Shown here piece after piece: positions 1 to 64,000 of a DNA stretch of 64,000 nucleotides; the stretch's first letter is position 1; each line of letters starts with the position of its first letter. The stretch spans positions 1 through 64,000 of the forward strand of contig NZ_JACJSJ010000006.1 of assembly GCF_014698115.1 (NCBI RefSeq), written 5' to 3'. Source of the stretch: Nostoc sp. FACHB-973. Lineage in GTDB: Bacteria > Cyanobacteriota > Cyanobacteriia > Cyanobacteriales > Nostocaceae. The translations under genes were made by a program, and so were the position numbers. A model generated the notes under the pieces. It was not told the DNA's origin and did not search any database. It was given only the letters and a program-made list of their open reading frames with translations.

Positions 1-180
1 TTAAAGCTAGGGGACAGAAAGGTAACTACAGTACTCAGCGTGTAAAATTTAACTTTAATTGCTCTGGTTAAATTTTCGTTACATACCTATAAATTTTTCT
101 GCCTACCTACTTACCAAATTTTCAATTCTGAATTCTGGCTCCTGATTTCTGAATTCTTTTTTGTTAAACTATTCTTAATT

Positions 181-190
181 TGTCTAGACA
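181..190. promoter_or_regulatory. HutC/PhnF-type operator candidate
   Basis: The sequence TGTCTAGACA is a perfect 10-bp palindrome 65 bp upstream of the GntR regulator start. Its core GTCTAGAC fits the operator consensus known for the HutC subfamily of GntR regulators (GT-N-TA-N-AC), the subfamily to which the adjacent gene belongs. A second, weaker palindrome (ATCTAGAT) follows at once. Autoregulation of the gene is inferred. Confidence 0.55.
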
Positions 191-254
191 TCTAGATGAA
201 AATAGACTAGCGCAATTTTAGTCAGTTGACAATCTAAATATTGATAATTGATAT

Positions 255-995
255 ATGAACGATGAAGTGATGCCAATTTACGCCCAGATTGCTGCCGAAT
301 TGCGAGAAAACATCCACCGGGGGGTTTATGAAGTTGGAGGCCAATTACCAACAGAAACTAAGTTAGCAGAACAATTTGCCGTCAATCGCCATACAATAAG
401 GCAGGCGATCGCATTGCTAAAAAATGAGGGATTGCTACGAGTTGACCGGGGACGCGGCACTTTTGTGGCAGCTAAAACCATCCGCTATGCGATCGGTAAA
501 CGGGTGCGTTACAATCAAACCCTCAAAGCACAGGGTTGGCAAGCTAGGTTTCAATTACTCCGTACACTCGAAGTCACCGCAGATATTCCCGTTGCCACAG
601 GATTGGAGATTAATTATGGTGAACCGGTGGCTTTAATTGAGCGTTTGGGTTTAGCGGATGAAGAACCAATTAGTGTAGGTACAGGATATTTTCCTCTGAA
701 ACTGTTTCCAGATTTGTTAGAGCCGAAAAACATCGATATTTTACGAGAAAAGCAATCAATTTCTCAGTTTTTACAGCAGGTATATGGATGCGATCATATA
801 CGTCGGAGTACTTGTGTTTCGGCGCGTTTAGTTCAGCCTCGTGATGCACAGTGGTTGGCACTTGGACTCAATCAACCGATTCTTTTGGCTGAGTCGGTGA
901 ACGTCGATCAAATGGGTAATGTCATTGAATATGGCGTAACTCGACTGCGGGGCGATCGCATGGAATTATTTTTTGAAAATGACTTGACAAAATAG
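255..995 (+). CDS. phnF: GntR/HutC-family regulator, PhnF-like
   Basis: A DNA-binding transcription factor of the HutC subfamily. Residues about 6-73 form the winged helix-turn-helix, starting MPIYAQIAAELRENI and including LPTETKLAEQF, RHTIRQAIALL and the wing GRGTFVA. Residues about 90-240 look like the UTRA effector-binding domain. At 246 aa it has the normal family length. PhnF-type regulators control phosphonate or phosphate uptake genes, and the phnC-phnD-phnE set lies 1.4 kb away on the other strand, so that link is likely but not proven. A HutC-like palindrome sits upstream. ATG at 255 is used; an in-frame ATG at 270 is possible. The effector cannot be deduced. Confidence 0.85.
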   Translation: MNDEVMPIYAQIAAELRENIHRGVYEVGGQLPTETKLAEQFAVNRHTIRQAIALLKNEGLLRVDRGRGTFVAAKTIRYAIGKRVRYNQTLKAQGWQARFQLLRTLEVTADIPVATGLEINYGEPVALIERLGLADEEPISVGTGYFPLKLFPDLLEPKNIDILREKQSISQFLQQVYGCDHIRRSTCVSARLVQPRDAQWLALGLNQPILLAESVNVDQMGNVIEYGVTRLRGDRMELFFENDLTK

Positions 996-1052
996 TTATA
1001 TTATGTGTTTTGTGATAGATAGATGTTTAAACCTCAGTTTCAGGACTGAACA

Positions 1053-1652
1053 ATGACACAAGCCAAATCCCAAGCGATCGCCGTCATTATCCCATCCACA
1101 CTAACACTTACAGTTACTCACGAGCAGTTAGTTCAGTTAGCACTTGCTAACCGAGACTTACAATTGGAACGAACCGCCACAGGAGAGTTAATTGTCATGG
1201 CTCCAACTGGAGGTACCACGGGAAATAAAAATTCAGATATCGAAGGACAACTTTGGTTTTGGAACCGTCAAACAAAACTTGGCAAAACATTTAACTCTTC
1301 GACAGGTTTTCATCTTCCTAACGGTGCAGATCGCTCTCCTGATGCAGCTTGGGTGCGTCAAGACAGGTGGGACAAACTTACAAAAGAACAGCAAGATGGA
1401 TTCGTCCCTCTTTGCCCTGATTTTGTCTTGGAATTACGTTCCAAAAATGACAACATGGAGCCACTGCGAGCCAAAATGAAAGAGTATTTGGAAAATGGAG
1501 CTTGTTTAGGTTGGTTGATTGACCGGAAAAACAAAAAAGTAGAGATTTATATACCAGGTCGAGATGTGCAAGTATTGGATAATCCTGTAACTTTGTCAGG
1601 GGAAGATGTTTTACCTGGGTTCATCTTGGACTTAACAGAAGTTTGGAACTAA
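1053..1652 (+). CDS. Uma2 family endonuclease (DUF820)
   Basis: A 199-aa protein of the Uma2/DUF820 family, a restriction-endonuclease-like fold that is greatly expanded in cyanobacteria. Visible landmarks are the N-terminal TVTHEQLVQLALANRDLQLE segment, SPDAAWVRQDRW (residues about 92-103), and CPDFVLELRSKND (about 121-133), which carries the D...ExK-like catalytic residues in degenerate form (D123, E126, then a serine and K130). The cellular role of these proteins is unknown; the fold predicts DNA cleavage. The next gene starts 29 bp downstream on the same strand, so the two may be co-transcribed. Composition matches the surroundings. Confidence 0.85.
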   Translation: MTQAKSQAIAVIIPSTLTLTVTHEQLVQLALANRDLQLERTATGELIVMAPTGGTTGNKNSDIEGQLWFWNRQTKLGKTFNSSTGFHLPNGADRSPDAAWVRQDRWDKLTKEQQDGFVPLCPDFVLELRSKNDNMEPLRAKMKEYLENGACLGWLIDRKNKKVEIYIPGRDVQVLDNPVTLSGEDVLPGFILDLTEVWN

Positions 1653-1681
1653 AACGGACTGGGGATTCGGGATTGAGTAAA

Positions 1682-2146
1682 ATGGCGAAAGAAATAGAGC
1701 GCAAATATTTAGTGAACGGAGATAGTTGGAGAGGATTAGCTGAAGGTAGTGTCTATCGTCAGGGATACATTCCTACACAAGATAAAGCAACTGTACGTGT
1801 ACGTATTGTAGGGGAAAAAGGTTATTTAACTATTAAAGGCCCGACTATTCAATATTCGAGATTAGAGTTTGAGTATCCTATTCCTATTAAAGATGCTCAA
1901 GAAATGCTTGAGACATTCTGTCAACGTCCATTTATAGAAAAAATCAGATACAAAATAGAGTCAGGTGGTTTGATTTGGGAAATAGATGAATTTGAGGGTG
2001 TTAACAAAGGATTAATTTTAGCAGAAGTTGAACTCAGTGATGAAAATCAACAAATTGAATTACCAACTTGGATTGGAGAAGAAGTTTCTCATGACTCCAG
2101 ATATTTCAACAGTAATTTAGTAAAACATCCCTTTTCACAATGGTAA
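1682..2146 (+). CDS. CYTH domain protein (triphosphate tunnel enzyme)
   Basis: A single-domain CYTH protein. The diagnostic ExExK motif is at the N-terminus (KEIERKYLV), followed by alternating charged strands (ATVRVRIVGEKGYLTIKG, RLEFEYPI, IEKIRYKI, WEIDEF, LILAEVEL) that line the triphosphate tunnel. Bacterial members are usually inorganic triphosphatases or adenylate cyclases; small single-domain versions mostly hydrolyse PPPi. The open frame extends back to 1643, but those 13 codons overlap the Uma2 stop and the ExExK motif normally sits near the start, so ATG 1682 is chosen (154 aa). The exact substrate is not known. Confidence 0.85.
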   Translation: MAKEIERKYLVNGDSWRGLAEGSVYRQGYIPTQDKATVRVRIVGEKGYLTIKGPTIQYSRLEFEYPIPIKDAQEMLETFCQRPFIEKIRYKIESGGLIWEIDEFEGVNKGLILAEVELSDENQQIELPTWIGEEVSHDSRYFNSNLVKHPFSQW

Positions 2147-2234
2147 TTGTTGAAATATTGGCGAAATGCTAAGTTTGCAACCAATTTTCCGCTCTGATAC
2201 CATTAACAAAAATCTTTGCAACAGATCAATCGAC

Positions 2235-2264
2235 TGTAGGGGCGTACAGCTGTACGCCCCTACA
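2235..2264. repeat. Perfect 30-nt palindrome
   Basis: TGTAGGGGCGTACAG is followed directly by its exact reverse complement. It lies in the gap between the convergent CYTH and phnE genes. A related shorter palindrome occurs at 51031-51056, so this is a dispersed cyanobacterial repeat; it could also serve as a bidirectional terminator. A looser hairpin of the same kind follows at about 2290-2318, and GAATTCT heptamers run from about 2385 to 2425. Confidence 0.8.
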
Positions 2265-2426
2265 TACAGCAGATTGCAACAGGCGTGAGTAGGGGTAGAA
2301 CATGTTGTGCCCCTACCCGTGTACTTCATTTACCTAAAATACGCTGTATCTATCTGTATCAGGTATTTCGTAAAATAATATGACTTCTGAATTCTGAATT
2401 CTGAATTCTGACTTCTGACTTCTGAT

Positions 2427-3269
2427 TCAAACTAGCCAAGCTCTAACTTTTGCAGATAGAAAATCAATAATACCCGTAGCAAGAATCAAAATAATCAAAA
2501 TTGCACAGACTTTTTGGTATTCAAAAGCTCCGAAATTCTGATATAAAGAAACGCCAATTCCACCTGCACCAACAATTCCTAATACAGAAGCAGAACGTAC
2601 ATTTGATTCAAAGCGATAGAGAGTGAAAGAAGTCCATAAAGGTAAAACTTGGGGAAGTACGCCAAAGATAATTTCTAGAATTTGATTAGCACCAGTTGCT
2701 CGAATTCCTTCTACAGGGCCAGGATCAATTGCTTCAACTGCTTCGGAAAATAGCTTTCCAAGTGTGCCGGCGGTATGAACAAATAAAGCCAATACCCCAG
2801 CAAACGGTCCTAAGCCCACAGCTACTACAAAGATGAGTGCAAAAACAATTTCGTTAATAGCACGCATGGCATCTAAAAGTCGGCGTGTTGATTGTACAAT
2901 CCAAGGTGGACACATATTATTCGATGCCAAAATAGATAAAGGAACTGCGGCGATCGCAGCCATCAAAGTGCCCCAAATTCCCATCGATATAGTAATAATA
3001 GTTTCCGAAAGATAGTATTTCCAATCACTAAAATCTGGCGGAAAATATGAACGAATATACTCCACCATATTGTTCCCACTTTGGAATAGTAATGGAAAAT
3101 TGATTTCACCCTGGATGTAAGAAAAAATTAGAGTAGCCACAACAGCCAAGAGGAAAAAAAACCTACCATTAGTAACAAGTTTTGCTTCCCGCTCTAACAT
3201 TGCTATTACTTCAGGAGATGTATTAGCAATGATTTTGCTATGGTTGTGTGCTTTATTTTTATTTTTCAC
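2427..3269 (-). CDS. phnE: Phosphonate ABC transporter permease PhnE
   Basis: The inner-membrane permease of a phosphonate/phosphite importer, 280 aa. Several hydrophobic segments are visible (about 35-52, 93-112, 138-160, 222-245, 252-272). The conserved cytoplasmic loop that contacts the ATPase appears as EAVEAIDPGPVEGIRATGA, followed by GVLPQVLPLW. It is the third gene of the leftward phnC-phnD-phnE set, but 360 bp separate it from phnD because a MITE lies in the gap; whether it is still co-transcribed is open. ATG at 3269 gives the usual family length. The substrate (phosphonate, phosphite or another phosphorus oxyanion) cannot be read from sequence. Confidence 0.93.
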   Translation of the reverse strand: MKNKNKAHNHSKIIANTSPEVIAMLEREAKLVTNGRFFFLLAVVATLIFSYIQGEINFPLLFQSGNNMVEYIRSYFPPDFSDWKYYLSETIITISMGIWGTLMAAIAAVPLSILASNNMCPPWIVQSTRRLLDAMRAINEIVFALIFVVAVGLGPFAGVLALFVHTAGTLGKLFSEAVEAIDPGPVEGIRATGANQILEIIFGVLPQVLPLWTSFTLYRFESNVRSASVLGIVGAGGIGVSLYQNFGAFEYQKVCAILIILILATGIIDFLSAKVRAWLV

Positions 3270-3428
3270 TACACTTAATTAGTCTTTCTACTTAATTTTG
3301 TTAAAACACAAAGTTTCATATTATCGAACTGTTTAAAAAGTTGGGAATCTTGTTTTTATTGCACCATATATAGCAATCCTAAATCACTTATAAAAAAAAT
3401 TATTGCCTATTGTCGGCCTCAAGCAGTA

Positions 3429-3601
3429 AGAGGCTATTTATAAAGTAAAAATAAAATTATTGTAGGGTGTATTAGACGCATATTTTGAGATTAATGATCG
3501 CGAGAAATATCAACTGCGCCTAACGCACCATCTTGTATTGCGGTGCGTGATAGCAAAGCCGTAACGCACTCTACTTCAGATTTACTTTATAAATGGTCTC
3601 T
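3429..3601. mobile_element. MITE-like element between phnD and phnE
   Basis: A 173-bp element with 21-bp imperfect terminal inverted repeats: AGAGGCTATTTATAAAGTAAA at the left and its near complement at the right end (3581-3601), differing at three positions. It has no open frame. The interior carries GTGCGT/ACGCAC palindromic pieces (GCGCCTAACGCACC ... GGTGCGTGATAGC) typical of dispersed cyanobacterial repeats. The rest of the 3270-3629 gap shows no gene. A clear target duplication was not found. Confidence 0.65.
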
Positions 3602-3629
3602 AAGTTTACAAATCAATAGGGTTAGTATA

Positions 3630-4637
3630 TCAGTTTTTCTGAATTTGCTTTAGTTGCTGATTTAGTTGTGCTAATTTTTGTTTTTTATCTTGTTCGCTCA
3701 GATTTGCTTGAGATTGCGTTTCTTCAATTTCTTTAGCAATTTCCAATTCCCGAATTGTATTCCAAACTTTATCCTCGGCTGGAGCAAAACCAGCAATTTT
3801 AAAAGGTTCTAAAACTTTTTCATCTTTATAATTGTAAAAGAAATTTTGAAATTTCTTCTTGATATCTGCTGGTAAATCCTGGCGATAGGCAACAGGATCG
3901 CTAGGAATCATGGGTGATTGCCAGATGATTTCAATTTTCTTTCTCGCTTCTGGATTAGTTTTCTCCAACCGGGCTAAACCCTCGTTACTAACAGTAGCAA
4001 CATCTACTTTTTTATTAGCAACGGCCAGGGCACATGCTTCATGATTCCCAGCGAAAATCAAACGTTTAAAAGCTTTTTTGGGGTCAATCTTGTTTTTTGT
4101 AAAAATGTAATAACTTGGCACTAAGAAACCAGAAGTAGAATTAGGATCGTTGAAAGCAAAGGTAAGCTTTGCTGCATTTTTAATCACATATTTATCCCCA
4201 CCTTCTGCCTTAGCTTCAGCAGCAATGGGATTATCTTTATTGACAATCAGGTGTGAATAATAGCCTTTTGTACCATCTTCACTGACAACCTGAGCAAATG
4301 CTTCTGCCTTTGCCATTTGTACAGCTTGAATATATGACTTACCACCAAGCCAAGCTACTTGTACTTTACCAAAGCGCATAGCCTCTATCACTGCTGCATA
4401 TTGTGTGACATAAAACGGTTTGATGGTAATACCAATCTCCTTAGACATCGCAGCAGCAAAAGGTTCCCAAATAGGCTTTTGATTTACCTGAGATTCTGTG
4501 GAAAGAACGCCAAAATTAATTTCTTGAATATTTGCAGCATCTGAACTAGAACTAGAGGTGCAGGCTGATAGTATCTTCGCACTTCCTAAGGTTAGGGTAA
4601 ACAAAGAAGCTTGTTGAATAAATAACCGTCTGTTCAT
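3630..4637 (-). CDS. phnD: Phosphonate ABC transporter binding protein PhnD
   Basis: The substrate-binding lipoprotein of the importer, 335 aa. The N-terminus has RR at 3-4, a hydrophobic stretch and a lipobox ILSAC with Cys26 as the lipidation site; the twin arginine (NRRLFIQQ) leaves Tat export possible. The mature part shows PhnD-family features: INFGVLSTESQ near the start, WEPFAAAMSKEIGI, AVIEAMRFGKVQVAWLGG, and NDPNSTSGFLVPSYY, which lies in the ligand-binding region. Residues after about 300 form a Q/K/E-rich coiled tail. It starts 85 bp after phnC on the same strand. Whether the ligand is a phosphonate or phosphite cannot be told from sequence. Confidence 0.93.
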   Translation of the reverse strand: MNRRLFIQQASLFTLTLGSAKILSACTSSSSSDAANIQEINFGVLSTESQVNQKPIWEPFAAAMSKEIGITIKPFYVTQYAAVIEAMRFGKVQVAWLGGKSYIQAVQMAKAEAFAQVVSEDGTKGYYSHLIVNKDNPIAAEAKAEGGDKYVIKNAAKLTFAFNDPNSTSGFLVPSYYIFTKNKIDPKKAFKRLIFAGNHEACALAVANKKVDVATVSNEGLARLEKTNPEARKKIEIIWQSPMIPSDPVAYRQDLPADIKKKFQNFFYNYKDEKVLEPFKIAGFAPAEDKVWNTIRELEIAKEIEETQSQANLSEQDKKQKLAQLNQQLKQIQKN

Positions 4638-4722
4638 TGGTGAATCCCTCGTTATTGTTAAAATATTGATGTTTTTTTGAGTAGCTATGGCGGTGTAATA
4701 GTCGAAGATTTAGCAAAATTTC

Positions 4723-5523
4723 TTATCCGATAAATTCTCCATGTCCTCTGAGAACAAGTTCTTCTGCCGCTGTACCATAAAGTTCATTGAGCATGTGATC
4801 ATCTAGTTTGGCGATCGCACCATCAAACATCACTTCCCCATCCCTCAGGGCGATCGCTCGGTTAAAATACTTACGCACCATTTGAATCTGATGTAACGAA
4901 GCAACTACTGTGATTTTGCTTTCTCGATTTAGTTCGATGAGCAATTCCATGACTTTACGAGCAGATTCAGGATCGAGAGAAGCAATGGGTTCATCTGCAA
5001 GGATGATTTTGGCTCCCTGAACGAGACAACGAGCGATCGCTACTCGTTGTTGTTGTCCCCCAGAAAGCAGAGAAGCCCGTTTATAAGCATGTTCCAGAAT
5101 ACCGACTCTCTCCAATGCACAAAGAGCTTGAATTTTGTCTTCTTTAGTAAACAAATGTAATCCTGAACGAATCACCGAGGATCGCGCTAAATTTCCAACT
5201 AGAACATTTTCAATAACTGTTAGCCTGTTGACCAAATTGAACTGTTGGAAAATGTATCCTATCTTACTTCGTAATATCCTAACTTTGGAATGCAATTTAC
5301 CCTTGCTTTGCAAAGCAATTCCAAAAATAAAAACCGTTCCCGCGTCTCCAATCTGCAAGCCATTTATATGTCGCAAAAGTGTAGATTTTCCTGAACCTGA
5401 AGCACCTACAAGGGCTACCATCTCTCCGTCATAAATTGTGCATGAAACACGTTTTAGTGCTGGCTTACCCTTAAAGTTTTTTGAAAGATTACTTACTTCT
5501 ATAGCCACTGTATTCGTGAACAT
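4723..5523 (-). CDS. phnC: Phosphonate ABC transporter ATPase PhnC
   Basis: The cytoplasmic ATPase that powers the importer, 266 aa. The Walker A motif GASGSGKST is at residues 40-48, the Q-loop near GYIFQQFNL, the signature LLSGGQQQRVAIARCL, Walker B/D-loop IILADEPIASLDPESA, and a switch histidine in ASLHQIQM. It is the first gene of the leftward phnC-phnD-phnE set. The upstream gap carries a candidate Pho box, so induction under phosphate starvation is inferred. No C-P lyase (phnGHIJKLM) or phosphite dehydrogenase gene is in the window, so the fate of the imported compound must be decided elsewhere in the genome. Confidence 0.95.
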   Translation of the reverse strand: MFTNTVAIEVSNLSKNFKGKPALKRVSCTIYDGEMVALVGASGSGKSTLLRHINGLQIGDAGTVFIFGIALQSKGKLHSKVRILRSKIGYIFQQFNLVNRLTVIENVLVGNLARSSVIRSGLHLFTKEDKIQALCALERVGILEHAYKRASLLSGGQQQRVAIARCLVQGAKIILADEPIASLDPESARKVMELLIELNRESKITVVASLHQIQMVRKYFNRAIALRDGEVMFDGAIAKLDDHMLNELYGTAAEELVLRGHGEFIG

Positions 5524-5539
5524 TTGATGTTTGCATGAC

Positions 5540-5580
5540 CTTGATTAAGGCTAAAGTTATTTGGTTAAGCTCTACTTAAG
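5540..5580 (-). promoter_or_regulatory. Candidate Pho box upstream of phnC
   Basis: Read on the minus strand, four octamers occur every 11 nt: CTTAAGTA, CTTAACCA, AACTTTAG, TAATCAAG. The first two fit the cyanobacterial PhoB/SphR box (CTTAACCT-like octamers separated by 3 nt) well and the last two poorly. The array ends about 17 bp before the phnC start, close for a promoter-proximal activator site. Phosphate control is inferred. Confidence 0.5.
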
Positions 5581-5972
5581 ACAAGGATAAAATCTAATAC
5601 ACTACAGAAAAATCTGCAAATCGGTAAATTTATAGAATCACTCAACATCAAAATTTCGATTGTTTAGAAAAGCTATAGCATTCCTAAATGAAAAAGTGAA
5701 ATCTTGCATTTTCAAATTTCTTACTTTTTCAGTAGATAGACTAAAAAAAATTATTTTATTTCTCTTCTTAGAGAAAATCACCAAAAAAGTGCTGAGTCAC
5801 CAAAGTTCAGATGTCTGACAACAAGCCGACGAAGCGTCTACCCAAGCGACAGATCCCCAACTCCTGTTAAAAAGTCGGGGATCTTGCTTATCACAAATGA
5901 TTCAGGATTGCTATATCAATAAATTTTAATTACCTCTTGTTTTTTAGCACAATCTATGCAAATCTCATAAAT

Positions 5973-6006
5973 ATAATACGGTAAATCAGTCAGTTTACCG
6001 TATTAT
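5973..6006. promoter_or_regulatory. 13-bp inverted repeat, operator or attenuator candidate
   Basis: ATAATACGGTAAA and its exact reverse complement are separated by 8 nt, 131 bp upstream of the FAD oxidoreductase start. It has the size and symmetry of an operator for a dimeric regulator; as RNA it would form a stable hairpin. No repressor gene adjoins it. Confidence 0.45.
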
Positions 6007-6024
6007 AGGATTTTCTTAAAAGCT

Positions 6025-6126
6025 ATGTCTAAGCCAAGGCGGGGGAATGCGGAAGCTTTGAGTGCTGAGTTAAGAGTTATTATCCTACCTCTGCCCCATA
6101 CGCGATACCCAATGGCGAAAATTTAG
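6025..6126 (+). CDS. Short upstream ORF (33 codons), doubtful
   Basis: ATG at 6025 opens a 33-codon frame (MSKPRRGNAEALSAEL...) that stops at 6126, 11 bp before the FAD oxidoreductase ATG. Its last bases overlap the GGAGAG ribosome-binding site of that gene. It may be a leader peptide, but part of the DNA (AGTGCTGAGTTAAGAGTT) resembles dispersed short repeats, so it may equally be chance. No function can be assigned. Confidence 0.2.
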   Translation: MSKPRRGNAEALSAELRVIILPLPHTRYPMAKI

Positions 6127-6137
6127 GAGAGTAGATC

Positions 6138-7784
6138 ATGAGTGCATATCAATCTGAGTCAGGAAATAGTTCTACCACTTCTTCACAGCTAGATTTAGAA
6201 GCTGATGTTCTAGTCATAGGGGGCGGGCCATCAGCAACTTGGGCGGCTTGGAATGCTGCTGCCCAAGGAGCAAAAGTGATACTGGTAGATAAAGGCTACT
6301 GTGGTACAAGTGGAGCAACAGCACCCTCTGGTACTGGTGTTTGGTATGTGCCCCCCGACCCACAACAACGGGAAGCGGCAATGGCTAGTCGAGAAGCTTT
6401 AGGAGGTTTCTTGTCAGAGCGCTCTTGGATGGAGCGTGTATTGGATCAGACTTATACAAACCTGAATAAACTCTCAGATTGGGGCTATCCATTTCCTGTG
6501 GATGACGAAGGTCGTCCCCATCGGCGATCGCTCCAGCAAGCTCATGATTACATGCGTCTGATGCGTAAAAAGATTACCAAGGCAGGCGTGAAAATACTCG
6601 ACCATAGTCCAGCTTTAGAACTGCTAGTAGACGCAGCAGGGGCAGTTGCCGGGGCGCGGGGGATTTGCCGCCAAACAGGCGATCGCTGGCAAGTCAAATC
6701 TGGAGCAGTGGTAATTGCTACTGGTGGTTGTGCCTTTTTGAGTAAAGCTTTAGGGTGTAACGTCCTCACAGGAGACGGTTATTTGATGGCAGCTGAAGCC
6801 GGTGCCGAAATGTCAGGGATGGAATTTTCCAATGCTTACGCCCTATCACCGGCTTTTTCCTCAGTCACCAAAGGAGCTTATTATCGTTGGGCAACCTTTT
6901 ATTACGAAGATGGCACAGAAATTGAAGGTGCTGGTTCTCAAAAAGGGCGATCGATTATTGCCCGTACTCTGCTCACCCAACCCGTTTATGCTCGTCTGGA
7001 CAAAGCAACTCCCGAAATTGAAGCGATGTTGCGGACTATCCAACACAACTTCTTATTGCCATTTGACCGTATGGGCATTAACCCCTTCACCCAACTTTTC
7101 CCTGTGACTCTGCGTTTGGAGGGAACTGTACGCGGTACTGGTGGAATTCGGATAGTTGATTATACCTGCGCTACCACCGTACCCGGACTTTATGCTGCTG
7201 GCGATGCTGCAACACGAGAATTAATTTGTGGTGGCTTTACTGGTGGTGGTAGTCATAACGCCGCCTGGGCAACTTCTTCCGGATATTGGGCAGGTGAAGC
7301 AGCAGCAAACTACGCACTTCAACTAGGAACTAAAGCTAATCAACGTTCCGTGCGAGGACTTGGGGAAACTGGGGTAGCTGCCGATAAAGGTAGCAGCAAT
7401 AGTTTTGTTCCCTCAGAAGTGACTAAAGCAGTCCAAGCTGAAGTATTCCCCTACGATCGCAATCTGTTCCGCACCGAGAAGGGATTGACAGAATCCCTTG
7501 GTCGCCTACATCACTTGTGGAAAGAAATCCGCAACACCCAAGCAGTACCAGAAAATCAAGCTGTCCAAGCTAGGGAAGCCACTGCAATGCTAGCAACAGC
7601 CAGATGGATGTACGCCAGTGCCCTTGAACGTAAAGAAACTCGCGGGATGCACAAACATCTAGATTATCCAGAGCAAGACCCGAACCAATACCACCGCCTA
7701 CTGAGTGGTGGTCTAGATCGAGTCTGGGTCAAGCCCCAAAAACTACAAACTGCCGTTAAGGAAAAGGAGTTAGTAACACTGTGA
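6138..7784 (+). CDS. FAD-dependent oxidoreductase, AprA/FrdA-like
   Basis: A 548-aa flavoprotein of the fumarate reductase / APS reductase alpha superfamily. The FAD-binding Rossmann motif is DVLVIGGGPSATWAAWNAA (about residues 24-42). Other landmarks are GDGYLMAAEAGAEMSGMEF, typical of the capping-domain junction, and the C-terminal FAD contact PGLYAAGDAA followed by GGFTGGGSHNAAWATSSG. It overlaps the next gene by four bases (GTGA), a two-cluster ferredoxin, so the pair should form a flavin/iron-sulfur complex like AprAB. True AprA is longer (about 620 aa or more), so APS reduction is not assumed. A related role in sulfur metabolism is possible. The ATG has a GGAGAG site upstream. Confidence 0.8.
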   Translation: MSAYQSESGNSSTTSSQLDLEADVLVIGGGPSATWAAWNAAAQGAKVILVDKGYCGTSGATAPSGTGVWYVPPDPQQREAAMASREALGGFLSERSWMERVLDQTYTNLNKLSDWGYPFPVDDEGRPHRRSLQQAHDYMRLMRKKITKAGVKILDHSPALELLVDAAGAVAGARGICRQTGDRWQVKSGAVVIATGGCAFLSKALGCNVLTGDGYLMAAEAGAEMSGMEFSNAYALSPAFSSVTKGAYYRWATFYYEDGTEIEGAGSQKGRSIIARTLLTQPVYARLDKATPEIEAMLRTIQHNFLLPFDRMGINPFTQLFPVTLRLEGTVRGTGGIRIVDYTCATTVPGLYAAGDAATRELICGGFTGGGSHNAAWATSSGYWAGEAAANYALQLGTKANQRSVRGLGETGVAADKGSSNSFVPSEVTKAVQAEVFPYDRNLFRTEKGLTESLGRLHHLWKEIRNTQAVPENQAVQAREATAMLATARWMYASALERKETRGMHKHLDYPEQDPNQYHRLLSGGLDRVWVKPQKLQTAVKEKELVTL

Positions 7785-8176
7785 TTGAACTAGTTAGTGA
7801 ATCTCGCTGTATTAAATGTAATATTTGCGTTTCCGCCTGTCCCACCAACGTTTTTGACAAAGTGCCAAACGGGCCACCAAGAATTGCTCGTCAAAGCGAC
7901 TGCCAAACCTGCTTTATGTGCGAGTTGTATTGTCCAGCGGATGCCCTCTTCGTTGCCCCACAGGCGGATGAGTCTGTGGCAGTCGATGAAGAAACTCTCA
8001 TACAAGCAGGATTTTTGGGTGGATATCGGGAAACCTTGGGCTGGAAACCTGGAGGCACTCCAGCAGGCCTGAGAGAACAGTCTGCTCAAATGTTTATTGG
8101 TCGGAACAATTTCCCTACCGATTCTCAGGGTAGAATTCTCCCCTGGAATAACCAGGCTAATTCCCAGTCAAACTAA
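7781..8176 (+). CDS. 4Fe-4S dicluster ferredoxin, AprB-like partner
   Basis: A 131-aa ferredoxin-like protein. The first cluster motif uses C10, C13, C16 and C20 followed by Pro; the second uses C41, C44, C47 and C51 followed by Pro. Both are complete 4Fe-4S sites. A tail of about 75 residues follows, rich in Gly, Gln and Asn (GGYRETLGWKPGGTPAGL), which may wrap the flavoprotein partner as the AprB tail does on AprA. GTG at 7781 overlaps the stop of the FAD gene (GTGA), giving translational coupling. It presumably passes electrons between the FAD subunit and an unknown partner. Confidence 0.85.
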   Translation: MIELVSESRCIKCNICVSACPTNVFDKVPNGPPRIARQSDCQTCFMCELYCPADALFVAPQADESVAVDEETLIQAGFLGGYRETLGWKPGGTPAGLREQSAQMFIGRNNFPTDSQGRILPWNNQANSQSN

Positions 8177-8652
8177 ATAGTAGAACAAAGCAAAAGTTCA
8201 GAATAGATCTGCTGTAAGTTTTTTACCTATTTAGGATGGTAGCTTGATTTGAGTCGTGACATACTAGCTTTTTGGATGATGCTTGCCAAAAAAAAGTAAG
8301 TTAAGGGTTTTTTAATTTACATACCCACCGTCAATATAAATCTTGTAGGGTGGGCATCTTGCCCGCCCTAAATATGTAAATTTAATGCACGACAGCTTGA
8401 TTTCTTACTTACTGGATATAGCTAATCCTCAATTGAGAATTCTATCATTTTTATTAATTTTCTTAGCATTATAAATATATATAGCAATAATAATTGTTAA
8501 TTATGGTGCTGAGAAATAGATAGATAAAAATAGCTAAATTTGAGAGTTATACATAGATATTATCGATTATTTTTTATATCTTCTCGAATTTAGTTATTAC
8601 GAATACTAGACCATTAGACTTATTAACCGCGATACTACTGGAGAATAAACCA
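8177..8652. other. Intergenic region with short hairpin
   Basis: 476 bp without a convincing gene. A dispersed hairpin (TAGGGTGGGC ... GCCCGCCCTA) lies at 8346-8370; the remainder is AT-rich and probably holds the promoter of the following small ORF. Nothing else was recognised. Confidence 0.6.
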
Positions 8653-8859
8653 ATGTTTTTTGGACAACTTGAAAGAGAATGTTTATATGGAGAAATTTGG
8701 TCAGTTTGGCAAACAACTAAATTACCAGAACATCTACAGTTATTAGTAGATCAAGAACAAGTAAAATACGATATCTGGGAATTGCAAAGCGAAAAACCTG
8801 ATTCTAAGACGACTCCTGTCAGTCTCGATCGCACCTCTAGTGATTCAAAAAGCATTTAA
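8653..8859 (+). CDS. Small hypothetical protein (68 aa)
   Basis: A 68-codon frame preceded by a good Shine-Dalgarno sequence (CTGGAG, 9 nt before the ATG). The product starts MFFGQLERECLYGEIW, is acidic and soluble, with a Ser/Thr/Asp-rich tail and no signal peptide or membrane segment. I do not recognise the family. It stands alone, 170 bp before the flavin reductase. The ribosome-binding site and a coding-like N-terminal half support it being real; its shortness argues for caution. Confidence 0.45.
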   Translation: MFFGQLERECLYGEIWSVWQTTKLPEHLQLLVDQEQVKYDIWELQSEKPDSKTTPVSLDRTSSDSKSI

Positions 8860-9029
8860 CTCCATACCCAGTGCATAATAATAAGGTGTAAAAAGTACAC
8901 TAGTTTAATCACTGATAGCCCTCAGTGACCCAGCGAAGTAGCGTTTTAACTTTAGGAGCTGCTTTTTGAGTTCATACTGCAAACCTCTTCCAAATTTCTT
9001 TCACCTAGCAAGAGAAGGAATCAATACCG

Positions 9030-10097
9030 ATGCCACACCTGTTTGAACCATTCAGGATTCGTGAAGTTACTTTTCGCAACCGCATCGCTGTTTCACCGAT
9101 GTGTCAATATTCGAGTACAAATGGATATGCTAACGATTGGCATATGATACATCTAGCTTCTCGTGCAGTTGGCGGTGCAGGTATTGTGCTAACAGAGGCA
9201 GCAGCTGTAGAACCACGTGGACGTATTAGCCCACAAGATTTGGGCATTTGGTCAGATGCACATATACAAACTTTAGCCAAAACTGTGGCATTGATTCATA
9301 ACTTTGGAGCTGTTGCAGGTATTCAACTCGCTCATGCAGGCAGAAAAGCCAGCACTGCCAAACCGAGTAAGGGAGGAAAAATACTCGATGAATCTCAGGA
9401 AGGTTGGCGTCCCTTGGTTTCCAGTAGTGCGATCGCTTTTGGCAAAGATAGTCCTGTGCCTGAAGCCCTAAGTATTGAGGGAATTCAAGAAGTCATCAAC
9501 GCCTTTATCCAAGCTGCTAAACGTTCTCTAGAAGCCGGTTTCAAGGTAGTTGAAATCCATGCCGCCCACGGTTACCTACTACACCAATTTCTCTCACCCC
9601 TTTCTAACCATCGTCAAGATGATTATGGTGGTAGCTTTGAAAACCGTACTCGTTTGTTAATAGAAGTAGTTAAAGGAATCCGAGAGGTTTGGCCTCAAAC
9701 ATATCCGCTTTGGGTACGCATTTCCGCCACTGACTGGGTAGACAAGGGCTGGGACATTGAACAAAGTATCGCTTTAAGTGACAAACTTAAGTCTCTAGGA
9801 GTCGATCTCATTGACACTTCATCAGGGGGCATCATACCGGGGATCAACATACCAGTTAAACCTGGTTATCAAACTCAATTTGCCGAACGCATCCGCCGCG
9901 AAGCTAATATCTATACAGGAGCCGTAGGGTTAATTACATCTCCAGAACAAGCTGACGAACTGATTCGTACAGAAGTAGCTGACATAGTGCTGTTGGGGCG
10001 TGAACTACTCCGCAATCCTTACTGGCCACATCTCGCAGCTAAACAACTCGGACACGATAAACTCTGGCCTGTTCAATATGATCGGGCTTGGCTGTGA
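9030..10097 (+). CDS. namA: NADPH dehydrogenase, old yellow enzyme family (YqjM-like)
   Basis: A 355-aa FMN-dependent ene-reductase of the YqjM/NamA class, which reduces activated C=C bonds with NADPH. Family landmarks are the N-terminal LFEPFRIREVTFRNRIAVSP with the redox-tuning cysteine in SPMCQYSS, the FMN contact GIQLAHAGRKAS, the substrate-binding pair in EIHAAHGYLLHQFLSP, and the phosphate-binding end VGLITSPEQADELI and ADIVLLGRELLRNPYW. Full length for the family. AGAAGGAA precedes the ATG by about 10 nt. It has no obvious operon partner; the preceding FAD-ferredoxin pair may belong to the same redox neighbourhood, but that is only position. Confidence 0.92.
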   Translation: MPHLFEPFRIREVTFRNRIAVSPMCQYSSTNGYANDWHMIHLASRAVGGAGIVLTEAAAVEPRGRISPQDLGIWSDAHIQTLAKTVALIHNFGAVAGIQLAHAGRKASTAKPSKGGKILDESQEGWRPLVSSSAIAFGKDSPVPEALSIEGIQEVINAFIQAAKRSLEAGFKVVEIHAAHGYLLHQFLSPLSNHRQDDYGGSFENRTRLLIEVVKGIREVWPQTYPLWVRISATDWVDKGWDIEQSIALSDKLKSLGVDLIDTSSGGIIPGINIPVKPGYQTQFAERIRREANIYTGAVGLITSPEQADELIRTEVADIVLLGRELLRNPYWPHLAAKQLGHDKLWPVQYDRAWL

Positions 10098-10148
10098 TGC
10101 TGGGGATTGGGGACTGGGGACTGGGGATTGGGGATTGGGGATTAGGAA
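10098..10148. repeat. Heptameric GGGGAYT tandem repeats
   Basis: A run of GGGGATT / GGGGACT heptamers directly after the namA stop, in one orientation only. It is a typical short tandemly repeated repetitive sequence of heterocystous cyanobacteria. Confidence 0.85.
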
Positions 10149-10163
10149 TTGTTAGATGGTTTG

Positions 10164-10339
10164 ATATCATGTCCGGCTAATCACTTATCATTACAGCAGT
10201 TTTCATGTATTTGAAGCACATCTGTCGTAAGGGCACAGCAATGCTGTGCCCCTACGGTGTGGTCTATTTACCTGAAAATAGCTGTAAAATTTCCCTGCGT
10301 CCCCGCGCTAAATAATAAGTCCTTTACCGGACATGATAT
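10164..10339. mobile_element. MITE-like element with ATATCATGTCCGG ends
   Basis: A 176-bp element bounded by perfect 13-bp inverted repeats (ATATCATGTCCGG and CCGGACATGATAT); the similarity continues inward to the ACTTAT steps. The interior has a hairpin GGGCACAGC-AAT-GCTGTGCCC (10231-10251). There is no ORF. A solo right end of the same family lies at about 20255-20291. Gap 10340-10500 holds only two HIP1 sites. Confidence 0.7.
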
Positions 10340-10500
10340 GACAGGTTGCCAAGCAGAAATGCGATCGCCTGAAATGTCGAAAATCCCTTCTAGCCCTTGA
10401 GGCGATCGCAACTGCCGACTCAAACAAAATTATTCGATACTCTAAATTAGCAACCTCAAATTAATGATGGTAGATGACTAAGGTTGCAATTCAAAAAGGA

Positions 10501-10959
10501 TTACTCTTCTTCCTCTTCTTCCTCTCCAAATACTCCGTCAATAAGTTCTTGCGCTCGTTCGTCTGAAATTTTTAAGGCTTCCTGAAGTTCAGAGATATAA
10601 TCTTGTTCAACTTCAGGTACTTCTTCGTCAATTCCCACTACTAAAATAGCGGTGATATATGCAGCTTCCCGATAAGCTCTATTTGGTAAGGATTCGATCG
10701 CTTGAGCAACTAAATCTTCTGGTTCTTCTTCTTCAATCAAGCTGACGACTTTCTCGGTCAATTCTTCAAAGTCGTCATCGGAGTAATCTTCAAATAACCC
10801 AACTTGACCAAGAAATTCACTCAAGGCATATTCTTCCGTGGAAGAAATACCTTCACCATCAGCAGCTGCGGAAAAAAGTCCCAGAATTGCGATCGCTACT
10901 TCTGGTTCTATAGCAACTGAACTAGCACTACGGCCTTTGGGCAACTTGCGTTGAGGCAT
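10501..10959 (-). CDS. TerB-like tellurite resistance domain protein
   Basis: A 152-aa, strongly acidic, helical protein that fits the TerB-like family: AIAILGLFSAAADGEGISSTEEYALSEFL (about 19-47) is the first metal-binding-type helix pair with acidic residues, and NRAYREAAYITAILVVGIDEEVPEVEQDYI the second. The C-terminus ends in a run of glutamates (GEEEEEEE). TerB proteins bind divalent metal and are linked to stress responses; stand-alone cyanobacterial copies have no assigned role. An AAGGA site lies just upstream of the ATG at 10959. No ter operon neighbours are present. Confidence 0.75.
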   Translation of the reverse strand: MPQRKLPKGRSASSVAIEPEVAIAILGLFSAAADGEGISSTEEYALSEFLGQVGLFEDYSDDDFEELTEKVVSLIEEEEPEDLVAQAIESLPNRAYREAAYITAILVVGIDEEVPEVEQDYISELQEALKISDERAQELIDGVFGEEEEEEE

Positions 10960-11139
10960 AATTATCCTTTAAAAGTTACGTGATATTTGAGGAAGTAATA
11001 CCTTACGGTTTATACATCCTCGTAGATTTAGGATTCCCAAAAGAATCAGTAAAACTACAAATGCTATGGGTTTTGATATGAATATTTGTTTCACAAAAAA
11101 TACGCAAAGGAAACATTCCTCTGCGTATAAAAGAAGGCT

Positions 11140-11256
11140 AAATTTGGGTATTGGGGACTGGGTAGTAGGTATTCGGGATTCAGGATTGGGTGTTGGGGTT
11201 TAATCATCCCTTTACCCCCCAGTCCCCAATACCCAGTCACCAGTCCCCAGTCCCTT
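11140..11256. repeat. Inverted pair of GGGGACT/AGTCCCC repeat tracts
   Basis: A G-rich heptamer tract (about 11141-11200) is followed after a short AT-rich spacer by the complementary C-rich tract (about 11215-11253), so the region can fold into a long imperfect hairpin just after the acetolactate synthase stop. It may act as a terminator. The rest of 10960-11256 has no recognised feature beyond the terB promoter side. Confidence 0.8.
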
Positions 11257-13167
11257 TCACAACTTCGTCCCACACTCAGCACAGAAGTTATGAGTTGGAG
11301 CATTTTTCGCATTGCAGTGGCCACAATAAACTGGCTCTGCTGCGGCTTTAGGTGTTTGTTTGGGCAAACCGACCATTTGAGCGTTGCTCTTGCCAGGGGC
11401 TACCATTGGATAGCAATTTTCATCTCTGGTAACGTGGACATTCACAATTACCGGGCCGTTGTGTGCCAGCATTTCGGCGATCGCATCTTTTAATTGACTG
11501 CGATCGCTAATTACCATGCCCTTGATTCCATAGGCTTTTGCCAATAACTCAATGTCTGGCATCCCTACTTCCATGTTCGAGCATGAGTAACGTTCGCCAT
11601 AGAAGGCTTGCTGCCACTGGCGTACCATTCCCTGCCAACCATTATTAATAATTAGAGTCTTGACATTAATGCCATATTGTGCTAGCGTTCCTAGTTCCTG
11701 TAAGCACATCTGGAAACTAGCATCACCGCTAATACAGATTACTTCTTCATCGGGAAACGCGACTTTAGCACCCATAGCAGCAGGTACGCCAAAACCCATC
11801 GTTCCTAAACCTGCGCTAGAAATCCAGCGTCTGGGGCCGTTCTTCAAAAATTGCGCTGCCCACATTTGATGTTGTCCGACATCTGTTGTGTAGAAAGCGT
11901 TGGGTGCTTGGCGACTAACTTCGACGATCGCTTCTTGGGGTGAAATGCTGTCTGTATGTTGGGGTACTACTAGGGGATACTCTTCCCGCCAACGGTTAAC
12001 TTTAGTTAACCACTCTTGATTTTGATTTGGTGTAGCCTTGACGCCTGCTTCCTTGCAGCGACGCAACAAGTCAATTAACACGTTTCGCACATCGCCGACG
12101 ATGGGCACTTCCGGAATGCGGTTTTTGCCGACTTCTGCGGGATCGATGTCGATGTGAATTACTTTGGCGCGGGAGGCGAATTCGTCTAATTTGCCTGTCA
12201 CGCGATCGTCAAATCTTGCACCGACGCAAATTAACAAGTCACAATCACTCACGGCAAAGTTAGCGTAAGCGGTGCCATGCATTCCCAACATTCCCAAAGC
12301 TAGGGGATGATGTTCGTCAAAGGCACCGATCCCCATTAAGGTTGTGGTGACAGGGATATTGAATAACTCAGCTAATTGTTTGACTTCATCGTGGGCACCT
12401 GCGGCGATCGCACCACCACCTACATACAGTAGCGGACGGCGGCTTTCAGTAATCAACTGAATTGCTGCCTGAATTTGTCGGGGGTTTCCCTTCACCGTGG
12501 GACGATAACCGCGTAACTTCACTGAACCTGGTTTCACAGGCACATAGTCAAATTCTTCTAAAGCTACATCCTTGGGGACATCAATTAAAACTGGCCCTGG
12601 ACGCCCCGTGCTGGCGATGTGAAAAGCTTCAGCGACAATTCGCGCCATATCTTTGGGATCGCGCACTACATAGGAGTGCTTCACAATTGGTAGCGTAATC
12701 CCGTAAATATCGGTTTCTTGAAACGCATCTGTACCAATGGACGGACGTGCAACCTGTCCCGTGACTACAATCATCGGGATCGAATCCATGTAGGCTGTGG
12801 CGATGCCTGTTACCAAGTTAGTTGCTCCTGGGCCAGAAGTACCAAAACATACTCCTACCTTGCCTGTGGCACGTGCGTAACCGTCGGCAGCGTGGGCTGC
12901 GCCTTGTTCGTGTCTCACTAGAATGTGCTTAATTGCACCAGTTGCTTCCACCTTGTACAGGTCGTCGTAAATTGGCAGAATCGCCCCACCAGGATAACCA
13001 AAAATATACTCAACGCCGTGGCGATGAAGGCTGTCAAGCAGAGCAAAACCGCCAGATGCACGTTTGGGCACCACTGGTGGGTTATTACGGGACTGTTTGT
13101 GATTCTCGGTTTGTGGGATACTGATTTGGGAAGGTAATTCTCCCACGGAGACACTTTGTGAACGCAC
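11257..13167 (-). CDS. ilvB: Acetolactate synthase large subunit with zinc ribbon tail
   Basis: The ThDP- and FAD-dependent catalytic subunit of acetohydroxyacid synthase, the first step of branched-chain amino acid synthesis. N-terminal landmarks are [20 protein letters not shown] and the catalytic glutamate in [17 protein letters not shown]; the C-terminal ThDP motif runs from GDASFQM to [11 protein letters not shown]. The core ends around residue 590, yet the protein continues with a Pro/Ala linker and a CxxC-x10-CxxC zinc ribbon (last 25 residues), which typical IlvB proteins lack. GTG 13167 is preferred to the TTG at 13173 because a GAGG site lies 7 nt upstream of it. No ilvH gene adjoins. 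About 636 aa. Confidence 0.93.
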
Positions 13168-13299
13168 GGTCAAACCTCAGACTATAGCTAAAGTTAATGC
13201 TGACTTCTGTAGTTAAGATTTCATTTTAATAGAAAAGTTCAATTAAATCCTGATTAATTTATAGATTCCAAATAAAGCCAGATTATTAGCCTACATTAG

Positions 13300-14562
13300 T
13301 TAAATTACGTCTTGCAAGACTCTGCGGGTATTTTGCCAAGCCCAAACACCGACAAGTACGACAAGAATACTCATAACTACAAGCACAGTTCTCAATCCCA
13401 AAGCATCAGTTAATGGTCCAGTAATCGCCAAGGGTGCAGATAAGGCGATGTTGACAGCATGATTTTGAAAGCCAAATACTTTACCATGCATTGTTGGTGG
13501 TGTTTGCTGTTGGATTAAAGTTTGCATAGGCACACCAATAAAGGCAGCACCAATGCCCAAAATTGCACACAGTCCCAGCGCCAGCAATAAGTTGTGCGTA
13601 AAAGTGAACACTCCTAAAACTAGAGCTATCATCAAAAATCCAATTAAAGGTAAGGGCTTGTGGTGCAATTTATCACCCCAATGACCTAAAAGCGCCGCAC
13701 CAAATACCATACCCACCCCAGCTGCTGCTAAGAAAAAGCCAAACTGTTTTTCTTGGAGACCAAACTCGTCGGCTAATCGAATCGTCAGCACCGTTAAGGC
13801 TGCAAACACACAATATAATGTTGTTAGTTGCAGCATAGCGTTCAAGACCAAACGGTTTTTCTTGAGATAGCGTAGACTCGTGGTGAATTCAGCCCAAGGG
13901 TGATTTTCGCCTTGATGTTCCCTTAGTGGTTTGTGTTCTTTAAACTTAATCGGCTGCATAATCCCAGCGGATAATATGTACAATCCTCCAACCACAAGCT
14001 CTTGACCGTATTCTTCTCCCATCCAGCTTTTCGCCAAACTCAAAATCGGCTCTCCTATGGCAAAGCCAACAATTAAAGCTCCCATCATCGTGCTGCTGAA
14101 CAGTGCATTGGCTGCCAACAAATTCTCTCGCTTCACTAACAAGGGAATGGCTGCTTGCTCAGCTGGGGCAAAAAACTGGGTGACAGTGGAAATAGCAAAA
14201 GTTAGGATTAACAGAATCAAAAACTCCCGTGGCAACAACGGAAGACACAGCGTTAATATTCCGCGCACAACATCTGAGCCAACCATAATCAGCTTTTTTG
14301 GCAACCGATCAACAAAGATACCACCGGCAGAACCAAACAAAATCGCTGGGATGGTAAACGACAGCATCAAAGTTGAATACATCGAGTTTCGTGCTAACCC
14401 AGGAAGCGGTGAGTAGTTCTCCAAGAGAGCAATCATCAAAACAAAAAAGACTTTATCTGCTAACTGGGACACTAGTTGCCCAATCCACAGGAGCATAAAA
14501 CCACGGTTTTTTAGCAGTGCGCCAAACCCGTTATTCACAGCGGCAGGTTCTGTTGGAAACAT
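13300..14562 (-). CDS. MFS transporter, MdtH/Bcr-like efflux type
   Basis: A 420-aa major facilitator protein with about twelve hydrophobic segments, for example residues 18-42, 58-82, 100-135, 145-175, 215-245, 255-280, 285-320, 330-350 and 375-410. The loop GGIFVDRLPKKLIMVGSD (about 78-95) is the MFS motif A variant between helices 2 and 3, and GHWGDKLHHKPLPLIG the matching loop in the second half. Such MFS_3-type proteins usually export drugs or metabolites (enterobactin exporter EntS belongs here). The substrate cannot be predicted. It lies upstream of ilvB on the same strand, 132 bp away, without evidence of a shared role. Confidence 0.85.
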   Translation of the reverse strand: MFPTEPAAVNNGFGALLKNRGFMLLWIGQLVSQLADKVFFVLMIALLENYSPLPGLARNSMYSTLMLSFTIPAILFGSAGGIFVDRLPKKLIMVGSDVVRGILTLCLPLLPREFLILLILTFAISTVTQFFAPAEQAAIPLLVKRENLLAANALFSSTMMGALIVGFAIGEPILSLAKSWMGEEYGQELVVGGLYILSAGIMQPIKFKEHKPLREHQGENHPWAEFTTSLRYLKKNRLVLNAMLQLTTLYCVFAALTVLTIRLADEFGLQEKQFGFFLAAAGVGMVFGAALLGHWGDKLHHKPLPLIGFLMIALVLGVFTFTHNLLLALGLCAILGIGAAFIGVPMQTLIQQQTPPTMHGKVFGFQNHAVNIALSAPLAITGPLTDALGLRTVLVVMSILVVLVGVWAWQNTRRVLQDVI

Positions 14563-14584
14563 CAGTTACTTTGGGTAGATGGGC

Positions 14585-14700
14585 ATAGGGAGTGGGGAGT
14601 GGGGAGATGGGGAGATGGGGAGATGAGGGGACAAGGAGAATAATTCTTAACTCTTAACTCTTAACTCCTAACTCCTAACTCCTCATTCCTAACTCCTGTT
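14585..14700. repeat. Short tandem repeats between MFS and hydrolase genes
   Basis: GGGGAGT / GGGGAGATG tracts are followed by repeated TAACTCT/TAACTCC units. The stretch holds no gene and is likely the 3' end region of the hydrolase-like gene. Confidence 0.75.
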
Positions 14701-14720
14701 TACTTACTCCATTGTCCGGA

Positions 14721-15314
14721 TTAATTTGCTTCATAGCGTTTTAACAGCATACGCAAAAATTCAGCTGCACTTAGATGGCCTTTGGGGGGAAAAATTCCAA
14801 TGGATGAATCTACCCACCAACCTTGTACAGTTTCGGGCGATCGCCAAATGGCGATATGATCGACTGCTGGTTCTGCATAGAAGTTATTTTGCCCACTACC
14901 AAGCAAACTAGAACTCCAATGGGTGAAATAATCATGACTCATCCGATGAATTGGGAAATTACCTTGTAGTGGCACCCCCCATCCATCTATAGCAATAAAC
15001 GCTTTGACACGACCACCCAAGAGTTGCCACAAAATAGCTGCACCCATTGCCCCGACTACGCCAGCGCTAAAACTAATGAATATTAGTGGGGATTCAAAAG
15101 AGTTGTTTAGGGGATACCTGCGGTGAGCTAGGCTAACGCGCAAAAACTCCAAAATGTGCAAAGCTGATAAACTCGAAAAATCTTTACCCGGAAAAACCAG
15201 TATCTTACCTTGATTTTGGTCTATCGAGCCACCAGAAGTATCTAACCACCCCGATATAAAGGATTCTGTGAAAGCTGCATCGTGGATTCCAGGGCAAATA
15301 ATTATTGTGGACAT
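14721..15314 (-). CDS. Alpha/beta-hydrolase-like protein, cyanobacterial
   Basis: A 197-aa protein with an alpha/beta-hydrolase look. The first strand is STIIICPGIHDAAF, the nucleophile elbow is ISFSAGVVGAMGA (Ser in S-x-S-x-G form), and a histidine occurs in the C-terminal part (PPKGHLSAAEFL). The substrate is unknown. The frame is open back to 15404, but the extra 30 residues (with CPMPNVQCPM) translate a GGCATTGGACATT heptamer repeat and the end of a MITE, so ATG 15314 is chosen. The gene is isolated; the repeats upstream probably shaped its promoter. Confidence 0.65.
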   Translation of the reverse strand: MSTIIICPGIHDAAFTESFISGWLDTSGGSIDQNQGKILVFPGKDFSSLSALHILEFLRVSLAHRRYPLNNSFESPLIFISFSAGVVGAMGAAILWQLLGGRVKAFIAIDGWGVPLQGNFPIHRMSHDYFTHWSSSLLGSGQNNFYAEPAVDHIAIWRSPETVQGWWVDSSIGIFPPKGHLSAAEFLRMLLKRYEAN

Positions 15315-15392
15315 TGGGCATTGGACATTGGGCATTGGACATGAGGCATTGTAAGACAAATCTTTGCGCCTAGTTATCGATGTATATCGTGA

Positions 15393-15497
15393 TATAGGAC
15401 TCATATCTGATTTCTGAACAAGATTTCAGATAAAACCCTAGATAAAACGGGCTTTTCAGTCTCAGTATGTTTTCAGAAATCAAATCGGAGTCCTATA
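15393..15497. mobile_element. MITE-like element with TATAGGACTC ends
   Basis: A 105-bp element whose ends TATAGGACTC and GAGTCCTATA are perfect 10-bp inverted repeats; pairing resumes a few bases inward (TGATTTCTGA against TCAGAAATCA). It has no coding capacity and sits just upstream of the hydrolase-like gene, separating it from the divergent LemA operon. Confidence 0.65.
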
Positions 15498-15662
15498 GCA
15501 GCTTTTAGTATTAATCACTTAAATCTGAGATTAAGGTCTTATATACTACCTTATTTGTACTGAATAAATTATAACTGCTTCACATATTTTTCCGAAGGAA
15601 TACTATTTAAAAAAACTATTAATTTGGATTATAAATAATCTGAGATTAATCTAATCAATTTC

Positions 15663-16220
15663 ATGTTTATTTATTTAATTATTTTTATAATTTTATTATT
15701 TACTATTTATGTTTACTTGTACAATAGTGTAATTTACAAAAAAAATCAAGTTGACAATGCATTTTCTAGCGTGGATGTGATTCTGCAAAAAAGAAGTGAT
15801 TTGATACCTAGACTTGTTACTTTAGCTCAAATATATATGCAATTTGAGCAACAAATATTGATAGAAATTAGCAGGCTCAGAAGTAGAGCAAGTTCAAAGA
15901 ACTTGAGTGATAATAGCCGAGTTGCTATAGAAGACCAAATTTCGAGAATGTTAAGCAAAATTATAGTAGTAATAGAAACATATCCAGAATTAAAAACAAA
16001 TGACCATTTTATCCAATTACAATATTCATTGAGTGAAGTAGAAGAACAACTTTCCGCCGCTAGAAGATTTTATAACTCTGCTGTAACTGAATATAATAAT
16101 GCCGTAGAAATGTTTCCAACAAACATTATAGCTTCGTGGATGAAATATAAATTAAAATTACAGTTTCAAGCTAATCTATCAGCAAGAAATAATGTAATTA
16201 TTGAAATCAACCATAAGTAA
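15663..16220 (+). CDS. lemA: LemA family membrane protein
   Basis: A 185-aa LemA protein: one N-terminal membrane helix (residues 1-21), then a long helical cytoplasmic part. Family signatures are YNSVIYKKNQVDNAFSSVDV with ILQKRSDLIPRLV (about 25-54) and the C-terminal LQYSLSEVEEQLSAARRFYN / VTEYNNAVEMFP. LemA proteins are of unknown biochemical function but often sit beside membrane proteases or DUF3137 proteins, and here the next gene, 11 bp downstream, has a DUF3137 domain. No strong Shine-Dalgarno is seen. The DNA is much richer in A/T than its flanks. Confidence 0.88.
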   Translation: MFIYLIIFIILLFTIYVYLYNSVIYKKNQVDNAFSSVDVILQKRSDLIPRLVTLAQIYMQFEQQILIEISRLRSRASSKNLSDNSRVAIEDQISRMLSKIIVVIETYPELKTNDHFIQLQYSLSEVEEQLSAARRFYNSAVTEYNNAVEMFPTNIIASWMKYKLKLQFQANLSARNNVIIEINHK

Positions 16221-16231
16221 GTTTAAAAAAA

Positions 16232-18247
16232 ATGTCAAAATTCAATTCTGCACAAAATCAGGAATTATTAAACGAAATAGCTAAACTATTACAATATCAA
16301 AAATATAATCTAGCACTTCAGGGATTAGAAAATTTTTTTCAAAATAATATAGAATCTAATACAAAAGAATATTTATATGCACGAGTATTGCTTTTAGACG
16401 CATACTTATATAATGGACGGTTTGATAAAGCAATTAACTTATGCCAAGAATTGAGCAAAAGTAAACATCAAACGACTCAGATATTAGCACAATACTATCT
16501 TGCCCAAATATTTCCAGAAGCTAAACCTACAGAAGAAAAATCATCAATAAATTCAGCTAAAACTTCACTTACTCCTGCACAAGCAACTGAACTGATAAAT
16601 ACTGGGTATGAAGCTCTTACTAAAAAGCGCTATCAAAAAGCAATTCAAGCATTAAAAATTTTCTGTCAAGCTGCTTCTCCAGCTACAAAAAATTATTTAC
16701 AAGCACATAAATGGCTGATAAAGGCATATCAGGAGAATGGGCAAATTAATCAAGCGATCGCTCTTTGTCAAAAACTCCTGATTAATCAACACGAAGCAAC
16801 GAGAAAATGGGCAAGGCGACTTTTATTTACAGACTTATTTATAGACAATATTGATGTGTCTACCACTGCACCAATTGAAACCTTATCAAAAGAAGCCGAA
16901 CCAGCTATTGAAAAGTTTACCCCAAAAACATTAAAAGAATTCAAAGTATTTTGTCAGAAAAATTTATTGGGCGAATTAAAAGTATTTGAATCTCGAAGGA
17001 AACAAGCTTTATTATCTATTATTACTCTTAATCTACTTTTTTTATCTTTTTTAATTATAACGTTCAAGCTTCTCTCCATGATATCTTTTGATATCAACGA
17101 TTATATTTATATTGAAGAACCTTCATTGTTTGAAAGTCACTCTACACCAATAGCCGTACTATTTATCTCTACAGTTATAATTTTTATTTTTTATTTTTTC
17201 AATTATTCGTTGGCATTTTTATTAGTTTTTTGGATTTGGATATTTTTTTATTCGACAATTTTTCAAGGCTCTTTTACCGATTTTACATACAAAATATCTG
17301 AGAAAATATTTGCTTTTACAAATCAAAATAAGAATTTAAAATATCTTAATTATTCTTCAAAAGAAGATAGTGAAAATACTATCAGTTCTTTTCAACATAG
17401 CGAATTATTTAAAGGACTTATCAATCCAAATAATATTGAACGTGATGTTTATATTTATGGTAAAATCAATGGTATTGATATCTGTTTATCGAATATTCGC
17501 GCAGAATTAGAACTAAAACATGATTGGACTAATTTTTTAGATATTATCTTTTTTATGGTTAGGAGATATGAAACAATAATTCAATCCAATATAATTTATC
17601 TGTTTATATTTTCAATCTTACGTGTTATATCCTTGTTCATATTTATTTTACCATTTACATTTGGTGCTTTAATTTTCAGATTTATCAAAATAATTCCATA
17701 TATAATTAATCATATTTTACGCGGCAAAAATATTGAATATAAAAAATTTGAATCTGAAGTTTTAAAAAATCAATTTACCCGAACAAATTTAATCTTTAAA
17801 GGATTATTTTTTAAAGCTAAGTTTAACAAAAATATGCGGACTGTCACGATTGTTCAACCAAAAGTTATCAAGGCTAATATTCATGCTCTTAATCATACTA
17901 AAAAACAGGTAATTAAATTAGAAGATCCAGAATTTGCTAAACTTTTCACTGTTTATGCTGATGACCAAATAGAAGCACGTTATGTTTTATCTACTAATTT
18001 AATCGATAAAATAGTTAAATTTCGCAAGAAAACCAATAGAAATATTTATATTTCCTTTGTTGATGACATGATATACATAGCCATTGAAGAAGCAGTAGAA
18101 AATAATATATTTGACCCTAATCTATATAAAAGTGTGTTAAGCTTTGCGCCTTTAAGAGAATATTTTGAAACTCTCAACTTGATGTTGGGAATTGTTGAAG
18201 ACTTAAATCTTGATAGACATATTTGGCAAAAAGCTGCACCAAATTAA
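16232..18247 (+). CDS. TPR and DUF3137 membrane protein
   Basis: A 671-aa protein in three parts. Residues 1-210 hold TPR-like helical repeats (YNLALQGLENFFQNN, RFDKAINLCQELS, RYQKAIQALKIFC, QINQAIALCQKLL). Residues about 260-360 contain three hydrophobic helices, with another pair around 455-490. The rest matches DUF3137: FKGLFFKAKFNKNMRTV, LEDPEFAKLFTVYADDQIEARYVLS and the VDDMIYIAIE strand. It lies 11 bp after lemA in a bicistronic unit; LemA and DUF3137 proteins are commonly adjacent in bacteria. A membrane complex is likely but its job is unknown. Very AT-rich with many Lys, Asn and Ile codons, unlike its neighbours. Confidence 0.82.
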   Translation: MSKFNSAQNQELLNEIAKLLQYQKYNLALQGLENFFQNNIESNTKEYLYARVLLLDAYLYNGRFDKAINLCQELSKSKHQTTQILAQYYLAQIFPEAKPTEEKSSINSAKTSLTPAQATELINTGYEALTKKRYQKAIQALKIFCQAASPATKNYLQAHKWLIKAYQENGQINQAIALCQKLLINQHEATRKWARRLLFTDLFIDNIDVSTTAPIETLSKEAEPAIEKFTPKTLKEFKVFCQKNLLGELKVFESRRKQALLSIITLNLLFLSFLIITFKLLSMISFDINDYIYIEEPSLFESHSTPIAVLFISTVIIFIFYFFNYSLAFLLVFWIWIFFYSTIFQGSFTDFTYKISEKIFAFTNQNKNLKYLNYSSKEDSENTISSFQHSELFKGLINPNNIERDVYIYGKINGIDICLSNIRAELELKHDWTNFLDIIFFMVRRYETIIQSNIIYLFIFSILRVISLFIFILPFTFGALIFRFIKIIPYIINHILRGKNIEYKKFESEVLKNQFTRTNLIFKGLFFKAKFNKNMRTVTIVQPKVIKANIHALNHTKKQVIKLEDPEFAKLFTVYADDQIEARYVLSTNLIDKIVKFRKKTNRNIYISFVDDMIYIAIEEAVENNIFDPNLYKSVLSFAPLREYFETLNLMLGIVEDLNLDRHIWQKAAPN

Positions 18248-18389
18248 TTTCACCGAAACTTAGCTTTTCGGCATCTTAACTGCTTTCGCTATTCCAGCGA
18301 TATAGCAGATGGGGTATTGGTTGAATTTTCCATGCCCCATACCCACCTAAGTTTTATATGTCTTTTGATGTATTATTTTGATTTTTCCA

Positions 18390-18412
18390 CCCATCCTATC
18401 CCCCCGGATGGG
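18390..18412. repeat. Hairpin in the leader of the ferrochelatase-like gene
   Basis: CCCATCC and GGATGGG pair around a C-rich loop, 85 bp before the GTG start at 18497. It could be a terminator-like or regulatory hairpin. No function is established. Confidence 0.4.
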
Positions 18413-18496
18413 ATAATAATTTACTAGTAGGGAAAGTGTTCCAGCTATTCCCTAACTTTAAATTCTCTGCACTCTGGTTATATTGAGGAAGTTATT

Positions 18497-19615
18497 GTGG
18501 TTGCAACGCCCGAAAAACTACAACATACTCACGAAGAATTATCAAGTAAAGACCGCGTAGCCGTATTGCTGATGGGCTACGGCGAAGTCGAAAGCTACGA
18601 AGATTTTGCCAACTATAACGAACAGGCTTTAAATCTCCTGACAGCAAAATTCGCACCGGTACCAACCTGGATTTATCCGCCCCTAGCAAAACTTTTGGCG
18701 CTATTTGACCGCCACGAGTGGGGACACACACACCACGATTTTATCTCCCCACACAACGCCATCTTTGAACAGCAACGGGCTGGGATTGAGAAGAATTTAC
18801 AAGAAAAATGGGGTGATAAGGTTCAAGTTTTCAAAGCTTTCAACTTCTGCGCCCCTTTTCTGCCCAACCAAGTTTTAGCAGAAATCAAAAACCAAGGCTT
18901 CGATAAGCTGCTAATTTATCCACTGTTAGTGGTTGATTCTATTTTTACTAGTGGGATTGCGATCGAGCAAGTTAACAATGCTCTCGTTGAGTTGACTGAT
19001 GGTGAAGAACACTGGGTTAAAGCACAGCGCTACATTCCTTCTTTTTTCAACGAACCAGCCTACATCGATTTGATGGCTCATCTAGTTGAGGAGAAAATTA
19101 ACGCTGGTTTAGCAGCAGCTTACCTACCTTCTCAAATCGGTATTGTGCTAATGAATCACGGCTGTCCCCACAAAGCCAAAGGATTTACCTCTGGAATTAC
19201 CGAAAGTCAAGCGCTATACGATTTAGTACGGGATAAGTTGATTAACCGCTATCCTTTAATCTCAGTGGGTTGGCTCAATCACGACACCCCTCTGATTGAG
19301 TGGACACAGCCAAATGCACATCAAGCAGCAAGTAACTTGATTCAATTGGGTGCAAAAGTAGTGGTATTTATGCCAATAGGCTTTGCTACGGAAAACCACG
19401 AAACTCTGTTAGATGTGCATCACATTATCCATGCTTTGGAAAAACAGCATCCTGGTACAAACTACGTACAAATGGCTTGCGTTAACGACCATCCGGAATT
19501 TTTAGCGATCGCAGCTCAATGGGCTGACGCTCATATTGCACAATTATTATCAGAGGAAACTTTGGCAGTTAATCCCCAACTAGCTGACCATCACCATCAC
19601 CATCACCACCATTAA
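18497..19615 (+). CDS. Ferrochelatase-family protein with C-terminal octa-His
   Basis: A 372-aa protein of the class II chelatase superfamily, HemH-like in length and order. Landmarks are VAVLLMGYGEVES at the start of the first Rossmann half, the second-half VLMNHGCPHKAKG (His221) and FATENHETLLDV (His301, Glu302), which corresponds to the metal-binding FVS-x-H-x-ETL motif of ferrochelatase. A cluster HEWGHTHHDF lies at 73-82. The protein ends in eight consecutive histidines (365-372) directly before the stop. It lacks the C-terminal CAB helix of the main cyanobacterial ferrochelatase, so it is probably a paralogue. GTG is chosen because GAGGAA lies upstream. The inserted metal and tetrapyrrole are unknown. 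Confidence 0.72.
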   Translation: MVATPEKLQHTHEELSSKDRVAVLLMGYGEVESYEDFANYNEQALNLLTAKFAPVPTWIYPPLAKLLALFDRHEWGHTHHDFISPHNAIFEQQRAGIEKNLQEKWGDKVQVFKAFNFCAPFLPNQVLAEIKNQGFDKLLIYPLLVVDSIFTSGIAIEQVNNALVELTDGEEHWVKAQRYIPSFFNEPAYIDLMAHLVEEKINAGLAAAYLPSQIGIVLMNHGCPHKAKGFTSGITESQALYDLVRDKLINRYPLISVGWLNHDTPLIEWTQPNAHQAASNLIQLGAKVVVFMPIGFATENHETLLDVHHIIHALEKQHPGTNYVQMACVNDHPEFLAIAAQWADAHIAQLLSEETLAVNPQLADHHHHHHHH

Positions 19616-19817
19616 GTTTAATTTTTTGGGGTGGGCAAAGCTCTGTCCACTCCAGATTTAGATTTCAAGACATAGATGTAGTTGAAATTTTGATATCGCA
19701 TCGTTGCAGATGCTCCTGAAGCCTTCATTTCCGTCTGCGCTGCGTTACCGACGTAGAATTATTTTTTAAAGCAATTTTCAGGTAATCAAACCATAGGGTA
19801 GGGGCGCACAGCTGTGC

Positions 19818-20022
19818 ATTAGTGTCAAATTAAGCTACAAATAGCTTCACTGTTGGCTTTGTCGCCCGCCTTGAACTCAAGTTCTTTGGCTTTCAGAAGA
19901 CAGTCTACTGAAGTAGACTAAAGATTTTTGACAATATTTAGTCATCTAAAGATTACTTTTGCTATTAGCAAGGAACTGAAGTTCCTTGCGGGACATCAAT
20001 TTTACGTTAAGTTGACACCAAT
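19818..20022. mobile_element. MITE-like element nested in a GGGGCGCACAGC repeat
   Basis: A 205-bp element with 16-bp terminal inverted repeats differing at two positions (ATTAGTGTCAAATTAA against ATTGGTGTCAACTTAA when the right end is reversed). The interior holds two small palindromes, AGTCTACT-GAAGTAGACT and AAGGAACT-GAAGTTCCTT. Flanking sequence (GGGGCGCACAGCTGTGC on the left, GACAGCGGTGCTACCC on the right) looks like one older repeat split by the insertion. Confidence 0.6.
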
Positions 20023-20254
20023 GACAGCGGTGCTACCCTACAAAGGATTGTGGTTCAAATAGATGAAAACGGCTGTAAGGTAAAACTCAGCTTAAACTCA
20101 GTATTATCACTCATGTTATTTCGACTGAGTAAAGTTATTCTGTAACCAATGATATCACCCCTGGTACGTATTAAAAAATTACAAGCTCTTGATATCAAAT
20201 ATCGGTAAACACTTATTATTAAATCTCTGTGCCTCAGAGCGTCCACCACGTCAG

Positions 20255-20291
20255 CCCTAATGATAAGTCTTCAACCGGACATGATATGACT
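20255..20291. repeat. Solo end of the 10164-type MITE
   Basis: AATGATAAGTCTTCAACC followed by GGACATGATATGAC matches the right end of the element at 10164-10339. A left end was not found nearby, so this is a fragment. Confidence 0.6.
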
Positions 20292-20807
20292 GGTGACGCA
20301 ACAAGGGTTTTTAGTAGCTTTTAGGAGCTTTTGGCGTTAATTAAAGATGCGCCAAAATCTGACTAATGGCGATGAAACTGTAGATTGGCGCAAAGATTCA
20401 AAGAGTGCAAAAAAACACTAAGACTTTGCCATTTTACTGAGTATCCAAAATAATTTGTTGGATAAATATTTGCCCAAGTAATTTTCGGCAAAAAAGTAGG
20501 GGTGCTGTTATCCAACAGCAGCCAACATTTTTGTGGAATTAATCCACTGTTTTCCTTGTTCTTTGAATGAAATTCAACACTGAATTAGAAGGATTTACAC
20601 ATGGCAGAAGCAGTCGTATTGGTACTATTAAATAGTTGATTTTCATCTAGCGTCTATTCATGAAGCTTAATTTAGAAATTAGCTATTTTTAAGCAGCCTA
20701 AAATTATAAATTAATTAGTATTAATCCAATATATTTAATTAATTGTTTTCAGGAATTATAAATAAAAATTATTCAATTATTTATTGTGGGTGGAGAGAAG
20801 TCTGAGA

Positions 20808-20945
20808 TCAATACTGCGTAGGTTTTGGTGCCTAGTCATCGGAGATCCCCCTTAGTCTGCCTTCTTAAGCGGAAAAATAAGGCATTTTTAGCCCCCCTTT
20901 TTAAGGAGAGTTGGGGGGATCGACTCAAAACCTACGCAGTATTGA
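20808..20945. mobile_element. 138-bp MITE with perfect ends and 8-bp target duplication
   Basis: The terminal inverted repeat TCAATACTGCGTAGGTTTTG is 20/20 identical at both ends. The 8-bp direct repeat GTCTGAGA flanks it exactly (20800-20807 and 20946-20953), a clean target-site duplication. The interior has complementary GATCCCCC/GGGGGGATC pieces and a CTTAAGCGG stretch and no ORF. Intact ends and duplication imply fairly recent movement in trans by an IS elsewhere in the genome. Confidence 0.9.
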
Positions 20946-21266
20946 GTCTGAGATAAGGCTTCCTTAGATCAGAACTTCGGAGCGGAGCGTCTCGCCCGCC
21001 CAGTTTATAGGCGGTTAAGATGCCCAAAACACAAGTATTAGTAATTTATTTATTGGAGTTACCTTATCAAAAAATATCTTAATAAATAGAAAAAATGTCT
21101 AAAATTGTTTTAATAATTTTTAATAGAATAAAATTGTTTTTTCTCCTGCTTTTTTAATGGGTTGTGTTATCTTTTATGAATTCCCAAATATCAATAAAAT
21201 GTATCTAAAGCTAGACACATGTTATTGATTTTATTACTGAAAATTTTACTAAATACAGGAGCAAAT

Positions 21267-23444
21267 ATGTCTCTAACTTCTCATGTAATATCTTCTTCTT
21301 TAAGTCTTTCAAAAACAGATGTGCAAAGCCTTCTAATTCTTTTATATAAATTAGTAAAACTTAGTAAAACTTCATTGCAATACATGCAATATGAATACAA
21401 CTATAGTTATATTCCTCCTCTAGCAATGACAGGCGCTCTCCCATTGCCAGTCATTAAAATACAACTCCCAATTCAAGAGTTACCTAATTTAAAATGGGTA
21501 CTTTCAGTAGCCCAAAAGATAACGCTGATTTTGGTAAATGATACTCTAGCTAACTTGGCAAATTCCTTAGACTCTGATATGTCTTACGGACTCGATGCTG
21601 ATGCCCAAATCAATAGCTCAGCCCTCGACAGCAAAGTACAAGCTTTAGAAGATATCGAGCAACAAATTAAAGATGCTGAGAGTTGCGAAAACTTAGAAAA
21701 AATTGCTTTGAATTTGGCATCAATAACTCAAGAAATTGCGGAAAAAATTGTTAGTATAAATCCCTCTAATATTGTGTCATTTGATCCTGACGAAATATCA
21801 ATTTTTGAAGCAGAACTTAAAAGCATTGATGAAGAATTTGAATTGCATGAATTCCACCAAGATTCTGGAAATGTAGAATTTTTGTCGTCATTTAGTTTAG
21901 AAGATTCCATTACAGATTTATTGAGTTCTGCTTTCAAAAAAATCATTAATTCTGATGCTAAATTGTTGAAATTAAAAGACAGTCAGCCATATTCTAGAGA
22001 AGGAAAATTTTCTACAGAAGCATCTGCAACTAACCGAAGTCTGGAAGATTATAATAAATTATTTAAAAAAATACCTCTACCAGAGATTAGCTCTAGGTTT
22101 AGAGAGGATTTAGTCTTTGGTTATATGCAGGTTGCTGGGCCAAATCCGTTGATGCTGCAACAGGTATCAGACCAGGAAAAAAATTTACAAATTAGCAACG
22201 AACAATATCAACAAATTATCGGCATTGCCAACGATTCTCTGGAAGCTGCAAGACAAGAAGGTCGGCTTTATAAAGCTGATTATTCTAAGTTAAAAAATAT
22301 GGAGAATGGCAGTTTTCCTAATCAACAAAAGTATATCTATTCACCTTTAGCATTATTTGTAGTACCACCAGCTAGCAACCCATCTCGGTCTTTAGTTCCA
22401 GTGGCTATTCAATGCCAGGCGGAACACCCGGTGTTCACACCTCTTGATGGCGAGAACTGGGCGATCGCCAAAAGTATTGTGCAAATGGCGGATAGCAATT
22501 ACCATGAGCTAGTTAGCCATCTTGGTCGCACTCACTTATTTATCGAACCTTTTGTAATTGCTACTAAACGTCGGTTACCAGCAAACCATCATTTAAGGAT
22601 TTTACTGGAACCTCACTTTGAAGGAACTATATTAATCAATTACGGCGCCCATAAACTCTTGATTGCCGATCGCTCTCAAGTAGATGCAATTTTAGCCGGT
22701 ACAATAGAGAGCGATCGCCAACTCACTGTTGAAGCTGCCCAAGATTATTTGCATCATTTCAACGATGCAATGTTTCCCAACAGTTTAACAAGTCGCGGTG
22801 TTGACCGAGTTTCTCAACTACCTGAATATCCTTATCGAGATGACGGACTGCTGATTTGGAATGCTATTCATCAATGGGTACGCGCCTATTTGAGCAGTTA
22901 CTATATCAGTGGGCAACAACTACTAGCAGACCAAGCTTTACAAAATTGGGCAAAGGAATTAATTTCCCAACAAGGAGGCCGCCTCCAAAATTTTGGTGAA
23001 GATGCTTCAGGCACAATTAAAACTTTAGATTATCTCATTGACGCTGTTTCCACCATTATTTTTACTGCTAGCGCCCAACACGCTGCGGTTAATTTTGCCC
23101 AAGGCGAACTGATGACCTATACACCTGCTTTTCCTCTAGCCAGTTATTCACCAGCACCGACAAATCTCGACCAACCAGGCGACTTTATGAGTATGCTACC
23201 TTCCATAGAACAAGCCAAAACCCAACTTAAGGTCACATATTTACTTGGGTCGGTTTACTATACACAGCTAGGGCAATATTCCAACTCATATTTTAAATCC
23301 AAGCCACAAATAAGTTCAGCTTTGCTGACTTTTCAAAATGAACTCAAAGCAATTGAGCAAGAAATTACTCAAAGGAATCGTACAAGAATAATGCCTTACA
23401 AATTCTTGCTACCTTCCCAAATTCCACAAAGTATAAATATCTAA
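21267..23444 (+). CDS. Lipoxygenase with long N-terminal extension
   Basis: A 725-aa iron lipoxygenase that dioxygenates polyunsaturated fatty acids. All five metal ligands are visible: His413 and His418 in HELVSHLGRTH, His605 and Asn609 in HAAVN, and the C-terminal isoleucine (SINI). Spacing between the second and third histidine groups (192 residues from His413 to His605) equals that of plant enzymes. The catalytic domain starts near residue 276 (FREDLVFGYMQVAGPNP). The preceding 275 residues are Leu/Ser-rich helices with no PLAT domain and no recognised family. ATG 21267 is preferred over 21219 because CAGGAGC lies just upstream. No oxylipin gene (hydroperoxide lyase, AOS) adjoins. Confidence 0.9.
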   Translation: MSLTSHVISSSLSLSKTDVQSLLILLYKLVKLSKTSLQYMQYEYNYSYIPPLAMTGALPLPVIKIQLPIQELPNLKWVLSVAQKITLILVNDTLANLANSLDSDMSYGLDADAQINSSALDSKVQALEDIEQQIKDAESCENLEKIALNLASITQEIAEKIVSINPSNIVSFDPDEISIFEAELKSIDEEFELHEFHQDSGNVEFLSSFSLEDSITDLLSSAFKKIINSDAKLLKLKDSQPYSREGKFSTEASATNRSLEDYNKLFKKIPLPEISSRFREDLVFGYMQVAGPNPLMLQQVSDQEKNLQISNEQYQQIIGIANDSLEAARQEGRLYKADYSKLKNMENGSFPNQQKYIYSPLALFVVPPASNPSRSLVPVAIQCQAEHPVFTPLDGENWAIAKSIVQMADSNYHELVSHLGRTHLFIEPFVIATKRRLPANHHLRILLEPHFEGTILINYGAHKLLIADRSQVDAILAGTIESDRQLTVEAAQDYLHHFNDAMFPNSLTSRGVDRVSQLPEYPYRDDGLLIWNAIHQWVRAYLSSYYISGQQLLADQALQNWAKELISQQGGRLQNFGEDASGTIKTLDYLIDAVSTIIFTASAQHAAVNFAQGELMTYTPAFPLASYSPAPTNLDQPGDFMSMLPSIEQAKTQLKVTYLLGSVYYTQLGQYSNSYFKSKPQISSALLTFQNELKAIEQEITQRNRTRIMPYKFLLPSQIPQSINI

Positions 23445-23511
23445 TTCAACTCAATTACAGCAGAATTCAGAATTAGAATAGTCTCTGTGCTTAGCTTTGA
23501 GACTTATATAA

Positions 23512-24828
23512 TAGACCTCTTGCAAAAGTCCCCTGACACCCCACCCCCAGCCCCTCCCCGAAGATCGGGGAGCAGGGTGGTTTCATACAAAGAAAGAAAA
23601 AACTTTGTGCAGTTGGTTAGATAGGGCACGTTGTGCTTGAGGAATAGTTCGGAAACCAAGTTTGCGGGCGATCGTAATGAAAAAGTTGTGTAAGATAGAC
23701 CAATTGACAGGGGCATTGCCACCACGACGTGGTGGAAAGTCTTCTTGGAATGTTACATCTCGAACCCAATGCAGTCGATTTTCGATACCCCAATGCCTTT
23801 GAGTGTCAGAAAGTAACTGTTGAGCTTCCAAACATTGACTACAGATATAAAATTGACGCTCATAAAATGGTTGACCATCGCGCTTACCCTGACGCTCGAC
23901 AACAACAAAAGTTTTAAGTCCAGACCATTTTTTTTGAATTTGTTCGGGGGCAGCAAAAACCTTACACTCACGTTGGACTAGTCGAGAATGAACATTCTCT
24001 ACAGTGATGGCACTGGTAAGTGGAGTATCTTGTTGTGATTGAGTTTGAGCCATTTTATAAAGTGTCGGCTGATTTTCTTTTAATCCAATCAGGTATTCAT
24101 TACCACTATTGATGATTAGCGATACAGTTTTTTTTGGCACTGTATTGCATCAAGGGTAAAAAAGACTTGTTGACCAGAAAACTCAGAGATTAATTGTTGT
24201 ACGATGGCCACTTCACTAATTTTTTTGTTTGACATTGGTTGCATCCTGAGTACAATGCCGCGCTCGTGACTATAAACTGATACGGTACTGATAAAGTTTT
24301 GGTAGGATTGACTGTAATCTGTGACTGTGCAGCGAATGCCTTTACCATCGATCGCCAGTCTCTCATAAGGCATTGGCGGAACAAAAACTGATGCCCAATT
24401 ATTAAATAAGTCAGTGAATGGCTGAAAATCTACTGTTTTGAGTACTCGTCGGAATGTTGAGTAAGAGGGAAACTTGATTGTCTCATCTAGGTTTAACAGT
24501 TCAATTAAGCCAAGTCTGTGTATTTTGGTAAAATCCTCCAATGGTCGGTAGCCCCAATACCCAGTCATTGCTCCCAGCAATATCACCAATAATACTAACC
24601 ATAATTCATGTCTTCGTCCCCGGATGTGCCGATAATCTGGCACTTCCTGCAATTGTTCGATGAGATTCATACCCTTTATCTATCCATTTTTTTCCACCAT
24701 CCATAAATCATTATTATTTTTCTCTGTTTGTATGAAACCACCCTGCTCCCCGCCTGCGGGGAGGGGAGCGTTTGCTTTACTCAAATGCGGGGTGGGGTTC
24801 TTTATTTTTGATTTATGCAAGAGGTCTA
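23512..24828. mobile_element. ISAs1-family insertion sequence with nested inverted repeats
   Basis: Two layers of inverted repeats bracket a leftward transposase. Outer copies of TAGACCTCTTGCA lie at 23512-23524 and 24816-24828. An inner, perfect 25-bp pair spans 23567-23591 and 24727-24751 and contains CAGGGTGGTTTCATAC. The inner pair probably marks the IS ends (about 1.19 kb, normal for ISAs1). The outer arms, with C-rich palindromes between the two layers, resemble a dispersed repeat that flanks or received the IS. No clear target duplication was found. Confidence 0.75.
23583..24670 (-). pseudogene. ISAs1-type transposase, split by -1 frameshift at A8
   Basis: Two overlapping frames make one transposase. 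The first (24116-24670) encodes the N-terminal DUF4096-like part: VPDYRHIRGRRHELW, then LVILLGAMTGYWGYRPLEDF and the first acidic residue in ERLAIDGKGIRCT. The second (23583-24140) carries NEYLIGLKENQPTLYK, the family signature, and ERQFYICSQ / HWGIENRLHWVRDVTF with the catalytic glutamate. They overlap by 25 nt at a run of eight A residues (24130-24137, T on the plus strand); a -1 slip there joins DAIQCQKK to TVSLIINSG exactly. ISAs1 transposases are usually one frame of about 360-380 aa, so this is either a disabled copy or slippage-dependent expression. Confidence 0.85.
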
Positions 24829-24848
24829 ATGTTCATCCGAACTTGATA

Positions 24849-25868
24849 TTACACCCCTGAGTAGGGTGCTAAGGCTAAATTTTTCGTCAGATCGCTAAGG
24901 AGAAAGCGATCGCAGATGTTAAACAGTTCTACCGAGGTAGAACTGTGTCGCATCAGCCGCAGGAAATGACCCTCAGCGTCAACACTCAGGGCAATGTAGT
25001 TGAGGAACATTTTGAGGTAGCCTACGCGCGATCGCTCTGGCATAGTTGCCGCTGTGGGGGTTTGCCATAAACGATCGATATAGTTGCGTACCTCTACTAA
25101 AGGAACGGGTGCGATCGCCTCTCTTCGCAAAGCCTGCCGAATTTGATTAAAAAGCCAAGGATTCCCGATCGCCCAGCGTCCCACCATCACACCCGCCGCA
25201 CCCGTTTGAGAAAGCACCCATAGGGCACTTGCCGCCGAGTGGATATTGCCATTGGCTAGTACTGGACAATCAACCCGTCTGACTGCTTCAGCAATCAAAT
25301 CATATTTCACTGCCCCGTGGTACATATCTTTCACCGTGCGGCCATGCAAAGAGAGCAAATCAATGTTGTGGCGATTGATTATATCTAGAATGGAGTAAAA
25401 GGTATCAGTATTTTCAAAGCCTACACGCATCTTCACGGTCAAAGGGCGATCGTTGACTGCCTGCCGCAGTTCTCCCAAAATCCGATCCACTTTTTCTGGT
25501 GAGAGCAGCAATCCACCCCCAACATTTTTGCGATAGATTCTAGGTGCTGGACAGCCCATGTTCAAGTCAACTCCAGCGATATTATAGCCGCAGAGTTCCT
25601 TTGCTGTTCTTACTAAGTCTGGAATGCTTTCGCCAATCATTTGAGCAAAAACGGGACGACCTGTATCGTTTTCGGTAATTGCTGCCAAAATGCTACGATT
25701 GAGCCGTGAGGTTTCATTCACGCGGAAATACTCGGTGAAAAAGTAGTCAGGACTGCCGTAGTGGGCAATAACCTTCATAAACCAGAGGTTTGTCACATCC
25801 TGCATGGGCGCAAGAGCGGTGAGGGGTAGGTCTTTGTGGAGCGATTGGGGAAGCGATACCTGGGACAT
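24849..25868 (-). CDS. dus: tRNA-dihydrouridine synthase
   Basis: An FMN-dependent TIM-barrel enzyme that reduces uridine to dihydrouridine in tRNA. Landmarks are LTALAPMQDVTN near the start, VFAQMIGESIPDL, the catalytic cysteine in DLNMGCPAPRIYRKNVGGGLL (about residue 106), KMRVGF, LSLHGRTVKDMYHG, and the phosphate-binding GAAGVMVGRWAIGNPWLF. The frame reaches back to a TTG at 25889, but ATG 25868 is the more likely start (339 aa). Which tRNA position it modifies is not certain; cyanobacteria often have a DusA-like and one or more DusB-like proteins, and this one looks closer to DusB/C. Confidence 0.9.
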   Translation of the reverse strand: MSQVSLPQSLHKDLPLTALAPMQDVTNLWFMKVIAHYGSPDYFFTEYFRVNETSRLNRSILAAITENDTGRPVFAQMIGESIPDLVRTAKELCGYNIAGVDLNMGCPAPRIYRKNVGGGLLLSPEKVDRILGELRQAVNDRPLTVKMRVGFENTDTFYSILDIINRHNIDLLSLHGRTVKDMYHGAVKYDLIAEAVRRVDCPVLANGNIHSAASALWVLSQTGAAGVMVGRWAIGNPWLFNQIRQALRREAIAPVPLVEVRNYIDRLWQTPTAATMPERSRVGYLKMFLNYIALSVDAEGHFLRLMRHSSTSVELFNICDRFLLSDLTKNLALAPYSGV

Positions 25869-25953
25869 AGAGATTCCAGCGATCGACAAAGCATCACTTT
25901 ATCAAAAAATGGTTACTGAGACCCATATTGAGATTGAGCAACTATATTGTTTC

Positions 25954-26071
25954 AGGACTTACGCACAGGTAACGGAAAATCCTAGACGCAAAGCGGCTTC
26001 CCGCAGGGTACCACAGAGGACGCAGAGGGCACCCAGAAATAAGAGTTTCAGAGAGTTATTGCGTAAGTCCT
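25954..26071. mobile_element. MITE-like element with AGGACTTACGCA ends
   Basis: A 118-bp element with perfect 12-bp terminal inverted repeats (AGGACTTACGCA at 25954, TGCGTAAGTCCT ending at 26071). The interior contains CACAGAGGACGCAGAGG-type repeat material. It lies upstream of dus. A target duplication is not evident. Confidence 0.65.
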
Positions 26072-26168
26072 ATGTTTGATTCAGCTCAACAACAATTTCC
26101 ATTGCTAACAACAAGCAGATGATTCATCATTGGGTCTAATTCAGAATCTGGCTTCTACCGTGCAATAT

Positions 26169-26206
26169 AAAACTGCTCTAGACGAAAGCCAGAGCAGTTT
26201 TTGATA
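26169..26206. terminator. Terminator-like hairpin of unclear partner
   Basis: AAAACTGCTCT and AGAGCAGTTTT form a perfect 11-bp stem with an 11-nt loop and a T run. No gene ends nearby on either strand (the flanking genes are dus, starting at 25868, and the FMN reductase, ending at 26568), so it may end a small unannotated RNA. Confidence 0.5.
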
Positions 26207-26248
26207 GAAGTAAATTATATAGGAGACTTTTACTGTTGTCCCCGGTTT

Positions 26249-26349
26249 ACAGCACTTCCGGCAGCTATGAGGTACATCCTAAAAGCTGAAAGCAATGATA
26301 GGAGAGGGGCAAGGAGAAAACTATATTGCATAATAGCCGGAAGCGCTGT
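26249..26349. repeat. Inverted-repeat element with ACAGCACTTCCGGC ends
   Basis: ACAGCACTTCCGGC at 26249 and GCCGGAAGCGCTGT at 26336 pair with one mismatch across a 73-nt interior. It resembles a small MITE. The rest of the 25869-26567 gap, apart from the two features listed beside it, shows nothing recognisable. Confidence 0.5.
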
Positions 26350-26567
26350 ATCCATAGTAAGTACCGTTATATAATACTATTCACCTCAAGTTTTATGCTT
26401 TACGCAAAAAACGCATAATCTTGAAGTTGGCATTACAAAGTTGAGAAATCAGTATAAGCCAGACTCAAAGCCTGATGTATCGCTAACTAAGCACAGCTGA
26501 AATTACAATGACATGCAAACTGATATCAGTTGAATCTCGGTTGGGCAAACTTTTGCCCAACCTCCAA

Positions 26568-27113
26568 CTAATCAACATTCCGTAACTTGCGAGTGTTATC
26601 AACTAAACTCTGAGCAAATTGGTCAAATCTTTGGGAAAGCTTCTCATCTAATAACTTACCTTCAGGATTGAAAGCGCCCCAAGCTTGTCCGATCGCAATT
26701 TGTTCTGGAATCACCCAACCATGCACCCAACGCACGATTAACCTTAGGTCATTCAAAGCGTTACTATTAGACTGACCCCCCAATACACTAATCAGCCCCG
26801 TCACTTTATCAGAGAGTTGGTCAAAGCTCATCAAATCCAGAGCATTTTTCAGGACACCACTCACGCCACCATGATATTCAGGTGTCGCTAAAATTAACCC
26901 ATGAGCGTTACTAACTGTATCCTGCAACCGCTTCACATCTGGATATTCTGGATACTCCTTCGCACCATTACAAAATGGTAGTTGCAACTGCCGCAAATCG
27001 AGAATTTCTACCTCTGCACCCAAGGCTTCTACTCTTTGCGTTGCAACCTGCAAAGCAAGCTGGGTATAAGAATTAGCTCTTAAACTACCGCCAATGCCAA
27101 CAATTCTCACCAT
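26568..27113 (-). CDS. NADPH-dependent FMN reductase family protein
   Basis: A 181-aa flavodoxin-like oxidoreductase of the NADPH-dependent FMN reductase / chromate reductase family. The FMN phosphate loop is GIGGSLRANSYTQLAL at the N-terminus; TPEYHGGVSGVLKNALD (about residues 78-94) is the second flavin-binding segment and GLISVLGGQSNS follows. Enzymes of this type reduce free flavin, quinones, chromate or azo compounds; the natural substrate here is unknown. Full length, transcribed alone and leftward, back to back with ftsH across a repeat-filled promoter gap. Confidence 0.88.
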   Translation of the reverse strand: MVRIVGIGGSLRANSYTQLALQVATQRVEALGAEVEILDLRQLQLPFCNGAKEYPEYPDVKRLQDTVSNAHGLILATPEYHGGVSGVLKNALDLMSFDQLSDKVTGLISVLGGQSNSNALNDLRLIVRWVHGWVIPEQIAIGQAWGAFNPEGKLLDEKLSQRFDQFAQSLVDNTRKLRNVD

Positions 27114-27231
27114 AATTAACTCACAAATTACTAACTAGCTACTATCACTGACAAAGATTTTTCAAAAATGAAGTCGTTATGACTATGTTTATTTTAACGA
27201 TTTGTGTCGGAATGTGTCAAATTGATATCGA

Positions 27232-27426
27232 GGGGACTGGGTATTGGGGACTAGGGACTGGGGACTAGGGACTGGGGACTAGGGACTGGGGACTAGGGAC
27301 AAGGGACTAGGGACTGGGGACTGGAGAAGAAGAACTTTCCCAATACCCAGTCCCCAATACCCAGTCCCCAATACCCAGTCCCCAATACCCAGTCCCCAAT
27401 ACCCAATCCCCAATCCCCAGTCCCTT
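27232..27426. repeat. Large inverted pair of GGGGACT and AGTCCCC tracts
   Basis: About 90 bp of GGGGACTAGGGACT-type heptamers are followed by a short GAAGAAGAA spacer and about 90 bp of CCCAATACCCAGTCCCC units, the complement. The whole could form a long hairpin or cruciform in the divergent promoter region between the FMN reductase and ftsH (27114-27541). Confidence 0.85.
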
Positions 27427-27541
27427 GTCTGGAAGTTAGACTAGATAAGAAAACCGTAACTTCCAGTTATTGGAATTTTTGCTAGAAGAATAGGCATAAA
27501 ACCATAGCTCAACTTCTGCCAGCAGACAAAGGGTAATTACT

Positions 27542-29431
27542 ATGACAAATTTGGAAAAAAAAGCGTTGATAAAACAGGGGTCATCAAAGCGCGTTGCTTG
27601 GATTGGTGGGCTAGCAGCTAGTTTGATGATGTTGCCAGGAATTTTTGGGAGTACTCCTGTTTTGGCACAAAAACCAGAGAGCAACTCTTTAAATTATGGC
27701 GAGTTGATCAAGAAAGCGAAGGCGGGAGAAATCCAAAAAGTTGAGCTTGATGAAGCCGAACAGATAGCAAGGGTTTATCTCAAGGGGCAAAAAGAGAATA
27801 CACCACCGCAACAGGTGAGACTTTTGGCGCAAAACACAGAATTAATTAACATCCTTAAAGATAAGAATGTTGATTTTGGTGAGATTTCTTCTGCGAACAG
27901 TCGGGCTGCTGTTGGGTTGTTGATTAATCTCATGTGGATTTTGCCGTTGATAGCTTTAATGCTATTGTTCCTGCGTCGTTCTACTAATGCTTCTAGTCAA
28001 GCGATGAATTTCGGTAAATCCAGAGCTCGCTTCCAAATGGAGGCAAAAACCGGTGTGAAATTTGATGATGTCGCTGGGGTTGAAGAAGCCAAAGAAGAAT
28101 TGCAAGAAGTTGTTACCTTCCTGAAACAGCCAGAAAGATTTACTGCTGTGGGCGCACGCATTCCCAAAGGAGTGTTATTAATTGGCCCTCCTGGTACTGG
28201 TAAAACTTTACTAGCAAAAGCGATCGCAGGTGAAGCAGGTGTACCATTCTTCAGCATTTCCGGTTCGGAATTTGTGGAAATGTTTGTTGGTGTGGGTGCA
28301 TCCCGCGTGCGTGACTTGTTTAAAAAAGCCAAAGACAATGCACCTTGCCTGATATTTATCGATGAAATCGACGCCGTAGGTAGACAACGGGGTGCTGGTA
28401 TCGGTGGCGGAAACGATGAGCGAGAGCAAACCCTCAACCAACTGTTAACCGAAATGGATGGTTTTGAAGGTAACACTGGCATCATTATTATTGCTGCCAC
28501 TAACCGCCCAGATGTATTAGATGCAGCACTGCTGAGACCGGGACGCTTTGACAGACAAGTGATGGTGGATGCACCGGATTTGAAAGGGCGGCTGGAAATT
28601 TTGCAAGTCCACGCGCGGAATAAGAAGATTGACCCTAGCGTATCATTAGAAGCGATCGCTCGCCGCACTCCTGGTTTTACCGGCGCAGATTTAGCCAACT
28701 TACTCAACGAAGCTGCCATTCTCACAGCTAGGAGGCGCAAAGAAGCTGTCACCATCTTAGAAATCGATGCCGCTGTAGATAGGGTAGTTGCAGGTATGGA
28801 AGGTACCGCCTTGGTAGACAGCAAGAGCAAGCGCTTAATTGCTTACCATGAAGTTGGACATGCCTTAGTGGGCACATTGCTCAAAGACCACGATCCTGTG
28901 CAAAAAGTTACACTCATTCCACGGGGGCAAGCACTGGGATTAACTTGGTTTACTCCCAACGAAGAACAAGGGTTAATTTCTCGTTCCCAACTCAAAGCAC
29001 GTATCACTGCCACTTTGGGTGGTCGGGCTGCTGAGGAAATTGTTTTTGGCAAGCCAGAAGTCACCACAGGTGCAGGAGATGACCTGCAAAAGGTAACAGG
29101 AATGGCACGCCAAATGGTTACACGGTTTGGGATGTCAGAATTAGGCCCGTTGTCCCTAGAAAATCAGAGTGGAGAAGTATTTTTGGGACGCGACTGGATG
29201 AATAAATCAGACTATTCTGAGGAAATTGCCGCCAAAATTGATTCCCAAGTCCGGGAAATTGTCAACAATTCCTACATCAAAGCAAAAGAACTATTGGAAG
29301 AAAACCGCATAGTTTTGGAGCGTTTAGTAGATTTGCTAGCAGAACAGGAGACAATTGAAGGCGATTCATTCCGCAAAATTGTTGCTGAAAATGCCCAGGT
29401 AGTAGATGAAAAAGTGGCTGTATCTCATTAA
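27542..29431 (+). CDS. ftsH: ATP-dependent zinc metalloprotease FtsH
   Basis: A 629-aa membrane-anchored AAA+ protease for quality control of thylakoid or plasma membrane proteins. A membrane/signal-like segment lies at about 18-42 and a second transmembrane helix at 124-144. The AAA module has Walker A GPPGTGKT (215-222), Walker B LIFIDEID (270-277) and the second region of homology [18 protein letters not shown] (319-336). The zinc site is HEVGH at 436-440. Cyanobacteria have four FtsH proteins; which paralogue this is (FtsH2/4-like rather than FtsH3) cannot be settled here. A 14-bp-stem hairpin follows at 29451. Confidence 0.96.
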
Positions 29432-29450
29432 GAGATTAGTCAAGATTTAC

Positions 29451-29485
29451 TAGTCAATAGTTGATAAATCCTCAACTATTGACTA
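29451..29485 (+). terminator. Hairpin terminator after ftsH
   Basis: TAGTCAATAGTTGA and TCAACTATTGACTA form a perfect 14-bp stem with a 7-nt loop, 20 bp after the ftsH stop. The following T run is short, so termination efficiency is uncertain. Confidence 0.6.
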
Positions 29486-29672
29486 TTTAAAAAATGAGAT
29501 TTAGCTTATACGATTGCTTTGTAATCACAATTGTTTTATGAAGATGCACTTAATCTTTATTAAATAAATCTGCCAAAAAGCTGAAAATATTACTGTCAGA
29601 CATAACTCTGTATCCACCCCATTGCGCTAAAGTTGCAAATAAACGTGCATCTAGAGCCAGGAGGAAAGAGTC

Positions 29673-30680
29673 GTGAAAGCAGTCTTGATGACAGCAGCTG
29701 GCAGTCCGGAAGTTCTGCAATTACAGGACGTGCCAAACCCTACTGTTCCCGTGGGAAACACTGAACTTTTAGTTCGGTTAGTGGCGGCTGGTGTTAATCC
29801 CATTGATACCAAACTTCGTAGCCGAGGCACTTTTTATAGCGATCGCCTGCCAAGCATTTTAGGATGTGACGGTGCTGGTATAGTAGAAGCCGTAGGTGCT
29901 AGCGTGCAACGTTTTCGCCCAGGTGATGAGGTATATTTTTGCTATGGCGGCTTGGGGGCACACCAAGGTAATTACGCTGAATATACCGTTGTGGATGAGC
30001 GGTTTGTGGCACGTAAACCTGCGTCTATCTCCTTTGCCGAAGCCGCCGCAGCACCTTTAGTCTTAATCACAGCTTGGGAAGCTTTATATGAACGCGGACG
30101 ATTGGCACCTGGGGAACGAGTTTTGATTCATGCGGGTGCTGGTGGTGTAGGACATGTAGCAATTCAATTGGCAAAACTCAAAGGTGCTAGTGTTTCTACC
30201 ACTGTGGGTTCTGAAGAAAAGGCTAATTTCGTCAAACAACTAGGTGCTGATCATGTAATTTTTTACAAACAAACAGATTTTGTGCAAGCGGTATTAGATT
30301 GGACAAATGGCGAAGGCGTAGAGTTGGCTTTTGATACCGTAGGCGGCGAAACCTTTCACAAAACTTTCCCCGCAGTTCGAGTATATGGTGATATTGTGAC
30401 GATTCTCGAACCAGATGCCAATACTATTTGGAAAACTGCTAGGCTACGTAATCTCCGCATCGGCTTAGAATTAATGCTGACACCAGCATTGCTAGGATTA
30501 GAAGAGAGTCTCCAGCATCATGCAGAAATTCTTGAACAATCTGCCACCTGGATTGATGAAGGTAAGTTAAAAATCCATGTTAGTCACAAGTTTTCTTTAG
30601 AAGAAGCCGCTAAAGCTCACCAATTACTTGAAAGTGGGTCTGTAACAGGTAAAATTGTTTTGCTGATTAGGGATGAATGA
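29673..30680 (+). CDS. Zinc-independent NADPH:quinone oxidoreductase (MDR family)
   Basis: A 335-aa medium-chain dehydrogenase/reductase. It starts MKAVLMTAAGSPEVLQL, typical of quinone oxidoreductases, has the catalytic-domain segment GVNPIDTKLRSRG and the nucleotide-binding motif HAGAGGVGHVAIQLAK (about 152-167), then FDTVGGETF. No structural zinc cysteines are present, which fits the QOR rather than the alcohol dehydrogenase branch. GTG at 29673 is supported by AGGAGGAA just upstream. The next gene follows within 10 bp if its TTG start is used, but a 15-bp hairpin lies between the two. Confidence 0.9.
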   Translation: MKAVLMTAAGSPEVLQLQDVPNPTVPVGNTELLVRLVAAGVNPIDTKLRSRGTFYSDRLPSILGCDGAGIVEAVGASVQRFRPGDEVYFCYGGLGAHQGNYAEYTVVDERFVARKPASISFAEAAAAPLVLITAWEALYERGRLAPGERVLIHAGAGGVGHVAIQLAKLKGASVSTTVGSEEKANFVKQLGADHVIFYKQTDFVQAVLDWTNGEGVELAFDTVGGETFHKTFPAVRVYGDIVTILEPDANTIWKTARLRNLRIGLELMLTPALLGLEESLQHHAEILEQSATWIDEGKLKIHVSHKFSLEEAAKAHQLLESGSVTGKIVLLIRDE

Positions 30681-30689
30681 TCGAGCGAT

Positions 30690-32936
30690 TTGCATAAATT
30701 ATTTTTTCAACGCATAGGCACACAGAGATTAAGCGCAAAGGTACGCAGAGTTTTTTCTCTGCGTACCTTTGTGTTCGTCTGCGTTCTATTGATTCTTCTC
30801 TTTCTCTCCCTACCTACTTGGGCAGCGCAACAATCAGAACGCACACCTTTAACTCTGGAATTATTACAAGAACGACTGCGTACACCAACACTCCGCGAAG
30901 GTAATTTGACGGTTGATTTGCAGAAAATGGTGATTGATTTACGCCCAGAAAATGCTAGTTTTCGTGATAGTTTTTACCAATTACTGCGTAAAGAATTGGG
31001 TGCAAAACCTTTGGGTTTAGACCTCAGTTATGCTTTGATTCTGGGGGATTTTGTCGGCAGTGATTTGGGTTTAAGAACACCTTTATATGCTCAAGCCATT
31101 GCTCCAATTTTTACTGCTAGCGAACAAGAAGAATTAGAACGTTTGCGCTTTGTTTGTCTAGAATCATTGGCGATGTCTACGACGGGCTACGCCTACGCTT
31201 TACCTAACTCTAAAGATTGTCGATCGCTTTTGGCAACAGAGTCAACCCAATCAACTGAAATTACTGTCTTTCGTGGTGCTTTAACCCTGTTGCAAACTCG
31301 CTTCAATGGAGAAGTGAAGTTTTCTAACACATTCTTTCTTCAGTCTGTGGATGCCCAAAACGCTACCTTTGTCCAAGCTACTAACTGGATTGAAACTAGA
31401 TTTGCTCGTCCTGTTAATTTTAGCAGTGCTAACTTTAGACAACCAAGCAATTTTTATAGCAGTATTTTTTTTGATAAAGCTAATTTTAAACAAACTCAAT
31501 TTCAGGAAAGTATTGATTTTAAAGGTAGCTTTTTTAAAAAAACTGCTAACTTCAATCAAGCAAACTTTAAGCAGTTAGCTAAATTTAATAGCGTGTTTTG
31601 GCAAGATAATGCTGATTTTTCTCATGTGCGTTTTGCCAATCAAGCACAGTTTACTAAAGGTGATTTTAATCAGTTACTCATCTTCCAAGAAACGACTTTT
31701 GAGCAAGCTGTGATATTTCGAGAAGCCGAGTTTAACCAATCGGTAAATCTCCAAGGTGCGAGTATTCTCAACCAAGCAGATTTTAGCGATGCTAGGTTTG
31801 CCAAGGAAGCTTTTTTAAATGTATCTGGTCTGACTTTTAATTCTAACCAAGCAAAAATTTTAGGTAATCCTGGTGAAATTGGGAAAATGTTTTCTGTACC
31901 TACATTCCAAGGAAATCAAAACATATTGCGGAATTTGGGGCAAAATTTTCGTCAACAACAACAAGTTGCAGATGCTAATGATTTGGAGTACACAAAACAA
32001 CGATTACGATTAATAGAATTAAGCCGCAAGTTGACGGCCACAAATATTAATACTGCAACTCTTCCAAGTTTGATGAAGTTGGGTTTTTCTGCGACTGAAT
32101 CCGAAGCCATCGTTCAGCGTCGTTTAGTAAAATTATTTCGCAATACGACTGAGTTAATTACTTTAGCAGAGATTAATTTAGAAACATATACCAAATTAAG
32201 CGATCGCTTGAGTGTTGGCGAACCCCTTTCTGTAGGTGTATGGTTACTGCAAGCTTGCAGTTGGTTGGCATTAAGTGTACTGTTGTTGTTGAGTGGTTAT
32301 GGTACCAATTTTTGGTTAGTGTTTGGCGTCGGAGGAGTAGCGATCGCTTACTTCGGTTTGCTATTTTGGTTAGTGGATCGCTATCGTCGTTTGCGTCCGG
32401 TAGCAATTATTCCCACGTCCTATGAAACTATTTCCATATTAATCAGTTTTAGCATTTTAGAATTCTTGAGCTTATTAGCTATCTTTCGCAATGCACAACA
32501 ACCTTGGCTGACATTGGGGTGTCTTTTAATAATTATTGTTCCCGTTCCACTGACTTTATTAATTCGACTTTACCAACAAGGACGTTACCATGATTTAATG
32601 GACATTTCCTACTTTACAGAAGACGGGACATTTCGACAATTACGATTGTTAATTGGTCGTTTGCCAGTGATTCCCAGAAATCAGACATTTCGTGAAAGAT
32701 ATATGCCTTTGTTGTGCGATCGCCACTGGAATTGGCTCAATTATTATGATTTTAGCCTCAATAACCTAGTGAAATTAGGATTTAATGACATTCGCTTGCG
32801 AGACCAACACTTACCAGGTATTATCTCTGCACTTGCTTGGTATCAATGGAGTCTGGGTTTAATTTACATTATCATAGTTTTGTGGACACTCTCCCGCACA
32901 ATTCCCGGATTGAATTTGCTAATTTATTTGAAGTAA
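30690..32936 (+). CDS. Pentapeptide-repeat membrane protein with HhH-like segment
   Basis: A protein of up to 748 aa. A hydrophobic signal/anchor (VFVCVLLILLFLSLPTWAAQ) is followed by a lumenal-type domain, then pentapeptide repeats from about residue 195 to 375 (ANFRQ, ANFKQ, ADFSH, AQFTK, ADFSD). Residues about 450-500 (INTATLPSLMKLGFSATESE) resemble a helix-hairpin-helix of the ComEA type. At least five hydrophobic helices fill 515-745. The TTG start at 30690 would place a repeat hairpin inside the coding region, so the GTG at 30771 may be the true start. Function unknown; pentapeptide beta-helices usually act as scaffolds. Confidence 0.75.
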   Translation: MHKLFFQRIGTQRLSAKVRRVFSLRTFVFVCVLLILLFLSLPTWAAQQSERTPLTLELLQERLRTPTLREGNLTVDLQKMVIDLRPENASFRDSFYQLLRKELGAKPLGLDLSYALILGDFVGSDLGLRTPLYAQAIAPIFTASEQEELERLRFVCLESLAMSTTGYAYALPNSKDCRSLLATESTQSTEITVFRGALTLLQTRFNGEVKFSNTFFLQSVDAQNATFVQATNWIETRFARPVNFSSANFRQPSNFYSSIFFDKANFKQTQFQESIDFKGSFFKKTANFNQANFKQLAKFNSVFWQDNADFSHVRFANQAQFTKGDFNQLLIFQETTFEQAVIFREAEFNQSVNLQGASILNQADFSDARFAKEAFLNVSGLTFNSNQAKILGNPGEIGKMFSVPTFQGNQNILRNLGQNFRQQQQVADANDLEYTKQRLRLIELSRKLTATNINTATLPSLMKLGFSATESEAIVQRRLVKLFRNTTELITLAEINLETYTKLSDRLSVGEPLSVGVWLLQACSWLALSVLLLLSGYGTNFWLVFGVGGVAIAYFGLLFWLVDRYRRLRPVAIIPTSYETISILISFSILEFLSLLAIFRNAQQPWLTLGCLLIIIVPVPLTLLIRLYQQGRYHDLMDISYFTEDGTFRQLRLLIGRLPVIPRNQTFRERYMPLLCDRHWNWLNYYDFSLNNLVKLGFNDIRLRDQHLPGIISALAWYQWSLGLIYIIIVLWTLSRTIPGLNLLIYLK
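30736..30771. repeat. 15-bp-stem hairpin at the start of the pentapeptide gene
   Basis: CAAAGGTACGCAGAG and its exact complement flank a T6 loop. This is a dispersed cyanobacterial repeat (GCGCAAAGGTACGCAGAG). Read as RNA it can act as a terminator for the upstream oxidoreductase gene or as a leader hairpin for the next. Confidence 0.75.
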
Positions 32937-33005
32937 TCTTGCCTTCAACTGCAAGTAATGTTTTATCTGACTTATTTAAGGCGATCGCATTCCTCCCTTT
33001 GCATC

Positions 33006-33872
33006 TTAAGCCTCAAGTGCTTCTAACCAAGCCTGTAAATCAGCCATACTAGTAAAATCAAGTAGTGCCTCGCCCAGATTTTCTAATTGTTCTAAGCACA
33101 GAGTTTCAATACGTTCACCTACTTGTTGAGGTAATTCTCCTACACGTCGAGTTAGTTGACGAAGAATGAGCGATCGCGCTTCGGCTTCTCGTCCCTCTTC
33201 TCGTCCCTCTTCTCGTCCCTCTTCCTTGATTTCCCTGTAAACTCGCGTTTGTTTGAGTGTAATTCCTAACATCAATTCAACCTCCTTTCGGCTTAATTGT
33301 TCAAATTTGTACACCATTATCGTTGTCACTAACTCAATTATGGCGCTATTTGCAGTTTCGGGCTGTTCAACACAAGAACGCTCAAGCAAATATTTTGCTG
33401 CTTGTGGTGCAAGTTCTTCTTCTACCGTAGTTAACACCATTAATGCTACCCATAAAGGTAATTGGCGAATATCCCCCAATTCATCTAAATACACCCGATG
33501 TACTTGGTTACTGTTAAGGAATCCCCGATGAGGATGAATATCGCTTTGTTCGATACTGCGTGACGGATAAATAATTACTGCTTGCCAATCACTAAATCTG
33601 GCACGGTTGCGATAAAAATATAACGATGATTCTGCAAATACCCTTTCGTAAAGCTGTTCATCTTTTTGAAACTGGACTTCGCAGAAATAAACAACCCCAG
33701 CACCTTCATTTTCTGGTGGTAAAAATACCCCGTCAATTTCAAATTTTGGTTCTTTGACAGCGACTGAATCAAATCGATAACTGTCTGCATTTATTGGGCG
33801 TTCTGTTAATAATTCAAATAGTAATGTCGGTGATTGTTGAAACAGTTTGTAAAAGATTGAGTCTCGACGCAT
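33006..33872 (-). CDS. Rpn family / DUF2887 nuclease-like protein with DUF4351
   Basis: A 288-aa protein of the cyanobacterial DUF2887 group within the Rpn (recombination-promoting nuclease, PD-(D/E)xK) superfamily. The N-terminus MRRDSIFYKLFQQSPTLLFEL is diagnostic; the nuclease-like core is FEIDGVFLPP ... VYFCEVQFQKDEQLYERVF (D and ExQ residues). A Glu/Gly/Arg linker EEGREEGREEGREAEARS, built of a 12-nt tandem repeat, leads to a C-terminal helical DUF4351-like domain (LILRQLTRRVGELP). A paralogue lies at 55260. These proteins are thought to promote RecA-independent recombination. Full length. It converges on the pentapeptide gene. Confidence 0.85.
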   Translation of the reverse strand: MRRDSIFYKLFQQSPTLLFELLTERPINADSYRFDSVAVKEPKFEIDGVFLPPENEGAGVVYFCEVQFQKDEQLYERVFAESSLYFYRNRARFSDWQAVIIYPSRSIEQSDIHPHRGFLNSNQVHRVYLDELGDIRQLPLWVALMVLTTVEEELAPQAAKYLLERSCVEQPETANSAIIELVTTIMVYKFEQLSRKEVELMLGITLKQTRVYREIKEEGREEGREEGREAEARSLILRQLTRRVGELPQQVGERIETLCLEQLENLGEALLDFTSMADLQAWLEALEA

Positions 33873-33976
33873 GAAAGAATTTTGCTGATTTTTTTAGAGG
33901 TAATACCAAGAGAAGAGCAAAAGCGATCGCAGCTATTGGTATTCTGGAAAAAAATAAACAGCGATCGCTTTTAATA

Positions 33977-35116
33977 TCACTTTCCTAGAATTTGTAACAA
34001 TGCTTCTCGATAAATTTTTAGTCCCTCTGCATTTAGATGATCGCCATCAGTGGTAAGGTTCTTTTTCAGAACATTATTTTCATACAATGGTGCTACTCCT
34101 GCTGCGGCAACTGGTACTTTTTCTGTTTCCCCAACTTGATTAATTAGAGCATTAATTTGTTCGACTCTAGAAAGTGGGGCTGCAACAGTTGGATCAGAGC
34201 TAGCCTCAGCCGTTGAATAAAAAGCCGGAATCAGAAAAACCTCTTTAGTTCCCATTGTGCGAACAAGTGCGATCGCCTCTTGGAGGTTCTTGGTAAACAA
34301 CTCATCACTAATTCCATACCAAGCATCATTTCCACCGATGGCAATAATGGCTTTTTCGCATTTCACCTTAGTAGGAACTAAAGTTTTCAGTTGTTCTAAT
34401 AATGAAATTGTACTCAAGCCATTTAACCCAAAATTAAAAGTACCACTGCCAAGGGTATTGCCAAGTCCAGCCGAAATCGAATCACCAAATAAGCAACCTG
34501 AAAACTGTTTATCTTGGGCGGCGAGTGTTTGATATTGCAGTGCAATTTTCCCTAAAGGTGAAGTAGTTACATTATCCTTTGGCGGTGCATCAGCAGAACC
34601 AGAAGATGAATTTGCCATGCCAACTATTCGGGAAATTTTTGACACATCAATAACTATTTCATTACTGGGATAGGCTTCTAGAAACGTGAGGAGTCCTAAA
34701 CCTTCTGGTGATTTTGCTCCCAGGATAATACCAGATCGTAGCGCTTGGATACTGGCTTGATCGCGACGGGCGATCGCTTGGGAAACAAAATATAAAATTT
34801 GCTTGCCAGTTTGTGTATTTGCCAGCTTGTCTAAAGCCACAATATCAAGAGACATCTTTACTTGCAACGCATCTTGAAACTTCTGTTTTTCTTCAGGGCT
34901 GAGACGACCTAAAATAGATTGCAAATTCGCAGAAACTTTTTGCGTCTCGCTATAGTTGCGTATATCTGCCACAGGGATGGATTGCTCAAATAAACCGTAT
35001 CTAACAACAACATTCTCGGCTGCCAAACTAGGCAATCCACCAAAAATACTATGCAGTAGTGGAAAGATTGAGTAACCAGATAGGCTTAGTAAAAGACGAT
35101 AAAAAGATTTCATCAC
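33977..35116 (-). CDS. DUF1400-SGNH/GDSL hydrolase fusion, secreted
   Basis: A 379-aa exported esterase-like protein. A signal peptide ends near LAAEN (about residue 34). Residues about 35-170 match the cyanobacterial DUF1400 domain (VVRYGLFEQSIPVADIRNYSE, LDKLANTQTGKQILY, LTFLEAYPSNEIVIDV). Residues about 205-379 are an SGNH hydrolase: the nucleophile block GCLFGDSISAGLG, the Gly/Asn blocks with AIGGNDAWYG, and the catalytic pair in TDGDHLNAEG. It probably cleaves esters in the periplasm; the substrate is unknown. In other proteins DUF1400 is usually joined to an alpha/beta hydrolase, so the SGNH partner is noteworthy. It is transcribed away from dprA. Confidence 0.82.
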   Translation of the reverse strand: MMKSFYRLLLSLSGYSIFPLLHSIFGGLPSLAAENVVVRYGLFEQSIPVADIRNYSETQKVSANLQSILGRLSPEEKQKFQDALQVKMSLDIVALDKLANTQTGKQILYFVSQAIARRDQASIQALRSGIILGAKSPEGLGLLTFLEAYPSNEIVIDVSKISRIVGMANSSSGSADAPPKDNVTTSPLGKIALQYQTLAAQDKQFSGCLFGDSISAGLGNTLGSGTFNFGLNGLSTISLLEQLKTLVPTKVKCEKAIIAIGGNDAWYGISDELFTKNLQEAIALVRTMGTKEVFLIPAFYSTAEASSDPTVAAPLSRVEQINALINQVGETEKVPVAAAGVAPLYENNVLKKNLTTDGDHLNAEGLKIYREALLQILGK

Positions 35117-35418
35117 AAAAGGTACTGAGAGAATTAATAGTCAATAGTTAATATTCAATGGTTAAGAGTCAAGAGTCAATGGGGATTGGGGACTGGGGAT
35201 TGGGGACTGGGTATTGGGGATTGGGTATTGGGTATTGGTGATTGGGTACTGGTGATTGGTGATTAAAAGTTTACCCAGTCCCCAGTCCCCAGTCCCTAGT
35301 CCCCAGTCCCTAGTCCCCAGTCCCTACTCCCCAGTCCCCAATCCCCAATCCCAGCAATAAATGGGCGCAACCCCTTGATTTTGGGAATACTCAAACCAGT
35401 GGGCGTGAGGATAGAAAA
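35117..35418. repeat. Inverted heptamer repeat pair between SGNH gene and dprA
   Basis: The 302-bp divergent gap is mostly repeats: GGGGATTGGGGACT-type tracts (about 35179-35262) followed by complementary CCCAGTCCCTAGTCCCC tracts (about 35274-35355). The dprA GTG start follows at 35419. No gene. Confidence 0.8.
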
Positions 35419-36537
35419 GTGGTAGAAGAAAGTGCGTATTGGGTAGCTTGGTCGCAAATTTCGGGGATTGGCCCAGTATTACTGCGACGACTACAACAGC
35501 ATTTTGGCACCCTGGCAACCGCTTGGAACGCTACTAAGGTACAGTTAGGGGAAGTAGAGGGTTTTGGTTTTCAAACACTCGAAAAAGTAGTACAACAGCG
35601 ATCGCGTCTACATCCAGAACAGCTATTCACCAAACACCAACAGGAAAACCCGCATTTCTGGACTCCAGCAGATACCGATTATCCCCGCTTACTACTGGAA
35701 ACTCCCAGTCCCCCGGCGATTTTGTACTATCGCGGTGAAGTTGAAACCCAAGAAAATCTCGGACAAAAACCACTAGTTGGGATTGTCGGAACCCGTCGCC
35801 CTTCAGAATACGGGATTCGTTGGACTCGTCAAATTAGCACAGCTTTGGCTAAAAATGGCTTTACAGTGGTTTCTGGGATGGCGGAGGGAATTGACACCGA
35901 AAGCCACGCCGCCGCTATGAAAGCTGGTGGAAGAACGATCGCAGTTTTAGGAACTGGTGTAGATGTTATTTATCCCCAGAAAAATCGGGATTTATACAAG
36001 CAAATTTTGACGGCTGGACTAGTCGTGAGTGAGTACCCCACAAAAACCCCACCCGATCGCACTCACTTTCCCCGCCGCAACCGCATTATTGCAGGCATGA
36101 GCCGCGCTATCCTAGTAATGGAAGCCCCATTAAAATCCGGCGCCCTAATAACAGCCACCTACGCCAATGAATTTGGTAGAGATGTCTATGCATTACCAGG
36201 GAGAGTAGACGATTATCCATCCCAAGGTTGTTTAAAGCTGCTAACTCAAGGCGCATCTTTGATTCTCAAAGAATTAGACGAATTATTAACAATGCTGGGA
36301 GCAATACCACAAATTGACGAAGTTGATCAATTTCCCCCAGCACAACAGTTAACTTTGCCAACTTTATCACCCGAATTGCAACGAGTAATGGATGCGATCG
36401 CTTTTGAAATTATACCCTTCGATTTAATTGTCCAACAAACCGGTATGGCTGCCGGTTCAGTTTCCAGTGCTTTGTTACAGTTAGAACTTATGGGTTTACT
36501 CTCCCAACTACCGGGAATGCGGTATCAAAAAATTTAA
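35419..36537 (+). CDS. dprA: DNA processing protein DprA
   Basis: A 372-aa DprA/Smf protein, which loads RecA onto incoming single-stranded DNA during natural transformation. N-terminal SAM/HhH-like part SQISGIGPVLLRRLQQHFG; the Rossmann core has VGTRRPSEYG, VSGMAEGIDTESHAAAM, IAVLGTGVDVIYPQKN, and the DNA-binding stretch HFPRRNRIIAGMSRAILV with SGALITA. The C-terminal winged helix (residues about 310-372, ELQRVMDAI ... LELMGLLSQLPGMRY) is present. Start is GTG at 35419 within repeat-derived sequence; the N-terminal residues are coding-like. Alone in its unit. Confidence 0.95.
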   Translation: MVEESAYWVAWSQISGIGPVLLRRLQQHFGTLATAWNATKVQLGEVEGFGFQTLEKVVQQRSRLHPEQLFTKHQQENPHFWTPADTDYPRLLLETPSPPAILYYRGEVETQENLGQKPLVGIVGTRRPSEYGIRWTRQISTALAKNGFTVVSGMAEGIDTESHAAAMKAGGRTIAVLGTGVDVIYPQKNRDLYKQILTAGLVVSEYPTKTPPDRTHFPRRNRIIAGMSRAILVMEAPLKSGALITATYANEFGRDVYALPGRVDDYPSQGCLKLLTQGASLILKELDELLTMLGAIPQIDEVDQFPPAQQLTLPTLSPELQRVMDAIAFEIIPFDLIVQQTGMAAGSVSSALLQLELMGLLSQLPGMRYQKI

Positions 36538-36539
36538 GA

Positions 36540-36612
36540 GTCATTAGTCATTTCTTTTTCTCCGCGTCCCCGCGTCCCCCTATCCCCACTCCCCACTCCC
36601 CACTCCCCAAAC
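36540..36612. repeat. C-rich tandem repeats after dprA
   Basis: CGCGTCCC and CCACTCCC heptamer-type units directly after the dprA stop; single orientation. The remaining 130 bp up to the gap1 ribosome-binding site (GGGAGG at 36733) should hold the gap1 promoter, but no clear box was recognised. Confidence 0.75.
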
Positions 36613-36703
36613 CTTAAAAGATGCCAAGTAAATATGCCTTAGCTGACTGAGACTGTCACGATCATAAAGTAAAGAGTAAAAGGCAATCTATTTTGACTTT
36701 TAA

Positions 36704-37789
<1,086 letters not shown>

Positions 37790-38104
37790 TTTGGATTGGG
37801 TATTGGGTATTAGGTACTGGGTATTGGGTATTAGGAAAACTATTCCCCAGTCCCTATTCCCCAATCCCCAGTCCCCAATTCGGGATTTGGGTCAAATGGT
37901 AAATACCTGAAAATAAAACGCAATCTAGTATCTTTACTTAGCAAAGCAGTGATATGAAGCACCTGTGATTCTGGATACCTGATGCAATGTCTTGCGAATC
38001 AAATCTGAAGTTTGTAATTACGAATTACGTTAGCGCAGCGTTAGCGACGTAGGAGCGTCATTACGAATTACGAATTACAAATTACAAATTGGTATCAGGC
38101 ATCC
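37790..38104. repeat. Repeat-filled gap between gap1 and pyk
   Basis: Contains an inverted pair of GGGTATT/GGGGAYT-type tracts (37794-37880) and ATTACGA/TAATTACGAATTACG repeats around a GTTAGCGCAGCGTTAGCGACGTAG core (38015-38092), which is another dispersed cyanobacterial repeat. No gene. Confidence 0.8.
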
Positions 38105-39568
38105 ATGTCGCAGGTTATTCCTCAACCCTTAATCCCTATGCGTCGAACCAAAATCATTTGTACTGTTGGGCCTGCTACATCTGCACCTGAAAAGCTGCAA
38201 GCCTTAGTAGAAGCTGGAATGAATGTGGCACGTTTGAATTTTTCCCACGGGGCTTATGAATTCCATGCCCAAACGGCTCAATATCTTAGGCAGATTAGTG
38301 CTGAGCAGCAAAAGCCGATCGCCATTATGCAAGATCTGTGTGGTCCAAAGATCCGCTTAGGCATCTTACCACCAGAAGGGTTAAATGTGGAAGCTGGGAG
38401 TGAAGTTACCTTTGTTTTGCAAGAGAAGGGTGAGAGTATTGACGAATTGCCTTTACCATTGCCGACTTTGTTTGCAATGGTGCGACCAGGCGAACCGATT
38501 TTAATTAATGATGGTCGCGTTAAGTTGATTGTCACCCATCGTGACGCCGATCGCATTCGGGCAGAAGTGAAAATTGGCGGGTTAATTTCCACCCACAAAG
38601 GAGTGAACCTGCCACAAACTCCTTTACCAGTGAGTTCGATCACCGAAAAAGACTTGCTGGATTTGCGTTTTGGCATTCAGTTGGGTGTAGACTGGGTAGC
38701 AGTGTCTTTTGTGCGATCGCCCCAAGATTTAGAACCCGCCCAAAGGATGATTGAATCTGCTGGTGCTTCAATCCGCTTAATTGCCAAAATCGAAAGAGCT
38801 GAGGCACTAGAGCAATTTGACTCCATCCTCAAAGTTGCCGACGGCATCATGATTGCCCGTGGCGATTTGGGTGTGGAAGTGCCGATTCATGAAGTACCTC
38901 TGATTCAAAAAGATATCACTCGCCGTTGCAATCATGCTGGCAAGCCCGTGATTACAGCCACACAAATGCTAGAGTCGATGATTAGCGCCCCCGACCCCAC
39001 CCGCGCCGAGGCAACAGATGTTGCCAACTCCATCTTTGATGGTACAGATGCGGTAATGCTTTCTGGTGAAACCGCCGTGGGACAATATCCCATCGCCGCC
39101 GTCCAGATGATGCACAACATTGCCGTGCGAACAGAACAAGCTTTAGAAGAGGGCGGCAGACACTCCTGGTGTCATGAACCAGGTAGTCTCAGCGTCACCG
39201 AATCGGTGGCAGAAGCGGTGTGTCGTATCGCCTATGAAACCGGCTCACGGGCAATTCTCTGTAACACAACCTCAGGGAGTACGGCGAGAATGGTGTCAAA
39301 ATATCGCCCAACTTCTCCAATTATTGCCTTAACCTCCGACCCCACCGCTTACCGCCAGCTAGCACTTTCCTGGGGAGTCGAACCTTTGCTGATTCCACCA
39401 GTCCACAATGCTGAAGAAATGTTTACAAATGTGGTGAACAGAGTCCTAGACAGAGGTCTTGCCAAGAAGGGAGATCAGGTGGTGATTACTTCTGGCGTCC
39501 CAATTGGTAAATCAGGAACAACCAGCTTAATCAAAGTGCATTCCATTGGACAGCCAATTTCTGCATAA
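38105..39568 (+). CDS. pyk: Pyruvate kinase
   Basis: A 487-aa pyruvate kinase, the last step of glycolysis (PEP + ADP to pyruvate + ATP). Landmarks: RRTKIICTVGPATSAPEKL, NVARLNFSHGAYEFH, MQDLCGPKIRLG, the catalytic lysine/metal segment IRLIAKIERAEALEQF, IMIARGDLGVEVP, and TATQMLESMISAPDPTRAEATDVANSIFDGTDAVMLSGETAVGQYP with its metal and substrate ligands. The C-terminal allosteric domain ends near 478. No extra PEP-utiliser domain (present in some cyanobacterial Pyk) is seen. The ATG at 38105 has no clear Shine-Dalgarno; ATG 38138 just before RRTKI is an alternative. Confidence 0.96.
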   Translation: MSQVIPQPLIPMRRTKIICTVGPATSAPEKLQALVEAGMNVARLNFSHGAYEFHAQTAQYLRQISAEQQKPIAIMQDLCGPKIRLGILPPEGLNVEAGSEVTFVLQEKGESIDELPLPLPTLFAMVRPGEPILINDGRVKLIVTHRDADRIRAEVKIGGLISTHKGVNLPQTPLPVSSITEKDLLDLRFGIQLGVDWVAVSFVRSPQDLEPAQRMIESAGASIRLIAKIERAEALEQFDSILKVADGIMIARGDLGVEVPIHEVPLIQKDITRRCNHAGKPVITATQMLESMISAPDPTRAEATDVANSIFDGTDAVMLSGETAVGQYPIAAVQMMHNIAVRTEQALEEGGRHSWCHEPGSLSVTESVAEAVCRIAYETGSRAILCNTTSGSTARMVSKYRPTSPIIALTSDPTAYRQLALSWGVEPLLIPPVHNAEEMFTNVVNRVLDRGLAKKGDQVVITSGVPIGKSGTTSLIKVHSIGQPISA

Positions 39569-39605
39569 GCCATCTAGAATAGGGCTGTGACTCTGGATAG
39601 CAAGG

Positions 39606-39765
39606 AAAATGGGAGTGGGGAGTGGGGAGGTGAGGGAGATGAGGGAGATGAGGAGGATGAGGGGGATGAGGGAGATGAGGGAGCAAGGGAAGAATAACTC
39701 CCCAGTCCCCAGTCCCCAGTCCCCAGTCCCCACTCCCCACTCCCCACTCCCCACTCCCTCCGGAA
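39606..39765. repeat. Inverted repeat tracts between pyk and tal
   Basis: GGGAGTGGGGAG and GATGAGGGA units (39609-39690) are followed by complementary CCCAGTCCCC and CCCCACTCCCCACT units (39698-39760). Chance frames through this stretch are repeat-encoded and were not kept. Confidence 0.85.
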
Positions 39766-39801
39766 TTAAGTAAATCCTAAACAAACATCACGGAGTATTT
39801 T

Positions 39802-40806
39802 ATGTCTAAAAGTTTACTAGAACAATTGCGAGAAATGACTGTTGTGGTTGCAGATACAGGGGATATCCAAGCAATTGAAAAGTTTAAACCCCAAGACGCC
39901 ACCACAAATCCCTCCCTGATTACTGCTGCGGCGCAGATGCCAGAATATCAGGAAATTGTCGATCAGACTCTACTTCAGGCAAAAAAAGATGCCGGAGCCG
40001 GAGCTACCCAAGCACAGATAGTTTCTCTGGCTTTTGACCGTTTGGCAGTGGCTTTTGGGTTGAAGATTTTACAAATTATTCCTGGTCGCGTGTCTACGGA
40101 AGTGGATGCTCGTTTGTCCTATGATACTGAAGCTACGATCGCTAAAGCACGGGAATTGATTGCTCAGTATAAAGCTGCTGGAGTTGACCGCAATCGCGTG
40201 TTAATTAAAATTGCCACCACCTGGGAAGGCATTCGCGCTGCGGAAATTCTAGAGAAAGAAGGTATTCATTGTAACCTTACCTTGTTGTTTGGTTTGCACC
40301 AAGCGATCGCCTGTGCAGAAGCCGGCGTTACCCTAATTTCTCCCTTCGTCGGTCGGATTCTCGACTGGTACAAAAAAGATACCGGACGCGATAGCTACCC
40401 AGCAGCCGAAGATCCAGGAGTTTTGTCAGTCACCAAAATCTACAACTACTACAAGAAATTCGGCTATAAGACCGAAGTTATGGGAGCTAGCTTCCGTAAC
40501 CTTGGTGAAATTACTGAACTTGCAGGTAGCGATTTATTGACAATATCACCGTCGCTTTTAGCCGAATTACAAGCAACTATTGGAGAATTGCCACGGAAGC
40601 TCGACCCTGCTAATGTAGCAAACTTGGAAATTGAAAAAATATCCATTGATAAAGCTACCTTTGACAAGATGCACGCTGCTGACCGCATGGCAACTGATAA
40701 ACTAGACGAGGGCATCAAAGGTTTCACCAAAGCACTAGAAGACTTGGAAAAACTTTTGGCAGACCGATTGGCTCGCCTTGAAGCAGAGCCAGTAGCAAGT
40801 CATTAG
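39802..40806 (+). CDS. tal: Transaldolase
   Basis: A 334-aa TalA/B-type transaldolase of the pentose phosphate pathway, transferring a dihydroxyacetone unit between sugar phosphates. [12 protein letters not shown] at about 32-43 is the first signature; the Schiff-base lysine is K136 in [36 protein letters not shown] and [11 protein letters not shown] follow. The C-terminal quarter is helical and charged. GGAG precedes the ATG. Together with the upstream gap1 and pyk it forms a carbon catabolism cluster; in heterocystous cyanobacteria tal often accompanies the oxidative pentose phosphate genes, which are not in this window. Confidence 0.95.
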
Positions 40807-40809
40807 AAT

Positions 40810-40995
40810 GTGACCAAATAATTACTAATTCGTAATGGGCTTCGCCCCGCAACGCTTACGTAATTCGTAATTAAAGAGGGTACAAGCCCCCACCAAATCA
40901 AAGATTTGGTAGTGCAACAATTCAGTGTACGGGGTAAAGCCCCCACTGATTGTAATTACGAATTACGAATTACGAATTACGAATTATTTTGACCA
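40810..40995. repeat. ATTACGA repeats and hairpin after tal
   Basis: Contains TAATTCGTAAT and ACGAATTACGAATTACGAA tandem heptamers flanking GCTTCGCCCC and CCCCCACCAAATC-type dispersed repeats. No gene. Confidence 0.75.
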
Positions 40996-41041
40996 TAGTT
41001 AATGGTTAGTGGTTAACAGAAAACCACTAACCAACGTTATC

Positions 41042-41097
41042 GAAGAGGACAAGGAGATGAGGGGACAGAAGAAAACCCTTGTCTCCTTGTCCTCTTC
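41042..41097. terminator. 16-bp-stem hairpin after the Arg-rich repeat gene
   Basis: GAAGAGGACAAGGAGA and its exact complement form a perfect 16-bp stem (41042-41057 and 41082-41097). It lies just beyond the stop of the leftward secreted repeat protein and downstream of the rightward tal, so it could serve both. It lacks a clear U-tract. Confidence 0.5.
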
Positions 41098-41110
41098 TGG
41101 TGAGATGTCA

Positions 41111-41452
41111 TCAATACCATTGACGCCTATACTCTCGTTGACGCCTATACTCTCGTTGTCGTCCAAAAGGCTGGCGTTGTCGGATTACCCGGTATCGTCC
41201 AAAAGGCTGGCGTTGTCGGATTACCCGGTATCGTCCAAAAGGCTGGCGTCGTCTGATTACCCGGTATCTTGACCGCCTTTGAGCAATTAAAAGCTCTCCT
41301 TTTTGATCTCCAACCAGGTTAGCCTCTGATGCCGCACTTTGTTCATTAAGACCATTACTTACAGAAATATCTTTCGCTTCTGCTAAGGAGGGCGGATACA
41401 CAAAGGCAAATAGCAATAGTGCTATTGAGGATAGCTTCCTGAAACCTTTCAT
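41111..41452 (-). CDS. Small secreted Arg-rich tandem-repeat protein
   Basis: A 113-aa protein. Residues 1-27 are a signal peptide (KLSSIALLLFAFVYPPSLAEA). A short Ser/Asn/Glu-rich region follows, then an Arg/Tyr/Gln-rich tail made of three copies of RYRVIRQRQPFG (the first with RR in place of RQ) and two of QREYRRQ. The DNA repeat is 36 nt long, nearly identical between copies, which points to recent duplication and likely length variation between strains. The tail is very basic and could bind polysaccharide, nucleic acid or membranes in the periplasm. The family was not recognised. The convergent position with tal gives no clue. Confidence 0.6.
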   Translation of the reverse strand: MKGFRKLSSIALLLFAFVYPPSLAEAKDISVSNGLNEQSAASEANLVGDQKGELLIAQRRSRYRVIRRRQPFGRYRVIRQRQPFGRYRVIRQRQPFGRQREYRRQREYRRQWY

Positions 41453-42162
41453 GTTTTTGCTTCTCTAAACTTTCGCTAATAACTTTATTAAAACACTTTA
41501 AAATCAGCAGATTATCGCTCATACGGTTTTTTTAAAACTTAATTTGGTATGAAATTATGTATGAAAATTTCATTCTTATGAATGATTGTTAATTGAAAAA
41601 AACTGTGCAGATTAATCAGACAGTAGCGATCGCCTGTATTTGACATCAGCGATAATTACTATAATTTCGATTTAATATTTTCTCCGAAATGCCCAATCCC
41701 TAACCCCTTATACGCAGTTAAAGAATCTAAAGATCAATTAATCCGGTTTAGAACAGACAAAAATTTTTGTAGAAACGGGTGTATAGAGGCGCAGTTTGAA
41801 ACGTCTCTACAGTTCAGCAATTACTACTAAAAATCCTTAGCTAAATAGTATAGAATTATAAATTTTCACCAGATTGGGCAGTGTGATTACTGAGGCTTTA
41901 CAAGAACTAATTGGAATTACAATTTTTATAAAAATAAAAATAATTTTACAGATAATCATAGACAAAAATGGAGAAAATAAACATTAATAAATATTAATAC
42001 TAACAGTAAATCTCAGATTGTTTGACATATCCATACATGAATTGGATAATTGGTTTTATATCTTCATTATTCTGAATAGCGTACTTCTACTTTTTTGTGA
42101 TAAGTTGTATATTTTATACAATCGAACTTTGCTGTATATCTATCTCAAAAGCTTATATCAAA
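41453..42162. other. AT-rich intergenic region before the histidine kinase
   Basis: 710 bp with no credible gene. A short dispersed hairpin (GTAGAAACG ... CGTCTCTAC, about 41768-41811) lies inside. The region presumably contains divergent promoters for the secreted repeat protein and the kinase; no known box was recognised. Confidence 0.6.
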
Positions 42163-43788
42163 ATGCACTTGCTCCGTAAAATGAGATTTCCTCCTTCTCA
42201 ACTAGTAACTGTAACAGTAATGTTAACATTACTATTATTTATTCCCCAAATTTGGCTAAACTGGCAAGCATATCATAACTTCAATAGCATTAATAATACT
42301 GAATTTCAGCTACAAAAACTAAGTGATGAAATTATCTATTATGATGAAGTATTAACCATGTCAGCCCGCATGAATGCGGCTACAGGAGACCTGAAGTGGG
42401 AACAACGGTATCGTCAATTTGAACCTCAACTTGATGCTGCTATTAAACAATCTATGAAACTAGCTCCTAAAACATATAAAAATGAGGATGCAAAAAAAGT
42501 TGATATTGCTAACCAGAGATTAGTTGCAATGGAATATCAATCTTTTGATTTAGTCCAGAAAAATCAAAAAGAAGCAGCACAATTACTATTGTCGAGTCCG
42601 GAATATGAAACTCAGAAACATATTTATGCTGATGGTGTTGCTAAAAGAAAGCGTAATATCTTACTTCAGTTGCAGCAGAAAATTGCTGAATATCGCCAAA
42701 AAATGTTTTGGGCAATTTTCCAATCTATTATAGGTTTAGCAATGCTGATTCCGGCATGGTTTTTAGTATTGCATTTATTGCAGGAATACTTAAAAGCTAA
42801 AAAAGTTGCTCAAGCCGCCTTAGAAGAAACTAATTATATGTTGGAAATGCAAGTTGCGAGAAGAACCGAAAAACTAAACCAGAAAAATATTCAATTAGAA
42901 CAGACACTACAAGAATTGCAACACACTCAAGTACAGCTGATTCAAACTGAAAAAATGTCCTCACTAGGTCAGTTAGTCGCTGGTGTTGCTCATGAAATTA
43001 ATAACCCTGTTAATTTTATTTATGGTAACTTAACTTACGTTAGAGAATATACTCAAAATTTGCTCATTTTAATTGACTTATATCAACAACAATATCCTAA
43101 TCACAATCCAGAAATCAACATTTTTATTAATGAAATAGATTTAGAGTTTATTATTGACGATCTGCCAAAAATCTTATCTTCAATGGTAGTTGGTGCCGAT
43201 CGTATTTGCGAGATTGTGCTATCTTTACGAAACTTCTCGCGTCTTGATGAAGCAGAAATGAAATTTGTGGATATTCATGAAGGAATTAATAGTACACTGT
43301 TAATTTTGCAACATTATCTCAAAGGTAAACATGAACAGCAGGAAATTGCCATTATCAAGCAATATGGAAATTTGCCTCTTGTCGAATGTTATCCGGGAGG
43401 GCTAAATCAGGTATTTATGAATATCCTCAGTAACGCTATTGATGCTTTACGCCAACAGCAAATAGACTCTTTAAAAACAGAAATTAAACAACATAGTTGC
43501 ATTATTATTCATACGGAAGTTAAAAATCAAGAGTGCGTGATTATCAGTATCAAGGATAATGCTTCAGGAATAGAAGAGGAGGTTAAAAGTAGATTATTTG
43601 ATCCCTTCTTTACTACTAAATCTGTAGGTAAAGGTACTGGATTAGGATTATCTATTAGTTATCAGATTATCGTAGATAAACATAAGGGAAAAATCAATTG
43701 CATTTCTGAACCTGGTAAAGGGGCAGAATTTGTAATTGAGATTCCTATCAAGCAGATAAGACAAGAAATCAAATCAGGAAGCGAATAG
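42163..43788 (+). CDS. Membrane sensor histidine kinase
   Basis: A 541-aa sensor kinase. Transmembrane helix 1 (about residues 14-34) and helix 2 (about 185-207) bound a 150-residue extracytoplasmic helical sensor region (AYHNFNSINNTEFQLQKLSDEI, SARMNAATGDLKWEQRY). A coiled coil (about 215-262) leads to the H-box with the phospho-acceptor His277 in GQLVAGVAHEINNPVNFIYG, then N box LNQVFMNILSNAIDAL, G1 IKDNASGIEEE, F box FFTTKSVGKG and G2 GTGLGLSIS. No response regulator is adjacent. The frame is open to a GTG at 42097; ATG 42163 (or 42181) better fits a short cytoplasmic start. The signal is unknown. Confidence 0.88.
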   Translation: MHLLRKMRFPPSQLVTVTVMLTLLLFIPQIWLNWQAYHNFNSINNTEFQLQKLSDEIIYYDEVLTMSARMNAATGDLKWEQRYRQFEPQLDAAIKQSMKLAPKTYKNEDAKKVDIANQRLVAMEYQSFDLVQKNQKEAAQLLLSSPEYETQKHIYADGVAKRKRNILLQLQQKIAEYRQKMFWAIFQSIIGLAMLIPAWFLVLHLLQEYLKAKKVAQAALEETNYMLEMQVARRTEKLNQKNIQLEQTLQELQHTQVQLIQTEKMSSLGQLVAGVAHEINNPVNFIYGNLTYVREYTQNLLILIDLYQQQYPNHNPEINIFINEIDLEFIIDDLPKILSSMVVGADRICEIVLSLRNFSRLDEAEMKFVDIHEGINSTLLILQHYLKGKHEQQEIAIIKQYGNLPLVECYPGGLNQVFMNILSNAIDALRQQQIDSLKTEIKQHSCIIIHTEVKNQECVIISIKDNASGIEEEVKSRLFDPFFTTKSVGKGTGLGLSISYQIIVDKHKGKINCISEPGKGAEFVIEIPIKQIRQEIKSGSE

Positions 43789-43821
43789 AATTCACGGCTT
43801 TTTACCTGTTCTCTTCTTTTT

Positions 43822-45489
43822 TTACTTTTCACTATTTACTTTTAAGTTCTTTATTTTGAACACCCAAAATCCTCCAGAGGATATTAACAACAGCGGTGTC
43901 AACCAATCACCCCAACGCACATATAAAGTCTTTGTCTCTCGGCGATAAATTGTTTGGGCATGAGTTTCGTAGGTATTATATCCAGATATCCACAAGGTTC
44001 TCCCGTGAGGATCTACAAAGGCTGAATATCCAGTATTAGTTGCCCGTGCTGACCATCTATCAGTTTCAATTGCCCGCATGATATCCTGTGCATGGTGCTG
44101 TAATGGCATCCACCGACTGTAATGGGCATCGTTAGAAGAACTGAGAATAAATTGTCCACCCGCCGCAGCTTGATAGCGAAATTGTTCAGGAAAAGCAGAT
44201 TCATAACATATACTAGCGATCGCTCTACCAAAAGGAGTGTCAAATACCTGATTTGCTGAACCAGCAACTTGGTGTGCATCCAAAGGCGATAACCGCTGAA
44301 CTATTGCGCCTAAAATTCCTTCCAAGGGAATATATTCTCCCAAAGGCACTAATTTCGCTTTGTCGTAGCGGCCGACAATTTCACCTTGATTATTCAAAGT
44401 AAACAAGCTAATTGTATAGCTGCGTCCTCGTTCGCCAAAAGCCCCAATCCAAGCAACTACGCCTTTTTCCTTCACTGCTGCGACCAAAGTAGTTGCCATC
44501 AAGTTACGCTGGAAAACAGGTAAAGCGCCTTCTGCGGTGAGGACTGCATCTACACCTTGATTTGCTAAATTTATATATCCATTAGTGTAATTTTCTTCGG
44601 CGCGACGAAACCCTTCGGAACTCCGCAAAAGTCGGTTAGGAATATTACCTTGAACAATCCCGACTTTCAACGCCGCTTCTGGTGGTTGGGCAATGGGACG
44701 AGTATATAAAATAAAACCTATTAAATGTAAGGTAATTAATAAACCTGTGGCGGTAGCGAAGTATTTATTAACGAACCGCAGAGGCACAGAAGACACAGAG
44801 GAAATTCTCTCTGCGCTCTCTGCGCCTCTGCGGTTCGTCCATCCTTCAGCAATCAAGCCATTCACAGCGACTATTGCCGCTGTCACAGTATTCGGCCCAG
44901 AGAGTTGACCAAGGTGTACAATTACGAGATTATGCGGACTTTGTGTGTAAGCAAGAGAACTCCACCACAAAGGACCAGCACTCCAGAGACTTTCTAACCC
45001 ACACCACACAGCTGTACCAATTAGTATACGTAACCAGGGTTTTTGTCCACCCAGGCGAACCATTACAGCCGCCCAAACAGTAACGAATATCCCTCCCAAG
45101 ACACTGATGAATCCCCAACAAAAAAGCGTGATTGCCAAACTCGGCAACCACGGAACGCCTAACCAAGTCATGGGATGAATTCCGGTAATCCAGGAAAGGG
45201 CGATACCGTGATAGGCGATACCCCAGAGGAGGGCAGGGGGGGCAGGGGAAGATGAGGGAGCAGGGGGGGATTGGTTTTTTAGTTTTGAGGAAGTAACAAC
45301 TAATACCCAGAGGGGGGCTAGGGCAATCCAAGCCAGGAACCAGGCGCCGACGGGGGCGACGGTCACCCCCATCAAAACGCCACTCCCTAAGGCAATCAAC
45401 CAAGGAAGTAAGGAGGTTAATTTCTCCCCCTGCCTCCCCTGCTTCCCCTGCTCCCCCTGCTTTTTACTCTGCTTCTTCTGCATCAACAC
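43822..45489 (-). CDS. lnt: Apolipoprotein N-acyltransferase
   Basis: A 555-aa membrane enzyme that N-acylates the lipidated cysteine of lipoproteins. The N-terminal half has several transmembrane helices; the C-terminal nitrilase domain shows the Glu-Lys-Cys triad in [23 protein letters not shown] and [10 protein letters not shown]. Three segments look derived from intergenic repeats: the first 22 or so residues ([15 protein letters not shown]), a Pro/Ser/Ala stretch [13 protein letters not shown] near residue 75, and [15 protein letters not shown] near 220-235, encoded by a 68-bp palindromic repeat. ATG 45489 overlaps the gyrA stop by 26 nt, so translation is probably coupled. Confidence 0.92.
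44771..44838. repeat. Palindromic repeat inside the lnt coding sequence
   Basis: ACGAACCGCAGAGGC and its exact complement (44824-44838) flank CACAGAAGACACAGAGG and CTCTCTGCGCTCTCTGC units. This is a common intergenic repeat in such genomes, here kept in frame within lnt. Confidence 0.8.
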
Positions 45490-48055
45490 TATCAGGTGGA
45501 ACTATTGCCACTCCGGTAATGGCGTCGTCTTCATCTAAACGCTGCACTCTTACTCCAGTTGCCGATCGCGATTGTATAGAAATTGCATTCACCGCTTGAC
45601 GAATGATAATACCGCGATTGGTGACCATCATAATTTCGTCGTCATCGTTGTTGACAATACGTAGGGTTGCTAACTTGTCTTTGGTTTTACGGTTTTTGAA
45701 TTTGGTTGCCATTAAACCTTGACCTGCACGGTTTTGCAGGCGGAATTGGGCGACTGGTACGCGCTTACCATATCCTCCCATTGTAATTACCAACACCCAA
45801 GGACCGATGCTGGCATTGGCAGGTACTTCTACGGTTTCTTCATTAATTTCGATTTCTTCTGTTTCAATTTCTTCAATTTCGGCTTCTGTATTGGTATCTA
45901 AAGTGTCGAGAATTGCCGCAGGGAGAATATCCATACCCACGAGTTCGTCGTCTTTATTTTTCAGCTTCATAGCTTTTACCCCACGAGTCGCCCGACTTAA
46001 GGGACGCAGTTGTTCGTGGTTGCACCGGAAGTGAATCGCCATTCCTTGACGAGAACCAATAATCACGCTGTCTTCTACTCTGGCACGTCGTACCCACCGG
46101 AGTTGGTCGCCTTCTTCTAAGGAAATGGCAATCAAGCCATTGGCGCGAATGTGGCTAAAGGCTGCCAATTCGGTTTTCTTGATATTACCGCCTTTGGTGA
46201 GCATCACCAAATATTCTTCGTTGCTAAATTCGTCAACGGGGACGATGGAGGTAATTTTTTCTTCTTTGGGAATGGGTAGCATTTGGACAATGGGTGTACC
46301 GCGACTGGTACGGGAACCCACGGGAATTTGATAGGCTTTCAGGCAGTAAACTACGCCCCGTTCGCTAAAGAATAAAATACTGTCGTGGTCGCAGCAAGTT
46401 AAGAAATGCTCAACGGTATCATCATCTTTCACCTTGGCTGCGGCTTTGCCTCTGGTAGCACGGCTTTGGGCTTCAAAGGTGTTGACGGGCATCCGTTTGA
46501 TGTAGCCTTGTTCGGTGACCAAAATGATCGCTTTTTCATTAGCAATTAAGTCACGTTCGTCTATTTCGCCTTCCCCTGGTAAAATTATCGTCCGCCGGGG
46601 GGTGGCGAAGCTAGTTTTCAGTTGGGCGACTTCGGTTTCAATGATTTCCAGCACCCTTTCCCGTCGTGCCAAAATATCTTGCAAGTCAGCAATCTTGGTT
46701 TGTAATTCTTCGTGTTCCAGACGAATTTTGTCTGCTTCTAAGGCAGTCAACCGCCGTAATTGCATCTGCAAAATCGCGTCTGCTTGCACTTCGGAAAGCC
46801 CGTAAGTTGTGATTAACTCGCCTTTAGCTGTGGGCGCATCTGGTGCATGGCGAATCAAATTAATAATTGCATCTAAATGGGACAGGGCAATCAATAACCC
46901 TTGCAACAGGTGGTCGCGTTCTTCCGCTTTCCGCAGTTCGTAGCGGGTACGTCTGGCAATGGATTCGATGCGGAAATCCAAAAAGACGCTTAAGAAATGC
47001 TTGAGGGTGAGTACTTGGGGTTCGCTATTCACCAACGCCAGCATGTTGGCGCCGAAGTTGGCTTGGAGTGGTGTTTGTTTGTATAGGTTGTTCAAAACCA
47101 CGCGGGGATAAGCATCACGCTTGAGTTCGATGACAATCCGCATCCCATCGCGATCGCTCTCGTCTCGGATATCTGCGATGCCCTCTAGCCGCTTTTCGTT
47201 CACCATTTCGGCGATTTTTTCAATTAGCGCCGCTTTGTTGGTTTGATAGGGCAATTCGGTGATAATAATTGCTTCTCTATCTGGGCGTCCCCGTTGTTCG
47301 ATGGTTTCAATGTTGGCGACGCCGCGCATGGTAATGGAACCACGCCCGGTGGTGTAAGCTTCCCGAATAGCAGATGTCCCCAAAATTTGTGCCCCGGTGG
47401 GAAAGTCGGGACCCTGGATATACTGCATTAATTCCAGATCGGTGATTTCTGGATTGTGAATCAGTGCCACCAAACCGTCAATTAATTCCCCCAAGTTGTG
47501 CGGGGGAATGTTGGTTGCCATGCCCACGGCAATTCCAGAGGAACCATTCAGCAGCAATTGGGGAACACGTGCCGGTAGTACTGTCGGTTCTTGCTGGGAA
47601 CCGTCGAAGTTATCGGCAAAGTCTACGGTTTCCGATTCGATGTCGTGGAGTAGACCAGCGCTAGTTAAAGCTTTCAAGCGGCATTCTGTATACCGCATTG
47701 CTGCCGGGGGATCGTTGTCCACCGAACCGAAGTTACCATGCCCATCAACTAAAGGCGATCGCATGGAAAAATCCTGCGCCATCCGCACCAAGGCATCATA
47801 CACAGCCGTGTCACCGTGGGGGTGATATTTACCTAATACTTCCCCCACCACACGGGCACATTTCTTAAACGGGCGATCGTGCAGTAGACCTAGCTCGTGC
47901 ATTGCGTAGAGAATGCGACGATGCACAGGTTTTAGACCATCCCTCGCATCTGGCAGCGCCCGACCCACTATCACGCTCATGGCGTATTCCAGATAAGACT
48001 GCGACATTTCGTTTCGCAAGTCTGTCGGGATAATCCTCTCCTGTGAGGTTGTCAT
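45464..48055 (-). CDS. gyrA: DNA gyrase / topoisomerase IV subunit A
   Basis: An 863-aa type IIA topoisomerase A subunit. The catalytic tyrosine is Tyr122 in [12 protein letters not shown]; the quinolone-resistance region reads [17 protein letters not shown]. The breakage-reunion core, tower and coiled coil extend to about residue 490, followed by the beta-pinwheel with repeats such as [34 protein letters not shown] and [11 protein letters not shown]. The GyrA box (QRRGGKG in E. coli) appears only as QSRATRGK, so GyrA versus ParC remains open. An acidic insert ([17 protein letters not shown]) lies near residue 720. It overlaps lnt by 26 nt. Confidence 0.92.
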
Positions 48056-48404
48056 AACCTAAAAATCTCCAAAAATCGTAGATTTTAGCTTTTTTACTCG
48101 ACACAGCGCAAAATTATTCTAAATTGCTCTTGAATAATTGCCATAATCTGATATAATTCTAGCATGTTTTGCCTATTCCTGCCCGGATAGCTAACTCAAG
48201 TATTTAAGTAAAAAAGTATAGAAAATTACTAATTAGAAAAAAGACAATCCTAGTCATTAAGAGATTGCTTATGTGAAATTACTTAATTTCAAATATATTG
48301 GCGTAAATTAAGATATTGATATAATTAATCAGAAAATTTTTGCCCAGATCCCCCACTTTTTGAAGAAGTCGGGGATCTAAACACCTCTGAAGTGATATCC
48401 AAGA
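48056..48404. other. Gap upstream of gyrA with repeat hairpin
   Basis: 349 bp holding the presumed gyrA promoter (AT-rich) and, at 48346-48378, a hairpin AGATCCCCCACT ... AGTCGGGGATCT related to the one at 5851-5884. It lies just after the MTA phosphorylase stop and may terminate that gene. No ORF. Confidence 0.6.
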
Positions 48405-49277
48405 CTAGAAATACTTCTGCAACAATAACCCTAACTTTTCTTTCGTCGCCGCTGGTGCTTTATCCAATTGAGTTAAAATCGCATATTTCAAAGCCGAATG
48501 TGCCTCACTCGGTGGTGGATTTTCACTTAAGCGCCGCACAGTTTCTTGAATCACTTTTTGAGCATTCACCGCATTCCGCAGCAAATTGCCAATTACCATC
48601 TCCACCGTCACACTGTCATGGTCTGGATGCCAACAATCGTAATCTGTCACCAGCGCTAAAGTTGCATAGGCGATTTCCGCTTCCCTAGCCAACTTCGCCT
48701 CTGGTAAATTCGTCATCCCAATGACTGTTGCACCCCAACTGCGATAAAGATTTGATTCCGCTTTTGTAGAAAACGCCGGTCCTTCCATGCACACATAAGT
48801 ACCGCCGCGATGGAGAGTGACTTCTGGTAAATTGAGAGAAGCGATCGCATCTGTCAACACAGCAGCCAAATTCTGACAAATCGGATCGCCAAAGGTAATG
48901 TGAGCCACAATTCCTTCACCGAAAAACGTTGAAATGCGATTTTTTGTTCTGTCAATAAATTGATCTGGCACCACCATATCTAATGGTTTCGCCTCCGCTT
49001 TCAAGGAACCCACAGCACTAGCGGAAATTAAATACTCCACACCCAACTGCTTCATCGCATAGATATTAGCGCGAAACGGTAACTCAGAAGGTAAAAACGT
49101 GTGATTACGACCATGACGCGCCAAAAAAGCAACTCGTGTCCCTTCCAAAGTCCCAAGAATCAAAGCATCAGATGGCGAACCAAAGGGAGTCTGAACTTGC
49201 ACCTCTTCGACATCTTTGAGCGCATCCATTTTATACAGACCGCTCCCACCAATAATTCCAATACTAGCTTGAGCCAT
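48405..49277 (-). CDS. mtnP: S-methyl-5'-thioadenosine phosphorylase
   Basis: A 290-aa purine phosphorylase of the MTAP type, which splits methylthioadenosine (a by-product of polyamine and ethylene-type metabolism) into adenine and methylthioribose-1-phosphate. Landmarks are [15 protein letters not shown], the phosphate-binding [57 protein letters not shown] for base binding, and [32 protein letters not shown]. Full length for the family. It is leftward, upstream of gyrA by 349 bp, in no evident operon with methionine salvage genes. Confidence 0.95.
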
Positions 49278-49317
49278 GATACTGAACCTTTTCCTTGCTG
49301 AGCTGCTAAGTTATTTT

Positions 49318-49426
49318 ACTAGATGGGGGAGGAGAGGACGCGGGGACGCGGGGACGCGGAGAGTTTTGAACTAATCATTCCGATTTCTGAATTCTGACTT
49401 CTGAATTCTGAATTCTGAATTCTGTT
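49318..49426. repeat. Short tandem repeats between mtnP and fetB
   Basis: GGGGACGC units (49339-49361) and GAATTCT heptamers (49385-49422), a repeat class also seen near 130, 2390 and 51875. No gene. Confidence 0.75.
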
Positions 49427-50248
49427 TTAACTTTTTACTTTTGCCTTGTTTGGTGATTTCTGAATTAACAAATCTGTCAACTGATGATTTTGATTAAACA
49501 GAGCCAGAAAAGCTAGGATAATAACACCGATGATGGCGATCGCTGTCCCAGATGCCTGGGCAAAAATAATCACAATCTGGTAGCGTATGGCATCACTAGG
49601 ATTTGCCCCAGCCAGGATTTGACCAGTCATCATTCCCGGTAAACTAACGAGTCCCATCACCATCATTGAATTAATAGTCGGGATCATTCCTGTTCTCAGG
49701 GCTTCTTTAATAGTTTCATGCGCGGCTTCCCAACGGGTTGCACCAAGACTCAGTAGGGCTTCTATTTCCCCCCGACGACTAGTTAAGTCTTCCATAAACC
49801 GATCTAAACTTAAAGACGTACCCGTGAGGGCATTACCCAAAACCATACCCAAAAAGGGAATGAGATACTGAGGCTCGTACCAGGGTTGTACACGCAAAAT
49901 ACCGCTAACTACTATCCCGGTGACTAAAAAGGAACCACTCAAAAGCGAAATAAAATTATTCCAATAAATACCAGCAAATCGTCTACGTGTGCGGTTAACA
50001 CTGGATATACCAGCGATAACAGTCATTCCCAAAGCCAAAAGTATGATTAATACAGGGTTGCTGAGAGTAAATACCCACTGCAATATGTATCCCACCATCA
50101 ATAACTGTATAACCATCCGTAGGGAAGCGATCGCCAGACTTTGCTCTAGCCCCAACCGCAAACCAAAAGAAAGCCCCACATTGATCGCAATAAACAAAGT
50201 TGCTAAAGACAACTGTGCATAACTGATCTGGATATAGCTGGTTTCCAT
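49427..50248 (-). CDS. fetB: ABC transporter permease, FetB/UPF0014 family
   Basis: A 273-aa polytopic membrane protein of the UPF0014/FetB family, associated in E. coli with iron export and oxidative stress resistance. About seven hydrophobic helices are visible; typical segments are LRMVIQLLMVGYILQWVF, PQYLIPFLGMVLGNALTGTSL, LGATRWEAAHETIKEALRTG (ATPase-coupling loop) and VSLPGMMTGQILAGANPSDAIRYQ. The start shares one base with the stop of the upstream ATPase gene (TGATG), so translation is coupled and the two form one transporter. Substrate direction and metal are inferred from the family. Confidence 0.88.
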   Translation of the reverse strand: METSYIQISYAQLSLATLFIAINVGLSFGLRLGLEQSLAIASLRMVIQLLMVGYILQWVFTLSNPVLIILLALGMTVIAGISSVNRTRRRFAGIYWNNFISLLSGSFLVTGIVVSGILRVQPWYEPQYLIPFLGMVLGNALTGTSLSLDRFMEDLTSRRGEIEALLSLGATRWEAAHETIKEALRTGMIPTINSMMVMGLVSLPGMMTGQILAGANPSDAIRYQIVIIFAQASGTAIAIIGVIILAFLALFNQNHQLTDLLIQKSPNKAKVKS

Positions 50249-50949
50249 CAGTCCTTTTCCTTCAGGGTAATTTGACGGTTGGTAATACGTTCCAACTGAG
50301 TTGGATCATGACTTGTCCAGAGATATGCTCTTTGTGGGTGTTCACGTTGCCAAGCTGCAACTAAAGCCTCTAAACTTTGGGCAGTTCCAGGATCTAGTGA
50401 GGCGGTAGGTTCATCTAGTAGCAGTATTGAAGGTGAAAGTTGCAAAGCTCTCAGGAAAGCGACTATCTGCCCTTCTCCACCTGAAAGAGCGCTAACCGGA
50501 CGCTGCAAAAAGTCAGGCGTTTTATGCAAAAGATGCAGATAGTCTAAAATCAACTCGCGGTTGTAAATTAGATGGCGGTGAATAGCTAATCGATAAACTC
50601 GCCGGAGATTTTCTTCTACAGTTCCTTCCCATAGGGCTGGCCGTTGTTGCAAATAAATAATTTGCGAACGATAGGTAGGCATAAAGTGGGAATTTATCAG
50701 CTGTCCCTGAAAAATAATTTGTCCTGCTTGTACAGGATCGAGTCCTGCTAATGCTCGTAGGAGCAGACTTTTACCAGAGCCAGAAGCACCGATCACCGCT
50801 ACTCGCTCCCCTGGAAATAATTGAAAACTGAGGTGACTCCAAATCCAGCGTTGCTCAACGATTCGCCCTAAGTCTTGTACCAAAAGAATAGGGTTGTTGG
50901 GAAACAATTCTGGCTCAGTAGTCTGGTTTTTAATAAGTTGATCTTTCAT
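50248..50949 (-). CDS. fetA: ABC transporter ATPase, FetA-like
   Basis: The 233-aa ATPase partner of FetB. Walker A is GASGSGKS (with LLLRALAG), then a Q-loop in IIYLQQRPALW, signature ALSGGEGQIVAFLRALQ (SGGEGQ), Walker B/D-loop ILLLDEPTASLDPGTA and switch histidine in TSHDPTQL. The longest frame begins at a GTG (50973), but that start lies within a GGGAGG sequence; ATG 50949 is chosen. A short out-of-frame ATG directly after GGGAGG would give only 11 codons (MSIYQDERSTY), possibly a leader. It overlaps fetB by one base. Confidence 0.86.
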   Translation of the reverse strand: MKDQLIKNQTTEPELFPNNPILLVQDLGRIVEQRWIWSHLSFQLFPGERVAVIGASGSGKSLLLRALAGLDPVQAGQIIFQGQLINSHFMPTYRSQIIYLQQRPALWEGTVEENLRRVYRLAIHRHLIYNRELILDYLHLLHKTPDFLQRPVSALSGGEGQIVAFLRALQLSPSILLLDEPTASLDPGTAQSLEALVAAWQREHPQRAYLWTSHDPTQLERITNRQITLKEKD

Positions 50950-51030
50950 CCTGATAAATTGACATCCTCCCACCGCTAATCCAAACTTATCACCGTCATA
51001 GCCTGAGTCACCAAATTATTTGTACATTTG

Positions 51031-51056
51031 TAGGGGCGCACAGCTGTGCGCCCCTA
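51031..51056. repeat. 26-nt palindrome upstream of the FecE-like gene
   Basis: TAGGGGCGCACAG and its complement form a perfect palindrome related to the one at 2235. It overlaps the artificial upstream extension of the next gene. Confidence 0.8.
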
Positions 51057-51093
51057 CAATGGAATGTTTTCTTTAATTTTTGAATTTCAGCAA

Positions 51094-51870
51094 ATGCCAC
51101 TCGAACTGCAAAATCTCACAGGCGGTTACACCACAGTACCAATCGTCCAAAACATTAACCTCACCCTGCAAACAGGAGAATGGTTGAGTTTAGTTGGTGC
51201 TAATGGCTCAGGTAAGTCTACCTTACTTAAATTGCTCAGTCGTATTCTTTTTCCACAGCAGGGAACAGTGCTACTTGATGGCAAAGCAATTCATTCTCAA
51301 CCTCCAAATCTAGTTGCACAGAAACTAGCATTTTTACCGCAACAACAAATAGTTCCCATTGGCTTAACAGTCCGACAATTAGTAAGTTTAGGACGCACAC
51401 CACATCAACCTTGGTGGCAATGGGAATTAAATGCTGAAGATTGGCTAAAAGTCGAAGCTGCAATTAAAAAAACGCAACTACAAAAATTAAGCGATCGCTT
51501 AGTCGAACAACTCTCTGGCGGTGAAAGACAACGGGCTTTTTTAGCGTTAGCACTAGCGCAAGAACCAAAAGTTTTATTATTAGATGAACCGACAACTTTT
51601 TTAGATATCAACTATCAATTGCAACTCTTGGAACTACTAAAAGAACTGAATCAGCAGCAAGAATTAACTATTGTCACAGTTTTACACGAACTGAATTTAG
51701 CAGCACGGTATAGCTCTCGCATTGCATTATTAAAGCAAGGTCATATTTGGGAAATTGGTACGCCCGAAGAAGTTATGACACCAAATGCGATCGCCCAAGT
51801 TTTCGGCGTAGAATCAGTGATTATTCAGACACCTGTAGGATTACAAGTTTGTGCTATTGCTGCTATTTGA
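51094..51870 (+). CDS. Iron/heme/cobalamin ABC transporter ATPase, FecE-like
   Basis: A 258-aa ATPase of the FecE/BtuD class that drives import of iron chelates, heme or cobalamin. Walker A GANGSGKSTLLKLLSR, Q-loop LAFLPQQQIV, the class-typical VRQLVSLGRTPHQPWWQW, signature LSGGERQRAFLALALAQ, Walker B LLLDEPTTFLDINYQLQL and switch VLHELNLAARYS. The frame stays open to a GTG (51046) inside a palindromic repeat, so ATG 51094 (MPLELQNLTGGY) is chosen. No FecCD permease or binding protein gene lies in the window; partners must be encoded elsewhere, or this is an orphan. FetAB is on the opposite strand upstream. Confidence 0.88.
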   Translation: MPLELQNLTGGYTTVPIVQNINLTLQTGEWLSLVGANGSGKSTLLKLLSRILFPQQGTVLLDGKAIHSQPPNLVAQKLAFLPQQQIVPIGLTVRQLVSLGRTPHQPWWQWELNAEDWLKVEAAIKKTQLQKLSDRLVEQLSGGERQRAFLALALAQEPKVLLLDEPTTFLDINYQLQLLELLKELNQQQELTIVTVLHELNLAARYSSRIALLKQGHIWEIGTPEEVMTPNAIAQVFGVESVIIQTPVGLQVCAIAAI

Positions 51871-52040
51871 AGAAGAATTCAGAATTCAGAAGTCAGAATC
51901 AAGACGCTCTCTTCGAGACGCTAAAAGCGAACGCGGACTCTCGTAGAGAAGCCATGCCCCGTTGGCGTTCGCGTAGCGTGTCGCAGACAAGCCTCTCGTA
52001 GAGAAGGCTTTACGAGAGGCTATCAGTGGGGGATTATGAC

Positions 52041-52181
52041 CCAATACTGTTCGGTTAAGGTTTTTTGATGAAAATTCTAGATCGCAAAGCAAAGACGCGA
52101 TAAATCGCCGTCTCTACAAAGGATTGATTATTGTAGAGACGGCGATTTATCGCGTCTCTTCCCTTAACCGAAGAGTATTGG
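52041..52181. mobile_element. MITE with CCAATACTGTTCGGTTAAGG ends and 27-bp inner stem
   Basis: A 141-bp element. The 20-bp ends pair with one mismatch (52041-52060 and 52162-52181). Inside, a perfect 27-bp inverted repeat containing CGATAAATCGCCGTCTCTAC (52093-52119 and 52131-52157) has an 11-nt loop. A decayed relative is at 56241-56330. No ORF. Confidence 0.8.
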
Positions 52182-52199
52182 ATTGTGACCCATCACAGA

Positions 52200-52238
52200 T
52201 TGCACCCCCACCAAATCTCCCATTTGGTGGGGGTGCAA
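52200..52238. terminator. 17-bp-stem hairpin
   Basis: TTGCACCCCCACCAAAT and its exact complement form a 17-bp stem with a 5-nt loop and an A-run on the right side (a T-run when read leftward from the secreted protein gene it would not follow). It belongs to a dispersed repeat (compare 40885-40915); a terminator role is possible. Confidence 0.5.
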
Positions 52239-52319
52239 AAACGCCGTTTATTTATCAACCAGTCGTACAAAAAACATTGCTGAATTCTGACTCCTGACTC
52301 CTGAATTCTGTTTTGATTC

Positions 52320-52952
52320 TTAATCCTCAATGGGCGCATTGGGGATTGCTGCATCAATATCAGCTTGGGACAAATTGGGAATCGACCAGTTTGGCTCACC
52401 TGCTTTGAACACCTTGGCAGGATTAACGTTAAATTCAAAAGTACCCGTTTCTGGATTAGTCTTAGCTACTAACTGAGTTCCATCCACAAACTTAATAGCT
52501 AGAGGTTCCGTCAATTCTTGGGCATCTGCAATACTACTTACCTTGCTGCCAATCGGTAGGTAAACACCATCACAATCCCACTCATTTTCTGTAATTTGAC
52601 CATTTCCCAAAAAGTAGAGGGTATTTCCTTGGGAAGCTTTTTTAGGTTTATGAGCGTAGATTGCTAGAGTTTTTCCAGTTTCATTGCGGCATTGTGCCCA
52701 GTTTTGTGCTGTCTCTAAAATGTACTTTTGCAGCTTGAACTCACCCAATTCTTGCTGAATTTCCTCTGGTGTATATTCAGATTGCTCGGGCGTCTTTTGA
52801 AGCTGTAAGAGATTATTAATCCCTTGAGTTACCTCGATATAGTCAGGACCAGTAGTTAGGTTGGGTCTGTCAGCCCAAGAAGGTTGGGCAATTATCAAAT
52901 TAACTAAAAGTACTAAAACAACTAGAGCAGTTTTGAAAAGTTTCACGATCAT
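52320..52952 (-). CDS. Secreted hypothetical protein (210 aa)
   Basis: A 210-aa exported protein. Signal peptide about residues 1-27 (TALVVLVLLVNLIIAQPSWA). The mature part is soluble, acidic and has two cysteines (AQCRNETGK, WDCDGVY) that could form a disulfide. Segments such as EVTQGINNLLQLQ, ILETAQNWAQCRN and LAIYAHKPKKASQGNTLYFLGNG suggest a small globular domain. I do not recognise the family. Leftward, alone; strong coding character and a good ribosome site (AGGAGAA) before ATG 52952. Confidence 0.7.
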   Translation of the reverse strand: MIVKLFKTALVVLVLLVNLIIAQPSWADRPNLTTGPDYIEVTQGINNLLQLQKTPEQSEYTPEEIQQELGEFKLQKYILETAQNWAQCRNETGKTLAIYAHKPKKASQGNTLYFLGNGQITENEWDCDGVYLPIGSKVSSIADAQELTEPLAIKFVDGTQLVAKTNPETGTFEFNVNPAKVFKAGEPNWSIPNLSQADIDAAIPNAPIED

Positions 52953-53070
52953 TCTCCTTTTGAAGAGTAGAAAATATTTTCAATATTGAAAATTTTACTA
53001 GATGAGACTGTTTATTTTAATAGATTTTTGTAGCTTTGTTGGCAAACAGTCTCGCAAATATTCAGTCAGA

Positions 53071-53394
53071 TTACCCACGAATTTCAACGCTTGACGATGT
53101 TGCTACCTGCCCATTCATGGTATAGAGTTTGACAAGTCCCGCTAAACACAAGCAGCTAGCCGTCAAGGCAATTGGAGTTAGTGAAGCGCTGTCTAGGATA
53201 ATAAACACACCTAAACCAATCAAAACGAAGGGAACAAAACCGTTGCCATAGCGAGTTAGCAGATTAGATATTGCAGGCTGGCACGTCAGCTTGTACGTCA
53301 CGTAGCACCAAACGCCGACTAGTAACAAGAAGACTGCAATGATTACCAGCAAACTAGAGAGGGTACTATATGCTAGCCCAGCACAAACATTCAT
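53071..53394 (-). pseudogene. CadD-like transporter, C-terminal fragment
   Basis: A 107-aa frame with three hydrophobic helices (about 10-33, 53-68, 72-88). The segment LLLVGVWCYVTYKLTCQPAI followed by LTRYGNGFVPFVLIGLGVFII closely resembles the C-terminal end of the cyanobacterial cadmium-resistance (CadD-type) transporters. The N-terminal half, including the conserved SNGADN region, is absent, and only 70 bp separate it from the next gene, so this is most likely a remnant left by a deletion. A short functional protein cannot be excluded. Confidence 0.6.
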
Positions 53395-53464
53395 CTAAAA
53401 CCCTTAGATACATGACGGAATGGGGTATGGAAGTGGGGAAATCCAGAGGATTGAAAGTTTTACC

Positions 53465-54127
53465 CTAAGACTTGGTTTCCTGGGTCTGTGCGTCGATAAT
53501 TACACTCCAGTCATCGTTTGTGACAGCTGCTTCGAGTTGACGCCGGCGTTCGGTTTCACTAGCATCTGTTGTTTGTGAGTCTTTGGAGAGGGTTGTGTCA
53601 GCCATTGCTTTCCGCAGTTTTAGCTTTTTCTCCTCATAGGCTTGGCGTTCAACCTCTGACATTACCGCTTTAGCAGCTTCGCCGACTGTACTAGCCCACA
53701 TTCCGCTTTCAGAACCATTACCAGGTGGTGTGCTTTCGAGTTCAGCTATCCATGCATCTCGTAAATCTTCCATTTCTTGACGTTTGGGAAACTTAAATGC
53801 TTGCACGCGTACAAAAGCACACTTTTGTTCACCATTTTGGGTGACATGACCGTTTAGGGAAAGCAACACATTTCGAGAATAGCCAATGTACTGCGTGTGG
53901 CGTTCTGCGTCTAATACTGCGTAAACACCAGCAATTTTCGCGTTCTCAGCAGCTGCACGCCAAGCTTCAACGGACGTAATTTCAGTGCTATTGTTTGTCA
54001 ATTCAGGAGTTATACTCACCTGAGTAGTGGCGTGTTCATCATCGGAACTATACAAAAAGTCATGCAGTCCACGATGATTTGTGGGGACATTTTGATGTTC
54101 AATTGGCTGATTGTGTTGAGTTTCCAT
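53465..54127 (-). CDS. GIY-YIG domain protein
   Basis: A 220-aa protein with a central GIY-YIG nuclease-like domain: GVYAVLDAERHTQYIGYSRNVLLSLNGH (residues about 67-94) matches the GIY...YIG core with the following arginine, and EMEDLRDAWIAEL (about 118-130) resembles the helix with the metal-binding glutamate. The N-terminal 50 residues are low-complexity (Gln, Asn, Thr, Glu); the C-terminal 70 are charged helices. Cyanobacterial and chloroplast relatives exist with unknown substrate. It diverges from the sugar permease gene and follows a truncated CadD gene. Confidence 0.75.
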   Translation of the reverse strand: METQHNQPIEHQNVPTNHRGLHDFLYSSDDEHATTQVSITPELTNNSTEITSVEAWRAAAENAKIAGVYAVLDAERHTQYIGYSRNVLLSLNGHVTQNGEQKCAFVRVQAFKFPKRQEMEDLRDAWIAELESTPPGNGSESGMWASTVGEAAKAVMSEVERQAYEEKKLKLRKAMADTTLSKDSQTTDASETERRRQLEAAVTNDDWSVIIDAQTQETKS

Positions 54128-54260
54128 TGCAGTTTATTTCAGAATTATTGATTGACAAGCAAATATATGCCCTTAAAATATTGAAGCTTAAATCTACTCA
54201 CATCCCCAAATTCTTTTTCTTAAAGATTCTGACAAAGCCAAAACAACTATTAGACCTGAT

Positions 54261-55190
54261 ATGAATCAATTTACACCTAAGAATTGGATATTTATCAAAC
54301 AGCGACTGACTCCTTATTTATTTTTACTGCCCGCCTTAGTTCTTTTGTGGTTAACTGTCTTTTGGCCTGCACTGCAAGCGTTTTACCTCAGCTTTACTAG
54401 CTACGAAGATATTGCCCAACCGCCGCAATGGATAGGTTTTGCCAACTTTTTCAAGCTTTGGAAAGATGCAGTTTTTTGGAAAACCCTGGAAAACACTTTT
54501 TTATATCTTGTGGGTGTAGTACCAATTTTGGTAATTGCTCCCTTGGGGCTAGCAATTTTGGTAAATCAAAAACTGCGGGGGATGAATTGGTTTAGATCTG
54601 CATACTACACACCAGTAGTGATTTCAATGGTAGTTGCTGGGATAGCTTGGAAATGGTTGTATGCAGAAAATGGATTACTCAACCAGTTATTTAAAGCTTT
54701 GGGCATTATTTCAGAAGGTATTCCTTGGCTAACTAGCCCAGCTAAAATTTTTGGCATTGTACCAATTTCTCTTGCCAGCGTCATGGCTGTCACAGTTTGG
54801 AAAGGGCTAGGCTACTACATGGTGATTTATTTAGCAGGATTACAATCAATTCCTGGTGATGTGTACGAAGCCGCAGCAATTGATGGCTCTGATGGTATTA
54901 GAAAACATTGGGACATTACCATACCTTTGATGAAACCGTATCTAGCTTTGGTAGGTGTAATTTCAGCTATTTCTGCTACAAAAGTCTTTGAAGAAGTCTA
55001 CATCATGACTCAAGGAGGACCACTCAATAGCTCGAAAACAATTGTTTACTATCTGTATGAACAAGCATTCAATAATTTGGAAATTAGCTATGCTTGCACA
55101 ATTGGACTCGTGCTATTTTTGATAATTTTAGGCCTATCAATTTTGCGATTAGCAGTCAATCAGCAGGGTGAGGATAATATCACAATTTAA
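54261..55190 (+). CDS. Sugar ABC transporter permease, MalF/UgpA type
   Basis: A 309-aa binding-protein-dependent permease for sugars or glycerol phosphate (CUT1 class). Six hydrophobic helices are visible (about 17-42, 75-100, 112-134, 158-183, 222-240, 275-298), and the coupling loop EAAAIDGSDGIRKHWDITIPLM carries the EAA motif. No MalG-type permease, binding protein or ATPase gene follows; instead an Rpn-family gene starts 69 bp downstream. The transporter partners must be elsewhere, as is usual for cyanobacterial CUT1 systems. The sugar is unknown. Confidence 0.9.
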   Translation: MNQFTPKNWIFIKQRLTPYLFLLPALVLLWLTVFWPALQAFYLSFTSYEDIAQPPQWIGFANFFKLWKDAVFWKTLENTFLYLVGVVPILVIAPLGLAILVNQKLRGMNWFRSAYYTPVVISMVVAGIAWKWLYAENGLLNQLFKALGIISEGIPWLTSPAKIFGIVPISLASVMAVTVWKGLGYYMVIYLAGLQSIPGDVYEAAAIDGSDGIRKHWDITIPLMKPYLALVGVISAISATKVFEEVYIMTQGGPLNSSKTIVYYLYEQAFNNLEISYACTIGLVLFLIILGLSILRLAVNQQGEDNITI

Positions 55191-55259
55191 TAATTAAATG
55201 TAGAAAAGTTATCCCCTATCAGTCACGATAATCTGAAAATATTCAAATATTCCGAGTGC

Positions 55260-56063
55260 ATGAAAACAGACACGATTTTTTACACCTTATTCCAAACTAT
55301 TCCAGGTGTCTTATTTGAACTTTTGGAACAATCCCAAGCCCTAGCGTCGCACTACCAATTTACCTCAGTAGAAATCAAAGAACTAGCACGTCGTATCGAT
55401 GGTTTATTCTTACCCAAACCTGAGTTTCCAGAAGATACAATCTATTTTGTTGAGGTACAGTTCCAGCGCGATGATGATATTTACTGGCGAATAATCACCG
55501 AAAGTTTTCTGTATATAAATCAATATAAACCTCAACGTCGTTGGCAAGCTGTATTACTTTTTGCTCAACGCAGTCTCGACCCAGGTGTACCATTCATTTA
55601 TCAAACATCATTAGCTGAAGACCAAATTCGTATAATTTATTTAGATGAGTTAGATGATGTACCATCATCTTCGATTGGGCTAGGGGTGATTAAATTAGTA
55701 GTTGCAGCAGAAGATAAAGCCGTACAGCAAGCGAAAAAATTGATAAATCAAGTACAACAAACGGATGAAGCTAACCGTAGCAATCTCTTAGAATTAGTGG
55801 AGAGAATGCTGATCTATAAATTTGTAAACAAAAGTCAGCAGGAGTTAGAAGCAATGTTTGGATTAACCGACTGGAGACAAACTAAATTTTACCAGGAAGT
55901 AAAGGAAGAAACAAAGCAGGAAGTAAAAGAAGAGGTTCGAGAAGAAACAAAGCTGGAAACTATACCCCGTCTGCTTAAGTTTGGTTTAAGTATAGAGCAA
56001 ATCGCCGAGGCATTAGAATTGGATATTGAACAGGTACGACAAGCTATTGAGAAGCAAGGATAA
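55260..56063 (+). CDS. Rpn family / DUF2887 nuclease-like protein
   Basis: A 267-aa paralogue of the protein at 33006. It starts MKTDTIFYTLFQTIPGVLFEL; the nuclease-like core is ELARRIDGLFLPKPEFPEDTIYFVEVQFQRDDDIYWRI (D and ExQ). Residues about 217-242 form a Lys/Glu repeat (KEETKQEVKEEVREETK), in the same position as the Glu/Gly/Arg repeat of the other copy, followed by a small helical end (FGLSIEQIAEALELDIEQVRQAI), a helix-turn-helix-like motif. Known family members are recombination-promoting nucleases. A single-gene unit, 69 bp after the permease. Confidence 0.85.
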   Translation: MKTDTIFYTLFQTIPGVLFELLEQSQALASHYQFTSVEIKELARRIDGLFLPKPEFPEDTIYFVEVQFQRDDDIYWRIITESFLYINQYKPQRRWQAVLLFAQRSLDPGVPFIYQTSLAEDQIRIIYLDELDDVPSSSIGLGVIKLVVAAEDKAVQQAKKLINQVQQTDEANRSNLLELVERMLIYKFVNKSQQELEAMFGLTDWRQTKFYQEVKEETKQEVKEEVREETKLETIPRLLKFGLSIEQIAEALELDIEQVRQAIEKQG

Positions 56064-56394
56064 GAGGGAACAGGAAGTAAATAATACTAGGTTGTATTTT
56101 GCGAAAAGTTTGAGCGGAAGTTTCCCCCTATGACAGCTTTTCAAGACAGATTTTGCATTGTGAAATAATCAGTAGATAAGCTTTTTAGCTATCTATATGT
56201 CGCAATCATTTTTCAAATTGGTATAAATTTTGGATAAGAAAGACGCGATAAATCGGCGTCTCTACAATAATCAATGCTTCGTAGAGACGGCGATTTATTG
56301 CGTCTCTTCCTTTAACCGAAAAGTATTGAAGGTAAAGCGATACCTATGGTGGGCTGTGCCTGTACACTTTACAGCACCTTGATTTTTTTTTTCT
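56064..56394. other. Gap with decayed MITE
   Basis: 331 bp between the Rpn-family gene and the end of tamB. It holds the right arm of the 52041-type MITE and a T-rich stretch (56384-56394) at the tamB stop. No gene. Confidence 0.65.
56241..56330. repeat. Decayed copy of the 52041-type MITE
   Basis: AGACGCGATAAATCGGCG and the opposed arm (56281-56305) pair with two mismatches, and the right end CTTTAACCGAAAAGTATTG matches the 52041 element; the left terminal repeat is absent. Confidence 0.7.
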
Positions 56395-59300
56395 TTAAAA
56401 CCGTGTTTGATACTCCACTACAGCACGACTATCATCAGTTAAATTAGTGGAAGCGCGTACACGAAATTCGTCATTTATACGGTAATTAACACCCCATTGA
56501 AATGGGTCATTTGTTGTTAAAATTTTGATGCTAGAAATGGATATTTTAGAAGTAATATCAACTCCGGCTTCTGCTGCTAATTCCAAAGTTGAACTACTTC
56601 TTCCTGCTTCGGGATTCTCAGAAATAATGGTAGGAAATATCCGCAGTTCGCTTAAGCCAAAGGTACTACCAATCTGGTTAAAAGCTGACTGAAAATTGTT
56701 GAACACAGCTGAACCTGCGATGTTAATCAGACCCAAAGTACTGTCACCACGTCCTTGGGTGTCTACAAATCCACCTCCTAAAAGAGCAACAATTTCGGTT
56801 TGACTACGTGACGGACTGCTTGTTAGTTCTAAATTTTCATTTAGTTTGCTGGCGAGACCGTTAATAGTAGCTTCGACTCGAACACTCTCTAAGGCTGATA
56901 AACCTGTGGTATTTATTCGGGTGAAATCATTACTTTGAGTTACGTCTAGTACCTTAGCAAATAACCGAATATCCAGGTTAGGGTCGCGGGGTTGGGAGGG
57001 ACTAAAAGTTGCAGTGTGTTTGTAGCCACGAGCAAGGTTAAATTGAGTAGTAAATAAATTTACGCCACCTTTTTCTAATCGGATAGTACCATCTGGTACT
57101 GGCTGATTAATTGAACCGTTGACTATGAGATTACCAGTTGCACGGAAGCTGAGAATAGGTGGACGGGTAATTTGGACGTTTTTACCTAGTTCTAAATCTA
57201 GATTATTAAATCTGGCGTTTGCATTTCCGATCCCATTACCAATTTCCGCTTGATTCTGCTTATTGGCTTTTGTAGATGATAAGCCAAGACCATCATCATT
57301 TGCAGATGTAGCGGTGTCGGTAGATTCTGCCAACAATACCTGACCGTCAAACAAGTCTATCCTACCGCCAATTAGTGGGTTGAGGGCAGAACCAGTAATC
57401 TGCAAATTACCGCTAGCGCCTCCTTGATAAAGTCCTTTGAGATTCAATGCTAGCTGTTCGAGATTAATGGTCAAAGGATTGTTGATGGTTACTTTCTCAT
57501 TGTTAAAGATGGGAATTTCTCCAGCAGCTTCTACTTTCCCTCGGCTAAATCTACCCTGAAGATTTTCTACTAAGATGCGGTCAAAGTTAAACAACACTTT
57601 GCCTGTAACACGTCTAAGTTTACCTGGCAAAGCTTGGGCTGAAAAAGTAGCATTATTAACAGTGGCAATTCCATCTACCTCTGGTTGTTTCAATGTTCCA
57701 CGCACCTTCAGGTCTACTTGTCCTTCGCCTTTCTCAAATACCACTTGATTAGTCAATGCGTTTAACAGTCCCAAGCCTTCGTTTTCTAACTTCATATCCA
57801 AACTGATTTGCTCGCTGTCTGGTGCAACTGTTGCAAAAGGCAATTTATAAGGTATGCTGCCAGTAATATCCACAGGTTGTGGCCCGGCAACTGCTACAGT
57901 ACTACCAAAGTTTAAGCGTCCGTTGGCATAGCTGAAGCTTGCCGTTGCTGACTGTATTGGGTTCTGATTTAGTGTTCCTTCTGTGATTTGCAATTCTCCT
58001 CTGGCTTGGGGATTACCAATGCTGCCTGCTAAAGCTGCTGTAGCGTTTACATTACCTGTAATGCCAACTGGTAGTTTGACAAAATTATTCAATACTTGTA
58101 TCGGAAAATTATTCACCCGCAACTGACCAGATTGTTCATCACCGCCAATGTTACCTGTGAAGGCAATCAACCTGTTCTGAGATTCGATTCGTAAAGGTCG
58201 CAAACTCAAAACACCGTTTTCAAAGTTGCCTTCGGCAATCAATTTTTCAGCAGTATAATAACGACTGCGTTCTTCCTTTTTACCCCAAGCAAAGTTTTCT
58301 CCATTCAAATTAAATTGCACTGCCAATCCATTAGCTGTATCTAGAGCCACTTGTCCGTTGAAAGTGCCTTTTAAATCAGCTAAATCCGGTATGGGAGTGG
58401 AATCCAGCCGCTGTTGTTCTTCTTCTGCTACCAAGGCTTCAATTTCAGAAAACCGCTGGAGTTGGGTCAATAACGGTTGATTTGGCCAGCCTTGGGAGTT
58501 GGTGGTGAGATCCGCTGCTGTGCCGTAGTTTGGGGGGGAACCACCTTGCAAATCTTGTAAATCAACTTGTGCTAGAGCGAGAACATCTTCAATTTTGCCC
58601 TGCTTGACATTGAGTTTAGCTTGTAATTGAGGCCCTTGAGCGGTTTGAGCAAAAGTCCCAACAGCAGCATAAATACTATTACCTTTGACAAATTCGCTAC
58701 TGGTGAGTGTCGCTTTACCATTACCGTAACGGAATTGAGCAGCTATTCGATCGCCTTTTACACGTCCAATTTCCGGGTTGGCGATCGCTAAATTTCCATT
58801 TGTTGCAAATGTCTGTTGATTAAAAAGCAAATCTCCTGTTAACAACCCAGCTATTTTTCCAGTACCCAAGCGAGTAATTGCTGGCGGGGTCAAATTCAAT
58901 ATTTGTAAGGGGAAATTTGCAACTTTGAGTGTCCAATCATTTCCTTTAACATTACCTGATGCCAAGGCTTGCTGCCATTGGACTAAAAAGGATTGCGGGC
59001 GATTATTGGCATCTAAATTGAAGGCCAGGCGATCGCGATTTCCTGCCAAGTTCAAATTCAACCCACGTCCCTGTGCTGAGTTGATATTTCCGGTTAACAG
59101 CGGTTCAAAAGCGATATCTTGAACAACAAAGTCTCGTAAATTAATTTGCCCGACTACATTGGGTAAAGGTAGCTTACCAGTGACTTGTCCATTAAAATCG
59201 ACTCTCCCCGCCACCGCAACCTGATTAGGAAGATTGATCGGTAACTGTTTTAAGTCGTAATTCTCAGCTTGGACGTTGAGATTTAAGGCAGTAATTTCCG

Positions 59301-62300
59301 GTATGCCTGGTTGTTTGGCATTGGCTAATATGTTACCAGTAACTTTTAAACCGGGAGCAGTTGCTTGCTCAATGGTCAGCCTTTCACCATTCCAAGCGAT
59401 CGCAGCTGTTAAAGGTTGTTCAAAGCCAGGGATACCTTGGGATAACTGCACCTGTCCAGCAGCACGCACATCAGCTAATTGAGACGAACCGAGTGTGCCG
59501 GCTAATTGCAACTTCCCAGCAAATTGACCCCGCAATAGCTGATTTAACCGATTTAATTCTACACCGGAAGCGTCAACAATCCCTTGATAGCGACCATTGG
59601 CTACTTGAATATTAGAGGCTGCGATCGTTCCACCTGCAACATTTATCTGTCCCTGACCAACGGCTTGAATAGTTTGCGGAGTGAAGGACTCAACAGAACC
59701 CGCCACATTCGCTTGACCAGTTAACGTTCCTCGGAATTGCGGTGGTACTGCTGCCAACTGCTGCAACGGTACGTTATTTGCTTGGATTTGTGCTTGGTAT
59801 ACACCATTACCCACTTGAATATTAGAAGCTGCGATCGCTCCACCGCCAACATTTATCAGTGCCTGACCGTTGGCTTGGATAGTTCGTGGCTCAAAAGAAT
59901 TAACTAATCCCGCGACGTTGAACTGACCAGTTAATGCACCTTGAAACTGTGGTGGCACTGCTGCCAACTGCCGCACAGGTACATTCTTTGCTTGGATTTG
60001 CGCCTGATATGCACCATTAACAAGTTGGAGATTAGAGGCTGTAATTGTTCCACGCCCAACATTTATCCGTCCTTGACCGCTGGCTTGGATGGCTTGCAGT
60101 TGGAAAGAATCGACAGAACCCGCCACATTCACTTCACCAGTTAACGCACCTTGAAACTGCTTTGGAACTGCTGCCAATTGCTGCACAGGTACATTCTTCG
60201 CCTGGACTTGTGCCTGATAGAAACCCTCAGCAAGTTGGATATTTTTCGCTGTAACCGTACCACCGCCAATGGCAAGGCGACCTTCACCAGTGCCACGGAG
60301 AGTTTTCAAGCTGAAATTATCTCTGTTACCTGCGATTTGAAACGTACCCGCCAAAGGATTATTTAAAGCCGGGGGAGACTGTTTCAATATTTGTCCTAGC
60401 CGCACATTATTAGCTACAAGTTGAGCAGAGAAATTTTGGTCTTGGAGTTGGATATTAGAAACTGCAACTGTACCGCCGCCAATTTTCACTGCTGCGCCTT
60501 CAGGGCGAATTGTGGCAATTGCAAATGGTGCTGTGCTGCCTGAGAGGATGAGACGACCATTGAATTGTGCCCCCGCCAAAGAGACATTTTGCAGTTGATT
60601 TGGATCTACAAAACGTTGCACCTGTACCCCGGAGGCAACAGCAACAGCTTGCCAACGCTCATTGGCGTAACTACCAGTTGCCCGGACTGTACCACCACCA
60701 ATATTCAGAGCCACATTGCGGAAAGAGAGGGTGCGATTGGGAGCGATCGCCACTTCCCCAGTTCCCGGATAAGTTCCGTTAGGGGCTTGAAATTGTACCA
60801 CAGTTTGGACATTGGTAGCAGCGCCGAAGAGTTGGGCTGTAGCCGAGAGATTACCAATTTGGAAATTGGGCGTTGTTTCGTAAACTTTAGCGATCGCATC
60901 CCCTGGAACATTCTTCGCAGCGAAATTCAAATCCAGTCGCGGAGATTTACCAATTTTAATTGTGCCAGCGCCTGTAATTTGACCACCGACTTTGGCGAAC
61001 CCTTGAATATCTTTGAGAGTAATTAAAGAAGAACTAGTAACAAGTTCAAATTTACTAGTAATACGATTAAAATCTAGTTTATCAATCCGGGCAGTTTGGA
61101 TCGTGGCAACTTTGCCTGAGAGAATTGGCTCTTTAGTCGATCCAGTAATTTGTAAATCTGCTTGTACTTGTCCAGCGATCGGCACAGGTAATTTTACCTT
61201 GAGAGTCTCCTGGGCATTGGTCAAACTCACCGCATTTACACGCGCTGCCAACTTGAAGCCTGCTTGAGTGTCAATGATTCCCGTAGCCACCAGGGGAATT
61301 TTGCCATAGCTACTAGTAACATTATCTAACTGCAATTGGGTTCCCTGGAAGCGGAGATTTCCTTGGGTATTGCTCAACAGTTGCGGCACTTTCGGCAATT
61401 CAACCGTCACCCCTTGCACAGCAGCACTGCCAAACAATAAAGTCGGCTGTTCTGGTGTCAACCGAACCAACAAGTCACCATTGACTCGACCCGCTTGTAA
61501 ATTCACAGGTAACGGAATTAGCCGAGTAATATCCGCAGCCAGGAAATCTTGTACTCGCAACTCAAAATTCCCTGCTAATACCTTGGAACGCGTCTCTCCC
61601 TGAATGGAAATACTACCACCATTGTCTGCTTGACCCCCGACTTCAAACCTGACCAACTGATTGTTTGCTAAAAGTTGGGCAGATCCGCTGAGTTGGGAAA
61701 AGGATACGGGGGATGAGGGGGATGAGGGGGATGAGGGGGATGAGGGGGATGTTGCTTCCTTATCTCCCCCTGCTCCCTCATCTCCCCCTGCTCCCTCATC
61801 TCCCCCTACTCCCTCATCTCTCCCATGCGGCATTAACGCCAGCTTGGCATTGCGAAACCGCAGTTCGTCCAAATCAGTTTTAATGATGCCGGCTTCACCT
61901 GACGATGCGATGGTAGTGGAAACCCAGCGCCCTTGGTCATCCTGTTCAATGTAAATATCTGGATTGACTAAGGTGACATCTAGCTTGAGGTGGCGGTTAA
62001 AAATTAACTGCAAGAGGTCAAAAGTGACTTCCACAGCTTCGACTGAGGCTCGATCTGGATCTGTGGGTGTTGCTGGGATAGCTGATTCACCAAATTGCAC
62101 TCCTGTCAAGGAAAATTGTGTGACTTTTCCGAGTTGGACTGGACGGTTGAGTGTAGTGGTGAGACTTTGTTGTGCCAAGGGCGTTAACTCTTTTTGGACA
62201 AAAATCCACAACCGCCAAATACCACCGACAATTCCAATCAGCAAAATTCCCCCCAAAGCAATGCCACCGCGACTCAACACCAGCAACCACAGACGCTTAC

Positions 62301-62346
62301 GAATAGGGGAAGGGGAGTGATGCTCTTGATTGGGAGATTTAGTCAT
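56395..62346 (-). CDS. tamB: TamB / DUF490 translocation and lipid-transfer protein
   Basis: A 1983-aa protein of the TamB/AsmA-like bridge family, which spans the periplasm between inner and outer membrane and helps outer-membrane assembly or lipid transport (related to chloroplast TIC236). The N-terminal anchor is GGIALGGILLIGIVGGIWRLWIFV (about 27-50). The bulk is beta-strand rich, and the C-terminal 350 residues match DUF490 (LTSSPSRSQTEIVALLGGG, FRVRASTNLTDDSRAVVEYQTRF). Five near-identical 70-aa units (VPVQQLAAVPPQF-type) lie around residues 620-920. A repeat-derived linker of Gly/Asp/Glu and Ser/Pro occurs near residue 180-215. No tamA gene is adjacent. Confidence 0.93.
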   Translation of the reverse strand: MTKSPNQEHHSPSPIRKRLWLLVLSRGGIALGGILLIGIVGGIWRLWIFVQKELTPLAQQSLTTTLNRPVQLGKVTQFSLTGVQFGESAIPATPTDPDRASVEAVEVTFDLLQLIFNRHLKLDVTLVNPDIYIEQDDQGRWVSTTIASSGEAGIIKTDLDELRFRNAKLALMPHGRDEGVGGDEGAGGDEGAGGDKEATSPSSPSSPSSPSSPVSFSQLSGSAQLLANNQLVRFEVGGQADNGGSISIQGETRSKVLAGNFELRVQDFLAADITRLIPLPVNLQAGRVNGDLLVRLTPEQPTLLFGSAAVQGVTVELPKVPQLLSNTQGNLRFQGTQLQLDNVTSSYGKIPLVATGIIDTQAGFKLAARVNAVSLTNAQETLKVKLPVPIAGQVQADLQITGSTKEPILSGKVATIQTARIDKLDFNRITSKFELVTSSSLITLKDIQGFAKVGGQITGAGTIKIGKSPRLDLNFAAKNVPGDAIAKVYETTPNFQIGNLSATAQLFGAATNVQTVVQFQAPNGTYPGTGEVAIAPNRTLSFRNVALNIGGGTVRATGSYANERWQAVAVASGVQVQRFVDPNQLQNVSLAGAQFNGRLILSGSTAPFAIATIRPEGAAVKIGGGTVAVSNIQLQDQNFSAQLVANNVRLGQILKQSPPALNNPLAGTFQIAGNRDNFSLKTLRGTGEGRLAIGGGTVTAKNIQLAEGFYQAQVQAKNVPVQQLAAVPKQFQGALTGEVNVAGSVDSFQLQAIQASGQGRINVGRGTITASNLQLVNGAYQAQIQAKNVPVRQLAAVPPQFQGALTGQFNVAGLVNSFEPRTIQANGQALINVGGGAIAASNIQVGNGVYQAQIQANNVPLQQLAAVPPQFRGTLTGQANVAGSVESFTPQTIQAVGQGQINVAGGTIAASNIQVANGRYQGIVDASGVELNRLNQLLRGQFAGKLQLAGTLGSSQLADVRAAGQVQLSQGIPGFEQPLTAAIAWNGERLTIEQATAPGLKVTGNILANAKQPGIPEITALNLNVQAENYDLKQLPINLPNQVAVAGRVDFNGQVTGKLPLPNVVGQINLRDFVVQDIAFEPLLTGNINSAQGRGLNLNLAGNRDRLAFNLDANNRPQSFLVQWQQALASGNVKGNDWTLKVANFPLQILNLTPPAITRLGTGKIAGLLTGDLLFNQQTFATNGNLAIANPEIGRVKGDRIAAQFRYGNGKATLTSSEFVKGNSIYAAVGTFAQTAQGPQLQAKLNVKQGKIEDVLALAQVDLQDLQGGSPPNYGTAADLTTNSQGWPNQPLLTQLQRFSEIEALVAEEEQQRLDSTPIPDLADLKGTFNGQVALDTANGLAVQFNLNGENFAWGKKEERSRYYTAEKLIAEGNFENGVLSLRPLRIESQNRLIAFTGNIGGDEQSGQLRVNNFPIQVLNNFVKLPVGITGNVNATAALAGSIGNPQARGELQITEGTLNQNPIQSATASFSYANGRLNFGSTVAVAGPQPVDITGSIPYKLPFATVAPDSEQISLDMKLENEGLGLLNALTNQVVFEKGEGQVDLKVRGTLKQPEVDGIATVNNATFSAQALPGKLRRVTGKVLFNFDRILVENLQGRFSRGKVEAAGEIPIFNNEKVTINNPLTINLEQLALNLKGLYQGGASGNLQITGSALNPLIGGRIDLFDGQVLLAESTDTATSANDDGLGLSSTKANKQNQAEIGNGIGNANARFNNLDLELGKNVQITRPPILSFRATGNLIVNGSINQPVPDGTIRLEKGGVNLFTTQFNLARGYKHTATFSPSQPRDPNLDIRLFAKVLDVTQSNDFTRINTTGLSALESVRVEATINGLASKLNENLELTSSPSRSQTEIVALLGGGFVDTQGRGDSTLGLINIAGSAVFNNFQSAFNQIGSTFGLSELRIFPTIISENPEAGRSSSTLELAAEAGVDITSKISISSIKILTTNDPFQWGVNYRINDEFRVRASTNLTDDSRAVVEYQTRF
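59600..60480. repeat. 210-bp tandem repeats inside tamB
   Basis: The landmark GCGATCGTTCCACC and its variants recur at 59621, 59831, 60041, 60251 and about 60464, a period of 210-213 bp (70-71 aa). Units keep CAACTGCTGCAACGGTAC-like and CCAGTTAACG-like sub-motifs. Confidence 0.85.
61707..61830. repeat. GGGGGATGA / CTCCCTCATCTCCCC repeats inside tamB
   Basis: Four GGGGGATGA units followed by three CTCCCTCATCTCCCCCTG-type units. They are kept in frame and encode the GVGGDEGAGGDEG and SPSSPSSPSSP stretches. This is the same repeat class as in intergenic regions at 39640-39690 and 45240. Confidence 0.85.
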
Positions 62347-62626
62347 TTCCTTTCACTGTATTAATTGCCGGATTTAGCTGGCACACACAAGCATTAACAG
62401 GCACATTGATTCAGTATGCCATTTCCAGGATACGTTAACTAAACCCCAGACCTCATGGGTTAAGTTACGGCATTTGCTCGATCCAATACTTATGCTAATG
62501 ATGTTGGCACTTTCAGGAAAATCTGAATAAAGTGAAAATTGTGGTTGTGACTTTTCCTGAGGCATAACCTAGAACTTTAATATAAATAGAAGATCTGGAA
62601 CTGAAGAACAATAGATAATTACATTT

Positions 62627-63043
62627 ATGCGTGTTTTTGTGTTAATGTTTAATGCTCGAACGGAAAATGAGGGGATTCACTCGATTCGGAAGGGCGATAG
62701 CAATACAATTCTGATGTTCGAGTCAGAAGACGACGCCACGCGCTTTGCCTTGATGCTGGAAGCTCAAGATTTCCCCACACCCACACCAGAGGCGATCGAT
62801 GCTGAGGAAATCCAGCAATTTTGCGAAAGTGTTGGATATGACTGGGAAATCATCCCAGAAAACAGCCCTTTAGTCAGTAAAGTCCCAGAACTTAACGTTG
62901 AAGAAACCGACTGGCAACCAGATGCCCAGAAAAACGATACTCTTGAGGACACCTCCAGTCCCAACCAACAGTCACCAGAAGAACCAGAATTGCCTGATTC
63001 TGAACTAGAGAGAATTCGTCGGAAATTGGAAGGATTATTGTAA
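62627..63043 (+). CDS. DUF3110 protein
   Basis: A 138-aa cyanobacteria-specific protein. The N-terminal 80 residues match DUF3110 (MRVFVLMFNARTENEGIHSI, NTILMFESEDDATRFALMLEAQDF, FCESVGYDWEIIPENS), a small domain of unknown function also found in plant plastids. The C-terminal part is a disordered, acidic linker (SPNQQSPEEPELPDSELE) ending in a short basic helix. It begins 280 bp from the divergent tamB and is followed 50 bp later by murQ. Confidence 0.85.
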   Translation: MRVFVLMFNARTENEGIHSIRKGDSNTILMFESEDDATRFALMLEAQDFPTPTPEAIDAEEIQQFCESVGYDWEIIPENSPLVSKVPELNVEETDWQPDAQKNDTLEDTSSPNQQSPEEPELPDSELERIRRKLEGLL

Positions 63044-63093
63044 TTGGGCATGGGGCATGGGGCATTAGGCAAATAACAAATGACAAATGACAA
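63044..63093. repeat. GGGCATG and TGACAAA heptamers before murQ
   Basis: Tandem GGGCATG units are followed by three TGACAAA units that contain ATG in three frames (63080, 63087, 63094). Only the last is in frame with murQ. Confidence 0.8.
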
Positions 63094-64000
63094 ATGACAA
63101 ACCTACAGGAACGCGGGCATCTTTTAACTGAGCTAGTAAATCCTAACAGTCTTAACTTAGACCAGCTAAGTTCTCTGGAATTGGTGGAGCTGTTTAATAA
63201 CGAAGACCAAAAGGCAGTCGCAGCAGTTGCGGCGGCGAAAATTCAATTGGCAGAAGCAATTGAACGCACCGCAGAGCGTTTACACCGGGGAGGACGCCTG
63301 TTTTATATTGGTGCGGGTACAAGTGGTAGGTTAGGGGTATTAGATGCTGCTGAGTGTCCCCCTACTTTTTGTACGCCACCAGAGTTGGTACAGGGAATTA
63401 TTGCTGGTGGGGCTGGGGCGCTGGTACGCAGTTCTGAGGATTTAGAAGACAGCATCGAAGATGGTGAAACTGCGATCGCAGGGCGACACATTACACAGCT
63501 AGATGTTGTAGTTGGCATCACTGCGGGTGGGACAACGCCTTATGTCCACGGTGCCCTGAATGCGGCTCGGCAGCGGGGAGCCGCTACTATTTTTATCGCC
63601 TGTGTTCCGGCTGAACAAGTTAGCTGTGATGCCGATGTTGATATTCGCCTATTGACAGGGCCAGAAATCATCGCCGGCTCAACTCGCCTGAAAGCTGGTA
63701 CAGCCACAAAGTTGGCTTTAAATATCCTTTCTACTGGGGTAATGGTCAAACTAGGCAAAGTTTACGGTAATCGTATGGTGGATGTGGCGGTAACAAATCA
63801 AAAGTTACGCGATCGCGCTTTGCGAATTTTACAAGACCTCACAGGTTTAAGTCGGGAAGCTGCCGGTTTTTTATTAGAACATAGTGGTAAATGGGTGAAA
63901 CTAGCTCTATTAATGCACTGGACTGGTTTAGAAAAAGACGAAGGCGATCGGCTTCTTTCTCAACACCAAGGTAATCTCAGAGCAGCTGTTGTCAGCTACA
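63094..64000 (+). CDS. murQ: N-acetylmuramic acid 6-phosphate etherase, partial at right edge
   Basis: The first 302 codons of a MurQ etherase, which cleaves the D-lactyl ether of MurNAc-6-phosphate in peptidoglycan recycling. The start is ATG 63094, the third ATG of a TGACAAA repeat. Landmarks are LLTELVNPNSLNLDQLS at the N-terminus, the SIS fold with YIGAGTSGRLGVLDAAECPPTF (the catalytic glutamate lies in DAAEC), GITAGGTTPYVHGALNAAR, and TGPEIIAGSTRLKAGTATKLALN. The stop is beyond the window; family length is about 305 aa, so only a few codons are missing. Confidence 0.93.
   Translation, partial: MTNLQERGHLLTELVNPNSLNLDQLSSLELVELFNNEDQKAVAAVAAAKIQLAEAIERTAERLHRGGRLFYIGAGTSGRLGVLDAAECPPTFCTPPELVQGIIAGGAGALVRSSEDLEDSIEDGETAIAGRHITQLDVVVGITAGGTTPYVHGALNAARQRGAATIFIACVPAEQVSCDADVDIRLLTGPEIIAGSTRLKAGTATKLALNILSTGVMVKLGKVYGNRMVDVAVTNQKLRDRALRILQDLTGLSREAAGFLLEHSGKWVKLALLMHWTGLEKDEGDRLLSQHQGNLRAAVVSY

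Follow-up and report, generated by a model that had tools for sequence, protein, structure and literature searches.

A LemA gene paired with a TPR-armed DUF3137 gene at a fixed, repeatedly disrupted site in Nostoc

A lemA gene and a gene for a protein combining TPR, transmembrane and DUF3137 parts stand side by side in Nostoc at a fixed site upstream of ferrochelatase, and the same pairing recurs in several bacterial phyla. We tentatively propose that the pair specifies a module for membrane quality control on the cytoplasmic side, with DUF3137 standing in for a protease; LemA would serve as the platform and the TPR repeats as an arm for clients. The window analysed here comprises 64,000 nucleotides of Nostoc sp. 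FACHB-973 (contig NZ_JACJSJ010000006.1), and the features of the locus are as follows.

14721-15404, minus strand: left neighbour, hydrolase-like by eye; a conserved flank
15536-15662, plus strand: conserved 5' leader and presumed promoter region of the pair, from identity in five Nostoc copies
15663-16220, plus strand: lemA, 185 aa; one N-terminal transmembrane helix, then the LemA helical bundle (PF04011)
16232-18247, plus strand: TPR-transmembrane-DUF3137 gene, 671 aa (PF11335, TPR_19)
16250-16825, plus strand: TPR arm, two similar units (aa 7-90 and aa 116-198; mutual identity 38%)
16594-16603, plus strand: 10-bp stretch, uninterrupted here; in a genome of the same species (G240) a copy of it lies on either side of an IS insertion, as a duplication
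17000-17266, plus strand: first hydrophobic region by hydropathy (transmembrane hairpin, aa ~257-345); position family-wide
17570-17719, plus strand: second hydrophobic region by hydropathy (aa ~447-496), inserted ahead of the Pfam DUF3137 region
17792-18211, plus strand: DUF3137 domain (Pfam)
18497-19615, plus strand: right neighbour, ferrochelatase (hemH; PF00762, 1.4e-38); a conserved flank

The two open reading frames lie where the sequence-only reading had placed them, 11 bp apart, and its identification of the first product as LemA is confirmed by Pfam (PF04011, E 1.4e-41, 142 bits against a cut-off of 26.2); a relative of solved structure is 2ETD (E 1.4e-22). Hydropathy predicts a single N-terminal membrane helix (aa 1-19) ahead of the bundle. 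In the second product, the match to PF11335 (aa 521-660; E 1.3e-40, 139 bits, cut-off 26.1) covers model positions 2-139 of 139, and is thus a full DUF3137 domain, whereas TPR_19 passes marginally, at 26.1 bits versus a cut-off of 25. Both ends of the TPR-transmembrane-DUF3137 architecture described earlier are borne out by domain matches; the middle is less simple than had been supposed, with about four hydrophobic segments in place of a single transmembrane part. The second hydrophobic region is present in some cyanobacterial relatives and absent from the short DUF3137 forms aligned. Both genes are under purifying selection in Nostoc, since dN/dS among the Nostoc copies is 0.20-0.47 for lemA and 0.30-0.42 for the DUF3137 gene. 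The left neighbour has no match in Pfam or NCBIfam.

Upstream of the pair, mean pairwise identity among the five Nostoc copies is 0.84 across 15536-15640 of the leader, as against 0.51 across 15405-15500, a stretch in which the aligned copies are perhaps not homologous. A regulon sharing this leader was considered and rejected: a 19-bp piece of it has one exact site in its own genome, the other sites (four, with three mismatches) being at chance level, given six for the reversed control pattern. Folding of the leader RNA was unremarkable (z 0.32 and -0.24), and matches in a promoter scan were at the level of shuffled sequence.

The strong AT-richness relative to both flanks that had first drawn attention to the pair is real: its GC is 0.275, compared with about 0.45 and 0.44. 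Composition statistics, which had been suggested as a check and were run against the 64-kb window, bear this out. The sliding-window mean is 0.419 (sd 0.044), with 0.6% of same-size windows equally low, and the minimum (0.269) begins ~110 bp ahead of lemA and overlaps the pair; moreover, among 45 non-overlapping ORFs of at least 100 aa (mean 0.427, sd 0.051), lemA and the DUF3137 gene are the two lowest (0.275 and 0.276). Such a contrast, together with the empty site with the same junction in G005 and G008, the most closely related of the other species, would suit a recent foreign island from an AT-rich donor, as the sequence-only reading implied, but we regard this as very improbable and largely refuted. 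Four further Nostoc genomes, the deep G012 lineage included, carry the pair at this position beside ferrochelatase, with GC of 0.286-0.294; presence is, thus, not limited to recent acquirers, and because these genomes share both GC level and site, AT-richness of the pair is long established and stable in Nostoc. Furthermore, Nostoc clusters in the LemA tree with two further genera from its own family, the divergence within the genus is too deep for a recent event, and a synonymous divergence test on three genomes indicates that the copy in the window came from within Nostoc. None of the five genes at 13300-19615 has a mobility-gene match, and no tRNA or other Rfam RNA was found in 13000-21000, leader included. 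Among 72,556 plasmid records, tblastn with the window protein recovered a DUF3137 relative in one, a search that missed some relatives, because two more DUF3137 genes are present on a Thermus plasmid that came to light through its LemA.

Vertical descent on a wide scale, with unchanged composition, had been named as a finding that would speak against this reading. Composition and site are indeed conserved; presence, however, is patchy, and inheritance seemingly not purely vertical. Of 53 Nostoc genomes, 46 were scored for the locus (the remaining seven being outside the count): both genes are open in four, one has a stop codon, one (G240, of the same species) is disrupted by the IS element, eight retain remnants only, and 32 have no trace of the pair. 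The locus is, hence, unstable, with a fixed site and repeated breakage or loss, and the pair is dispensable to Nostoc strains. At least 11 changes are required on the genus tree, and in other genomes different accessory genes occupy this gap (NB-ARC/TPR; a Na+/H+ antiporter with CrcB; WD40). The divergence test also suggests that the window's copy has been exchanged between strains within the genus, re-acquisition probably occurring through recombination between the conserved flanks.

This patchiness, the decay at a single site, the number of changes, the signs of exchange and the variety of accessory genes in one gap are what might be expected of a module for competition, stress or phage defence that is of use only under some conditions and comes and goes as selection fluctuates. 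We nevertheless consider this rather improbable, as neither protein has a PADLOC match, Pfam finds no nuclease or toxin in them, two pattern-based scans of viral contigs returned no relative, and the pair recurs as an operon in several phyla with its own LemA lineage. The fixed position immediately ahead of hemH, in the same orientation, might instead indicate that the pair is tied to the adjacent ferrochelatase through haem or iron; in Bacteroides, according to the available text of one report, a DUF3137 gene is 4.2-fold down under iron depletion, a change that is not significant (P 0.353; PMC10434189). However, hemH is present in all 53 Nostoc genomes, including the 32 of the 46 scored that have no trace of the pair, and it has no match in ten order-level stretches (L056-L065), so that a link to haem is extremely improbable.

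The expectation that LemA–DUF3137 pairs are recurrent is upheld by their neighbourhoods, in which the two genes are adjacent, on the same strand and found together in other lineages. Outside family f47, 16 of the 20 DUF3137 loci read have lemA upstream in the same orientation, 14 of these 16 with a gap below 80 bp; within f47, LemA is beside DUF3137 in 4 of 15. The arrangement spans Cyanobacteria, Campylobacterota, Bacillota and Deinococcota, with LemA directly upstream in a Campylobacter MAG, Pontibacillus and Thermus. In the annotated public records of Pontibacillus (NZ_CP062975) and Thermus (NZ_AP025594), the gene order is that of the pair studied here, with gaps of -4 and 10 bp, respectively, whereas their DUF3137 proteins (363 and 360 aa) have no TPR match, in contrast to the 671 aa and double TPR arm seen here. 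The earlier statement that such pairs have no known function agrees with the literature found, in which DUF3137 is named only in passing.

DUF3137 is not the sole partner of LemA. The Nostoc-type LemA paralogue has an ORF with HExxH beside it in 20 of 21 loci (in our genome, this is M48 by Pfam), and DUF2207 and TPM proteins were found as further partners, in pairs with the same operon logic as lemA and the DUF3137 gene. On the LemA tree, a single branch (support 92/90, not starred) separates all 22 DUF3137-paired proteins from the LemAs whose partners are M48, DUF2207 or TPM proteins, the nearest outgroup being the M48-paired LemA of B. ovatus. The partner labels change four times, which is the minimum, versus a mean of 9.6 after shuffling, on a small tree with only 10 LemAs besides the 22. 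LemA lineages, thus, seem to be matched to particular downstream heads, namely M48/HtpX-like protease, DUF2207, TPM and DUF3137. A distant kinship of DUF2207 with DUF3137, raised by a sub-cut-off match in a Pontibacillus protein, was rejected, as hhalign against one DUF2207 protein showed no relation.

According to the available text of PMC4902198, MamQ is the only protein of the LemA family for which a cellular process is known, and it is named there as a possible hub in magnetosome formation. By analogy, the window's LemA might be the hub of a membrane-shaping scaffold that organises proteins before remodelling, with DUF3137 and the TPR arm as organiser or cargo binder. It belongs to the same family and matches the NCBIfam MamQ model at 67.4 bits, and part of another source states that LemA proteins may take part in restructuring of the cell membrane (PMC12631010). 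Yet the model cut-off is 250 bits, so this LemA is not a MamQ, and the partner differs, MamQ being followed by MamR and MamB rather than by DUF3137 in the portion of the literature consulted. Moreover, with no trace in 32 of 46 scored genomes, the pair cannot be needed for thylakoids. Overall, we judge such a scaffold unlikely.

A close parallel to the proposed quality-control module is the LemA–M48 (HtpX-like) pair, represented in our genome by a second LemA (contig C242), which, like the first, is immediately followed by a membrane-anchored protein. DUF3137-paired and M48-paired LemAs are on different branches, and the window's DUF3137 protein has neither an M48 match (Pfam, E≤1) nor HExxH, and so does not class as an HtpX/M48 protein. 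Its arm, in contrast, resembles that of other, TPR-bearing M48 proteases of the genus: the second TPR unit is 35-47% identical to theirs, and both kinds of protein share the order TPR, two membrane segments, head. Among the 21 best-scoring loci for non-orthologous arm matches, 18 have HELGH, one (from our genome) is M48 by Pfam without HELGH, and the remaining two encode short TPR proteins. Arms of the TPR type are promiscuous, and the weaker matches include many other proteins. The M48 protein beside LemA in Nostoc has no TPR match, and none of the TPR-M48 proteins was seen adjoining a LemA. The TPR half could serve in protein docking, as first suggested; it is not, however, an addition particular to this genome, as 4 of 10 other DUF3137 proteins score above the TPR_19 cut-off and BLAST aligns the arms across three f20 proteins.

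Judged from charge, the LemA bundle, the TPR arm and the DUF3137 head would all face the cytoplasm. In 24 LemA proteins, K+R number 8 before the helix and 60 after it, a count biased by short N-termini; for the DUF3137 proteins (18 of 20), the figures are 69 before TM1, 16 in the loop and 43 after TM2. One study, in its available text, places the C-terminal domain of LemA outside (PMC3905215). AlphaFold2 gave mean pLDDT values of 40 for the window's DUF3137 protein (5-row alignment) and 42 for a short Campylobacter-MAG relative (4-row alignment). A PDB search with the DUF3137 profile yielded 10 weak matches (best E 0.0016), which we take as chance, nearly all being membrane-helix stretches of receptors or fusions, or designed helical proteins, and one a penicillin-binding protein (E 0.17).

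As these structure predictions gave nothing usable, the mechanism is one that we infer. The two genes, probably on one transcript, would encode partners in a membrane complex: LemA, with one membrane helix and a helical bundle on the cytoplasmic face, as platform or activator, and the second protein, with a membrane hairpin between a TPR arm and a DUF3137 head that both lie in the cytoplasm. The arm would draw in clients in the manner of the TPR-M48 proteases found in Nostoc, and the head, serving as a holdase or adaptor, would handle them non-proteolytically in the quality control of membrane proteins. A broader proposal, somewhat more doubtful, is that bacteria in general use LemA as a membrane platform for exchangeable heads, each with a LemA lineage of its own; DUF3137 would then be a non-proteolytic head, its cyanobacterial form equipped with an M48-type client-docking TPR arm, and the Nostoc locus a natural presence, absence and decay series of one head at a fixed site. 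If LemA lineages are truly partner-specific, function can be tested by exchanging heads, and Nostoc supplies naturally occurring strains in which the pair is whole, damaged or missing at a single site. LemA itself was found in 6 of 14 control genomes, including E. coli and two archaea.

The locus lies between a gene that by eye resembles a hydrolase, on the minus strand (14721–15404; the left neighbour), and hemH on the plus strand (18497–19615), on contig C220 of a 9.52-Mb genome. The two adjoining genes proposed by the sequence-only reading are confirmed, both on the plus strand and separated by 11 bp:

15663–16220, plus strand: lemA (LemA match, 1.4e-41)
16232–18247, plus strand: TPR-transmembrane-DUF3137 gene (DUF3137 match, 1.3e-40, at aa 521–660)

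The genome carries two LemA genes and a single DUF3137 gene. The N-terminal TPR arm of the DUF3137 protein comprises two similar units of ~84 aa (38% identity between them), for which Pfam gives a marginal TPR_19 match; hydrophobic segments follow at aa ~257–345 and ~447–496, the second being an insertion preceding the Pfam DUF3137 region. The window LemA also matches phrog_1383 of PHROGs (1.5e-11), labelled 'virion structural protein'.

Of 195 genomes sampled from the order, 10 have a DUF3137 match above the cut-off, as do 120 of 386 from the phylum, the latter mostly belonging to family f47, with genomes of 1.6–2.5 Mb and up to 9 DUF3137 matches each. We read 35 DUF3137 loci: five near-complete Nostoc copies, 10 from other genomes of the order, five from the phylum outside f47 (leaving out G307, G518 and G530) and 15 of the best-scoring from f47. 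Outside f47, lemA lies upstream on the same strand in 16/20 loci, including G036 and G190, in both of which the DUF3137 frame is broken; the intergenic gap is <80 bp in 14 of these 16. G517 has a gap of 490 bp, and that of G190 could not be measured. In G114, LemA is a few kb away on the opposite strand, and it was not found at three of the 20 loci (G178; G161, which scores under the family cut-off; and the fragmentary G470). Within f47, lemA adjoins the DUF3137 gene in 4/15 loci. The pair also occurs in Pontibacillus, Thermus and a Campylobacter MAG, the last on a possibly misassigned contig, and the claim that LemA–DUF3137 pairs are recurrent is thus upheld. The f47 loci (L202–L216) come from small-genome relatives of cyanobacteria, with DUF3137 partly in tandem and no adjoining LemA in 11/15.

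LemA also keeps other company. An htpX–lemA neighbourhood is common in other organisms, and the active site of HtpX is reportedly cytosolic, to judge from a study's title. The Nostoc-type second LemA has an HExxH ORF directly after it in 20/21 loci (20 genomes of the genus plus the sampled G067), the exception, G033 (L095), retaining the start of the same protein followed by broken frames; in the window's genome, the corresponding product is M48/HtpX-like by both Pfam and NCBIfam, albeit below the NCBIfam cut-offs. G033, with its broken M48 gene, also has the LemA–DUF3137 pair only as remnants. Eight named plasmid loci, chosen by eye, show the following.

Gene after lemA on plasmids
Thermus: DUF3137
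B. ovatus, M. branderi: M48
Sulfitobacter: DUF2207
Methylomagnum, Thiodictyon: TPM
Halomonas: TPM, past 838 bp without a listed gene
Microvirga: hypothetical protein

In a tree of 32 LemAs (three Nostoc-type M48-paired loci included, G190 kept, and G036, close to other rows, and the non-adjacent G114 omitted; four rows on long branches), all 22 DUF3137-paired LemAs fall on one side of a single branch (support 92/90, without a star; recovered in 92% of 200 bootstrap trees). Partner labels change four times, the minimum, against a shuffled mean of 9.6.

The arm provides a further connection to M48. Its top matches in 79 relatives, once orthologues, remnants and one f20 DUF3137 protein are set aside, are proteins of ~665 aa. 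HELGH is present in 18 of the best-scoring 21 arm-matching loci; another, from the window genome's contig C185, is M48 by Pfam with TQLGH in place of HELGH, and the remaining two are short TPR proteins. Pfam confirms M48 in two of these arm-matching proteins, and the TPR–M48 and DUF3137 proteins share a common order: TPR, two membrane segments, head. The HExxH motif reads TQLGH or TQVGH in the TPR-membrane-M48 protein of G000:C185 (the window's genome; L002, L233) and G031:C57 (L224), which, because of this alteration, is probably a dead protease; seven longer relatives in other genomes are not scorable with the same anchor.

Charge counts (for DUF3137, on the 18 of 20 proteins in which at least two segments were detected) suggest a cytoplasmic location for the LemA bundle and for the two soluble regions of its DUF3137 partner, whereas PMC3905215 states the opposite topology for LemA. 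Given the partners, gene order and topology, one possible function, which we advance tentatively and with more doubt than conviction, is that LemA would serve as a platform and the DUF3137 part as a client-binding head. In published work, MamQ is called the only LemA member tied to a known process (PMC4902198), LemA–DUF2207 pairs are described and membrane restructuring is noted (PMC12631010), lemA is reported as raised in a signal-peptide-peptidase mutant (PMC13236525) and LemA is reported to contact YidC in a two-hybrid assay (PMC8546722). Two of the papers searched mention DUF3137, each just in passing, and no paper on the pair or its TPR form is among the matches listed, subscription journals being mostly outside the search. 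The pair is recurrent though uncharacterized, and in Nostoc one site offers an informative natural series; its nature and most of its history there can, on the sequence evidence, be regarded as settled.

The AT-richness that had been noted is real, as the two genes have the lowest GC among 45 window ORFs, but reading it as an island was mistaken: the pair has a GC of 0.275–0.294 in all five near-complete Nostoc copies (flanks, 0.43–0.45), and low GC is therefore a stable trait in the genus. In six other cyanobacterial stretches, the pair lies 0.01 to 0.09 under the whole stretch, the figure for L059 taking in genes between lemA and the DUF3137 gene. The window's lipoxygenase gene (21219–23444; PF00305, 6.4e-58) is likewise low (0.373).

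hemH was found in all 53 Nostoc genomes searched; the stretch upstream was taken from each, to the limit set by contigs, and the left neighbour, an MFS gene and the pair's locus were mapped. Both genes are open in four genomes (the window's, G003, G015 and G012); the frames of G003 and G015 end some codons before the window's, and the stop was accordingly counted inside the match. In G036, lemA is open and the DUF3137 gene is interrupted by an in-frame stop. In G240, of the window's species, the DUF3137 gene is split within its TPR part by a 2.1-kb insertion sequence (L126:2433–4528) with 26-bp perfect inverted ends and a 10-bp target duplication, whose transposase has DNA-binding and DDE domains above cut-off and a Tn5 dimerisation match below it. 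Remnants persist in eight genomes (G029, G001, G245, G037, G046, G033, G032 and G043), the shortest (~70 bp) in G043. In 32 genomes, the left neighbour is present with no trace of the pair between it and hemH; in three (G013, G035 and G026), it was not found within ~6 kb, and four (G244, G010, G028 and G034) are cut short by a contig end. The gap is a variable spot, holding other genes in several genomes without the pair (G018, G020, G025, G031 and G243, read by eye, and G002, G023 and G024). For G002, Pfam names an NB-ARC/TPR gene; for G023, a Na+/H+ antiporter together with CrcB; and for G024, WD40 repeats. G042 (L130) lacks the pair, but 19 bp from far upstream in the window are preserved exactly ahead of its hemH, a hint of deletion there.

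Loss of the pair within the genus is proven by the remnants. A tree built from hemH and MFS for all 53 (28/50 inner branches strongly supported) shows presence, as trace or intact, at scattered places between the deep G012/G043 clade and the window's own; presence against absence requires 11 changes with the four contig-end genomes omitted and G013, G035 and G026 scored absent, a count without power to separate gain from loss. Inheritance seems not to have been simply vertical. Synonymous divergence from the window to G003/G015, over that between G003 and G015, gives the following in these three genomes.

Synonymous divergence ratios (bootstrap range)
Pair: 0.96 (0.80–1.14)
DUF3137 gene: 0.89 (0.75–1.09)
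lemA: 1.23 (0.83–1.79), overlapping the flanks and not separable
Four flanking genes jointly: 1.71 (1.52–1.97)
hemH: 2.05 (1.52–2.90)
MFS gene: 1.63 (1.26–2.16)
638-aa gene: 1.66 (1.37–2.06)
Left neighbour: 1.50 (0.97–2.36)

Because its ratio is below that of the flanks, the window's copy looks younger than its surroundings, clearly so for the DUF3137 gene, and this three-genome test points to a source inside Nostoc. The empty-site junction common to the sister strains G005 and G008, of the nearest other species, agrees with a younger window copy. Among Nostoc copies, dN/dS is 0.20–0.47 for lemA and 0.30–0.42 for the DUF3137 gene, as compared with 0.03–0.10 for hemH and the 638-aa gene, 0.08–0.20 for the MFS gene and 0.17–0.37 for the left neighbour; constraint on the pair is thus weaker than on the first three and similar to that on the last. 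The left neighbour's N-terminus (15300–15360) contains short tandem-like GCATTGG repeats, and the empty site of G005 and G008 is marked by repeats resembling these.
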